From a virus, in the IMG/VR virus record IMGVR_UViG_3300019093_001318, positions 1 through 41,764 of that record: DNA of 41,764 nucleotides; one strand, 5' to 3'. Below are positions 1-41,764 of the stretch, piece after piece (position 1 is the first letter of the stretch; every line of letters begins with the position of its first letter). The notes beneath the pieces are model-generated. The model did no database searches. It saw only the letters and a program-made list of their open reading frames with translations, and was not told where the DNA came from. Position numbers and translations under genes: made by a program.

Positions 1-269
1 ACTCTGTCATGTTACAATCCTATGCCTGTACCTTGGTATTGCCAACACAGTGTTGTTCTAGAACCCTTGCAGCATCGCGAGCCACTGCCTGTTATATAGA
101 ACCAGGGTACGCGAATTCCGTATGGTATCAGGGGTGTTTCTGGTACTCCATAGGTGCATGCCAATTTTTTTTAGCAGAATTCTGCAGATTTCATGTATCG
201 GGAAATTTTTTTTGCGCAAATCCCGTCAAACTACCATATAGGCGGGGCTTTGCATCAATCAAACCTCAA
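1..269. other. Left-edge stretch without a supported gene
   Basis: I see no convincing gene here. A plus-strand open frame covers it but runs antisense into the 270-902 gene and has no family features; minus-strand frames give only short peptides. Two poly-T tracts and a perfect 12-bp palindrome, GCAGAATTCTGC at 174-185, are present. It may be the 3' flank of the 270-902 gene or decayed sequence. Confidence 0.4.
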
Positions 270-902
270 TCAATTGAATCCAGACATGTAGAAAGTGATG
301 TTGCTGTTGTACTCTTCACCATTGGTCCAGCCATCTGCACTGCCTGGCAATTTGGTGATTGTTTGCGCACTCAGAGCAGGGTTAGCAATTTTTTGCACAA
401 TCAACAGACCCTCCGCATCTCGCCTTGACCAGATATGATTGGCTCCCACCACCCGCAAAACAACACGCGCATAGCTTATGGAACCATTTGCTTTGTATGT
501 TATCCTGTCACCTTGCAGTGCTGCATCTGCATCAAATTGTGTTACTCTCCATGTTTGCAATGCATCACCAATGCTAGCACCACTGGTTTGTATGTATGTT
601 GTGAAGTTCCATGGTGGTGTTTGATAACCTGCAGGCATTGTTGTGGGTGTCACAGCAGGTGTTTTAGTAGGTGTCGGAGTGGGTGTATTGGGTGTCAGTG
701 TGATAGTTGGTGTGATAGTTGGTGTGGGTGTCAGTGTCTGAGTGGGTGTGCATGTGTTGGAAGGCGTCACAGAAGGTGTCTGACTAGGAGCAGGCACCAC
801 ACTCTGTGCATGCACACTGCCTATGACATTTTTAACAGAGAATCTGTCTGTGGCCACTCTCTGCAGTCTTTGCTGATCTTGGAAATTAGGCACCTGAGGC
901 AT
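270..902 (-). CDS. Virion-surface protein with shared N-terminal anchor and Thr-Pro linker
   Basis: The protein has 210 residues. Residues 1-25 (MPQVPNFQDQQRLQRVATDR...) match the N-termini of the proteins starting at 3127 and 7002 and, more loosely, 9221. A Thr/Pro-rich linker follows (about residues 40-90), then a ~115-residue C-terminal domain that I do not recognise, probably beta-rich. I chose the ATG at 902 rather than one nine codons upstream because it aligns with the paralogues and lies 5 nt downstream of a late-promoter motif. By analogy with its paralogues I infer that the N-terminus docks on the virion and the C-terminal domain is displayed. Function unknown; it could also be a fibre or fibritin-like protein. 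Confidence 0.7.
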   Translation of the reverse strand: MPQVPNFQDQQRLQRVATDRFSVKNVIGSVHAQSVVPAPSQTPSVTPSNTCTPTQTLTPTPTITPTITLTPNTPTPTPTKTPAVTPTTMPAGYQTPPWNFTTYIQTSGASIGDALQTWRVTQFDADAALQGDRITYKANGSISYARVVLRVVGANHIWSRRDAEGLLIVQKIANPALSAQTITKLPGSADGWTNGEEYNSNITFYMSGFN

Positions 903-907
903 GCATA

Positions 908-915
908 TATTTATG
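908..915 (-). promoter_or_regulatory. Late promoter CATAAATA, 5 nt before the start at 902
   Basis: Minus strand reads CATAAATA-TATGC-ATG. It matches the T4 late -10 consensus TATAAATA at 7 of 8 positions. Its closeness to the start codon leaves almost no 5' leader. Confidence 0.65.
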
Positions 916-928
916 GCCACAGTGCACA

Positions 929-1042
929 ATGATCTGGGGGGCGGTGCTGCAGCGGCTGCGCCGCTTGTGGGCTAGGGGGATTGGGCCTGCAGCTGCAACA
1001 AATGGCTTGACCTCTGCACAGTTTCCTTTAACATATGGGCAT
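929..1042. other. GC-rich divergent intergenic segment
   Basis: This gap between divergent genes contains an unusually GC-rich patch (about 935-1000) with a perfect 6-bp stem AGCGGC/GCCGCT (951-956 with 960-965, loop TGC). The frame of the following gene is open through it from an ATG at 929, but the signal peptide starting at 1043 argues against that start. It may hold the promoter or leader of the two exported proteins; no NTAAATA motif is visible for them. Confidence 0.35.
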
Positions 1043-1471
1043 ATGAAAAAGCTGATAACATTGTTATGCATGAGTGGCTCCATATCATTTGCCCAATTGG
1101 GTTGGGATCCTTACACTGGACAACCCACTCAAACATTGTATGGCTCAGCGGCTGGAGCTGGCTTGGGCTACATGTTGGCACCAGCCCTTAGCAAGGGGCC
1201 AGATGCACAATGGATTGGTGCATTGGCTGGCATGGCTGCAGGCGGCTTGATAGGTAACTACATGGCGGGCAACAACAACACACATCAACAACAGAACACA
1301 CAAGCATACAAACCTGCTGCAGACAAGCAGAATTTGCCTGTGGCCATTCCATTGACCAAGAGCACATACCAATCTCCTTATTCAGAATTTGTTGTTTCCA
1401 CAACTGATTACAAGCCAGGTGCCATTGTGAATGACCCTTTGGAGGGCAAGTTGTTCCGCATACCTCGTTGA
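1043..1471 (+). CDS. Exported glycine-zipper protein
   Basis: A 142-residue protein with a signal peptide (MKKLITLLCMSGSISFA, likely cleaved after residue 17). A Gly/Ala-rich segment (about 34-74) with small-residue spacing resembles glycine-zipper membrane inserts; an Asn/Gln-rich spacer follows. The C-terminal motif TYQSPYSEFVVST...PGAIVNDP...KLFRIP recurs in the next gene. The start was set at the signal peptide. The stop codon overlaps the TTG start of the next gene (TTGA), so the two are probably co-translated. It probably acts in the host envelope or periplasm. The role is unknown; host-surface alteration, superinfection exclusion or lysis help are all possible. Confidence 0.65.
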   Translation: MKKLITLLCMSGSISFAQLGWDPYTGQPTQTLYGSAAGAGLGYMLAPALSKGPDAQWIGALAGMAAGGLIGNYMAGNNNTHQQQNTQAYKPAADKQNLPVAIPLTKSTYQSPYSEFVVSTTDYKPGAIVNDPLEGKLFRIPR

Positions 1472-2106
1472 AGAAGCTGTTCATACTTCTGTTCATGCCT
1501 GTTGCATTGCATGCACAGAGCACTTTTTCATTTGGATCTGCCAATCAACCCAGACAGGTGTATCCAGTGGGTGGTGCACCCATGCAGCAAGCATATGCCC
1601 CCATGGGCATGGTGCCCAGACAGCAAGCATACATGCCCATGCAGGGTGCGCCTATGAATGGAGGAGGTGGTGGCGGTGGCATACCCATTGGTCCTATCAT
1701 TGGTTTGGTGGGTGGTCTGATTCAATCTGCCATGGCAGCAGATAGACAAGAGAGAATTCAGAGAGAAGCATTTCAGAGAGAGCAGCAGGAGAGTGCCAGC
1801 ATATATGACAAATATACCACATGCAGTGGATCCAGTGCCAGCACCACACCTCACAAGAAAGCAATTAGGAATGAAGTTACTGCAGATAATGCAGCTTATG
1901 ATAGGCCAGTTGTTCTCCGGAGAGAGCCTTTGTTAACTGGCGCCAGAATCACACACAACACCGTCAAATCACCCCATTCAAATTACATTGTGAACACTGC
2001 TGGTGGTGCCACATTACCTGGGCACATAGCAACTGACCATTCCACCTCTCCCAAAAAGAACTTTCTTATTCCTGCAGAAATGCCTGTTTCTGCTACAGAA
2101 GATTGA
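1468..2106 (+). CDS. Exported glycine-rich protein, paralogue of the preceding gene
   Basis: A 212-residue protein starting at TTG, in a TTGA overlap with the upstream stop. It has a signal peptide (MKKLFILLFMPVALHA), a Met/Pro/Gln-rich segment with repeats of the type PMQQAYAPMG, a run of seven glycines followed by a hydrophobic IPIGPIIGLVGGLIQSAMAA segment (about 71-90) and a charged region. The end (TVKSPHSNYIVNT...PGHIATD...KNFLIP) aligns with that of the preceding protein, so the two are diverged paralogues. It probably inserts into or spans an envelope membrane. Function unknown. The gene ends 17 bp from the convergent gene at 2123. Confidence 0.65.
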   Translation: MKKLFILLFMPVALHAQSTFSFGSANQPRQVYPVGGAPMQQAYAPMGMVPRQQAYMPMQGAPMNGGGGGGGIPIGPIIGLVGGLIQSAMAADRQERIQREAFQREQQESASIYDKYTTCSGSSASTTPHKKAIRNEVTADNAAYDRPVVLRREPLLTGARITHNTVKSPHSNYIVNTAGGATLPGHIATDHSTSPKKNFLIPAEMPVSATED

Positions 2107-2122
2107 TGGGCATCAGGGGTGA

Positions 2123-3127
2123 TTACAGCCCTGCGTTGAACTGTGAGGTGTAATTGGTATAGGTTTGAGAGGCAGGATTGTATCTCTCAAAACTTGTAGT
2201 ATCTATGTAAGCTTTGAAGCCATCATCCACATTGATGAATGTGCCCACACTCACAAACACATCTCTGGAATTGTCACCACCAAACAGTGCACTGTAAGCT
2301 GCAGGCAGAATGTTGCTCTTGAATGCAGCAGCTGCAGCATCTCTGGTGGCATCTGTGGCCATCTTCATTCTCACACCATAACCCAGAGGATTGGGGTCAC
2401 TTGCATCATCTTCATATTCATCATAGTTGCTGATGAGAGCATCTCTCACATCTCCACCTGCAGCGTCATACAGATTCTTGGTCAATGTGTACTGTTGAAA
2501 GTCAAATTCACCAAAAGGAAATGCACCAGGGAATGTGGGTTCTGCACCACCAGTAGCCACATACTGTTGTGCCACATTGAGTGCACCACATGTGGCAGAT
2601 CTGGATGCTTGACCCTGTCTCATCATGAACCCCACTTGCCCATCAGCTGTGATGCCAATGTGCGGTTGAATGTAATAGAACAGAGCACCGGTGTCTGTGA
2701 TGTGTGAAGACCATGCAAAAGTGCCCACTATACCAGTAAAGGGATACCCACCAATGCCACCTGCAAAGAATGGACCAGAGAATTGTTGCAATGATTCTGG
2801 ATATTGTCCAAAAGTATTGCCAGGAAAGATGGAAGCATTTTTATCATCTGAACATATGCAAGCAGCAGTGACCACATTGCTGGGTGCATATGCACACAGT
2901 GTTTGAATGAAAGTTGCACATCGGTTACCAAATCTTTCTGCCAGTACAGCATTTGGATATGTTAGTTGTACTGTAGTTGTATATGCTGGTTGAATGGGTT
3001 GAGCTGCAGTAGTTGCGCGTATGACTGCTTGAGGTGAAGATTGTTTTGTGAAGTTACTTATTGACAGTCTGTCACTGGCCAGTCTTTGTGCTCTCTGCAA
3101 GTCAGTAGTATTAGGAACACTGGGCAT
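2123..3127 (-). CDS. Virion-anchored LCIB-type carbonic-anhydrase-like protein
   Basis: A 334-residue protein with two parts. Residues 1-25 (MPSVPNTTDLQRAQRLASDR...) are the anchor shared with three nearby proteins. From about residue 50 it resembles the LCIB/LCIC family (theta/LCIB-type carbonic anhydrases, beta-CA-like fold): CICSDD (C92, D94), GGIGGYPFTG (123-132), SSH (H142), PHIGITADG (155-163), RPGQ-like RQGQ (170-173) and CGAL (C180). The Cys-His-Cys set C92/H142/C180 and an Asp beside the first Cys fit the known zinc site. The likely reaction is CO2 hydration, though several LCIB members are inactive alone. The anchor suggests display on the particle. A late promoter sits 5 nt before the start. 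Family call fairly firm; activity inferred. Confidence 0.7.
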   Translation of the reverse strand: MPSVPNTTDLQRAQRLASDRLSISNFTKQSSPQAVIRATTAAQPIQPAYTTTVQLTYPNAVLAERFGNRCATFIQTLCAYAPSNVVTAACICSDDKNASIFPGNTFGQYPESLQQFSGPFFAGGIGGYPFTGIVGTFAWSSHITDTGALFYYIQPHIGITADGQVGFMMRQGQASRSATCGALNVAQQYVATGGAEPTFPGAFPFGEFDFQQYTLTKNLYDAAGGDVRDALISNYDEYEDDASDPNPLGYGVRMKMATDATRDAAAAAFKSNILPAAYSALFGGDNSRDVFVSVGTFINVDDGFKAYIDTTSFERYNPASQTYTNYTSQFNAGL

Positions 3128-3132
3128 TCAAT

Positions 3133-3140
3133 TATTTATT
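3133..3140 (-). promoter_or_regulatory. Late promoter AATAAATA, 5 nt before the start at 3127
   Basis: Minus strand reads AATAAATA-ATTGA-ATG. Same geometry as the other late genes; no Shine-Dalgarno sequence fits in the gap. Confidence 0.65.
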
Positions 3141-3153
3141 GTGCTGTATTATG

Positions 3154-3187
3154 TTTTTTTTAAAAAATTGTTTTTTTTAAAAAATTA
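3154..3187. repeat. 17-bp AT tandem repeat between two minus-strand genes
   Basis: Two adjacent copies of T8-A6-TT-(G/A) lie at 3154-3170 and 3171-3187, overlapping the stop codon of the protease gene. The T8/A6 halves are self-complementary. On the minus strand this lies just after the protease and before the LCIB-like gene, so it could end transcription or be a slippage product. Confidence 0.45.
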
Positions 3188-4462
3188 CCATCTGCCTAGC
3201 TGATGATATCTTCTGCCTGACAAAGTGATGATGGCACTGGTGGAATACGGCAAATATTCACCTGCAGATAAGACTATGGTGTCAGTTGTTGCAGACAGAA
3301 CAGGCACTATGCCATTCCATGCAACCACATCCAAATCTTGTGACACAGCTGAAATTCTGCTTCCTATGCCATAGCTTGGACTGAAACTGGGCCCAGCGAA
3401 CACCAGTCCTATGCACTTCCATGTGGAAAGAGCAGGCATGCTGGCACTCAACAAAGCATATATTGCAGATCCAGAATCTCCACCTCTGGTGGCAATGGTA
3501 GTGCCTTCTATGACAAAGCTCTGAGAGAAATATGATACATACCCTGTGTATGATCCCACTGCTTCTATGCCAAATTCTGATACACTCAATGCACATGAAT
3601 AACTGTTTCCTGGGGCTCCTATGGGACCACATGTTCTTCCAGATCTGAAAACTGGAGCTCTGTAATTGGGAGAAACAGGATCCAACAAAGAAGTGATTTC
3701 ATTATCAGATGCAAATTTGAATGGACCAGGTGCATTCAAACCTATGGCACTCACACTGGCACTGGAAATTAAACTCTTGTCTATGCCCACTATGGCAGCA
3801 TCCACCGTGGTGTCTCTTATCCATCCAGAACCATCAGTTGTATAATCTTTGTTGCCTATCAGAACACTTCTCTTGCAATTGCCTATGTAATCAACAGCAG
3901 GGGTGACACTGCCATAAGGGTTATAAGCATTGGTACCTGGTTGTCTGGCACTTAGCGCTAAAACATTTTTGCCTGTGATTTCATTGCCCCCTGCATAATA
4001 ACCATGCAATTGACTGGCAGCAAACACATGACAATTGGACAAAGCCACCACTTGACCATCTTTTTTATCCACAACCATGATGCCCAGAGTTGCATCAGAA
4101 CTTCCAATGTTGATGCTGCTGCACCCTCCCATGAGAGGTCTTCTTTTGATGTAATTGCTCTTCACAGGTTCAACAGAGCTGCTCAAGTTGTGGCAATCTG
4201 CTATCAATTTTTCTGATATGGGAGCTTCTTCAACGTCTGTTTGAAATACAGTGTGGTTGTAGGTTATGGTTGCAGGTACAATTTCATGTGCTTCAAGCTC
4301 AGACAAAGATTTTTTTGTTTCAAAATAAAACTTAATGCATTTCTCTCCAGTGTTTATCCCATTAACAGTCTTATCTGCATAGTAGATGCCTGTTAGTCCT
4401 TTGTATGGAAGAGAGCTCATGTCTATGGATCTCAAATATTCTACTGCTTCATATGGGTTCAT
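3185..4462 (-). CDS. Chymotrypsin-fold (trypsin-like) serine protease
   Basis: A 425-residue protein with a recognisable triad: His145 in ALSNCHVFA, Asp221 in [11 protein letters not shown] and Ser330 in TRGGDSGSA. Order and spacing fit the chymotrypsin fold; the LSNCHV and GGDSGS contexts resemble bacterial and phage relatives of trypsin. About 110 N-terminal residues precede the protease domain and may be a prodomain or docking part. I chose the ATG at 4462 because it forms an ATGA overlap with the stop of the upstream RCC1/cupredoxin gene, implying coupled translation and a shared role. No signal peptide is visible. It may be a virion protease that matures the displayed proteins or cuts host surface proteins; substrate unknown. 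Confidence 0.75.
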
Positions 4463-7002
4463 AAATTGTAATCCTTTATACTTATTACCCCGCTCATGCT
4501 TGGGTGTATTGCACATTGATAATAAATTGTGTTGGGTGTTCCACTATTAGGAGTGAACATCACCCTGCCTGATGCAATGCCAGATGTCACATCATTGTTG
4601 TAGGTTCCTGAGACAGGTGAAGATGTGTTTCCTGTTGATACTCTGAGAGCAAAAGGATGTGAGGGAGTTAACACTATGAAATCATAATTGGTGCCTCTGA
4701 AACATGTCAGAGAAGGGTTACCTGTGCCAATTTGACTGATATTGTAAGACATTCCTGCATTTGTTATTTCGAAAGGTATGTAACTGCTGCTGTACACCAG
4801 AGCAGGAGCAGGGGGTGGTGTGGGGGTAGGTGTTGCAGTGGGTGTTCTGGTGGGTGTTATGGATGGTGTAGGTGTAGGTGGAGCGTTAATAGTGAGCGTT
4901 GGTGTTACAGAGGGTGTGGGGGTATTTGTAGGTGTTGTTGTAGGTGTTGGAGAAGGAAAAGCAAGAATTCCACCTAATGCTGCACTGTGGCCTTGTTTGG
5001 CTCCTCCATTATCAAATGCCCCGCCTTTTGAAGATATTGTTGACCATTTGCCTCCCAGCAGGTACAAATATCTTCCATTGGTGCTAATACCGAGTTGCCC
5101 ATCATCATTATTACCTGCACAGCCTGTAGCTTCCTCAGCTGAGCTATATGCAAATATAGTTTCATTTCCACAGACCACATCTGTCCAGACAAAAGATAGA
5201 GTATTGCCTTCTCCGTCTATATAAACTGTAGGAGAAATTTCTGCAAAATTATACTCAAAGGTGCTCGGGCTATTGGTGCCTAGTTGACCGGAGGTATTGC
5301 TCCCAACAGAGTACCATTTACCATCGGTAGATAATCCGGCAGTATGATTATACCCAGCAGACATTTTGATAAAGTCAGCAGTTAGTGGAGTGAATTTGTT
5401 TACTGATGGCTGATAAGACCCAAACCCACCAAGACCTAGCTCATAGTTTTGATTGTAGCCACATGCAAACCATTTAGTGCGTGTATTTGCAGATAGTGCC
5501 AATACATGTCGAAAACCTGGAACAACATCATCCCAGTCCCCGGAGACCGGTTCAAAGAAACTAAAGCTGTTATTGTTACCATATCCACATTGACCCCATG
5601 TATTATCCCCTACGCTGAACATTTTTGTACCAGATAGTGCGTATGTTGTCTGATCTGACGCGACAATTTTTCTGTAATTACCTGGTAAAGGTGTCAAGCC
5701 ACCAACGGTATTTGAAGAGAAAGCAGGGCTAGGACTCCCACCAAGTTGCCCACGATTATTTCGACCACAAGCAAACCACTTAGTTGTAGTGCCAGCAGAA
5801 AGAGCAAAGAAATGGTCACCTACACCAGTAGATATATCGCTCCATGATCCTGTCAAAGGAATTAAAGTACTGCTACTAACTGGTGTGCAGTATGTACCTA
5901 ATTGACAATAATTATTGGTACCAACAGAGAATAGCGTATTTCCAGAGAGAGCATATGTATGTTTACCAGCTGTAACTATTTTTGTAAAATTACCACTTGC
6001 TAGTCTAGTAAAATATTGTTGATTTATTGTATTACCTAGCCCCAATTGACCGAGGTTATTATTTCCTGTGCTCCATAGATAGAGAGGCCCTATATTTGTT
6101 GGAGTAACAGTAGGTGTAGGTGTAATAGTGGGTGTTTGTGTATTAGTAGGTGTAGTAGTTGCTGTTGGTGTAATAGTGGGTGTAATAGTGGGTGTTACGG
6201 TTCTTGTAGGTGTCTGCGTTGGTGTTAACGAAGGAGTAACTGTATTTGTCGGTGTAGGTGTTACTGTTCTTGTAGGTGTCTGCGTTGGTGTTAACGAAGG
6301 AGTAACTGTATTTGTCGGTGTAGGTGTTACTGTTTTTGTAGGTGTTGTTGTAGGTGATGCACCAGGAGTTTGTGTTATTGAAGGTGTGGGTGTTACTGTT
6401 TTTGTAGGTGTTGTTGTAGGTGATGCACCAGGAGTTTGTGTTATTGAAGGTGTGGGTGTTACTGTTTTTGTAGGTGTTGTTGTAGGTGTTGGAGAGGGTG
6501 AAGGGTAACTAGTAATTGGCGGTACATACACATTGCTTGCTGCAAAACCGATAATAAGAGAGCCAGTATTTGTGTAATAAATTGTATACAGGTTTCCTAA
6601 ATTGCTTGAAATGGTGGCGTTCTCAGTTATAAAGATTTCTTGGTTGTTAGCTGACAGCCCACTGCCATAATTAAAAATCAGACTACAATTAGCAAAATCA
6701 TTGACATCAAAATTATTTGTAAAACCAAGCACCTGTGAATCAAAAGCTGCACTAAATGTATCCACTGTTGTTGTTACAATAAAATAATTAGGTACTTCAG
6801 GATCTGTAATGGTTATAACTGCATTGTTATCAACTACATAATTATAAACAAATGGATTTGTAGGTGTAGGGGTAGGAGTGGGCAGTATTGATGCCGCTTG
6901 CCCGTTTACAGAGAATTGATTAACCGCTTTTGCAAAAGAAAGCCAATCGCTGGCTTGCCTTTGTGCCCTCTGCAAGTCGTTAAAATTAGGAACATTAGGC
7001 AT
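4459..7002 (-). CDS. Modular virion protein: anchor, Thr-Pro linkers, RCC1 propeller, cupredoxin
   Basis: An 847-residue protein. Residues 1-25 ([20 protein letters not shown]...) are the shared anchor; a small domain (~50-165) and a long Thr/Pro linker (~165-304) encoded by a 66-bp tandem repeat follow. Residues ~306-676 hold RCC1-type repeats (W.xGxNxxGQLGxG, for example [17 protein letters not shown]), enough for a seven-bladed beta-propeller. A second Thr/Pro linker (~680-732) leads to a C-terminal ~113-residue cupredoxin-like domain with HPFAL and [12 protein letters not shown], giving a candidate type-1 copper set His, Cys, His, Met with amicyanin-like C-x2-H-x2-M spacing. It ends in an ATGA overlap with the protease gene. 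The linkers suggest extended display. Role inferred: binding or redox at the particle surface. Confidence 0.75.
6193..6490. repeat. 66-bp tandem repeat encoding Thr-Pro linker
   Basis: Units begin at 6193, 6259, 6325, 6391 and 6457 (each at TGTTAC), in constant 66-bp register. The first two resemble each other most, as do the last three. Each unit encodes 22 residues of the T-P-T-x type. The array lies inside the coding frame of the 4459-7002 gene and can change length without frame loss. Confidence 0.8.
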
Positions 7003-7013
7003 ATTATAAAATA

Positions 7014-7021
7014 TATTTATT
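7014..7021 (-). promoter_or_regulatory. Late promoter AATAAATA, 11 nt before the start at 7002
   Basis: Minus strand reads AATAAATA, then 11 nt, then ATG. The spacing is longer than the usual 5-7 nt. A second -10-like TATAAT directly abuts the ATG. Confidence 0.5.
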
Positions 7022-7038
7022 TCTCAAATACATACTTT

Positions 7039-7071
7039 TTATAGAGATTCTACTGCTTCATATGCATTCAT
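7039..7071 (-). pseudogene. Ten-codon relic of the protease gene start
   Basis: Right after the 7068-9221 gene, in the same ATGA overlap, the minus strand encodes [10 protein letters not shown] followed by TAA. The intact protease begins [12 protein letters not shown] in the same position after the other cupredoxin gene. The relic is best explained by a duplication that copied the cupredoxin end plus the protease start, followed by loss of the protease body. Confidence 0.65.
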
Positions 7072-9221
7072 AAATTGTAATCCTTTATGCTTATGGTTCC
7101 TATCATGCCTGCATGTATGACACATTGATAATAAATTGTGTCTGGAGTTGCACTATTAGGAGTGAACATCACCCTGCCTGATGCAATGCCAGATGCCACA
7201 TCATTGTTGTAAGCACCATCAACAGATGAAGAGGTGTTGCCATTGGATACTCTCAAGGCAAAAGGGTGTGATGGTGTTAACACTATGAAATCATAATTGG
7301 TGCCTCTGAAACATGTCAGAGAGGGATTGCCTGTGCCTATTTGACTGACATTATAAGATAGCCCCACATTTGTTATTTCCAGAGGAATGTAACTGCTACT
7401 ATACACCAGAGCAGGAGGTGTAGCCAGAGTTGGTGTAGGTGTAGGTGTGGGCGTTTTTGTAGGTGTTCTGGTAGGTGTTATGGATGGTGTTATAGTAATT
7501 GTGGGTGTCACAGAAGGTGTCATGGAAGGTGTGCATGTGCTGGTCGGTGTAACAGAGATTGTGGGTGTCACAGTGGGGGTAGGTGTGGGTGATAATCCAG
7601 GAGTGAGTGTAACTGTGGGGGTCATTGAAATGGTGGGGGTAACAGAAGGAGTCGGTGTTGGTGTTGCAACAGTACTTGTGGGAGTGGGGGTGGGTGTGGC
7701 TGCACATGCACCAGGGCTGACATTCAATGCAAAAAGAGCTGATGTATCACCTGTTCTGTAAAGACCAGACAGAGGGGGCAAGTATTTATTGAATCCATTT
7801 TGTCCATCACCCTCCCAGTTTTGATAACCCGTGAGTGAATGGTACAGCAATAATCCTGCTACATTAGAAGACAGCACCCAAGTCTGTGAAGAGTAATTGT
7901 ACACAAGAAATGGATTGACGTCACCTGATCTGGTTCTTGTGTATCTATAAACATTTTCTGCATTGCCGCCAGCAATGCCTGTTCCTGCAGTAATGAGCCT
8001 GGTGTATGTGCCATTAAAAATACTGTTAGGATCAGCAGCTGATATGCATACAGAATTATAATACACACCAGGCTCTATGTATGCATCTTGTATGTAACCT
8101 AAAACATTTGCATAACGTCCTGATGGTGCAACATATACGTTATCAGATGCACTTAAAGCCCAGTATGTGAAGCTTGGTTCCTCTCCACTGGCTGCTACGA
8201 TAAACCTATTTGCAAAAAGTGTCTGATGGCAAAACGTGTTGTTTCCGCGTGCATTAGTCATCCTGTAAATAGGTCCAGATACAAAATTTGTGAAAACATA
8301 GGTACCATCCAGCCACCCATATGTATAAGGTATACCATTTGCAAAATCATATGTGCCTGCTATTCTGTATGATGCAGGAAATACAGGTGATGCAGTAGGG
8401 GTTACAGTGGGGGTTGCAGTGGGTGAAGGTGAAGGTGTGAGTGTGATAGTTGGTGTAATAGATGGGGTAGGAGTACATGTTTTGGTTGGTGTTAAGGAAA
8501 TGGTTGGCGTGGGTGAGGGTGTTGGAGTCCTAGTGGGGGTAGGTGTTGGACAGCCCACACCATAATTGTATATTAATACACCTGGAGCAGGTGCAAAATT
8601 ATCATCTATATCAAGCCAAATATTGCTCAAAGGAGGTATATAGTTATTCATACCTGCATATGCAACAAAGTATGCAGTACCAAAGAACCCACCAGTAAAA
8701 AATACCCAGACCTCGTTGGGCTCTTCATAGAAAATTCTTTTGGAGCTATCAGCTGAGTTTACATAACCATAAGGCTTGTTATTTGCATCTCCTGTGTAAA
8801 AGCCATCAAAACCAAGATCAGGCCGATAAAGATCAGCACCACTCAGCATAAAACATGATTGCCATGGAGCAGGTGTAGGTGTGTTGGTGGGCGTGGGTGT
8901 AGGTGTCTGAGAAGGTGTGGGTGTTTGAGAGGGTGTTATGGAAGGTGTTATGGTGATTGTGGGTGTCACAGAAGGTGTCACAGATGGTGTTACTGTAGGT
9001 GTAGGCGCAGGTGTTTCAGAAGGCGTCGGAGTATTTGTAGATGTGGGTGTTGGTGTTGGAGTTACAGGTGTTTCTGTTGGAGTAGGGGTGTAGATTACTA
9101 TAGGTGCTGCAATTCTATTTGGATTTTGCTGATACAGTGTGTTGCCTATCCTTGTTAGATTATCCACTGCTGCTCTTTGTCTTCGCAGTAAATCTTTGTA
9201 ATCTTGATAGTATACCGGCAT
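7068..9221 (-). CDS. Modular virion protein with Thr-Pro linkers and C-terminal cupredoxin
   Basis: A 717-residue protein. The N-terminus ([22 protein letters not shown]) is a diverged form of the shared anchor. Three Thr/Pro linkers (~40-114, ~220-277, ~507-600) separate two regions of unrecognised, probably beta-rich sequence that share short motifs ([11 protein letters not shown] and [25 protein letters not shown]). The last ~115 residues are a cupredoxin-like domain nearly identical to that of the 4459-7002 protein, with HPFAL and [12 protein letters not shown] keeping the His, Cys, His, Met ligand set. A late promoter lies 6 nt upstream and a protease-start relic follows. I infer a display or fibre protein. 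Copper binding is predicted from motif only. Confidence 0.7.
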
Positions 9222-9227
9222 GTATAG

Positions 9228-9235
9228 TATTTATG
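9228..9235 (-). promoter_or_regulatory. Late promoter CATAAATA, 6 nt before the start at 9221
   Basis: Minus strand reads CATAAATA-CTATAC-ATG, with no room for a ribosome binding site. Confidence 0.65.
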
Positions 9236-9267
9236 TCTTCATATAACACTATGTATTAAGTGAGATA

Positions 9268-9723
9268 TTGATCCTAAGAAGACATACATTAACTATTGAT
9301 GTGATAATCACTGCTGTTAATGTTGCTCCGTTTACCATTTTGCATGGGATCAGAAAATCTGACATTTTCAAACATCAGCTGCTGGCAAGATTTCCTTCGC
9401 TTGCTGCAGACGTACATAGCTTCTATGGCAATCCAAACTGTTCCTGTAAGAACAACATCATAAAGACTGTTCGCGAGAATTATGATAACTTTAAGCATTT
9501 CATAGAAGAGTTTGTTGTGCAGAACCCTTCCATAGACATAACAGACATACCCAACATGGGTGCCATACCTGATGCACCCAAGATGATTGCTGGTGAGACT
9601 TACACCATTCATAAGGATGAATTAAAAACATTTTATTCAAATTTTCTTGTCAAAGAGAGGTGTGCCTACAAGTCATGCACCATTGTGCCTGAAGGTGACA
9701 ATTTGAGGCTTTATTTCCTATGA
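9268..9723 (+). CDS. Hypothetical protein
   Basis: A 151-residue protein that I do not recognise. It has one Cys-rich patch (GNPNCSCKNNI) and a second pair (RCAYKSC) that might bind a metal. The start is uncertain: TTG at 9268 is preceded by a promoter-like TTAAGTG at the usual 6-nt distance, while a GTG (residue 12, in IDVIITAV) is also possible. It overlaps the next gene by ATGA, so the two are probably expressed together. Confidence 0.55.
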   Translation: MILRRHTLTIDVIITAVNVAPFTILHGIRKSDIFKHQLLARFPSLAADVHSFYGNPNCSCKNNIIKTVRENYDNFKHFIEEFVVQNPSIDITDIPNMGAIPDAPKMIAGETYTIHKDELKTFYSNFLVKERCAYKSCTIVPEGDNLRLYFL

Positions 9724-10016
9724 TTGATGATGTAGCAGTATTTCTTTTAATGTCTCTCTCTCTGTCTCAAATGTTCAGCTTTTCAGAAGTATTTCTTCCA
9801 ATTAGAAATTTTATTGTAAAAATACCATACATAAGAAAGCCTCTGCTTTGTCCAGAATGTTGTAGCTTCTGGATGGGAATATTAACATCTGCCATGTTCA
9901 ACCCTTTCTTTGATATGTTTGATGCATACCATATTCTGTCAACTTTATTCTGCGGACTTGTCACTCATTTGGCAGCATGCTATCTGTACAAGATATACTT
10001 CAAGCTGCACACATAA
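9720..10016 (+). CDS. Small membrane protein, DUF1360-like
   Basis: A 98-residue protein with hydrophobic segments at about 6-30, 48-62 and 72-90. The motif LLCPECCSFWMG resembles the C-x2-C-x-FW-x-G signature of DUF1360-type membrane proteins found in phages and bacteria. It starts in an ATGA overlap with the preceding gene. Probably an inner-membrane protein; role unknown. Confidence 0.6.
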   Translation: MIDDVAVFLLMSLSLSQMFSFSEVFLPIRNFIVKIPYIRKPLLCPECCSFWMGILTSAMFNPFFDMFDAYHILSTLFCGLVTHLAACYLYKIYFKLHT

Positions 10017-10018
10017 CT

Positions 10019-10026
10019 AATAAATC
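10019..10026 (+). promoter_or_regulatory. Late-type promoter AATAAATC, 5 nt before GTG at 10032
   Basis: Plus strand reads AATAAATC-TATAT-GTG. The last base departs from the consensus, but the spacing is typical of this genome. Confidence 0.45.
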
Positions 10027-10031
10027 TATAT

Positions 10032-10850
10032 GTGGAGACAGTCATATACAGTTGCAATGCATCTCTGTCAAAAGAAGAAAAAATTTCTAACAACCTGGTA
10101 GCATGCAGAATTGGTGAAACACTTGGTGTTAGTGTCACACCTGTCGTCAATATTAAAGATCTTACTGGCAAAGGTATTGAAAAGGTTTTTAATCTGTGTG
10201 ACCATGACGAGCATACAGGATCTGGTTTGCACGAAAGTGTTTTAGAGTTAGAAGCTAGGGGCATTGTGTTCACAGGTGCAAACAGCACAGTGTTAGAACA
10301 GTTTGTTGATAAAAAGAAATGGCTCACTCGAGTGCATGGCATAGTACTGACACCAGCCAACTCTTTCTCTAGTGACTCGTTGCATGCCCCAGTGATACTC
10401 AAGAACAAATTCTCACATGGGAGCATGAAGTTGACCCCAGAGAGTGTATTATGTAGGATACCTGATACAATCGATGCAGACAGTTACCTGGAAGAATTTA
10501 TAGAAGGAGATGAATATAGTTATTGTGAAGTACCTGACATATTTGCAGTGTCAATCAAAAAACAAGTTGAGAGAAATAAGATTTGTGATTTTTATTACAA
10601 ATGGAGGAGAGCAGATATAGAGACATGTCAGCTGATACACCATCATGAGATTCACGATATTGCTGAAAAGATTAAGAATATTTTTGGTATAACTAGTTAT
10701 TTTCGAATAGATTATAGAATAAGAGACAATCAGCTGTTTGTGTTTGATGTGAATCCGAATTGTTATCTTGGAGAAAATGGTACACTTATGAAGGCTGCCA
10801 ACCTGCTGGGTATTACCTTTGAAGAGACTATTGAAAAAATTTATACCTGA
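10032..10850 (+). CDS. ATP-grasp ligase, D-Ala-D-Ala-ligase-like
   Basis: A 272-residue protein starting at GTG. Features of the ATP-grasp fold, closest in pattern to D-alanine-D-alanine ligases: LEARGIVFTGANS (73-85), a lysine-rich DKKKWL strand (93-98), YLEEFIEGDEYS (152-163), and FRIDYRIRDNQLFVFDVNPN (about 227-246) with Asp/Asn at the magnesium site, then GENGTLMKAA. It should join a carboxylate to an amine or similar acceptor using ATP. It is shorter than cellular Ddl (about 300-360 residues), mostly at the N-terminus. Acceptor unknown. Candidates include a dipeptide ligase affecting host peptidoglycan precursors or a ligase modifying a phage product. Confidence 0.7.
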   Translation: METVIYSCNASLSKEEKISNNLVACRIGETLGVSVTPVVNIKDLTGKGIEKVFNLCDHDEHTGSGLHESVLELEARGIVFTGANSTVLEQFVDKKKWLTRVHGIVLTPANSFSSDSLHAPVILKNKFSHGSMKLTPESVLCRIPDTIDADSYLEEFIEGDEYSYCEVPDIFAVSIKKQVERNKICDFYYKWRRADIETCQLIHHHEIHDIAEKIKNIFGITSYFRIDYRIRDNQLFVFDVNPNCYLGENGTLMKAANLLGITFEETIEKIYT

Positions 10851-10857
10851 CTAAGTA
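10850..10857 (+). promoter_or_regulatory. Late-type promoter ACTAAGTA, 5 nt before the start at 10863
   Basis: Plus strand reads ACTAAGTA-CTTAT-ATG: one mismatch in TAAATA, standard 5-nt spacing. It overlaps the end of the ATP-grasp gene. Confidence 0.45.
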
Positions 10858-10862
10858 CTTAT

Positions 10863-11309
10863 ATGAAAAATATGCTACCGTTTATTCTGTCACCGTTGTT
10901 AATGCTTGTAGGCTGTGTGACAACTCCATCAGGACAAGTCGATGCAACTGCATCTGTGGAAAATGCTATTCCTTATATTGCACCAGCTGTTACGCTCACA
11001 TGCACAGTTGTGCTTGATCAAGCTGTATCAGGCAGTGATCGGATTGAAAAAGCAAAAATGATCAACCATGTATCCACAATTGTAGAGAGTCTTACTCGTG
11101 GTACTGCTCCCACTCCGGATCAATTACAAAAAGCATTGCTTGATTATTTGCCTGCTGAAAAAACCCATTGGGTTAATTATGTAACTTCCATTAAAGATTT
11201 GTATGCAACACAATTTGCTAAAGTTGGGGGCAACACAAAGCTAGCCATTGATGTGCTCAATGCCATCGCCAAAGGATGCAGAGATGCTACTGCTAGTTAT
11301 GTTGAGTAA
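10863..11309 (+). CDS. Putative lipoprotein
   Basis: A 148-residue protein with a lipoprotein signal peptide: MKNMLPFILSPLLMLVGC, with the lipobox LVGC and acylated Cys18. The rest is mainly helical by pattern and has no motif I know. It leads a cluster with a small hydrophobic protein and a second lipoprotein, 2 nt before the next start. It is likely anchored to the outer or inner membrane facing the periplasm. The cluster looks like lysis genes, so a spanin-like role is possible, but it lacks the short Pro-rich form of typical o-spanins. Confidence 0.6.
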   Translation: MKNMLPFILSPLLMLVGCVTTPSGQVDATASVENAIPYIAPAVTLTCTVVLDQAVSGSDRIEKAKMINHVSTIVESLTRGTAPTPDQLQKALLDYLPAEKTHWVNYVTSIKDLYATQFAKVGGNTKLAIDVLNAIAKGCRDATASYVE

Positions 11310-11311
11310 TT

Positions 11312-11512
11312 ATGCCTACTGGAATATTTGAAGCTGTATTGGGGGCAATCTCTGGCATATTTGCAGCTATTAATAATGTGTTTGGTGCAAAAAATACCAA
11401 GGAAATGAAAGATCGTCAGCTCAATCAAAAAGATATAAACTTTGAATCGGACATAGAAGCAGCCATAAGGGAGAAAGATGTCAAAAAAATACGCGACACT
11501 CTTGCTGAGTAG
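11312..11512 (+). CDS. Small protein with hydrophobic N-terminus
   Basis: A 66-residue protein. Residues 4-26 are hydrophobic and glycine-containing; the rest (KNTKEMKDRQLNQKD...) is highly charged and probably a coiled coil. That arrangement resembles small holins or inner-membrane spanin subunits. Its last 35 nt overlap the next lipoprotein gene in another frame. Overlapping membrane-protein and lipoprotein genes are a known spanin layout, which supports a lysis role by context only. Confidence 0.5.
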   Translation: MPTGIFEAVLGAISGIFAAINNVFGAKNTKEMKDRQLNQKDINFESDIEAAIREKDVKKIRDTLAE

Positions 11513-11897
11513 TATTCTTATTGCTGGTTGCACCACAGTCACACCAGACAAGGTGCGGGATGAGATTGCATCCTATGATGCATCAACCCCCACTCAATAT
11601 GATGCACAGAACTCTGGGTTCATTGGATTCATGGATGATGGTCGTGGGTTACTCACTGCATTTGGTGTGCTGCGGTACAACACTCTCATCAAGGCGTACA
11701 ACATAAGATTCAAGTCATACAAAGGTGTAGCTCTTGTGGAGAACGCTGGCATAACAGAGTTTACAGATAAACTTGGCAACAGACTGTCTGTGATGGATCA
11801 ACAGCATTTGGTGTATTATGCCATTCTCAATACATGGCGCAAAGAAGGCAAAGAGCCTGACTCCATTTGGGACAAGACAAAAGATTTACTTAAGTAA
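11478..11897 (+). CDS. Putative lipoprotein
   Basis: A 139-residue protein with signal peptide MSKKYATLLLSSILIAGC; the lipobox is IAGC with Cys18. The start lies inside the preceding gene, overlapping it by 35 nt. The mature part has no family I recognise. Its final codons lie in a palindrome shared with the convergent holin-like gene, so both proteins end in LLK. With 10863 and 11312 it forms a compact envelope cluster next to the cell-wall enzymes. Confidence 0.6.
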   Translation: MSKKYATLLLSSILIAGCTTVTPDKVRDEIASYDASTPTQYDAQNSGFIGFMDDGRGLLTAFGVLRYNTLIKAYNIRFKSYKGVALVENAGITEFTDKLGNRLSVMDQQHLVYYAILNTWRKEGKEPDSIWDKTKDLLK

Positions 11898-11903
11898 AGT
11901 CTT
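11881..11903. terminator. Palindromic convergent gene end
   Basis: A perfect 14-bp palindrome TTTACTTAAGTAAA (11885-11898) flanked by AAGA and TCTT arms (one bulged G) covers the overlapping 3' ends of the convergent genes 11478-11897 and 11886-12137. It would fold in RNA from either strand and may act as a bidirectional terminator, although it lacks a U-run. Confidence 0.4.
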
Positions 11904-12137
11904 GGTTTCCGTTAACAGTTGGGTCTTGTTTCTTCTCTCTGCAGCTCTACTCACAGACTGATCAAGAAAAGCTCGCACTGCAATGAGCCCTTGCAGAATG
12001 ATGTTGGCCACTAGCATTACTAGTGGCACTGGTTCAATATCCGAGAAGTGTTGATACTTGCTGATGTCAGTGACAAGCGCAGCAAGCGCAGCAATAGAAA
12101 AGTATAGAATGCCTCTAGTCCAAGTACTTTCCTTCAT
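11886..12137 (-). CDS. Holin-like two-helix membrane protein
   Basis: An 83-residue protein with two predicted transmembrane helices (about 9-24 and 36-58) joined by a short acidic turn (SDIEP), and a charged C-terminal tail (SRAAERRNKTQ...). Size and topology fit class II holins, which open the inner membrane for endolysins. Two muralytic enzymes lie within 3 kb. A late promoter is 5 nt upstream of the ATG. No sequence family can be named, so the holin call rests on topology and context. Confidence 0.5.
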   Translation of the reverse strand: MKESTWTRGILYFSIAALAALVTDISKYQHFSDIEPVPLVMLVANIILQGLIAVRAFLDQSVSRAAERRNKTQLLTETKTLLK

Positions 12138-12142
12138 GAAAG

Positions 12143-12150
12143 TATTTAGG
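12143..12150 (-). promoter_or_regulatory. Late promoter CCTAAATA, 5 nt before the start at 12137
   Basis: Minus strand reads CCTAAATA-CTTTC-ATG. CTAAATA is the form reported for T4-like cyanophage late promoters. Confidence 0.6.
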
Positions 12151-12160
12151 CAGAGAACTT

Positions 12161-12355
12161 TTATTTCTTAATCTTCCTGCTGTTTCTAACTTCTGAAATT
12201 TTCTTGCGCTCTGCCTTGCAGATATCTGCAATTGCTTTCAATCCTTTGCGAAGTCTTGAGGAAGCAGCATTCTGTTTCTTGTCGAAGAACTTTTCAAAGT
12301 CTGTCTGTAATGTTTGGGCCGAGTTAACTATTTGTTCAATGAAGTTATTTTCCAT
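12161..12355 (-). CDS. Small basic protein, histone H1/Hc1-like
   Basis: A 64-residue protein rich in Lys and Arg, starting MENNFIEQIVNSAQTLQTDF. The pattern SAQTLQTDFEKFFDKKQNAASSRLRKGLKAI resembles bacterial and chlamydial H1-like Hc1 proteins, which bind and compact DNA. I preferred the ATG at 12355 over one 11 codons upstream because the latter adds a hydrophobic stretch foreign to the family. It could act on host nucleoid or phage DNA. Confidence 0.5.
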   Translation of the reverse strand: MENNFIEQIVNSAQTLQTDFEKFFDKKQNAASSRLRKGLKAIADICKAERKKISEVRNSRKIKK

Positions 12356-12399
12356 ATATCTATATACTATAATAATAAAAAAAATCAACTCAAATAAAG

Positions 12400-12407
12400 A
12401 TTAAATA
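12400..12407 (+). promoter_or_regulatory. Late promoter ATTAAATA, 5 nt before the start at 12413
   Basis: Plus strand reads ATTAAATA-ATTAC-ATG. It lies in the divergent gap with the H1-like gene. Confidence 0.6.
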
Positions 12408-12412
12408 ATTAC

Positions 12413-12574
12413 ATGAGTGAAGAACGGAAGAAAATCACTGCTGACTTTGTGCTTGATCTATACAATCAAGCCAAGAAGAACAAAGGACTGAAGAAAGAAG
12501 AACTCATGAAAAAGGTGATCTTCTTCTCACAGCATCTGAATGAACGTCTTAACTTGAAGAAGATTTCTGCTTAA
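12413..12574 (+). CDS. Small charged hypothetical protein
   Basis: A 53-residue protein, MSEERKKITADFVLDLYNQA to ...LNLKKISA, mostly helical and rich in Lys/Glu. A promoter at the standard distance supports it. It overlaps the convergent zinc-ribbon gene by 4 nt at its stop codon. No family recognised; a small DNA-, RNA- or protein-binding factor is possible. Confidence 0.55.
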   Translation: MSEERKKITADFVLDLYNQAKKNKGLKKEELMKKVIFFSQHLNERLNLKKISA

Positions 12575-12786
12575 TTTGATATTTCTCTCTCTATCTCTTC
12601 TGCAATTTTTATTATATTCTTCTTTGATTTTGTGAACCGGTATGCTCCACATGTTGGGCAGATATGTTCCTCTCTAAGAACAATTGTGTCACAGCTCTCA
12701 CATGCTTTAAAGGCTTCTGGGTTCTCTATTACACGCTTAATTATCCTCAGCCTGGCTGATTCAAACCTTGAGCTCTTGCTACCCAT
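12571..12786 (-). CDS. Small zinc-ribbon protein
   Basis: A 71-residue protein with two CxxC pairs, C29/C32 (ACESCDT) and C43/C46 (HICPTCGAYRF), spaced as in a zinc ribbon. A basic N-terminus (RFESARLRIIKRVIENPEA) precedes it. The layout matches short zinc-ribbon proteins that I associate with Verrucomicrobiota-like genomes; that is from memory and not tested. A late promoter lies 6 nt upstream. It could bind nucleic acid or the ribosome. Confidence 0.6.
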   Translation of the reverse strand: MGSKSSRFESARLRIIKRVIENPEAFKACESCDTIVLREEHICPTCGAYRFTKSKKNIIKIAEEIEREISN

Positions 12787-12792
12787 TTTAAT

Positions 12793-12800
12793 TATTTAGT
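12793..12800 (-). promoter_or_regulatory. Late promoter ACTAAATA, 6 nt before the start at 12786
   Basis: Minus strand reads ACTAAATA-ATTAAA-ATG. Confidence 0.6.
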
Positions 12801-12827
12801 TGTTTTTTCAACAACAAACGTTGATTT

Positions 12828-12833
12828 TATAAT
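12828..12833 (+). promoter_or_regulatory. Possible sigma70 -10 TATAAT for the gene at 12855
   Basis: TATAAT lies 21 nt before the ATG, with a weak TTTTCA at -35 distance (17-bp spacer). If used, it gives a short leader instead of a leaderless transcript. Confidence 0.4.
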
Positions 12834-12854
12834 CATTGTATTTACCATTATTCA

Positions 12855-13292
12855 ATGGAAAAGAATATTGTTTCTTGGCGCACTGTGACATCATTGTGCT
12901 CCAAGCTAGTGGAACGGCTCAAGGACAATTATCCCAATATCAATGATTACAACATCATAGGATTGAGCAGAGGTGGGCTTGTGCCAAGTGTCATGGTGAG
13001 CAATATGCTCAATATACGCAAGGTGCATTCTTTGGGAATTAAATCTTATGATAATGAACAACAGGGTGCACCTGAATTATATCAAGTACCCAATCTGAGC
13101 ATGCTGAGCAAGATATTGGTTATAGATGATATATCTGATACAGGTGATAGCTTCATAAATACAAAAGATATGTTGGAAGGCAAGGATGTAATCACAGCTT
13201 CTCTTTTTATTAAAAACAATACAAAATATAAGCCTGATGTATACATTAAGAGTGTTGATACAGCAGTATGGGTTGTATTTCCCTGGGAGTAA
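12855..13292 (+). CDS. Phosphoribosyltransferase
   Basis: A 145-residue type I phosphoribosyltransferase. The PRPP-binding loop ILVIDDISDTGDS spans residues 87-99 and the pyrophosphate loop SRGGLVP residues 38-44. Size and motifs are closest to hypoxanthine/xanthine-type enzymes (Gpt/Hpt), which make IMP, XMP or GMP from a free base and PRPP. The base specificity cannot be read. With GMP reductase, the formyltransferase and QueF elsewhere in the window, a purine-salvage or modified-purine role fits. Its stop codon forms part of the next gene's promoter. Confidence 0.8.
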   Translation: MEKNIVSWRTVTSLCSKLVERLKDNYPNINDYNIIGLSRGGLVPSVMVSNMLNIRKVHSLGIKSYDNEQQGAPELYQVPNLSMLSKILVIDDISDTGDSFINTKDMLEGKDVITASLFIKNNTKYKPDVYIKSVDTAVWVVFPWE

Positions 13293-13295
13293 ATA
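13288..13295 (+). promoter_or_regulatory. Late promoter AGTAAATA, 5 nt before the start at 13301
   Basis: Plus strand reads AGTAAATA-ATTGT-ATG. The TAA is also the stop codon of the phosphoribosyltransferase gene. Confidence 0.55.
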
Positions 13296-13300
13296 ATTGT

Positions 13301-13801
13301 ATGAGAGAAAAGTTTGAAAAGGCTATGAAGTTTGTAAGAGTAGCTGAAGGTGATTATTTTAACCACCCTAATGATCCAGGTGGTGAGACCATGTATGGTA
13401 TTACCAAGAGAGATTATCCAGATTTAGATATTAAAAATCTCTCACGTGAAAAAGCCGATGATATCTTTTTTGAAGATTACTGGTCTTTGTGTTCTGCAGA
13501 AAAACTTCCAGAACCGGTATACATCTCCTATTTCGACTCTGTTGTTAATACAGGTCGTAAGCAAGCTAATAGATTTCTTCAGCGCGCCTTGGGTGTAGTA
13601 GCAGACGGTATTGTGGGTCCAGTAACTTTAGAGTCAGTTGAAAAGGCAGATGCTAAGGAATTAGCGGCTAAAATTGTTGATCAGCGTCAGACTTTTTACG
13701 AAAACTTGTCTATAAATAAACCTAAATTGAAAGTATTTCTAAAGGGTTGGACCAACAGGAACACCAATCTTAAACACTTCATTACCAACACTGCTGCATA
13801 A
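13301..13801 (+). CDS. GH108-type N-acetylmuramidase (endolysin)
   Basis: A 166-residue protein. Residues 10-36 hold the family signature with catalytic Glu16 in VAEGDYFNHPNDPGGETMYG, followed by GITKRDYP. The middle has SVVNTGRKQANRFLQRALG, and the C-terminal half (VVADGIVGPVTLESV) is the peptidoglycan-binding part usual in GH108 proteins. It cuts the glycan strand of peptidoglycan. No signal peptide, so it would need a holin to reach the wall; a holin-like gene is at 11886. The ATG at 13301 was chosen for the promoter spacing and family alignment. Confidence 0.85.
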   Translation: MREKFEKAMKFVRVAEGDYFNHPNDPGGETMYGITKRDYPDLDIKNLSREKADDIFFEDYWSLCSAEKLPEPVYISYFDSVVNTGRKQANRFLQRALGVVADGIVGPVTLESVEKADAKELAAKIVDQRQTFYENLSINKPKLKVFLKGWTNRNTNLKHFITNTAA

Positions 13802-13851
13802 AGCTGTTGATGTTAATTGATGTTCCTGTACAATTGATTAAATATTACATA

Positions 13852-13865
13852 AGAGCAATTGCTCT
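13852..13865. repeat. 14-bp perfect palindrome AGAGCAATTGCTCT
   Basis: It lies in the 108-bp gap before the 3D-domain gene. A second small inverted repeat (ACTGT-AATA-ACAGT) follows about 20 bp on. They may be an operator or a weak terminator of the GH108 gene. Confidence 0.4.
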
Positions 13866-13909
13866 CTCTACTGTGACCGGTAGACACTGTAATAACAGTA
13901 CCCAAATAT

Positions 13910-14467
13910 ATGAACAAAATAAAAATACTAAAACTAATGGCACTATGTATCCTAGTCTGTGTAACACCATGTTGCATAACATCTTATACAGAAAAGCAGT
14001 TTGAGATTAAGGATCTCAAAGCAGAGCTCAAGGCAATGGCTGTGACACAGGAGAGAGAAGCAGCCAAGCGGATTACTGTGAAGAATGAGGGTATTAACTA
14101 TCGCGGTATTCTTATTCCTGAAACAAATAGCAAATCTTTAAAAATTCTTACAGTACGACTGACAGTGTACTGGGCTCGAGGCGGTTCAACTGATGCTGAT
14201 AGCAGTAAACTTCGTAGTTCAACAGGGTACACGCTCAAGCAAGGTGACTCCATTGCAGTGGACCCACGCATCATACCTTATAACAAGGAAGTTATTATTC
14301 CCAATGTGGGGTTGGTCAGAGCTGTGGATACTGGCAGTGCAGTGAGAGCACGCACAGCATCCAGCGGGAAGCTGCCAGTTGTCGATGTGTTTTTTGTTAA
14401 TAAGAAAGATGCTGAATATTTTGCTAATAATAATCCAAAAATAGTAAAAATTGCTGTACTCAATTAA
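13910..14467 (+). CDS. Exported 3D-domain protein (cell-wall hydrolase type)
   Basis: A 185-residue protein with a hydrophobic signal (about 8-22, LMALCILVCVTPCC; possibly a lipoprotein via one of the Cys). A coiled region (about 28-55) precedes a 3D (Asp-Asp-Asp) domain: SIAVDPRIIPYNKEVIIPNVG, then VRAVDTGSAVRAR, then VVDVFF, giving the three conserved Asp of the double-psi barrel related to MltA and RlpA. These domains are linked to peptidoglycan glycan cleavage. It sits between two muramidase genes and probably helps lysis from the periplasm. Confidence 0.75.
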   Translation: MNKIKILKLMALCILVCVTPCCITSYTEKQFEIKDLKAELKAMAVTQEREAAKRITVKNEGINYRGILIPETNSKSLKILTVRLTVYWARGGSTDADSSKLRSSTGYTLKQGDSIAVDPRIIPYNKEVIIPNVGLVRAVDTGSAVRARTASSGKLPVVDVFFVNKKDAEYFANNNPKIVKIAVLN

Positions 14468-14470
14468 ATA
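14463..14470 (+). promoter_or_regulatory. Late promoter ATTAAATA, 5 nt before GTG at 14476
   Basis: Plus strand reads ATTAAATA-TTTGT-GTG. The TAA is the stop codon of the 3D-domain gene. The spacing supports the GTG start. Confidence 0.55.
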
Positions 14471-14475
14471 TTTGT

Positions 14476-15054
14476 GTGCAGTTTTATAAAAAAGTTAAGA
14501 AAATAATTCAAGAGGTAGCTGATGCTCCTCCACCGCCAGTTTCGCCTCCTGCAATAATTCAAAAAGCAGAAAATAAAACACTTACATTTGATGATATTTT
14601 TGGTTTAATAAAAAAACATGAGGGTGTAAAGCCGCGCATATACAAAGATTCTCTAGGAATACCCACAGTGGGCATTGGGTTCAACATGATGAGACCTGAT
14701 GCTAGAGCCATCTTTAACAAATTAAAGATAGACTATGATCGTGTCATGTCTGGTGGCATTGATTTGAATGAAAAGCAAATGCAAGATTTGTTTAGCGAAT
14801 GCTTGAAGATAGCTTATGTGGATGTGAAGCATTATATACCTGCTTTTGATGGACTTCCAAGAGAGATAAAATTGGGCCTACTTGACATGTCTTTTAATCT
14901 TGGTTATGGCAGATTGAATAAATTTGTTAAAACAAAAGAATATATTATAAAGGGTGATTACAAGGGTGCTGCAAAAGAATTACAGAATAGCAAATGGGCA
15001 AAACAAGTGGGGAACAGGGCTAAGAATATTATTGATCTGTTTTCCGCTGCTTAA
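14476..15054 (+). CDS. T4-type lysozyme (GH24)
   Basis: A 192-residue protein starting at GTG. The GH24 active site is clear: Glu49 in IKKHEGVKPRIY, Asp58 in KDSLGIPT and Thr64 in PTVGIGFN. The C-terminal part (LGLLDMSFNLGYG... NSKWAKQVGNRAKNIIDLF) matches the lysozyme fold. About 40 N-terminal residues, Pro-rich (DAPPPPVSPPA), are extra to T4 lysozyme (164 residues) and may be a linker. It hydrolyses the beta-1,4 bond of peptidoglycan. It could be a second endolysin or a virion-associated enzyme. Confidence 0.88.
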   Translation: MQFYKKVKKIIQEVADAPPPPVSPPAIIQKAENKTLTFDDIFGLIKKHEGVKPRIYKDSLGIPTVGIGFNMMRPDARAIFNKLKIDYDRVMSGGIDLNEKQMQDLFSECLKIAYVDVKHYIPAFDGLPREIKLGLLDMSFNLGYGRLNKFVKTKEYIIKGDYKGAAKELQNSKWAKQVGNRAKNIIDLFSAA

Positions 15055-15250
15055 TTCTTTTCTTCTTTTTCGGTAAACTTACTTGTATAGATTTTAAGCT
15101 GCTAGGAAATGTATTAACTAGATCAGGATTAGTTGTGCCTTGATTGGTGCCAGGAATGGCGTTAACAGATTGTGATCTGCTTACAAAAGGAGATATGGTT
15201 CCAAGTGATTCCAGAATGCATTTGATTTTTGCTTCGTACAGAGGAGTCAT
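15029..15250 (-). CDS. Small hypothetical protein with basic tail
   Basis: A 73-residue protein, MTPLYEAKIKCILESLGTIS..., ending in a Lys/Arg-rich tail (KKKKRIKQRK). It starts 4 nt after the fibre-like gene on the same strand and overlaps the convergent lysozyme gene by 26 nt. No family recognised. Its place suggests a fibre-associated protein or chaperone. Confidence 0.5.
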   Translation of the reverse strand: MTPLYEAKIKCILESLGTISPFVSRSQSVNAIPGTNQGTTNPDLVNTFPSSLKSIQVSLPKKKKRIKQRKTDQ

Positions 15251-15253
15251 TTT

Positions 15254-16450
15254 TTAAGGTGTTAATACTACACTTATGCCATCCCCTGCAATTATTGATT
15301 CAGTGAGAAGATTGGCTTTTGTTATCTTATACAGCGCACCAGCACGAGCTATGAGAAACTGATCTGTGTCTTGTGTTGCACCACCAGGTATTTGTCCTGT
15401 GATGGCATCAACGTTCATCTTTGCACCCATGATGGAGTTGTTGGTTATGGCAGCTCCTGGCAATGTATTTGCCACAATTCCTGCCCCTGATCCATTAAAA
15501 GTATTGGCTGTTATGTTGTTACCATAAATGCTGTCTCTGGCACTAATGGTATTGCTCACTGTCATAGCACCTGTGACACTAAGAGTGGGGTGTATGGTTG
15601 TGTTTGCAAAAAATGATAAATTATTATTAACTGGATTGCCCACAGGTGCACCAGGAACTACTTTAAAGAAATTGGTATCCAGAAAAAAAGTTGTTTGGTT
15701 GTTCAGATTGTTATTGACAATGCCGTTGCTTGATGCCAAGCCGAGAGTGGGTAGTATTGTAGAGAATTGATAAGATGATAATTTTGATGTGCCACATCTG
15801 CCAATAAATTCATTTGGACCAACTTCTATGACTTGTGGGTAGTAGAAGCTGTTTAATGTATTAAGATAGAGACTCTGGGGTGGTATGAATTTGAAGTTGG
15901 TGTTCTCGACACCTGCCACAGTTGAGCCTGGCGAAATCTCTATTGGATCAAATGGTGACATCTTGGTCAGGGTGATGCCATCAACTACATTAGAATTCAA
16001 TTTGTTTCTCCATACACCTTCATCTTGGAGATTGAGAGTCAGATTATCATAATAAAATTCTGTTGGGTTAATAACAACATAACTATCATATTTTACAAAA
16101 TCTGAAGATAATGGCGGGAAAACATTGTAACCTGTCAAAGCATAGATGGTTTTTGTAGCTCTGTCATATATGATATCCCCTGCTTCTGCGCTCTTACTAA
16201 CAAGGATATTGTATGCTACTTGTGTGAATCCTGTAGTCAGATAGGTACCAAAAAGCTGATCCACAGGGCCTAGGTTGCGTGTACCCACCGGGAGACCACC
16301 TATTGTCTGGCCATCGCCTATGTAAAGCCTCTTGGTATCAACAACATATGCAGGCTCTCCTATGTTAAATTGAATACCTGTTGTGTTTGCAGTTCTTCTT
16401 TGATTGTCTGTGCCGCGTCGGACTACGATTTTTGTAATATTTTCAGCCAT
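15254..16450 (-). CDS. Fibre-like structural protein
   Basis: A 398-residue protein. The N-terminus (VVRRGTDNQR...TGIQFNIGEPAYVVDTKRLYIGDG, about residues 8-47) matches the repeat found at the start of many phage fibre and tropism-determinant proteins. The remainder is rich in Asn, Thr and Ser with NNNLNNQTT and ITANTFNGSGAGI segments typical of beta-structured fibres. No tail-spike enzyme or chaperone domain is visible. It probably forms part of a tail fibre or whisker. The late promoter is 14 nt upstream, with GGATAACC in between. Confidence 0.65.
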   Translation of the reverse strand: MAENITKIVVRRGTDNQRRTANTTGIQFNIGEPAYVVDTKRLYIGDGQTIGGLPVGTRNLGPVDQLFGTYLTTGFTQVAYNILVSKSAEAGDIIYDRATKTIYALTGYNVFPPLSSDFVKYDSYVVINPTEFYYDNLTLNLQDEGVWRNKLNSNVVDGITLTKMSPFDPIEISPGSTVAGVENTNFKFIPPQSLYLNTLNSFYYPQVIEVGPNEFIGRCGTSKLSSYQFSTILPTLGLASSNGIVNNNLNNQTTFFLDTNFFKVVPGAPVGNPVNNNLSFFANTTIHPTLSVTGAMTVSNTISARDSIYGNNITANTFNGSGAGIVANTLPGAAITNNSIMGAKMNVDAITGQIPGGATQDTDQFLIARAGALYKITKANLLTESIIAGDGISVVLTP

Positions 16451-16464
16451 ATGGTTATCCTAAT

Positions 16465-16472
16465 TATTTATT
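16465..16472 (-). promoter_or_regulatory. Late promoter AATAAATA, 14 nt before the start at 16450
   Basis: Minus strand reads AATAAATA, 14 nt (including AGGATAA), then ATG. One of the few genes with room for a short leader. Confidence 0.5.
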
Positions 16473-16490
16473 AAAGAGTAATAATAGAAC

Positions 16491-16498
16491 ATTAAATA
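16491..16498 (+). promoter_or_regulatory. Late promoter ATTAAATA, 6 nt before the start at 16505
   Basis: Plus strand reads ATTAAATA-ATAATA-ATG. Confidence 0.6.
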
Positions 16499-16504
16499 AT
16501 AATA

Positions 16505-16735
16505 ATGAGTTCTTGTTATTCTGCTGTTGCTGATAGAGGATTGATCAAGGTTTATGATGTTGAGAGGGGCACCCGCGCTTATACTATTAATCTTGGATCA
16601 GAAGTAATAGTCAACGGACCCGTGGTTACGGGTGATATTCTCAGTGTTGTCTCCAGAGAAACAAGCGGCAAGGTGAAGGGCAGGGTGTATTCTCTCAAGA
16701 AAGGTACTATCAAGTATACATTTAATGTAAGATGA
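16505..16735 (+). CDS. Small beta-rich hypothetical protein
   Basis: A 76-residue protein with alternating beta-strand pattern (GLIKVYDVERGTRAYTINLG ... IVNGPVVTGDILSVV ... GRVYSLKKGTIKYTFNV). Similar small proteins occur in marine T4-like phages, as I recall, without a known function; a small virion component is possible. It overlaps the next gene by ATGA. Confidence 0.55.
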   Translation: MSSCYSAVADRGLIKVYDVERGTRAYTINLGSEVIVNGPVVTGDILSVVSRETSGKVKGRVYSLKKGTIKYTFNVR

Positions 16736-17226
16736 AAAAGAAAATCAATAGAGATAAGAGTAGTGCAGATGCAGGATTACACGTCGTTAAGAAGAGTGTT
16801 GATGAATTGTTTAAAACGGTTTACCAAGGCAATGGTAAGCCATCAGTTATAACACAATTAGCAAATCTCGAAACACAAGTAAAAGCTTTAAGCAAAGATA
16901 TTGAATCATTGGATAGTGAAATTAGATTGAGAATTGTTGATATCGGAAACCATGTTAACGACAAAGTTAAGGGGTTAGATGCAAACATGGGCATAAAGAT
17001 ACGGGGCCTTGAAACAGAAATGGCTTTAAAATTTAAAAACATTACTGACGTAGTTACAGAAAAGTTTAAAAGTCTCAGTGACCAAATAAATCAAGAATTT
17101 AATCGAGAAACTGCTGTACTGGACAAAAAATGGAATTTTAAGACTGCAGTAACGACGACCGTACTTGCTTCATTTACATCCATTTGCGTAGTTATTATAA
17201 CAGAATTTCTCAAAAAATTACATTGA
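16732..17226 (+). CDS. Coiled-coil protein with C-terminal membrane anchor
   Basis: A 164-residue protein. Residues about 35-125 form a long coiled coil with repeating 11-residue-like units (IRLRIVDIGNHVNDKVKGLD, MGIKIRGLETEMALKFKNI, VTEKFKSLSDQI). A single hydrophobic helix (about 138-158, TTTVLASFTSICVVIITEF) ends it. It starts in an ATGA overlap with the preceding gene. It would sit in the inner membrane with the coil in the cytoplasm or periplasm. Possible roles are a spanin, a holin regulator or an exclusion protein; not decidable from sequence. Confidence 0.55.
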   Translation: MKKKINRDKSSADAGLHVVKKSVDELFKTVYQGNGKPSVITQLANLETQVKALSKDIESLDSEIRLRIVDIGNHVNDKVKGLDANMGIKIRGLETEMALKFKNITDVVTEKFKSLSDQINQEFNRETAVLDKKWNFKTAVTTTVLASFTSICVVIITEFLKKLH

Positions 17227-17267
17227 TTTTTAAGTTCAAATACTTTAACATAGTTGTACCTTCTCAG

Positions 17268-17275
17268 CATAAATT
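17268..17275 (+). promoter_or_regulatory. Promoter-like CATAAATT, 5 nt before nrdA start at 17281
   Basis: Plus strand reads CATAAATT-ATATT-ATG, one base off the late consensus. Nucleotide-metabolism genes are usually early or middle, so this might be a different promoter class; TATATT also lies directly before the ATG. Confidence 0.4.
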
Positions 17276-17280
17276 ATATT

Positions 17281-19530
17281 ATGACTTCCCAAATTTTTAT
17301 TAAAAAACGCAACGGTGAACAAGAGAAGTTTAACATAGAGAAAATACATAAAATTATAAATTGGGCAGTAACAGGCGTTGAGGATGTGAGCTTATCAGAG
17401 ATTGAAATCAATGCCAAGCTTAATATGATCAACAATATCACATCGGCTGATATTCACAGGGTGTTAATTGATTCTGCGGCTAATCTCATTTCCCTAGAAA
17501 AACCAAATTATCAATATGTTGCGGGGCGATTATTAAATTATCAGCTGCGTAAAGATGTATGGGGCGGTAAACATGCACCAAGATTGCTGGATGTGATCCA
17601 CGTGGGTGTTCGAAAGAAAATTTATGATCCCATTATTCTTGAAAAATACTCAGAAGATGAACTTAATAAGGCAGGTGAATGGGTTGATCATGAACGGGAT
17701 TTAAATTTTACCTATGCAGGAATCAAGCAACTGTGTGACAAGTATTTAATTAAGAATAGAGTCACAGATAAAATATATGAGACTCCGCAGTTTGCTTACA
17801 TCTTGATTGCTCTATACGCATTTATTAACTACCCTACTGCCACAAGATTGGATTACGTGAGACGTTTTTATAATGCCATTTCTAAGCATAAAATTAATCT
17901 ACCAACACCTATTGTAGCAGGCCTGAGAACAAACTCAAAGAGTTATGCTAGCTGTTGTCTCATTGGTGTAGATGACACAAAAGAGTCCATAACTGCATCT
18001 GGAACTGCAATTTCAATTGCTACTGCTAATAAGTGTGGCATCGGCATTGACATTTCACGCATTCGTGCCATTGGTACATCTGTTAAGAATGGGGAAGTTG
18101 TGCATACAGGTGTCATTCCTTTTTTAAAGATATATGAAGCTTCTGTCAAAGCATGGCAGCAGAATGGATTGCGCGGTGGGTCTGCAACAACTAATATTCA
18201 ATGGTGGCATTATGAGATTGAGGATGTGGTAGTTCTTAAGAATAATGCAGGCACAGATGATAATAGAGTACGCAAACTTGATTATACTGTTGGCATGTCA
18301 AAACTTTTCTATGATAGGGTCATAAAAGATGAAGATGTTACATTGTTTAGCCCACACGAGGTTCCGCATTTGTTTGAAGCATGGGGCACACCAAAGTTTA
18401 ATAAAGTGTATGAGGAGTGTGAGCAAGATAAGCGGGTCAAAGTTAAGAAGAAAGTATCTGCTCGCAAGCTGTTCAGTCTTATTGTAAAAGAGCGTGTAGA
18501 GACAGGTAGAATCTATATTCTCAATGTTGATACTGCTAATGAGCATAGTGCTTGGCTGGATAAAATAACCATGAGCAACTTGTGCACAGAGGTGATACAG
18601 CCTACTATCCCTTTAACAGATTTTAATGATCCAGATGCTGAAATTGGAATGTGTATTTTATCTGCTATTAATATGTTGGAGATAAAGGATTGGAAAGACC
18701 TTGAAAAAATATGCGACCTAGCTGTGAGGTTTCTTGATGAAGTGATAGATATACAGTATTACTTTAATAAAGCTGCTGAAAATTTTGCTAAAAAGCGAAG
18801 AAGTTTGGGAATTGGTATTACCAATCTTGCAGCATTCTTTGCAAGAAATGATGTGAGCTATGGTTCACGCAATTCATTATTACTGCTTGATGAATGGATG
18901 GAACAATTTCAGTATGCACTCTTAAAATCTAGTCTTCAATTAGCCAAAGAAAAAGGTAAATGTGAAAAATTTGCTCATACAAAGTATGCTAATGGCATAT
19001 TGCCTGTTGATACTTATAAGAAGAAAGTAGATGATGTTGTTAAGCGAAAACTCTCTCTTGACTGGGATAAATTGAGAGAAGAAATTAAAGTGCATGGAGT
19101 ACGTCATTCTACTCTCTCCAGCTGCATGCCCTGTGAGTCAAGTTCTGTCATTCAGTGCTCCACTAATGGGGTGGAACCGGTGAGATCACTTATTACCTAT
19201 AAAATGTCCAAAATGGGCAAGCTCCCCGTCTTAGTTCCTGGCATAGGCAAATATGAAAAGAATTATGAACTTGCATATTCTTTTAAAGATAATACTGGCA
19301 TAATAAATGTTAATGCTGTTATTCAGAAATATATCGACATGGCCATATCAACAAACATATATTACAATTATAGCCATTATTCAAATAATAGCTTGCCAGA
19401 TAGCAAGGTCATGAAGGAATTGATGTATGCTTATAGCATGGGACTCATAAGTTTATACTATAATAATACAGATGACGGTGACAAAGAGCAATCAACTAAT
19501 GATTGTTCCAGTGGAGCCTGCAAATTGTGA
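17281..19530 (+). CDS. nrdA: Ribonucleoside-diphosphate reductase, alpha subunit
   Basis: A 749-residue class I enzyme that reduces ribonucleotides to deoxyribonucleotides. An N-terminal ATP-cone (about 4-90, IFIKKRNGEQEKFN...) suggests allosteric activity control. Active-site features are present: SCCLIGVDD, SNLCTEV (the Asn-Cys-Glu triad), GVRHSTLSSCMPCESSSVIQ and NGVEPVRSL. The C-terminus NDCSSGACKL has the Cys pair that receives electrons from thioredoxin or glutaredoxin. I chose the ATG at 17281 over one nine codons upstream because it begins the family's N-terminus and fits the promoter spacing. It pairs with the adjacent nrdB. Confidence 0.93.
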   Translation: MTSQIFIKKRNGEQEKFNIEKIHKIINWAVTGVEDVSLSEIEINAKLNMINNITSADIHRVLIDSAANLISLEKPNYQYVAGRLLNYQLRKDVWGGKHAPRLLDVIHVGVRKKIYDPIILEKYSEDELNKAGEWVDHERDLNFTYAGIKQLCDKYLIKNRVTDKIYETPQFAYILIALYAFINYPTATRLDYVRRFYNAISKHKINLPTPIVAGLRTNSKSYASCCLIGVDDTKESITASGTAISIATANKCGIGIDISRIRAIGTSVKNGEVVHTGVIPFLKIYEASVKAWQQNGLRGGSATTNIQWWHYEIEDVVVLKNNAGTDDNRVRKLDYTVGMSKLFYDRVIKDEDVTLFSPHEVPHLFEAWGTPKFNKVYEECEQDKRVKVKKKVSARKLFSLIVKERVETGRIYILNVDTANEHSAWLDKITMSNLCTEVIQPTIPLTDFNDPDAEIGMCILSAINMLEIKDWKDLEKICDLAVRFLDEVIDIQYYFNKAAENFAKKRRSLGIGITNLAAFFARNDVSYGSRNSLLLLDEWMEQFQYALLKSSLQLAKEKGKCEKFAHTKYANGILPVDTYKKKVDDVVKRKLSLDWDKLREEIKVHGVRHSTLSSCMPCESSSVIQCSTNGVEPVRSLITYKMSKMGKLPVLVPGIGKYEKNYELAYSFKDNTGIINVNAVIQKYIDMAISTNIYYNYSHYSNNSLPDSKVMKELMYAYSMGLISLYYNNTDDGDKEQSTNDCSSGACKL

Positions 19531-19549
19531 TTGTACAATAAGTAGTACT

Positions 19550-20614
19550 ATGAAGACTGTTTTAAATTTTAAAAACATAGACTACACCAAGCAACCCCTG
19601 TTTCTTGGTGAGGATCTAAATCTGCAGCGTTACGATAAGTTCAAGTACCCTATATTCTTTGAACTGTTTAAAAAGCAAGAAGAATTCTTTTGGTGGCCAC
19701 ATGAGATCTCTCTACAAAAAGATCGTGGGGATTATAAGGAACTCTCAAAAGAAGAGCGATTTGTATTTGATACCAATTTAAAATTTCAGACACTAGGTGA
19801 CAGCATGTTATCCAGGTCCATACATTCATTAAAAGATTATGTGTCAAATCCAGAATTGGAGATATGCATGAACACCTGGCAACGCTTTGAAGGTATTCAT
19901 AGTTATTCATATTCCTATCTGTTGAACAATGTGCATCCAGATGCATCAGCATTCTTTGACAGCATCATGGATGATAAAGAGATTGTTACAAGAGCAGAGG
20001 TGATTCGTAGTAATTATGATAAAATTCTAGGTTCAGACAATAAAAAAGATTTGAAAGAAAAGATATTTGATTGTGTGCTCGCCATCAATTGTATGGAAGG
20101 GCTCATATTCTATGTCAGCTTTGCATGCAGTTTTTACTTTGGTTATAGAGGTAAAATGGAAGGTAATGCTAAGATAATTAAATTCATTCAAAGAGATGAG
20201 TCCTTGCATTTTGGTATAACTCAGAATTTAATTAAAATATTACGGGATGAAGACAAGGAAGGATTCACATCCATAGTAAAAAAGAATGAAGACAAGATCT
20301 ATGCTTTTTATGAGCAAGCAGCTAAGAATGAAGTAGAGTGGGCCAATTATCTTTTCAGTAAAGGTTCCTTGCTTGGATTAAATGCTGATGTGTTGGGTGG
20401 GTATGCTAGATGGCTTTGTGATACTAGATTGAGATCCTTGGGTTATAAAAAGATTTTTAATGAAAAATCTAACCCAATTTCTGGTTGGTTGGATAGCTAT
20501 CTAGATAGTAGCAAAGTGCAGGTTGCACCACAAGAGACAGAAATATCTGCTTATAAAATTGGTGCGAGGGACACAAGTATCACAGAAGAGAGTTTTTCAG
20601 ATATAGAGTTATGA
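19550..20614 (+). CDS. nrdB: Ribonucleoside-diphosphate reductase, beta subunit
   Basis: A 354-residue ferritin-like subunit that provides the radical. The expected di-iron ligands are visible: Asp84 (TLGDS), Glu114 and His117 (FEGIHSYSYSY), Glu in AINCMEGLIF, and Glu/His in RDESLHFG. Tyr121, four residues after His117, is the candidate radical tyrosine. The C-terminal tail (TSITEESFSDIEL) is the acidic type that binds NrdA. The ATG at 19550 lies 19 nt after nrdA; no Shine-Dalgarno is visible. The stop overlaps the next gene (ATGA). Confidence 0.93.
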   Translation: MKTVLNFKNIDYTKQPLFLGEDLNLQRYDKFKYPIFFELFKKQEEFFWWPHEISLQKDRGDYKELSKEERFVFDTNLKFQTLGDSMLSRSIHSLKDYVSNPELEICMNTWQRFEGIHSYSYSYLLNNVHPDASAFFDSIMDDKEIVTRAEVIRSNYDKILGSDNKKDLKEKIFDCVLAINCMEGLIFYVSFACSFYFGYRGKMEGNAKIIKFIQRDESLHFGITQNLIKILRDEDKEGFTSIVKKNEDKIYAFYEQAAKNEVEWANYLFSKGSLLGLNADVLGGYARWLCDTRLRSLGYKKIFNEKSNPISGWLDSYLDSSKVQVAPQETEISAYKIGARDTSITEESFSDIEL

Positions 20615-20835
20615 TGGAAATGCAGTTTGTTGGAGGGCTTGATGAAGATGAGCAAGCTTTACTTTTCTTGATTATTGTTAAACACCTATCAGTCTTGAAT
20701 ATTGAACCTAGGTATGAATTTATTAAGTTTTTACGTAAGGACGTAGCTACAAGAGAACTGGAATTAATGAAAAAAGATTTACTTGATGATAAGAAGATTG
20801 TAGCAGAGAATTTACAAAAAAAATTGCTCTCATGA
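20611..20835 (+). CDS. Small acidic/helical hypothetical protein
   Basis: A 74-residue protein, MMEMQFVGGLDEDEQALLFL..., starting in an ATGA overlap with nrdB and therefore probably co-translated. It is mainly helical with a charged C-terminal half. No family recognised. Confidence 0.5.
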   Translation: MMEMQFVGGLDEDEQALLFLIIVKHLSVLNIEPRYEFIKFLRKDVATRELELMKKDLLDDKKIVAENLQKKLLS

Positions 20836-20858
20836 AATAAATAAATTTGAAGGAGCAT

Positions 20859-20900
20859 AAAATAGGGGAGGGAGGTGGGCTCGTAATACGAGACTATTTT
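20859..20900 (+). ncRNA. Nested-stem, G-rich structured element after the nrd genes
   Basis: AAAATAG (20859-20865) pairs with CTATTTT (20894-20900), a perfect 7-bp outer stem. Inside is a perfect CTCGT-AAT-ACGAG hairpin (20880-20892) and a G-rich strand GGGG-A-GGG-A-GG-T-GGG (20865-20879) that could form a two-layer G-quadruplex. It sits in the only sizeable gap between the nrd operon and the gene at 20930. It may be a terminator, an RNA stability element or a small regulatory RNA. Folding was judged by eye. Confidence 0.4.
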
Positions 20901-20929
20901 ACACTCTTTGCGGACTAAATATATATACA

Positions 20930-21118
20930 ATGATAGCTGTGTCGGGTATGGATTTTTCAAGTACTGCTCTATACAAACGCTTTCGAGCAGAGAGAGAGCA
21001 TATACTTAGAAATAAATGGTATATGAGTGAGAGAGAGGGTAAGGACGTGGGGTTTGAGAGAGCATTATTAGATTGGGTATGTAAGCACAGGGCCAGTTGG
21101 TTGTCTGCTGAGAGATAA
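20930..21118 (+). CDS. Small DUF4032-like protein
   Basis: A 62-residue protein. ALYKRFRAEREHILRNKWYM and SEREGKDVGFERALLDWVCK resemble the short (K)W-x-ESE-x-G-x-D-[IV]-G-F-x-x-A-x-x-DW motif of bacterial DUF4032-like proteins. CTAAATA lies 8 nt upstream of the ATG. A second in-frame ATG (residue 7) is possible. It abuts the convergent gp5 gene with no gap. Function unknown. Confidence 0.5.
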   Translation: MIAVSGMDFSSTALYKRFRAEREHILRNKWYMSEREGKDVGFERALLDWVCKHRASWLSAER

Positions 21119-23935
21119 TTACTTCTTAGAATTGCTTACTGGATTGGGCCCTATTGCAGTGCCACCCTCCAGAGACTTGGCTGCTTGTCTTACACCTGCA
21201 TTTGTTTCATGAAGAGATAATGGTATATTCTTAAACATATGTGAATGCTCAGGTATGATAATAGAATCTTTGTCTCTACCAGTACCATATATGGCTAAGG
21301 GCATAAAGGTGGCTTCCACACCACCAGTGCCCAACCCCTTGCCAGGAATTAAGCCTTGATCTGTTCCCTTCACACATCCCAAGCTAAGGCCTGGGCCTAT
21401 TTGACCGCCCACGTTAAATATACTTCCAGGTCCTGAGCCCCAGACAGGAACATCTGGACCCCCAGGATACCCAGTACTTGATACCAGTACAGGGAGTGGC
21501 ACCTGTGTTACAACTGTCACTGTGCAGTCGCCACATGTATATGTACCAACATATGTACCAGTTGGGACGTAACCTACTGGTGTCGACATAAGGAGTCTTC
21601 CACATATCATTTGTGCATCAGTGAACCCTATGTAAGGTGGACCTGCTGGTGAGAAAGGCCCTGGTACGTACTCACTTCCCGTTTTAATGGAATAGTTAGA
21701 CAATGGTACACCAAAACCGAGCAATTTACCATTCATGTTCAGTGGGTCAGTTGCAGCTGCACCCCACATGATCTTCTTTTCTGTCTCTTGATACTCAACT
21801 GGAGCAGTTATATGATTGACAAATAATTCACCATCAAAATAACCACCACCACCTACAATTAGATTTTTTGTAACGCCAAGAGAGCTGTCAACAACAACTT
21901 GCTGCTTTAAGCGCTGCCGTATTGAAATGATATCACCTACAATGGAAACTCTTTGCCCACCATCAATATTAACTTCATTATTACTAGCCAAATTTAACTG
22001 ATCACCAGCTACATTAGTAATAGTACCGGATATATTAACTGGTCCATATGACTTGAGATTCATGCCACCTGCTCCAACGAGAACACTGTACCGGTTACAT
22101 ACATTGAGTGCATAGTTGCCACCTGGCAAGTCATCCACATTAACATATTCAAGAATAGGTGATGGAGTTCGATCATAAAACGCTCCATATTTAGCAATTC
22201 TTACAGTTGATATCTCCATTTTACCAACATCATCAAGCCTCACAGAACCAAAATCATTCATTACTGTACCAATGGTCTCCACCTTGTGCTTAGTTATCTC
22301 AATGATCTCGCTACCACCTAGGCCCAACTGTTCCTCAATAGCTGCCAGTTTGGTTAAATTTGCATTAAAAAAGTTCTTAATTTGTTGATCTTTATTTTCA
22401 TTACTCCAAGAACCATCTTGTGTTGACTTGCTTGTACCTGAACCATTGCATGCAGGGCATGAATCACCAAAGATTACACCTGGTCCATTTCCACTTCCTG
22501 TTCCTGCGCCTCCTGCAAATCCACCAGCAATATTTGTAAGCGGTGTTGCAATCTCTGGAGCTCCCATCACACCAGGCGATGTTAAAGCTCCAAGCAATCC
22601 CTGTATACTTAAAGTTTTTCCAAAATTATAATCACCGGTACTATCTGATACAGTAGGTATCACCATATTAATGAATCCAAGATCCAGTGCATTATTGTAT
22701 GTCACATAGGAATCATAACTTGTACTGCAAACAGGACATGGTCCAAAAGACCCGTTTCTTGATTGCTTTGATGAAGTGTATTTTAATATAGAGTTTGTTA
22801 TTTTTTTTGCTCTTTGAATATCGAAGAGTTGCTTTGTATCCGCCAGATCACTCACTATATCCTTCCACTCTTGAGCCAGATCTTTCCGTAATGTGCCAAT
22901 TTTCTTATAGAAATTACCCTGTACGACTAAGTCATAATCTCGTTGGGTGAATTCATTTCTATCACCTTTAATAGTTAAAAAGGAGTCTTCAAGAACTAAT
23001 TTCTGATCATTTTTTGTAGCTAGCTCAATATTAGTAGAATTATTAAATTCTTTAAAAGAACCAGAGAAGTGTGTCAGTTTCAAAGTTTCTCTATTATCTG
23101 TATTAACAAATGCGAGTGTCCCGCCCTTCTGGTTGATTACAAATTTGTTGCGGTATGTCTCCACATTGATATCATATTGCTCTGCACTACCTAACTGCTT
23201 GTTTTCATAAGCTCCTGGGTAATCTATACCTGGAGCATTTATTGCTTGGTCTGATGCATCAACACCAGAAGTGGCGTTATATATGCTATTCCAGTCAGAA
23301 GATCCAAATGATGTTGCAAAATAAATGGGGCGCATGGGTTCACCTCCAGCGAAGAAGACCCAGACGTGTGCACCAACAGATGGAATTGAAAAAGAGCCTT
23401 TGGCACTATTGCTATATGATTCAGGAACATAATTGTAGCTAAACTTGTTAGCATTGTTCACATTTGTTTCAGCAGGGTTTGTAAATGCATCAGAAAGCTT
23501 ATACTCAAAAACATCATACAAGTTGCCAGGTTTCTCTCCTATTTTATCCAGGTTTTGTGTATACTTGGTGAGAATCTTAGGATTTATATTGCAAGAAGAT
23601 GTACTTGATGTTGTTGTCTTGAGCCTGTTGCTATCACTGATTGTGCCTGTATTGTTGTATATGTTGTAACGGCCACTGCTACTCTCACCTGCAAGAGGTG
23701 CAGCGCATTCTGCCCATGGTAATATCTTCTTTAAATCTTCAAGAATATCGGTAATATCACTATTAATATTCTTTCCAAGAAATTTAAATTTCTTATCTTT
23801 TGCAACCTCTGTCCACTCCTTATATATAGTAGGTGAGACATGGGGTACAAATACTTTAATGCGTCCTCGCTTTTGAGGGTCATTATTCTGGATTACTATG
23901 CCCAAATAGTTTCCAGTATAAAGCGGTGATTTCAT
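21119..23935 (-). CDS. Baseplate hub protein, T4 gp5-like
   Basis: A 938-residue protein. The N-terminus (LYTGNYLGIVIQNNDPQKRGRIKVFVPHVSP, residues 5-35) and GSFSIPSVGAHVWVFFAGGEPMRP (180-203) are the OB-fold halves of T4-type gp5 hubs. No lysozyme active site is evident, unlike T4 gp5. Two Cys pairs, CPVC (400-403) and CPAC (493-496), could bind zinc. A central part with beta-helix-like repeats (NLASNNEVNIDGGQRVSIVGD, about 650-690) probably forms the spike; the C-terminus ends in HSHMFKNIPLSLHETNAGVR. It sits at the centre of the baseplate and pierces the envelope. GTAAATAA lies 12 nt upstream of the start. Confidence 0.82.
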   Translation of the reverse strand: MKSPLYTGNYLGIVIQNNDPQKRGRIKVFVPHVSPTIYKEWTEVAKDKKFKFLGKNINSDITDILEDLKKILPWAECAAPLAGESSSGRYNIYNNTGTISDSNRLKTTTSSTSSCNINPKILTKYTQNLDKIGEKPGNLYDVFEYKLSDAFTNPAETNVNNANKFSYNYVPESYSNSAKGSFSIPSVGAHVWVFFAGGEPMRPIYFATSFGSSDWNSIYNATSGVDASDQAINAPGIDYPGAYENKQLGSAEQYDINVETYRNKFVINQKGGTLAFVNTDNRETLKLTHFSGSFKEFNNSTNIELATKNDQKLVLEDSFLTIKGDRNEFTQRDYDLVVQGNFYKKIGTLRKDLAQEWKDIVSDLADTKQLFDIQRAKKITNSILKYTSSKQSRNGSFGPCPVCSTSYDSYVTYNNALDLGFINMVIPTVSDSTGDYNFGKTLSIQGLLGALTSPGVMGAPEIATPLTNIAGGFAGGAGTGSGNGPGVIFGDSCPACNGSGTSKSTQDGSWSNENKDQQIKNFFNANLTKLAAIEEQLGLGGSEIIEITKHKVETIGTVMNDFGSVRLDDVGKMEISTVRIAKYGAFYDRTPSPILEYVNVDDLPGGNYALNVCNRYSVLVGAGGMNLKSYGPVNISGTITNVAGDQLNLASNNEVNIDGGQRVSIVGDIISIRQRLKQQVVVDSSLGVTKNLIVGGGGYFDGELFVNHITAPVEYQETEKKIMWGAAATDPLNMNGKLLGFGVPLSNYSIKTGSEYVPGPFSPAGPPYIGFTDAQMICGRLLMSTPVGYVPTGTYVGTYTCGDCTVTVVTQVPLPVLVSSTGYPGGPDVPVWGSGPGSIFNVGGQIGPGLSLGCVKGTDQGLIPGKGLGTGGVEATFMPLAIYGTGRDKDSIIIPEHSHMFKNIPLSLHETNAGVRQAAKSLEGGTAIGPNPVSNSKK

Positions 23936-23936
23936 G

Positions 23937-23964
23937 TTGATATATCTTTATTTACTTTTATAAT
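23937..23964 (+). promoter_or_regulatory. Sigma70-type promoter, -10 ends 6 nt before the start at 23971
   Basis: TTGATA (23937-23942), 16-bp spacer, TATAAT (23959-23964), then GTATTA... 6 nt to ATG. It probably drives the 23971-29252 operon with host RNA polymerase and again gives a leaderless message. Confidence 0.6.
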
Positions 23965-23970
23965 AGTATT

Positions 23971-24783
23971 ATGCTAATGAAAGTATCTCATGAGTCCCCT
24001 GTATCTATACTTGATCTGTCCAGAGAATACAATGATTTTGATTACTGTCTTGTGCATCTATTAGATCAATACCCTGCATATAGTGATTTCTTTAATTTTG
24101 CTCGGCCTGCTTATAATAGAGAGGTGTTGCTCGATAATTCTATCTTTGAATTGGGTAAAGCTTTTGATAGCCAAGAGTTTTGGGTAAAAGCTAAAAAAAT
24201 TAAACCCAATATGTTCATTGTTCCTGATGTGCTTGAGGATGCTGAAGGTACAAGAGAGAGTTTTAAAGCCTTTGAGCATCATGCGAATGATATTAAGAAT
24301 AGTTTTCTCACAAAAGCCATAGGCGCAGTTCAAGGTAAGAATTGGCATGAATTAAAAGAATGTTACAAGTTCATGTCAGATAATGCAGATATGATTGCCA
24401 TTAGTTTTGATTTTAGTTATTATCACATCATCGGTGAAGGTGGTACCCCTCTTGATAAATGGTGTTCTGGTCGACAGCGCTTCATTACAGACCTGATAAA
24501 CACAGGTGTATGGAATTGGAGCAAGCCTCACCACTTACTTGGTTGCTCCTTAGCCAAGGAGTTTAGATATTATGTTGATGTAGATATTCACAATATTGTT
24601 AGTTGTGACACCAGTAATCCTGTTGTTGCTGCTATACATGGATTAAAATATGACGCTGATTATGGATTACAAGACAAACCATCAACAAAATTAGCCGATC
24701 TTATTGAACATAATTTTACTGATGATCAGCTTGAACTTGTGAAATATAATACTGCAATGTTTAAGAAAATTATTCGTAGATGA
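23971..24783 (+). CDS. TGT/DpdA-like 7-deazaguanine transglycosylase
   Basis: A 270-residue protein whose motifs follow the order of tRNA-guanine transglycosylases: DNSIFELG (Asp55; compare DSGGFQ), VPDVLED (Asp86), GAVQGKNWHEL (Gln121; compare VQGG), LGCSLAKEF (190-198; compare GGLAVGE) and IVSCDTSNPV (Asp213; compare the nucleophile region FDCVLPTR). It is shorter than bacterial TGT and lacks the CxCxxC zinc site, like phage DpdA relatives that insert deazaguanines into DNA. QueF lies 4.4 kb downstream in the same block. The family call is inferred from motif order, and tRNA remains a possible substrate. The stop overlaps the next start (ATGA). Confidence 0.55.
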   Translation: MLMKVSHESPVSILDLSREYNDFDYCLVHLLDQYPAYSDFFNFARPAYNREVLLDNSIFELGKAFDSQEFWVKAKKIKPNMFIVPDVLEDAEGTRESFKAFEHHANDIKNSFLTKAIGAVQGKNWHELKECYKFMSDNADMIAISFDFSYYHIIGEGGTPLDKWCSGRQRFITDLINTGVWNWSKPHHLLGCSLAKEFRYYVDVDIHNIVSCDTSNPVVAAIHGLKYDADYGLQDKPSTKLADLIEHNFTDDQLELVKYNTAMFKKIIRR

Positions 24784-25352
24784 GACCTTGGATAACATTT
24801 TTCTCACAAACAGGAACTGAGATATATGATCTCAGTAATGCACTTGGTGTATATCCTGATTGTGTTGTGCATAACAAACATAATGATGATGGTATTAATA
24901 AAAAGCTTATTGAGCTAACAACTTTTAGGGCAACTAAACTTAACATGATGCATTGCTGGCAGCATCTACCACCTAAACCAGATGTAACAAGCTATGAAAA
25001 TATTCTGTCCAGGTATGATAATCCAATTGTAACATTGCATGGGTATTTGAGAATTATCCCCAAACAAATATGTGAAAAATATGAAATCTACAATTTACAT
25101 CCTGGTCTTATTGATAAATTCCCTTCATTGAAGGGGTTCAATCCACAACAGAGAGCTTTTACAGAAGGATATGATGTAGCTGGTTGTGTTATTCACAGAG
25201 TTACACCGGGGGTGGATGAAGGGGAAATATTAATGAGCCAAGGTACAGATATAAAAAATAAGACGTTAAATGAAGTGTACAGTGCCCTGCGCTACACTGC
25301 ACTGGATCTGTGGAAAAGCTTCTTTACCGCGTTTAAAATTCTTGAACAGTAG
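24780..25352 (+). CDS. Formyltransferase, PurN-like
   Basis: A 190-residue protein of the formyltransferase fold. YNLHPGLIDKFPSLKG (about 101-116) contains the catalytic His; AGCVIHRVTPGVDEGEIL (about 134-151) contains the conserved Asp and the folate loop of PurN. The N-terminal strand (ITFFSQTGTEIYDLSNAL) is the start of the Rossmann-like domain. PurN transfers formyl from 10-formyl-THF to GAR in purine synthesis; a modified-base role is also possible. It overlaps the preceding gene by ATGA and is 1 nt from the next. Confidence 0.7.
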   Translation: MRPWITFFSQTGTEIYDLSNALGVYPDCVVHNKHNDDGINKKLIELTTFRATKLNMMHCWQHLPPKPDVTSYENILSRYDNPIVTLHGYLRIIPKQICEKYEIYNLHPGLIDKFPSLKGFNPQQRAFTEGYDVAGCVIHRVTPGVDEGEILMSQGTDIKNKTLNEVYSALRYTALDLWKSFFTAFKILEQ

Positions 25353-25353
25353 T

Positions 25354-26325
25354 ATGGACATATCTCTACACTATGAGAATATTTTTCTCAAACCTAATTT
25401 CAACTCTATTCAAACTAGGTCTGAAATAGATACAGATGTAATGTTTTGTGGTAAAACATTTGCATTGCCTGTTGTGCCTGCCAACATGAAATGCTGCATT
25501 GATTATGATATTTGCAAGATGTTAGATTTTGAAGGTTATTTTTACATTATGCACCGGTTTGGTGTTGACATTATTAAGTTTGTTGAAGATGCTAATAACA
25601 AGGCTTGGATGGGCGAATTCAAGACCATCTCCATCAGTGTGGGGATACAACCCAAGGATGCAAGCATAATTACTGAATTAGCTAAGCGACATCTTCGTGT
25701 TGACTTTATTACCATAGATGTGGCCCATGGCCATCATTCCAAGGTTGCAGATCAGATCAAACACATCAAACAAAGTCTACCAGGTACAAAAATTATTGCT
25801 GGTAATGTTGCCACTTTTCAGGGGGTTGAATACTTGCACAGCATGGGTGCAGATGTGGTGAAGGTGGGCATTGGCGGTGGCTATGCTTGCACCACAAAAG
25901 ACAAAACCGGGTTTACCTATCCCATGTTTAGTTGCATCATGGAGTGCGCTAAGGATAGAGACATCCCAGTCATTGCTGATGGAGGCATACGCTGCAATGG
26001 TGACATAGCAAAAGCTCTGGTTGCTGGTGCTACCATGGTGATGTGTGGATCTATATTTGCTGCATGCACTGACAGTCCTGCTCCTGTGGTAAAGGATGGC
26101 AGTGGAAGACGATATAAACAATATTATGGCTCAGCTAGCGTGCATAATAAGATGGATAAAAAGAATATTGAAGGTACAATGAAGCTTATGGACACCGATG
26201 GCTTTACATATGAAGAAAAATTAATAGAAATTAAGCAAGACCTGCAAAGTGCAATAAGCTATGCAGGTGGTTGCAACCTGGGCGTGTTGAACTCAGGCAA
26301 AGTAAATTATGGAGTAAGACTTTGA
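25354..26325 (+). CDS. GMP reductase (IMPDH/GMPR family)
   Basis: A 323-residue TIM-barrel protein. The catalytic loop VGIGGGYACTTKDKTGFTYP contains Cys179; upstream NxVT-like AGNVATFQGVEYL and downstream IADGGIRCNGDIAKAL (phosphate-binding) and ...GSASVHNK... complete the family pattern. It lacks CBS domains and its length fits GMP reductase (GMP to IMP, NADPH-dependent) better than IMP dehydrogenase. The ATG at 25354 gives the standard N-terminus (LHYENIFLKPNF). It could drain the host GMP pool towards other purines. The stop overlaps the next TTG start. Confidence 0.85.
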   Translation: MDISLHYENIFLKPNFNSIQTRSEIDTDVMFCGKTFALPVVPANMKCCIDYDICKMLDFEGYFYIMHRFGVDIIKFVEDANNKAWMGEFKTISISVGIQPKDASIITELAKRHLRVDFITIDVAHGHHSKVADQIKHIKQSLPGTKIIAGNVATFQGVEYLHSMGADVVKVGIGGGYACTTKDKTGFTYPMFSCIMECAKDRDIPVIADGGIRCNGDIAKALVAGATMVMCGSIFAACTDSPAPVVKDGSGRRYKQYYGSASVHNKMDKKNIEGTMKLMDTDGFTYEEKLIEIKQDLQSAISYAGGCNLGVLNSGKVNYGVRL

Positions 26326-26669
26326 ATATTGAAGAATATATTAAAAGTGTTGAAGCAACATACCCTGAAACTTGTGAGGAATTTAAAAAAATCCAGCAAG
26401 AGCAGTATGAAACCTTTTGCAAGAAGCAATTTGACTACGGTCCACATAATATTAGTTTGGGGTCTGATCTGCATAAACAAGAGGATATTATTGCATCCAT
26501 ATCTGCAATTGTTGTCAGATTGAATGATAAAATTCAGCGATTAATTAACATGGTTTTGCGCAAGAAATCCTTTCAAGCGGCAAATGAGTCCATATTTGAT
26601 GCATTTAGTGATACAGCTGTTTATTGCATAATTGCGGAAGTTGTTAAAAGAAAGAAATGGTGTAAATAG
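26322..26669 (+). CDS. Nmad1/DUF1599-like protein
   Basis: A 116-residue protein beginning at TTG in a TTGA overlap with the GMP reductase stop. The pattern EQYETFCKKQFDYGPHNISL, then ISAIVVRLNDKIQRL, then ANESIFDAFSDTAVYCIIAE, matches the nucleotide-modification-associated domain 1 (DUF1599) family, an all-alpha fold related to nucleotide pyrophosphohydrolases. In phages it is found with modified-base genes, which fits the DpdA-like and QueF genes here. Exact reaction unknown. Confidence 0.65.
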   Translation: MNIEEYIKSVEATYPETCEEFKKIQQEQYETFCKKQFDYGPHNISLGSDLHKQEDIIASISAIVVRLNDKIQRLINMVLRKKSFQAANESIFDAFSDTAVYCIIAEVVKRKKWCK

Positions 26670-26677
26670 AATCTAGT

Positions 26678-27727
26678 ATGGCAGCACCAGTAATTACCAG
26701 TCCAGCTGAAGTTATCGGCAACAAGAATGTGTCTCTTAGCTATCAGATTGTTGCAACAAACAATCCTGTTTCTTATGCATCATCTGGGCTGCCAGCTGGA
26801 TTAACGGTTGATCTTGTAACAGGTCTCATAACTGGTGCACCTGCAAATAATGGTGTAACTACAGTGACTGTAGTAGCTTCAAATTCAAGTGGATCAGGCA
26901 TTAAGAATGTGGATTTTATTATTAGTCCTTATGCATATGCAACAAACATATTAAATGTGCAGCTCAGTGCTGTTGATACTGTCATATCACAGTCTCTAAC
27001 ATCCATAAACAAATATGAGAATGCTATTAACGAGATTTATCCAATCATGGATTGGATGTGCAAGCAGGTTGTATATACAGCACATAAAGCATTAACAGCT
27101 GCTGTTATAGCTGCTGGAGGCCCCTTTACTGGTGCACCAAACAATTTCAATCAGGCAGGTGGTGTTGCATACAACTTTCTGAATGGTACATTCACCTCCA
27201 CTGTTTCCACTATTACAGCAAGCTTCAATTGGCCAACCAATAGTCAAGGTCAAAATTTGTTTCCTGCATTTTCTAACATATATGATTATACATCCATGCA
27301 AGGCACAACTTATGATACAGGCAGTAAGTATTTGCCCTATAGCTGGCCAAATGGTACTACTGACTACAGCACCAATTACTACAGACACATTGGTGGTACC
27401 ATTACAGATCCAGATGTGCCACCAGGGCCAGTTGGAAGAGGATCAGGTGACGGTGTGACACAAATTCAATCATTCCCCTTCACAATTCGATTTGGCATTG
27501 CAAGAACAGGTTCTTACAACAGCACAGTAAATGTAACATCATTAATCAATTCTTATAGTGCTACTGTGTTTAATGACTTGATTTATTTTACTAGTAAGCT
27601 GCCACAAGACTGCTTTCCCTATTTTCCTGGCTTATATGGATTGGTGTACAACTCTTATCGGGAATATAATCTAGGAGTCAAGCGCAAAGTGCAGGTGTAC
27701 AGAATGCTTGATGTTACAGGTTCATAA
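26678..27727 (+). CDS. Ig-like domain structural protein
   Basis: A 349-residue protein. Residues about 5-85 form a putative Ig (He_PIG-type) domain, with SYASSGLPAGLTVDLVTGLITGAP as its signature strands. A helical stretch (about 90-145) and a Tyr/Asn/Gly-rich C-terminal part follow. Ig-like domains are common on phage heads and fibres. It is unusual as a virion gene inside an otherwise enzymatic plus-strand operon. Likely a decoration or fibre protein; its partner is unknown. Confidence 0.6.
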   Translation: MAAPVITSPAEVIGNKNVSLSYQIVATNNPVSYASSGLPAGLTVDLVTGLITGAPANNGVTTVTVVASNSSGSGIKNVDFIISPYAYATNILNVQLSAVDTVISQSLTSINKYENAINEIYPIMDWMCKQVVYTAHKALTAAVIAAGGPFTGAPNNFNQAGGVAYNFLNGTFTSTVSTITASFNWPTNSQGQNLFPAFSNIYDYTSMQGTTYDTGSKYLPYSWPNGTTDYSTNYYRHIGGTITDPDVPPGPVGRGSGDGVTQIQSFPFTIRFGIARTGSYNSTVNVTSLINSYSATVFNDLIYFTSKLPQDCFPYFPGLYGLVYNSYREYNLGVKRKVQVYRMLDVTGS

Positions 27728-27737
27728 TAAAATTATA

Positions 27738-27766
27738 TTGATTAATGTAATGTTTGCCCTTAGAAT
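27738..27766 (+). promoter_or_regulatory. Possible sigma70 promoter, -10 ends 6 nt before GTG at 27773
   Basis: TTGATT (27738-27743), 17-bp spacer, TAGAAT (27761-27766), then 6 nt to the GTG. Confidence 0.45.
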
Positions 27767-27772
27767 AATATT

Positions 27773-28351
27773 GTGATATTTACTTTTACTGGTCCGCAAA
27801 GTTCGGGTAAGACTACTCTGCTCAAGAAGTGTAAAGAGTATTATGGTTCGAAGTTGTGTTATATTGATGAAGTTACGAGGTTAATTAAACGCGAGCATGG
27901 GGTGGATATTAACGAGGCAGGTGCAAACGATGTAACTCAGACTCTGATTCTTAACAAAGAGTTTGAGAATTTGTTTTATAACTATAAAGGATTTGGATTT
28001 CAAGGCATATTGCATGATCGTTGCATAATGGATGGAATGGTGTTTACAAATTATTTCGCCTATAATAGGTTAAAAGATTTTCCTGTGTCCAATAGTCTGG
28101 GTCTCATGTATTATACAAATTATATTCACAAATATGATCATATCTTTTATCCAAGCCCTCATGATGTGCCCCTGGAGGATGATGGTGAAAGAAGTATTGA
28201 TAAAGAATTTAGAGATGCAATTATTGATTCGTATGAAAATTGTTGGCTTAAGGATGAGAGGTTAAAGGACAAGGTAACTATTTTAAAGGGAACAGTGGAA
28301 CAACGCATGGAAGCAATTAAAATAAAACTTAATGAATACGCAATTAGATAA
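27773..28351 (+). CDS. P-loop NTPase, nucleotide/nucleoside kinase-like
   Basis: A 192-residue protein starting at GTG. The Walker A motif TGPQSSGKTTL is at residues 6-16, a Walker-B-like HDRCIMDG at about 83-90. It resembles the AAA_28/NadR-type and thymidylate-kinase-like phage ATPases. It might phosphorylate a nucleoside or nucleotide, perhaps feeding modified bases. Substrate not readable. It overlaps queF by 20 nt. Confidence 0.7.
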   Translation: MIFTFTGPQSSGKTTLLKKCKEYYGSKLCYIDEVTRLIKREHGVDINEAGANDVTQTLILNKEFENLFYNYKGFGFQGILHDRCIMDGMVFTNYFAYNRLKDFPVSNSLGLMYYTNYIHKYDHIFYPSPHDVPLEDDGERSIDKEFRDAIIDSYENCWLKDERLKDKVTILKGTVEQRMEAIKIKLNEYAIR

Positions 28352-29252
28352 CAGTAACATATCAAAGCATTTGGGCAAAATAACTGGGTACAAGTGCACT
28401 TATGATCCAAGCATGCTGGTGCGTGAACCTCGTCAAAACAACAGAAAGCATTTGAACATATCTGATGAGAATCCACCCTTTGTGGGGTATGATGTGTGGA
28501 ATGCATATGAGGTGTCCTGCATAACTGAAGAAGGCATGCCCATTGCAGCCATAGCCAAGTGTGTGTACCCTGCCACAAACAAATACATTGTGGAATCCAA
28601 ATCCATCAAGCTGTACATGAACACATTCAACATGGAAAAATTCAGTGGCAGCATTGTGAGTGTGCTACAGCAATTGGAAGCCAAGATGCAAGAAGACCTA
28701 TCCAAGCTATTAGAAACAGATGTACAGGTCTATGTTCGCCTTACAAAAGCGGTGGATGATGATATGTATTATCCACCCTTGTTCCCTTGTGCTCAGTACC
28801 CTACACTGGAGAATCTCATTGATGTGACCAAGATCAAATCACGTGGCTACAAGGAGGATCCTACTTTACTAAGCTGGACAGATGGTGATCCACAAAAAAT
28901 TCAACGTTATCATTCCGCTTTATTGAAGAGCAATTGCAGAGTTACTTCCCAACCAGACTGGGGTGATGTGTACATTCATTACAAGGGTCCTTGTGCTCTC
29001 AACCCCACCTCCTTGTTGCAGTACATTGCCTCCTTCAGAGATGAATGCCATTTTCATGAAGAGATTTGCGAGACCATTTACAAGCGTCTGTATGATCTGA
29101 CCAAGCCAGAGGAATTGATGGTGTCTTGCCTGTATGTCAGACGTGGTGGAATTGATATCAATCCTATCCGTGCCAATAGCCAAGAGCTATTGAAGCAGAA
29201 TCATGCCATGTGGGACAAGTTCAAATATTTTCCAAAGACAGTGCGGCAATAA
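28332..29252 (+). CDS. queF: 7-cyano-7-deazaguanine (preQ0) reductase
   Basis: A 306-residue enzyme of the long QueF type. The active-site Cys202 is in KSNCRVTSQPDWGDVYIHY with Asp209; the substrate motif ESKSIKLYMNTFN is at 88-100; RDECHFHEEICETIY (236-250) is the conserved C-terminal signature. It reduces preQ0 to preQ1 with NADPH. In phages QueF is known from 7-deazaguanine DNA modification sets. With the DpdA-like gene at 23971 it suggests preQ1-type DNA; supply of host queuosine precursor is the alternative. QueC/D/E and FolE are not in this window. Confidence 0.9.
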   Translation: MNTQLDNSNISKHLGKITGYKCTYDPSMLVREPRQNNRKHLNISDENPPFVGYDVWNAYEVSCITEEGMPIAAIAKCVYPATNKYIVESKSIKLYMNTFNMEKFSGSIVSVLQQLEAKMQEDLSKLLETDVQVYVRLTKAVDDDMYYPPLFPCAQYPTLENLIDVTKIKSRGYKEDPTLLSWTDGDPQKIQRYHSALLKSNCRVTSQPDWGDVYIHYKGPCALNPTSLLQYIASFRDECHFHEEICETIYKRLYDLTKPEELMVSCLYVRRGGIDINPIRANSQELLKQNHAMWDKFKYFPKTVRQ

Positions 29253-29771
29253 TTAGCCGTTGAGACTCCAGAGTCTCTGAAAATCACCAACAGTGCGGAA
29301 GTTTACTGCATTTGATCCAATGGATGTGTTTGTGCCAGTTGATTTGTATGGCACATCAATTTGATTAATGTAACCAGCCACAGGGAGCACTGCATTGGTT
29401 CTGTTAGCTGAAACACTGATTGTGGTATTGAACAAAGGAACATTAAATCCAACAACAAGAACTGCAGCACTGGCACCTGGATAATATACACTGCCACTCT
29501 GCAATGACCCATAAGCCACATTTGAACCACCAGCATAAGGAATAGTCAGTACCAAAGTAGTTGCGTTAGCAGTCAATGTGCTGCCAGCAGCACCTGTAAC
29601 ACTGTAACTAAAGGTCCCACTAAAAGCAAAATTGCTGCCAGACAATGCACCATCAAAGCTTGGGTCAATTTGACCAGAGACAGTGATTGTGCCAGTGAAT
29701 GCTGAATTGGCAAGATTGTATGTGCTAGTGTTAATAGCATTGGAAGAGAGTGTAGATGTTAGTAGGGCCAT
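29253..29771 (-). CDS. Small beta-rich putative virion protein
   Basis: A 172-residue protein rich in Ser, Thr, Gly and Asn, with alternating hydrophobic pattern (TGTITVSGQIDPSFDGALSG, TLVLTIPYAGGSN). It begins with a late promoter 5 nt upstream and lies directly after the gp23 terminator, convergent to and abutting queF. Probably a minor capsid or decoration protein by context; no family recognised. Confidence 0.55.
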   Translation of the reverse strand: MALLTSTLSSNAINTSTYNLANSAFTGTITVSGQIDPSFDGALSGSNFAFSGTFSYSVTGAAGSTLTANATTLVLTIPYAGGSNVAYGSLQSGSVYYPGASAAVLVVGFNVPLFNTTISVSANRTNAVLPVAGYINQIDVPYKSTGTNTSIGSNAVNFRTVGDFQRLWSLNG

Positions 29772-29776
29772 GTAAA

Positions 29777-29784
29777 TATTTATT
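29777..29784 (-). promoter_or_regulatory. Late promoter AATAAATA, 5 nt before the start at 29771
   Basis: Minus strand reads AATAAATA-TTTAC-ATG. Confidence 0.65.
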
Positions 29785-29814
29785 CGCAACAAGTGTATTT
29801 TTTTATATTCAGAC

Positions 29815-29847
29815 AAAAAAAAAGGGCCTCGCAAGAGGCCCTTTTTT
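29815..29847. terminator. Rho-independent terminator after the major capsid gene
   Basis: A perfect 7-bp stem GGGCCTC/GAGGCCC (29824-29830, 29835-29841) with a GCAA tetraloop, flanked by A9 and T6. On the minus strand it gives a strong hairpin followed by U9, 62 nt after the gp23 stop codon. It can also act on plus-strand transcripts. It is the clearest terminator in the window. Confidence 0.88.
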
Positions 29848-29908
29848 AAATTTCCTGGGACTTACCAGGTGAAAGTGATTTCTTTGTGGACTCTACTGTC
29901 TACTTTTT

Positions 29909-31384
29909 TTAGAAGTAAACAGATTGTGTTCCAGGTTGGAACGCAACGCCGAGACCCTGCAAGATGATAACGTGGTAGTACAAGTTAGCACCAAAGATGT
30001 TATCGACAACCCCGTAGCGGGTCATGAGACCTACGCGAGGAGCGAAATCATTGGTTCCAATTGTACGTTGTACCATGACAGGTATGTAAGGGCAGTAGAT
30101 GATACCAGTGTCGTAGAACTCTGGTCCTTTGTAGCCCAAGAGGGCGTACTCAAGACGAGAGGCACGAGTAACTGGCGCAGCGCCTGTGCCGCCGAAGTTT
30201 CCTCCAGCGTTGGCTTCAAACTGAGCTTCTGTACGTGTGTCACGATAAACGTTAAATCTTCCTGCAAGTGATCCTACCTTAGCGACGCCGACGGGCTGTG
30301 TATTGACATTACCCTGGACTGGTACCCACTGAAATTCAGGGAGCATTTCCAAGATTGCGCAAACGCGAGGTGTGGCAACAATGAAGTTGGCAGAGCCTCT
30401 GCGATTACGGACTGCAATACGATTAGCTTCGACGATCAACCTCTGATAGAAGTCGCGGTTACGCTCAACAAGCCAGCGACCGTCTGCAGAAGCAGGACTC
30501 CAGATGCTGAAACCGCGGCCTAAGCCACCGTTCAAAGCTGTCTGGATCATTCTGATGATCATTTCACGGTCGATTTCGGCTTGTAACTCATAAGACATAG
30601 CGTTTGTGAGTTCAGTATCGATATCGATGCCGTTCATGTTCTTCAGATCCTGCTCGAGCTCTACGGACCAGCGAGCGGCGAGCCTACGTGTACCTGCCTC
30701 AACTGCAGTTTTCTCAAAGCTAACAACAACTTGAGGAATCTTGCTTGTTAACTCGAAATTAGCGAGCAACTGAGCAACACCCTTGTCGCTGTCGAGCATA
30801 TTGAAATAAGTACCGTCACCAGAGAGAGCAGCGGCACTAGTGCCGGTGAATCTGGAGTCAAGATACTGATATCCTAGCTCTGCGCCTGAGGACTGAGCCT
30901 GAGGGCCCCCGGCATTGCCGGAGACGTTTGGTGCACCGTCACCAGAGTTGATTTGTGAGCCAAGGGAGGTACCCTCGTACTTGTATCGCAAGGCGAATGC
31001 AAGTCCGACGGGGCCACTCATAGGCTGTACACCAACGATTTCGTTAGTGATCAACTCGGGGAACGTACGTCTGATCATGGGAATGAGGATCTTCGGAAGA
31101 CGATAATCACCAGGATTGAATCCTGTATCGTTCTGTGAAGGGAACTGGTTACCGTTATCGGTCCAGCTACCTAGAACAGAGCCTGGGCCAGCAGTATTGT
31201 TGGCTTCCATGCACCACTTCTCTTGGTTTTCCAAAAGAATAGCAGTGTTTAGGCGTGTGTGATCGTCTTCGATAGCTCTAACATTGGTAGAGGTGTAATC
31301 CAGAACTGGACCCCACTTCTCTGTCAATAATTTAGCGCGATCTTCACTAATGTAAGACTGTGAAGGACGAATTTGTTTAGACAT
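29909..31384 (-). CDS. Major capsid protein, T4 gp23-like
   Basis: A 491-residue protein with the gp23 pattern: SEDRAKLLTEKWGPVLDYTS, LLENQEKW, RLPKILIPMIRRTFPELITNEIVGVQPMSGPVGLAFALRYKY-type core, and FIVATPRVCAILE. A likely prohead-protease site is Glu60|Ala61 (WCME|ANNTAG), where T4 gp23 is cut near residue 65. The gene is richer in GC and CG dinucleotides than its neighbours, as expected for very high expression. It has a real 5' leader and a strong terminator, unlike most genes here. It forms the head hexamers. Confidence 0.93.
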   Translation of the reverse strand: MSKQIRPSQSYISEDRAKLLTEKWGPVLDYTSTNVRAIEDDHTRLNTAILLENQEKWCMEANNTAGPGSVLGSWTDNGNQFPSQNDTGFNPGDYRLPKILIPMIRRTFPELITNEIVGVQPMSGPVGLAFALRYKYEGTSLGSQINSGDGAPNVSGNAGGPQAQSSGAELGYQYLDSRFTGTSAAALSGDGTYFNMLDSDKGVAQLLANFELTSKIPQVVVSFEKTAVEAGTRRLAARWSVELEQDLKNMNGIDIDTELTNAMSYELQAEIDREMIIRMIQTALNGGLGRGFSIWSPASADGRWLVERNRDFYQRLIVEANRIAVRNRRGSANFIVATPRVCAILEMLPEFQWVPVQGNVNTQPVGVAKVGSLAGRFNVYRDTRTEAQFEANAGGNFGGTGAAPVTRASRLEYALLGYKGPEFYDTGIIYCPYIPVMVQRTIGTNDFAPRVGLMTRYGVVDNIFGANLYYHVIILQGLGVAFQPGTQSVYF

Positions 31385-31397
31385 ATTGTAATAATTT

Positions 31398-31442
31398 TCC
31401 TATTATTTTTGTCGACCGGTTTTTTCTGTTCAGGCGCTTATA
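31398..31442 (-). promoter_or_regulatory. Leader region of the gp23 gene
   Basis: Minus strand has TATAAG (31437-31442) inside an imperfect inverted repeat AGGC...GCCT, and AGGA (31398-31401) 13 nt before the ATG. No NTAAATA motif abuts the start. It may be a distinct promoter with a ~45-nt leader, or the gene may be read from the gp22 operon. Confidence 0.4.
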
Positions 31443-31460
31443 GCCTCAGGAAATTAAAAA

Positions 31461-32335
31461 TTAGTATTTTTTAAGTTCGCTTAAATAAGCATTGAATGAA
31501 GGATCAGCATCATCATTAGTTGCAACAGACTCATTTACAATAGGTCTATCAACTTCAGAGGATGTAGCAGTTTTAGCAGCTTCTTCTGTGATATTATCTG
31601 TTTTTACTTCTTCATTCTTTTCCCAAAGCCCCAAAGTGTAGTCAAAGTTTTCATTGATGAACTTTTCAGATTTATTAGCAAGCATCTTTCTTGCATAAAC
31701 CTTTCTGTTTTCATCTAACTCTTGAATTTTCTTTTCTAGAGTTAATTCTGCCTTGACTGTAGCAAGCTCTTCAGCAAGAGTCTTGACTTTCTCATTTGTG
31801 GCTTCAAGCTGCGATGCAGCTTCTTTAATTGCTTCTTACCATCAACAACAGCATCTTTGATACTCTCATTAGACACTGCCATGTTTACAGCAAGAATGCT
31901 TCTTATATTTTCCAATACTTTTGTGGCTTTCTTGTTCTTAACAGCTTCATTGATAGAAGCAGTAGGAACTTTATTCTCAAGATAAACCTCAAGATATTTG
32001 GAAATTTTTGCAACCAGTTCATTCTTAAAAGTTGCTGCTTCACTCTGCAAGGCTGTTCCATATTTTTCAATGACAGTCTTTAGCTTGGCAGCGCGATCAG
32101 CATCAATTGCTTCAACAACTTTTTGTAATTTGTTCGTATGGTCAGTATCAATTGCTTCAATAAGCTTTTCTAGTTTAGCAGAATAATCTTCATCCTGTTC
32201 TGTGAGGGCTTTCTTTACATGCAGTTCAACCTTTTCATTTACACTCGTGTTGAAAACATTCTCAATTTCCTTGAGGGTATCCTCTGAAAGGATATCCTTT
32301 GTTGCTTCCTTGAGTACATCAGATATATTGCTCAT
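31461..32335 (-). CDS. Prohead scaffold protein, T4 gp22-like, split by a frameshift
   Basis: The start at 32335 (MSNISDVLKEATKDILSEDTL...) reads a coiled-coil, Lys/Glu-rich protein, but the frame goes off at about 31832-31837 and stops at 31742 after a basic nonsense tail. In the next frame the coil continues without a break (AIKEAASQLEATNEKVKTLA...) to MLANKSEKFINENFDYTLGL and the stop at 31461. One missing A (AAGAAG for AAGAAAG) restores ~291 residues, close to T4 gp22 (269). No standard slippery heptamer is present. Position between gp21 and gp23 and the coiled coil support gp22. It is the core on which the prohead forms. Confidence 0.75.
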
Positions 32336-32338
32336 AAA

Positions 32339-32506
32339 TTAAAATAGTTTTTTCTTGGAAGCTGTTTCAATCTTAGCTTTGAGCTTTGAATCGACAACTT
32401 CCTGTAAATATTTATTGGCTTCAGCATAATTTTTTTGAGAAATATGCTTAACAAAATTAAGCAAATTTGTGTTATTGCTGTCTTTGTTTGTTTTTGTTTC
32501 GGCCAT
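32339..32506 (-). CDS. Small prohead-core-type protein
   Basis: A 55-residue protein, MAETKTNKDSNNTNLLNFVK to ...AKIETASKKKLF, charged and helical. A late promoter lies 5 nt upstream and gp22 starts 3 nt after its stop. T4-like phages often carry a small gene between 21 and 22, and T4 has small core proteins gp67/gp68 nearby. The internal-core role is inferred from position. Confidence 0.6.
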   Translation of the reverse strand: MAETKTNKDSNNTNLLNFVKHISQKNYAEANKYLQEVVDSKLKAKIETASKKKLF

Positions 32507-32511
32507 AGAAG

Positions 32512-32519
32512 TATTTATT
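32512..32519 (-). promoter_or_regulatory. Late promoter AATAAATA, 5 nt before the start at 32506
   Basis: Minus strand reads AATAAATA-CTTCT-ATG. Confidence 0.65.
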
Positions 32520-32523
32520 ACAA

Positions 32524-33186
32524 TTACTTGATTTTTCTAATAAAATTAATGAATTGTTCTTTTAAAAACGATTCAACATCATGTTTGGGTAATTTTGAGA
32601 GTGATTTCTCAAAAGCTTCATACATCTCTTCAAGCTCACCATTGTTCTTTACAACATATTGCTTACTCTCCAGGATACCGTTAACAAAGGCGGAAGGACA
32701 TGATGGATCAGCAACACAGTCAACTGCAATGAGCCTCATGTTGTTCACTCTGTTGACACCATTTTCTTCTTTAAGTTCACCCAAAGCTCTCGATGACATG
32801 CCTACTTTCACACCATCCTTAATTAGACATTCTACTATCTTACCTGCAGGTGTTGAGAGCACTTGTGATCTTCCAACAACATAATTACCATCCAACTTCA
32901 AAGTGGTCACCAAGTGACATGCATTGGCGAGATTGACATCAGCACTTTCAGGGTGATTGAGTTCGCCCATGGCTCTCTTTGTTCCTACCATTTCTTTTAC
33001 ATAACGGTCAACTTCTTTTTCCATGTCTTCACGTGAATAAATGCGCTTGTTTTTATTAACTGTCTCACACATCATATAGGGACCAGAGATAAACAGCTTA
33101 GGGGCTTCTTTGTGGTTTTTTTCTTCGTAAATATATTCGAAATCAGTATTCTCTTGTGGTGTCTCTACGATGAGTTTAAGCGGCAT
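32524..33186 (-). CDS. Prohead core protease, T4 gp21-like
   Basis: A 220-residue serine protease of the herpes/T4 prohead type (S78/U9-like). Catalytic His78 is in MGELNHPES and the catalytic Ser (Ser131 or 132) in VGMSSRALGEL; the N-terminal ISGPYMMCETVNKNKRIYSRE and RSQVLSTPAGK are typical. It cleaves scaffold and capsid proteins, including gp23 at its predicted E|A site. Length matches T4 gp21 (212). A late promoter lies 5 nt upstream. Confidence 0.9.
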   Translation of the reverse strand: MPLKLIVETPQENTDFEYIYEEKNHKEAPKLFISGPYMMCETVNKNKRIYSREDMEKEVDRYVKEMVGTKRAMGELNHPESADVNLANACHLVTTLKLDGNYVVGRSQVLSTPAGKIVECLIKDGVKVGMSSRALGELKEENGVNRVNNMRLIAVDCVADPSCPSAFVNGILESKQYVVKNNGELEEMYEAFEKSLSKLPKHDVESFLKEQFINFIRKIK

Positions 33187-33191
33187 AGAAA

Positions 33192-33199
33192 TATTTATT
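33192..33199 (-). promoter_or_regulatory. Late promoter AATAAATA, 5 nt before the start at 33186
   Basis: Minus strand reads AATAAATA-TTTCT-ATG. Confidence 0.65.
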
Positions 33200-33208
33200 C
33201 TTTCTGTA

Positions 33209-33670
33209 TCATTTTTTACTTATTCCTAACTCTCTCTCAGTCAATATTAAAAACTTGTATCCATGCTTGGTACACCATTCTTGTGCTGATTTCCACTTGG
33301 CTTGATTTTGAATGTACCGGTAATTCTCATAAAGCATGGTACTTTGACGCTTTTTACCCTTAACTGGAGCTTTTACTTGTGTACTCGGCTTTATCTCTAT
33401 GATATATTTTGCTATCTTGTCACCCTCTTTTATTGCTACCACACCATCTGTGTAGTATCTGTGCACTTTACCATCAACAGGGTTAACATATGGTATGATA
33501 ACGGACTCACTAGCCCATTCCAATATGTTAACATTATCATCACACCATCTAAAAAATTTAAGTTCCCATCCACTTCTATATACAGGCATGCCTTTGCCCA
33601 GATATTTAAGTGCATTTTTAGGCTTAAAAATACCTTGTCTGTAGTTATCGTTCTTTTTGAGAGGTAGCAT
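33209..33670 (-). CDS. Head completion protein, T4 gp4-like
   Basis: A 153-residue protein. YRSGWELKFFRWCDDNVNILEWASE (about 31-55) and YYTDGVVAIKEGDKIAKYIIEIKPSTQ (about 72-98) match T4 gp4, whose fold is of the restriction-endonuclease type; Glu in GWELK, Asp in YTDGV and the E-I-K of IIEIKPS form a PD-(D/E)xK-like site. Gp4 acts in head completion after packaging. Its ATG overlaps the gp13 stop by one base (TAATG). Confidence 0.82.
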   Translation of the reverse strand: MLPLKKNDNYRQGIFKPKNALKYLGKGMPVYRSGWELKFFRWCDDNVNILEWASESVIIPYVNPVDGKVHRYYTDGVVAIKEGDKIAKYIIEIKPSTQVKAPVKGKKRQSTMLYENYRYIQNQAKWKSAQEWCTKHGYKFLILTERELGISKK

Positions 33671-34746
33671 TATCCTACGAAAAACATTGGAGGAGCTGCA
33701 TCACCAAATCCTGGAGGACCAGATTGTAGCATCTCTTCAAGTTTACCCTTTTCTTCAAGACCTTGCGAGAGAATATCTGTACCATTTATTTGACCACCAC
33801 CAAACAGAGTTGTTCCTGAATATTTAGTTCGTACATTACCTACAGACACTTTTGATAACGCAAGTGCATATTGGTACACCCATGGTTCCTTGATTATGTC
33901 TCTTATTGGTCTCTCTACGTAACATGCAATAATTCCATAAAATCTGCTTCCAGAGCCTGGTGTTCGAGGGGGTGGATATAAAACGAGGTACTGAGTTCTT
34001 TCATCAAATGTATAGTATTTCTTTTGTGCTAAGAGCTTCTCTCTCATTTTCATCCAGTCTTTCAGAACATACCAGCTAATCAAATCAAAGCCATAATTGC
34101 CCATTGCATAGCTAAAATATGTTTGCTGGGCAAGGGATTGTTCTATGGTAAACAAAGTATTAACACCTGTGGAACTACCTTCTTCAAAATCAAAAACATC
34201 CATAACTTTTCTATAGTCTAGTAAATCATAATCAAAACTATTGACTAGAGTTTCTTGTGAGTTATTTGAGTTGATAAAATTTGCTGTTAATGCATTGTTG
34301 AAGTTAATGACACTGAGATGATTTGTTTTTGTTAGAATTTGATTTTTAAAAATGCCATCCAGGTAGATTGAGCTTAAAGTAGGTGAAGAAGAGAACGTAC
34401 TGCCTGGTATTGAGGATAAAGCTACATACACAACAGGTGAGGGTGAGTTATTTTTATTAAAGAAGGGTGTTATGCTGAACAATTCATCTAGCTTGACACC
34501 CTTGCCATCCACATATAAATCAGAATCAAAAACAAGATATTCTTCAGTATAGCCAGCAAATTTAGTAAACATTTCACAAGCTATGCTTATATTCTCAAAT
34601 AGTTGATCATGATGTATTTCTACATTGATTAGAGGTGCACCCAGAGTGCGCATTATGCGATCAGAGAGGCGCGTGAAAGTGGAAATCTTACTGTTAAGAT
34701 TGGTACTCTCGAAAGCTGTTATCGGGGTTATATCCGTGCACGCCAT
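33670..34746 (-). CDS. Neck protein, T4 gp13-like
   Basis: A 358-residue protein. RIMRTLGAPLINVEIHHDQLFENISIACEMF (about 31-61) is the pattern at the start of gp13-type neck proteins; the C-terminal third (EPWVYQYALALSKVSVGNVRTKYSG...GGGQINGTDIL) agrees with cyanophage gp13. It closes the head and joins it to the tail. Slightly longer than T4 gp13 (309). The promoter is the best late consensus in the window. Confidence 0.78.
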   Translation of the reverse strand: MACTDITPITAFESTNLNSKISTFTRLSDRIMRTLGAPLINVEIHHDQLFENISIACEMFTKFAGYTEEYLVFDSDLYVDGKGVKLDELFSITPFFNKNNSPSPVVYVALSSIPGSTFSSSPTLSSIYLDGIFKNQILTKTNHLSVINFNNALTANFINSNNSQETLVNSFDYDLLDYRKVMDVFDFEEGSSTGVNTLFTIEQSLAQQTYFSYAMGNYGFDLISWYVLKDWMKMREKLLAQKKYYTFDERTQYLVLYPPPRTPGSGSRFYGIIACYVERPIRDIIKEPWVYQYALALSKVSVGNVRTKYSGTTLFGGGQINGTDILSQGLEEKGKLEEMLQSGPPGFGDAAPPMFFVG

Positions 34747-34752
34747 TAATAT

Positions 34753-34760
34753 TATTTATA
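34753..34760 (-). promoter_or_regulatory. Late promoter TATAAATA (perfect), 6 nt before the start at 34746
   Basis: Minus strand reads TATAAATA-ATATTA-ATG, an exact T4 late -10 match. Confidence 0.75.
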
Positions 34761-34766
34761 CAAAAG

Positions 34767-36542
34767 TTATTTAGGAAGCGCAGAAGCTTCACCGCCACCA
34801 GCAGGTTCTGGTGCTGGTGCATCTGCAGCACCTTCAGCTTCTCCACCAGTTTCTGGTACTTCAGGTGTAGGCCCAAAGGCTGGGGGCCCACCTGCTGGAG
34901 CAGCTCCACCACCCATGCCTGATTCACTGCCACCTTCACCAGGAACTGTTGCTCCCATTTCTCTCCAGTTTGGGCCATTATTCTCAATTTGTGACAGCTC
35001 CCATTGCAATTCTTTGTCCTTGCGTAAAAATTCTCTGTTCGCCATCATATCTGTATCTGACCATCCAAGATATCTCTTCTGTGCATATGTTTTAGATATG
35101 AGATCACTCTGTGTAATGGAATTGAAATTCTCAGCTTTGATCTGGAATTTTTGACTTTCTCTTAGTTCATAGAAATTAGTTGGTACATTGAAGATGAGTT
35201 CAAGAGTTTCTTCTCTGATGCCTATCTTGTCTGTTAAACCTTTCATCTTAAGATGTGCAAGAAACCCAGGCTTAATACCTGAAGCAAATCTTTGCTGCAG
35301 TCTGATTACAAATCTGGCAAACTTTAATTCCTCTCTGAGAATATTTGCCCCATCATTGTAGGTATCTTCAGGGTTGAGTCTGTTGACTGGCACTTTGAGT
35401 GATTTGTAAAGTTTTTTAACAAAGTACATCAAATCAGTTAGTTCGCCCAGATTTTGACCACCTGGGAGTGATGTAACATTGGTGCCTTCACTTCCTGTCC
35501 TCTTTGCAAACCAAAAGCTATCCAGCATGGATTGAGGGTTGAATTTTTGCACTGCAGCACCTTGATCTGCATCAAAGGTTCGCTTGGACCAGTACTGTGC
35601 CATTAGCTTTCTTAGATAAGCTTCAGCTTTGGGTGGTGGCATATTTCCCACATCCACATTAAAAACCAATCGCTCAGGTGCTCTGACAAGTCTGTATATG
35701 ACAATAGAATCTTCTATGAGGGAAAGTTGTCTATAAGCACGTCTGCAATTTTCTATGAAAGGCAGTCTTAGCGTTTTTGTTTCATTCCATATTCCTGAAT
35801 TTACGTATGTAACTTGGTTCATGTCCATTGGAACCAATTCTGTCTTCACTATTTTGCCTGGATTCTTAGAATCGTAAATAGGCTTCCTTAGCAAATAGCC
35901 TTTCACTTTGAGATTTTGTACATTTTGGTACACAGGATCCATTGTATCAGAAGGCACCTGCAATACTCCTAGAACACCTTTATCTCTGTAATCTTTATGA
36001 ATAATGTGCTCCCAGTACAGTTCAGAATCAACCAGAAGGTTGCGACAATACTCCCAACCTTTTTGATCCAAATTAAAGAACCCGATGTATTTTTGAAACT
36101 CTTTGCGTACTTCGTTTTTCTGTTGTTCAGAAATTGAGGCATCCTTGAAAACAACTTTTACAATTTCACCTTGTTCATCCTTGTTTATAAACTCATCACA
36201 AATCTCATCAAGTGCGTCAGCTACTTCAGCAAAAGCAGCCATGACTCTGTAATCCATTAATCTGCGAGATTTGTCTGGCTGTATGTTTGCATACATGAAA
36301 TCATGGAAATCACGGTTGCGCAGTACATTAGCAAAAAGATCTTCTGAATATGTCGGCGAATTGGAGATTGATTGTCTGGATAGAGCATCATCTGCTTTGG
36401 TACCCTGATTGTAAAACAATTCATATTTTGGGTTTAATGCATTAATTTTTGCAGAAGGATCAACAGATTGGTATGGTAGATTAGAAGAGATGAACTTCAT
36501 TAAATTTCTGCCGAACGTAGATTCGCGATTGGAGTCTGCCAT
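34767..36542 (-). CDS. Portal protein, T4 gp20-like
   Basis: A 591-residue protein with portal hallmarks: YRVMAAFAEVADALDEICDEFINKDEQG (about 97-124), RAPERLVFNVDVGNMPPPKAEAYLRKLM (about 283-310), LPGGQNLGELTDL and YKSLKVPVNRLNPED. It forms the dodecameric DNA gate at the head vertex. The last ~55 residues are a Gly/Ala/Pro/Glu-rich low-complexity tail. T4 gp20 has 524 residues, so the tail explains most of the excess. A late promoter lies 7 nt upstream. Confidence 0.92.
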   Translation of the reverse strand: MADSNRESTFGRNLMKFISSNLPYQSVDPSAKINALNPKYELFYNQGTKADDALSRQSISNSPTYSEDLFANVLRNRDFHDFMYANIQPDKSRRLMDYRVMAAFAEVADALDEICDEFINKDEQGEIVKVVFKDASISEQQKNEVRKEFQKYIGFFNLDQKGWEYCRNLLVDSELYWEHIIHKDYRDKGVLGVLQVPSDTMDPVYQNVQNLKVKGYLLRKPIYDSKNPGKIVKTELVPMDMNQVTYVNSGIWNETKTLRLPFIENCRRAYRQLSLIEDSIVIYRLVRAPERLVFNVDVGNMPPPKAEAYLRKLMAQYWSKRTFDADQGAAVQKFNPQSMLDSFWFAKRTGSEGTNVTSLPGGQNLGELTDLMYFVKKLYKSLKVPVNRLNPEDTYNDGANILREELKFARFVIRLQQRFASGIKPGFLAHLKMKGLTDKIGIREETLELIFNVPTNFYELRESQKFQIKAENFNSITQSDLISKTYAQKRYLGWSDTDMMANREFLRKDKELQWELSQIENNGPNWREMGATVPGEGGSESGMGGGAAPAGGPPAFGPTPEVPETGGEAEGAADAPAPEPAGGGEASALPK

Positions 36543-36549
36543 ATAGTCT

Positions 36550-36557
36550 TATTTATG
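36550..36557 (-). promoter_or_regulatory. Late promoter CATAAATA, 7 nt before the start at 36542
   Basis: Minus strand reads CATAAATA-AGACTAT-ATG. Confidence 0.6.
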
Positions 36558-36604
36558 ATATACTATGTAATTTAAAGATCTAGTCATTATCTTAGGTTTT
36601 GAAG

Positions 36605-36949
36605 TTATGATGCATCAAGTGTGATAATAGAGTAATCTTTCTTAGAGAGCTTTGAGTAGCCAGCTCTATTACCTACTACAATATCATAGATATTATCTAC
36701 CGGCAGATTGTACACATTTATGGACATTTGATTGAAATTTAAATTGTTAAAATTCTGCCAAGGATATCCTGTGATTTGTGGAAACGAAGAATTGAGGTGA
36801 CCAGATAAAGGGAAGAGATTGATGACACTTACATAAGGGAAAACGGTATTATCGCTACAGCTTAAAAGAACAAAGCTTGTTGCATCAAAGAAATACCCTT
36901 TCATTACAATGGCAGCAGTTTGACCGGGATACAGAGTGATATAGTTCAT
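36605..36949 (-). CDS. Small putative virion protein
   Basis: A 114-residue protein, MNYITLYPGQTAAIVMKGYF..., beta-rich by pattern with several aromatic residues. It starts one base after the gp15-like stop codon and ends ahead of the portal gene, so it is read in the neck operon. No family recognised; a neck or tail accessory protein is likely from position. Confidence 0.55.
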   Translation of the reverse strand: MNYITLYPGQTAAIVMKGYFFDATSFVLLSCSDNTVFPYVSVINLFPLSGHLNSSFPQITGYPWQNFNNLNFNQMSINVYNLPVDNIYDIVVGNRAGYSKLSKKDYSIITLDAS

Positions 36950-36950
36950 T

Positions 36951-37769
36951 TTAATATGCAGTATTAATGCTGTAATTAATATCTGTTATTTGAGGGTATC
37001 CTGATATTGATACAGTTTCAGTTTCATTTATTAATCCAGATGAAACAGGGTAATAATTTGTTGTGGAAAGCTCTTGATAGTTAGTTATGAGTGTGCTTGT
37101 ATGAAAATTTGAATCAATATAAAAAATATTGTTTACTGTACCTGAATTATATGATGCAGTGAATAACCATCCTTTGATTGTAAAGGATGTATCCCCTGTT
37201 ACTCTATATTTTTCATTTGCTGCAATGTCGGTGGGGTATCCCATTGTAATGTTTCCATCCCAAAGCACTTCACTTCTAATCTCTTGAGGAAAAGCAAAAC
37301 CATTTGATACTATCTCTTCTGGTACTCTCCAAGAAAGTATGATATAAGGATTTGTATATGGTACAAAATTGCTCAATATTTGATCCATATCAGATTGAAA
37401 CTTTGTAATAATAGACATGCTAACATTAATACTAACTGGCACCGGGCTGTTATAATAATTTGTTTGACCTTTCTTTAGGTTTTCAGCAGTACCTTGCGGA
37501 AAATAAAACCCGCCTATCTTATTAAAAACTCTGTCATCATCACGGCTAATACTTGCAATGCTTACAGCTACAACAGGTATTGTGATGTTTTGTGCTTTGT
37601 TAACAATGTCATACAGAACCCTTTGCTTTGGGGCATATACGTATCTTACCTGTAAAGCACTTTGTGGTTCTCTTGAATCATTGAAGCGCTTGATGATAAT
37701 GTTATCAAACGCAGCTACAAACTGTGTCATTACATCTTTTATTTCAAAGTGGAACGTTTGGTTCTTCAC
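36951..37769 (-). CDS. Tail sheath stabiliser / tail terminator, T4 gp15-like
   Basis: A 272-residue protein starting at GTG, equal in length to T4 gp15 (272). The layout follows gp15: an N-terminal helix with DNIIIKR, VRYVYAPKQRVLYDIVNKAQ (compare VPITYASKEHFMMKLNK), SPVPVSINVSMSIITKFQSDMDQILSNFVPY (compare SPIKMIYELSIFTRYEDDMFQI) and SFTIKGWLF (compare EVNGWMY). It caps the sheath and joins the tail to the neck. A late promoter lies 5 nt upstream. Confidence 0.78.
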   Translation of the reverse strand: MKNQTFHFEIKDVMTQFVAAFDNIIIKRFNDSREPQSALQVRYVYAPKQRVLYDIVNKAQNITIPVVAVSIASISRDDDRVFNKIGGFYFPQGTAENLKKGQTNYYNSPVPVSINVSMSIITKFQSDMDQILSNFVPYTNPYIILSWRVPEEIVSNGFAFPQEIRSEVLWDGNITMGYPTDIAANEKYRVTGDTSFTIKGWLFTASYNSGTVNNIFYIDSNFHTSTLITNYQELSTTNYYPVSSGLINETETVSISGYPQITDINYSINTAY

Positions 37770-37774
37770 TTAAT

Positions 37775-37782
37775 TATTTATT
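37775..37782 (-). promoter_or_regulatory. Late promoter AATAAATA, 5 nt before GTG at 37769
   Basis: Minus strand reads AATAAATA-ATTAA-GTG. It overlaps the stop of the helicase gene and supports the GTG start. Confidence 0.65.
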
Positions 37783-39412
37783 AAACAACTCTGTCTATAA
37801 ATGATTGAGGCAGCTTTGCACGTGATCTTTTCAGCGTATTAACAATGTTACCATCAAGTATGTAGGTAGTGGAAAAATCATTCTTACTTCTAGTTGCCCT
37901 TCCACAAGCTTGCACCAATGTGTTTAGCATCTTATTCTCATACCAATCTTTATCAGAATCAAACAACTTCTTGACACGCTTCACAGACAATGGAGGGAAT
38001 GGCAGTTTAACAATGATTTGAAACCGTGCAAGATCATCCTTGAGATCCACACCATAACACAAAGAAGGGGAAACTAAAATTGTGGGCAGGTCAGTGCTAT
38101 GATGTTCTTTGAGAATAGATTCATTGGTTGATGTTTCATCTCTGAATAAAAATCTTTTGTCGCTGTTGAGCTTGTCTCTCAATATGTTTGTAATTTCCAG
38201 GCTGTGTGTATGTATGATGCCTTTGTCAGTCTTATGGTGTTCTGCTATGGCTTTGATCTGCAAAGCTATATCAGGCAGAATAACTTTATAATTCTTATAG
38301 TTTAGCTTGTTCTTTGATGTCACATGGATTGGAGATTTGTCAGCACTGAACTCACTCTCCACTTCCACATATTCATAATCTGCTATGCCTAGATTTTTTG
38401 CAAAATTCTTGTGGTCAATGATGGTTGCTGACATCAAGAGAATCTTATCACCATAATCAAAGATGTGCTTGGTAAGACGATCAATCTTCAAAGGGGTGAA
38501 CACAGCTTTCTTGGAGTCCTTGTCAATTGTGAATTCACAATCACTCCACAGAGTATCAACCATTAGCAAAGCACTTACAAGGTTTTTCAGATAGATAAGC
38601 TTTATCTTTTCTGATTGTGTGTATCCTTTTGGTTTTTTACCAACTGTGGCAGTGAGAGCATTTATCTTTTCATTCACACCTTCAAGCAGCTCACATATCC
38701 AGGCTCTTGCCTTCTCGTAGCTCTCTGTTGTAAGCACTTTGTATGGTATGTTATAGTTCTTGAGTCTTTCGTAGTTAATCTCTGCAGAGAACCGGGTAAC
38801 CAATTCCTCTTCAAGCTCTGAAGCTTCATCACAGATGATAAAGTTTTTGCGCTTGATGTGACTGGGCAGTGCCATGAACATCTTGTAGTTTAAGGCAGCA
38901 AATGGTGATAGCAGAGCAGTGTTTCTTGCATTGTAATATGAACATCTGTTCTGCTTGCAGCAATCATCCTTGAGTGAGCTCACAGATAGGCAGGGTGCAG
39001 TTTCCACATCAAAATTTGGATCTACATCACATATGTAGTTTGTTTTGCCTTTGAGAATGTTGGTATCAGGAAACAGAGACAGATATTGATCTTGAAGGGA
39101 TTTGGTTATGGTCAGTACAAATGTACCAAAAGGTGGTTGAGCTAGGCATTCTGCTTCACTAGTGTAGCTGCCTGTGTAATCCTGTTTGTATGCATTATAA
39201 CTCTTGATGAGATTTGTAAACTCTTGTGTTGGCTGCTGACCCAATCCAGAAAGTGTTTTTGATAAAAAACTCTTACCTGATCCTGTTGGAGCACAAGCAA
39301 TAACATATTTCTTACCTCTGCCAAACGCGCTCTCCACTTTCTCAATCAATTTTACTTGTTGTGTAGAGGGGCTATAGTTACCAGGAAAATGATTTAAGTA
39401 TTTACTAAGCAC
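37781..39412 (-). CDS. XPD/DinG-type superfamily 2 helicase with Fe-S cysteines
   Basis: A 543-residue protein starting at GTG. Walker A is APTGSGKS (41-48); the DEAH-box equivalent is CDEASELEEE (from residue 194), so DEAH reads DEAS. Four cysteines between them (C128, C141, C151 or C152, C157) are placed like the Fe-S cluster of XPD/DinG helicases. Motifs LLMSATI and QACGRATRS (motif VI) complete the core. Such enzymes unwind DNA 5'-3', often at D-loops or R-loops; the phage role may be repair, recombination or replication. A TATAAT lies 6 nt upstream. Confidence 0.85.
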   Translation of the reverse strand: MLSKYLNHFPGNYSPSTQQVKLIEKVESAFGRGKKYVIACAPTGSGKSFLSKTLSGLGQQPTQEFTNLIKSYNAYKQDYTGSYTSEAECLAQPPFGTFVLTITKSLQDQYLSLFPDTNILKGKTNYICDVDPNFDVETAPCLSVSSLKDDCCKQNRCSYYNARNTALLSPFAALNYKMFMALPSHIKRKNFIICDEASELEEELVTRFSAEINYERLKNYNIPYKVLTTESYEKARAWICELLEGVNEKINALTATVGKKPKGYTQSEKIKLIYLKNLVSALLMVDTLWSDCEFTIDKDSKKAVFTPLKIDRLTKHIFDYGDKILLMSATIIDHKNFAKNLGIADYEYVEVESEFSADKSPIHVTSKNKLNYKNYKVILPDIALQIKAIAEHHKTDKGIIHTHSLEITNILRDKLNSDKRFLFRDETSTNESILKEHHSTDLPTILVSPSLCYGVDLKDDLARFQIIVKLPFPPLSVKRVKKLFDSDKDWYENKMLNTLVQACGRATRSKNDFSTTYILDGNIVNTLKRSRAKLPQSFIDRVV

Positions 39413-39418
39413 AAATCT

Positions 39419-39424
39419 ATTATA
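39419..39424 (-). promoter_or_regulatory. -10-type TATAAT, 6 nt before GTG at 39412
   Basis: Minus strand reads TATAAT-AGATTT-GTG. The -35 region (TTTATA with a 16-bp spacer) is weak. Confidence 0.45.
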
Positions 39425-39439
39425 GTATAGTTTTTATGT

Positions 39440-39790
39440 TTATAAAGAGAATCTTAAAACTAATTTCTTATTGAAGAGTTTTGAGGGTTTCCTAAAACCT
39501 TTGAAAACATTGATACAGGCCAGTGTATTGGGATTATTTTTTTGAAAGGTATCAATCGTATAGTCAAGAGTTATTGAAGTGTCATCAGCTTCCAGATTGA
39601 AGGGATATGGTACCTCATACAGTATATTTTTGTTCTTAGTATCAGAGAAGAGAGTAAAGTTACAATAAAAATCTTTAATACAGAAAAGTATTAGCTTTCC
39701 AGATTTTATTACTTTTCTCTCAACAACAAATTCAATACGCTTTTGTAGCGCATTAGAGATTTCCTTTTCTATTATATCGGGGGATATCAT
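39440..39790 (-). CDS. Hypothetical protein
   Basis: A 116-residue protein, MISPDIIEKEISNALQKRIE..., with a mixed alpha/beta pattern. It overlaps the preceding gene by ATGA, so it is likely co-translated with it in the DUF366-clamp loader-co-chaperonin operon. No family recognised. Confidence 0.55.
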   Translation of the reverse strand: MISPDIIEKEISNALQKRIEFVVERKVIKSGKLILFCIKDFYCNFTLFSDTKNKNILYEVPYPFNLEADDTSITLDYTIDTFQKNNPNTLACINVFKGFRKPSKLFNKKLVLRFSL

Positions 39791-40164
39791 TTGTTCATGA
39801 AATTCATTTTTTGCTGCGATGAAAGTCTGGCCAATTTTTCATTGAAGAATTTCCAGAATTCTTTATTAGCGGGTATGACGGAGATCAAATTGCATGCAGC
39901 CATGTTGATACATCTGTAATCCTGCATAAAGATATCCCAGGTTATTAATACATTTCTCTCTATCATATTAACCTTGGGTGGTGATTTTGGGGCTCTATAA
40001 TTCAATGCTATGCGCCCTTCAGGGCTGTTAAGCAAAGGAAAACTGCTGGTACAGAGCATTCTGCGTGTTGGTGGAAAACCTGGCTTCTGTCTTTTTCGAA
40101 AAAACTTAATCTCTGTAACATTGCTCATGAGTAATGTCTTTAATGTGGACAAAGACGTCTTCAT
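39787..40164 (-). CDS. SH3-like beta-barrel hypothetical protein
   Basis: A 125-residue protein. TEIKFFRKRQKPGFPPTRRMLCTS and NVLITWDIFMQDYRCINM follow the pattern of small phage SH3-barrel proteins (V-x-F-x-K...R-x-M-x-C-T ... WD-x-x-x-x-x-R), but this is a loose match. The ATG at 40164 is 5 nt after the co-chaperonin stop; a second ATG (residue 13) is possible. Role unknown. Confidence 0.5.
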   Translation of the reverse strand: MKTSLSTLKTLLMSNVTEIKFFRKRQKPGFPPTRRMLCTSSFPLLNSPEGRIALNYRAPKSPPKVNMIERNVLITWDIFMQDYRCINMAACNLISVIPANKEFWKFFNEKLARLSSQQKMNFMNK

Positions 40165-40169
40165 TGAGC

Positions 40170-40613
40170 TTAACTGCGCTTCTTTAGAACTGCAGCAGCA
40201 ACTGTGTTGTCTTCTTTTTTAATTGAACAAACTCCAAAGATGCGCTGCTCATTTAAAAATAAACCTTTCTTCAGGGTACCATAATCATCGATATCAAGGT
40301 TTGAAACTGGCACTCCTAGGTTGTTAGGGAAGCATACAAAGTCACCTGTTTTAACATATTTGGCATTTGGTCCACATAGAATTACTTCACCAATTCTCCA
40401 TGCTTTTGTATCGACATTGATAGGCACAACAATGCCGTTGCGCATTATTGATGTACCATCTTCTGTTTCATCAACATATTTGACAAGTAGCACATCATCA
40501 AGCACTGCTTTTAGGTTATATCCATAGAATACAGAGTTAAATGAATTCTTGGGCAGTTCCGCGAGGTCTATTAGGTGCTTCTGAGTAGGTAGGAGATCAA
40601 TGTCATATGCCAT
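40170..40613 (-). CDS. GroES/gp31-like co-chaperonin
   Basis: A 147-residue protein. After a ~32-residue N-terminal extension, NLKAVLDDVLLVKYVDETEDG...RNGIVVPINVDTKAWRIGEVILCGPNAKYVKTGDFVCFP follows the GroES beta-barrel, with a mobile-loop-like stretch around MRNGIVVP. GroES (97 residues) and T4 gp31 (111) are shorter. In T4 gp31 replaces GroES to fold gp23, and a gp23-type capsid is present here, so the same role is likely. Confidence 0.7.
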   Translation of the reverse strand: MAYDIDLLPTQKHLIDLAELPKNSFNSVFYGYNLKAVLDDVLLVKYVDETEDGTSIMRNGIVVPINVDTKAWRIGEVILCGPNAKYVKTGDFVCFPNNLGVPVSNLDIDDYGTLKKGLFLNEQRIFGVCSIKKEDNTVAAAVLKKRS

Positions 40614-40617
40614 GTTA

Positions 40618-41001
40618 TTATATTACGCTCTTCAAGGCGGTATTCAACATACTTTTATAGAGCATTGCTTCCCGTTGAGATATCTCAAGTGAATTTGCAA
40701 TAAGTGTAGTATTGACATCTTCATCAGTTTTTTCTGCAGGTTTAGTTTTTTTTATATAAAAAATCTTCTTTTGTTTGACCTTTGGAAATACATGTAAGAA
40801 TAGATTGAAGATATCTGCCTTTTCTGCACTGAACTGATAGTACTTGTTGAGTATGTTGCAGTATAATGTTAGAGTATTTGAGTACATACTTGCCCATCTG
40901 TTGAGCATATAAGGTGTGAATATGCTTTCACTATCTATGTTATTAAAGCTTGCCTTACTCTTAGTGAATAAGATGTCTTTAATAAAATCAAAAATTGTCA
41001 T
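40618..41001 (-). CDS. Clamp-loader small subunit, T4 gp62-like
   Basis: A 127-residue protein. IFTPYMLNRWASMYSNTLTLYCNILN (about 27-52) compares with the gp62 segment [24 protein letters not shown], and the C-terminal IANSLEISQREAMLYKSML with LAKRYQVNTNDAINYKSIL. T4 gp62 is 187 residues, so this is a short form, as in cyanophages. It works with gp44 to load the gp45 clamp; those genes are probably outside the window. It starts in an ATGA overlap with the DUF366-like gene. Confidence 0.72.
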   Translation of the reverse strand: MTIFDFIKDILFTKSKASFNNIDSESIFTPYMLNRWASMYSNTLTLYCNILNKYYQFSAEKADIFNLFLHVFPKVKQKKIFYIKKTKPAEKTDEDVNTTLIANSLEISQREAMLYKSMLNTALKSVI

Positions 41002-41585
41002 GTAATAACTTTTGATGTTGCAATAAAGATATCATCATTCAATGCGTAGAACAGATTGACTACCTCTTGCATGAAAAGAGTTGCTTGTTCATCAGTGAGT
41101 TGTGTTGAGTAAGCAAAAGCTGGTGCCTTTTTACCCGCATTAATATTAATTCCTGTATGACCCATCGCAATATTATTTTTTGAATAGGTAATACTCACAC
41201 TACACTTTCCTTTTTGCTGAGTAATGCCGCCTTGCGCATGCTCTTTGTGCACAATCAAATCATCACCATCAACTTCAATGGGTGCTTTGATGAATCTATT
41301 GCTGAGAATGTTGGCAATCTGTGTATTAAACAGTCTCTGCCACGCAACGGCGCCAAATGGATCAAGATATGGTATCTCCCACAAAAAATTAATAGCATCA
41401 TCACTGTAAATATAGTCATTGTTGAGAACATCCTCACTATCTATCATGCCTTCTAGTTCAACTTTCATCGGTGCTCTGAAAGCTATGATATTACCAATTG
41501 GTAAAGTTTTATCTCTAAAGAATTTGTATGCAAATCGGGAGTGTAGGATCTTGCCATCGTAAACCTTAATATCTTTTATAATCAT
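40998..41585 (-). CDS. DUF366-like protein
   Basis: A 195-residue protein. The pattern YDGKILHSRFAYKFF (9-23), IIAFRAPMKV, MIDSEDVLNNDYIYSDDAINFLWE (about 47-70) and IAMGHTGININ matches DUF366 proteins, which occur in archaea and in T4-like marine phages; no function is established. It leads the operon, with a sigma70-type promoter 6 nt before the ATG. Confidence 0.65.
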   Translation of the reverse strand: MIIKDIKVYDGKILHSRFAYKFFRDKTLPIGNIIAFRAPMKVELEGMIDSEDVLNNDYIYSDDAINFLWEIPYLDPFGAVAWQRLFNTQIANILSNRFIKAPIEVDGDDLIVHKEHAQGGITQQKGKCSVSITYSKNNIAMGHTGININAGKKAPAFAYSTQLTDEQATLFMQEVVNLFYALNDDIFIATSKVIT

Positions 41586-41591
41586 AAGGTA

Positions 41592-41619
41592 ATTATAGTA
41601 TATGAATATTATTTTACAA
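41592..41619 (-). promoter_or_regulatory. Sigma70-type promoter, 6 nt before the start at 41585
   Basis: Minus strand reads TTGTAA (41614-41619), 16-bp spacer, TATAAT (41592-41597), TACCTT, ATG. It overlaps the end of the upstream gene and probably drives the DUF366, clamp-loader and co-chaperonin genes early. Confidence 0.6.
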
Positions 41620-41764
41620 GTACTATTAAATTATTGTCAAAAGAATTTGTTGGATGCGGAAGCTGAAATATGCGCCCTGTCTTTAAATTATTTTTCTGAA
41701 AAAACTCATCAGTAAGCAGAGGCTTAAACTTGTTAATAATCTCCTCATATACATCTTCTATGAT
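41609..41764 (-). CDS. C-terminus of a hypothetical protein, cut by the window edge
   Basis: The minus strand encodes 51 residues up to TAA at 41609, beginning IIEDVYEEIINKFKPLLTDE and ending DNNLIVLVK. The frame is open to the window edge, so the start lies beyond 41764. Too little is present to name a family. Confidence 0.6.
   Translation of the reverse strand: MIEDVYEEIINKFKPLLTDEFFQKNNLKTGRIFQLPHPTNSFDNNLIVLVK

Follow-up and report, generated by a model that had tools for sequence, protein, structure and literature searches.

Phage members of the LCIB carbonic-anhydrase family whose domain layout suggests a place in the virus particle

A protein of an uncultured T4-like phage, encoded in IMG/VR virus record IMGVR_UViG_3300019093_001318 and analysed here over the 41,764 nucleotides of that record (the window), carries an LCIB domain and, as judged by comparison with its relatives, belongs to a real phage lineage within the LCIB family of carbonic anhydrases, one that is widespread, is unreported in the sources searched and has a domain layout suggesting a place in the particle. 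The reading we prefer, with a probability of roughly 0.5 (0.52), is that of a late-expressed, particle-associated phage protein with an LCIB-type zinc beta-carbonic anhydrase domain. The gene and its main parts are as follows.

2123..3127, minus strand: LCIB-domain protein of 334 aa, with ATG and stop; PF18599 E=2e-24; dN/dS 0.14-0.20 versus its two nearest relatives
3026..3127, minus strand: N-terminal module a, residues 1-34; profile match, low model confidence, one short predicted helix
2126..2992, minus strand: LCIB-type beta-carbonic-anhydrase domain, residues 46-334, from the AlphaFold model; Z 26.6 to PtLCIB4
3133..3139, minus strand: late-promoter motif ATAAATA, 5 nt before the LCIB start codon

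The open reading frame has exactly the bounds, length and ATG start given for it in an earlier, sequence-only reading, and the motifs CSDD (residues 92-95), GGYPFTG, PHIGI (155-159) and CGAL (180-183) are all present in the order described there. The homology to LCIB proteins proposed from these motifs is far beyond chance: the Pfam family LCIB_C_CA (PF18599) covers residues 79-222 at 86.5 bits (cut-off 25), and a PDB search with the window protein returned 6kfs (E=8.6e-16) and PtLCIB4 (E=6e-11), with all significant matches being LCIB-family chains (6kfs, 9vzj/9w05, PtLCIB4, LCIB and LCIC). A profile built from eight phage relatives scored better (6kfs, E=4e-20; PtLCIB4, E=3e-16). The AlphaFold model, for which the input was 73 window- and locus-derived sequences, had pLDDT values mostly >90 from residue 51 onward but low over the first 45 residues, with weaker stretches at residues 91-110 (pLDDT ~59, containing C92-D95) and 121-130 (pLDDT 67). 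Structure prediction against LCIB and PtLCIB had been suggested as a check, and a match was found, the model superposing on PtLCIB4 (5b5y) over 240/241 residues at 2.3 A; structure-match ranks 1-6 were all LCIB-family entries, and classical beta-carbonic anhydrases came next at Z ~11. The LCIB fold and family membership of the window protein are established. Chance similarity to LCIB is ruled out by the E-values, the fold and the active-site conservation, and a degenerate remnant by purifying selection and the intact residues.

The candidate active-site residues lie at the following positions.

2843..2854, minus strand: C92-S93-D94-D95, probable zinc cysteine and catalytic aspartate, aligned with PtLCIB4 C46-S47-D48; C92, D94 and D95 invariant in 73 sequences
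2702..2704, minus strand: H142, aligned with PtLCIB4 H88; invariant
2660..2662, minus strand: H156, probable zinc histidine from beta-CA topology; invariant, after a central strand on the model
2588..2590, minus strand: C180, probable zinc cysteine; invariant, starting helix 181-191 on the model

Residues C92, D94, D95, H142, H156, R170, C180, Q211, N299 and D301 did not vary among the 48 distinct phage homologues and the 25 bacterial ones compared, despite a mean column identity across the alignment of only 31%, and the Cys, Asp, His, His, Arg, Cys order of the LCIB family active site was found in all of these sequences. In beta-carbonic anhydrases, zinc is held by a Cys that follows the first strand, a His that follows a central strand and a Cys at which the next helix starts. 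Read onto the AlphaFold model, this topology favours C92, H156 and C180 as the zinc ligands. The C92/H142/C180 triad originally proposed thus holds in that all three residues are conserved across the 73 sequences, but the zinc ligand is probably H156 rather than H142, which would instead occupy a catalytic position. The column assignment is consistent with the mutant chains of PtLCIB4, as S47R and H88A deviate exactly at the S93 and H142 columns. Besides the zinc motif, His162 and Arg194 of CrLCIB (His161 and Arg193 of CrLCIC) have been described as important in a structure review (PMC5876011), and the PDB alignment ranges for both proteins are consistent with His162/His161 corresponding to H142 and Arg194/Arg193 to R170.

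Two scans of viral contigs in IMG/VR recovered about 60 loci with an LCIB domain. Pairwise dN/dS was 0.12-0.20 in five comparisons, and the LCIB sequences are under strong purifying selection. None of the 50,697 INPHARED phage records contained an LCIB-domain match with three family members as queries, and no cultured phage with the gene was found there; the window protein had no match in PHROGs and the LCIB domain none in BFVD. Literature searches turned up viral carbonic anhydrases, either of another kind or with the kind left unstated, and no account of LCIB in phages. A scan of bacterial genomes gave 80 loci, nearly all in Bacteroidota, encoding proteins (L077-L156) that were mostly 247-256 aa long with no N-terminal module and no evident signal peptide. 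Standalone proteins of ~248 aa with the full active site are widespread in this phylum, mostly in heterotrophs, and a literature search found no study of their function. In a maximum-likelihood tree confined to phage sequences and bacterial ones picked by similarity to the query, with bootstrap values not quite settled, the two groups fell apart with full support.

In phages, the LCIB domain sits behind at least six unrelated N-terminal types.

Module a (MPxVPNxxDLxRxxR): window, L023-L026, L038, L053
Module b (SxGxxPxSNDFxNLID): L003, L007-L009, L018, L027-L037
Module c (AFVRYxxxGxIVPGSLxL): L046-L052, L054-L074
Modules d and e: first genes of adjacent LCIB pairs, L039-L042 (d) and L043-L045 (e), the second genes being bare
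Module f (MSTLKTNNIEPVSGN): L075, cut by the contig end

Within the window, the module-a profile matched at 3026-3127, 6901-7002 and 801-902 and weakly at 9120-9200, bearing out the suggestion that the N-terminal part is common to neighbouring proteins: the first ~30 residues also occur on 270-902(-), 4459-7002(-) and, weakly, 7068-9221(-). Two related contigs, of 157 and 129 kb, likewise have four copies each near the LCIB gene (one match marginal). Three of the modules (a, c and f) are also found on virion-type proteins encoded next to the LCIB gene, with module c on nearby proteins of which some have BspA-type LRR or Fib_succ_major domains and module f on nearby ORFs, while module b was seen solely on LCIB proteins and, when modelled alone, was uninformative (pLDDT 49). 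Neither module b nor module c had a significant match among annotated phage proteins in INPHARED. Groups a and b fall into the same well-supported clade (100/98) despite unrelated N-termini, so modules have been swapped within the phage lineage; over the whole tree, eight labels, counting that of the bacteria, require seven changes. Tandem pairs in which a module-bearing LCIB gene comes first and a bare one second, both with a full active site, occur at L039:9788-11826, L040:8892-10942, L041:8922-10963, L042:8869-10930, L043:9605-11729, L044:9602-11668 and L045:5323-7389.

The genes around the LCIB gene in the window include the following.

270..902, minus strand: short module-a protein with Pro/Thr-rich repeats
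3185..4516, minus strand: protease-like protein; phrog_20754 'protease' E=3e-12, GGDSGSA motif
4459..7002, minus strand: module-a protein with RCC1 propeller, Pro/Thr linkers and fibre-connector-like C-terminus
7068..9221, minus strand: fibre-like protein with weak module a and the same C-terminus as the 4459..7002 protein
15254-16450, minus strand: probable tropism-type fibre gene; Mtd_N at 25.4 bits, just under the Pfam cut-off of 26.3; late-promoter motif

The module-a neighbours have a C-terminal domain in common with cyanophage fibre-like or baseplate proteins. The protease-like protein is kept beside the LCIB gene in L025, which encodes a similar protein at 8688-9965, and in L038 a subtilase (12161-14119) lies in the cluster corresponding to the window protease-like gene. 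Two overlapping plus-strand genes (929-1471 and 1468-2106, the first with a glycine-zipper match) face the LCIB gene in the window, and L038 encodes a protein like the product of the second ahead of its LCIB gene (9017-9661).

One alternative is that the LCIB fold serves on the particle as a binding module for receptor recognition or decoration, with a structural zinc and no relevant catalysis. Proteins with the same N-terminal modules bear RCC1, BspA-type LRR and Fib_succ_major, binding-like domains, and the alternative is credible to that extent, but it is unlikely overall given that D94, H142 and R170, which lie beyond the metal ligands, are invariant in 48/48 phage sequences and that selection on the LCIB sequences is strongly purifying, while receptor-binding domains are typically fast-changing. 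The strict conservation of the whole active site argues for catalysis over receptor-binding reuse, without proving it. Catalysis by the phage protein is likely, since residues other than the metal ligands are just as strictly kept and its best structural match, PtLCIB4, is reported to be constitutively active (PMC9614477). In favour of the binding role, CrLCIB and CrLCIC retain the beta-CA zinc site, yet show no in vitro activity (PMC5876011), so an intact site need not mean activity.

Expression with the structural genes is supported by the promoter motif. As the sequence-only reading had noted, a late-promoter motif precedes the LCIB gene, and ATAAATA stands 5-14 nt ahead of 10 window gene starts, compared with a mean of 0.10 and a maximum of 2 at random positions in 5000 draws. 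The motif as such is not over-represented in the window (16 found versus 13.4 expected by shuffling). The ten genes are the LCIB gene, three other module-a type genes, the Mtd_N fibre-type gene, 29253-29771 and those for the prohead protease, head-tail adaptor, portal and sheath stabiliser, while no start-proximal motif was found at the window RNR, GTP cyclohydrolase, endolysin and major capsid genes. Sites in the window include 3133-3139, 7014-7020, 9228-9234, 33192-33198, 34753-34759 and 36550-36556, mostly 5-7 nt from the start; were this a T4-type late promoter, the transcripts would have little or no leader. In many other contigs, ATAAATA lies 2-7 nt before the LCIB gene.

The promoter pattern also bears on the possibility of a late intracellular enzyme that adjusts bicarbonate or pH for biosynthesis outside the particle, its N-terminal modules having some other purpose. 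Such a role would fit the short, unanchored bacterial homologues without an evident signal peptide, the presence of RNR and GTP cyclohydrolase genes in the window phage and the second copies of the d and e pairs (d2, e2), which lack any N-terminal module. It is nonetheless distinctly unlikely, as the late-promoter motif is on the LCIB gene but not on the window metabolic genes, and six N-terminal fusions common with fibre-like neighbours would be unexpected for a soluble enzyme. Association of the LCIB protein with the particle is likely because the domain repeatedly stands behind modules of fibre-like neighbours, has a promoter motif in common with structural genes and is encoded in structural clusters.

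The position of the gene varies among the relatives. In L029 there are 15 nt between the portal gene and the start of the LCIB gene; in G006 and G007 the LCIB gene follows a major-capsid match by ~0.2 kb, and in L075 it follows the capsid gene by ~1.6 kb. A protein carried inside the head, which would enter with the DNA and work in the host cytoplasm as infection begins, would suit the several T4-like relatives with the gene right behind a portal or major capsid gene, and the short genes near the LCIB genes of L029 and L041 whose N-termini are possible capsid-targeting sequences (L029:11497-13353, L041:7589-8888 and L041:11322-12162, starting LIFEAY or MKxFKEFF-like), but is improbable since window module a is carried by large Pro/Thr-linked fibre-like proteins, unlikely head contents, and inspection of the sequence after module a revealed no obvious prohead-protease site.

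A T4-type major capsid protein was found in the window and seven other records, and had no match in the six module-c contigs tested or in G010, a fragment; as the module-c contigs show, the LCIB domain is not confined to a single type of phage. The L075 capsid protein is 60% identical to those of Flavobacterium phages, and that of the window is ~33% identical to its best matches, from cyanophages. A cyanophage CO2-concentrating gene is not supported, with no psbA in 14 related, possibly incomplete, contigs.

In the reading that we prefer, a particle-associated carbonic anhydrase, we infer that the protein is part of the virion, binds zinc and turns over its substrate, and we infer its purpose along the following lines. 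The short N-terminal module would dock the protein to the virion, and the C-terminal LCIB domain would convert CO2 to bicarbonate and back, a reaction in which a proton is released or taken up. Its action would most simply take place at or near the host cell surface, in adsorption or entry, where it may serve to change pH or carbonate chemistry locally. That a widespread phage lineage carries a working LCIB carbonic anhydrase in its particles, re-anchored by module exchange and altering carbonate chemistry or pH at the host surface, is a more tentative proposition, which we place a little short of even odds. If true, it would represent a new class of virion enzyme, acting on a dissolved gas and not on a surface polymer, and a new setting for a family little studied outside algae. 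The 48 diverged but strictly conserved phage sequences are a natural set of variants from which to learn which features an LCIB protein needs for activity. It would also show that a 'metabolic' domain can be a structural passenger, a warning against calling auxiliary metabolic genes on the strength of domain hits only.

Among known systems, PtLCIB4 of Phaeodactylum tricornutum shares with the window protein the fold, the C-S-D and His positions, the invariant Arg and the second Cys, but is an algal protein with 22% identity and no phage N-terminal module. The Bacteroidota proteins (e.g. from Flavobacterium and Pedobacter) are homologous to the C-terminal end and identical at the active-site positions checked in 25/25 sequences, although they are bare, ~30% identical and on their own side of the tree. 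Chlamydomonas LCIB (5k5w) and LCIC (5b5x) have the same fold (Z 22 and 21), but are only 17-18% identical and are pyrenoid CO2-concentrating proteins with no measured activity alone. The two form a heteromer, which the tandem genes of L039-L045 recall, and these anchored-plus-bare pairs suggest dimers in which one subunit would carry the anchor. Phage fibre enzymes such as capsule depolymerases and deacetylases act on surface polymers, unlike the activity proposed here, and the literature searched contained no CO2/bicarbonate enzyme in their place; the phage LCIB proteins nevertheless resemble them in having an enzymatic domain behind an N-terminal anchor that is exchanged between phages (PMC9569702, PMC6872550).
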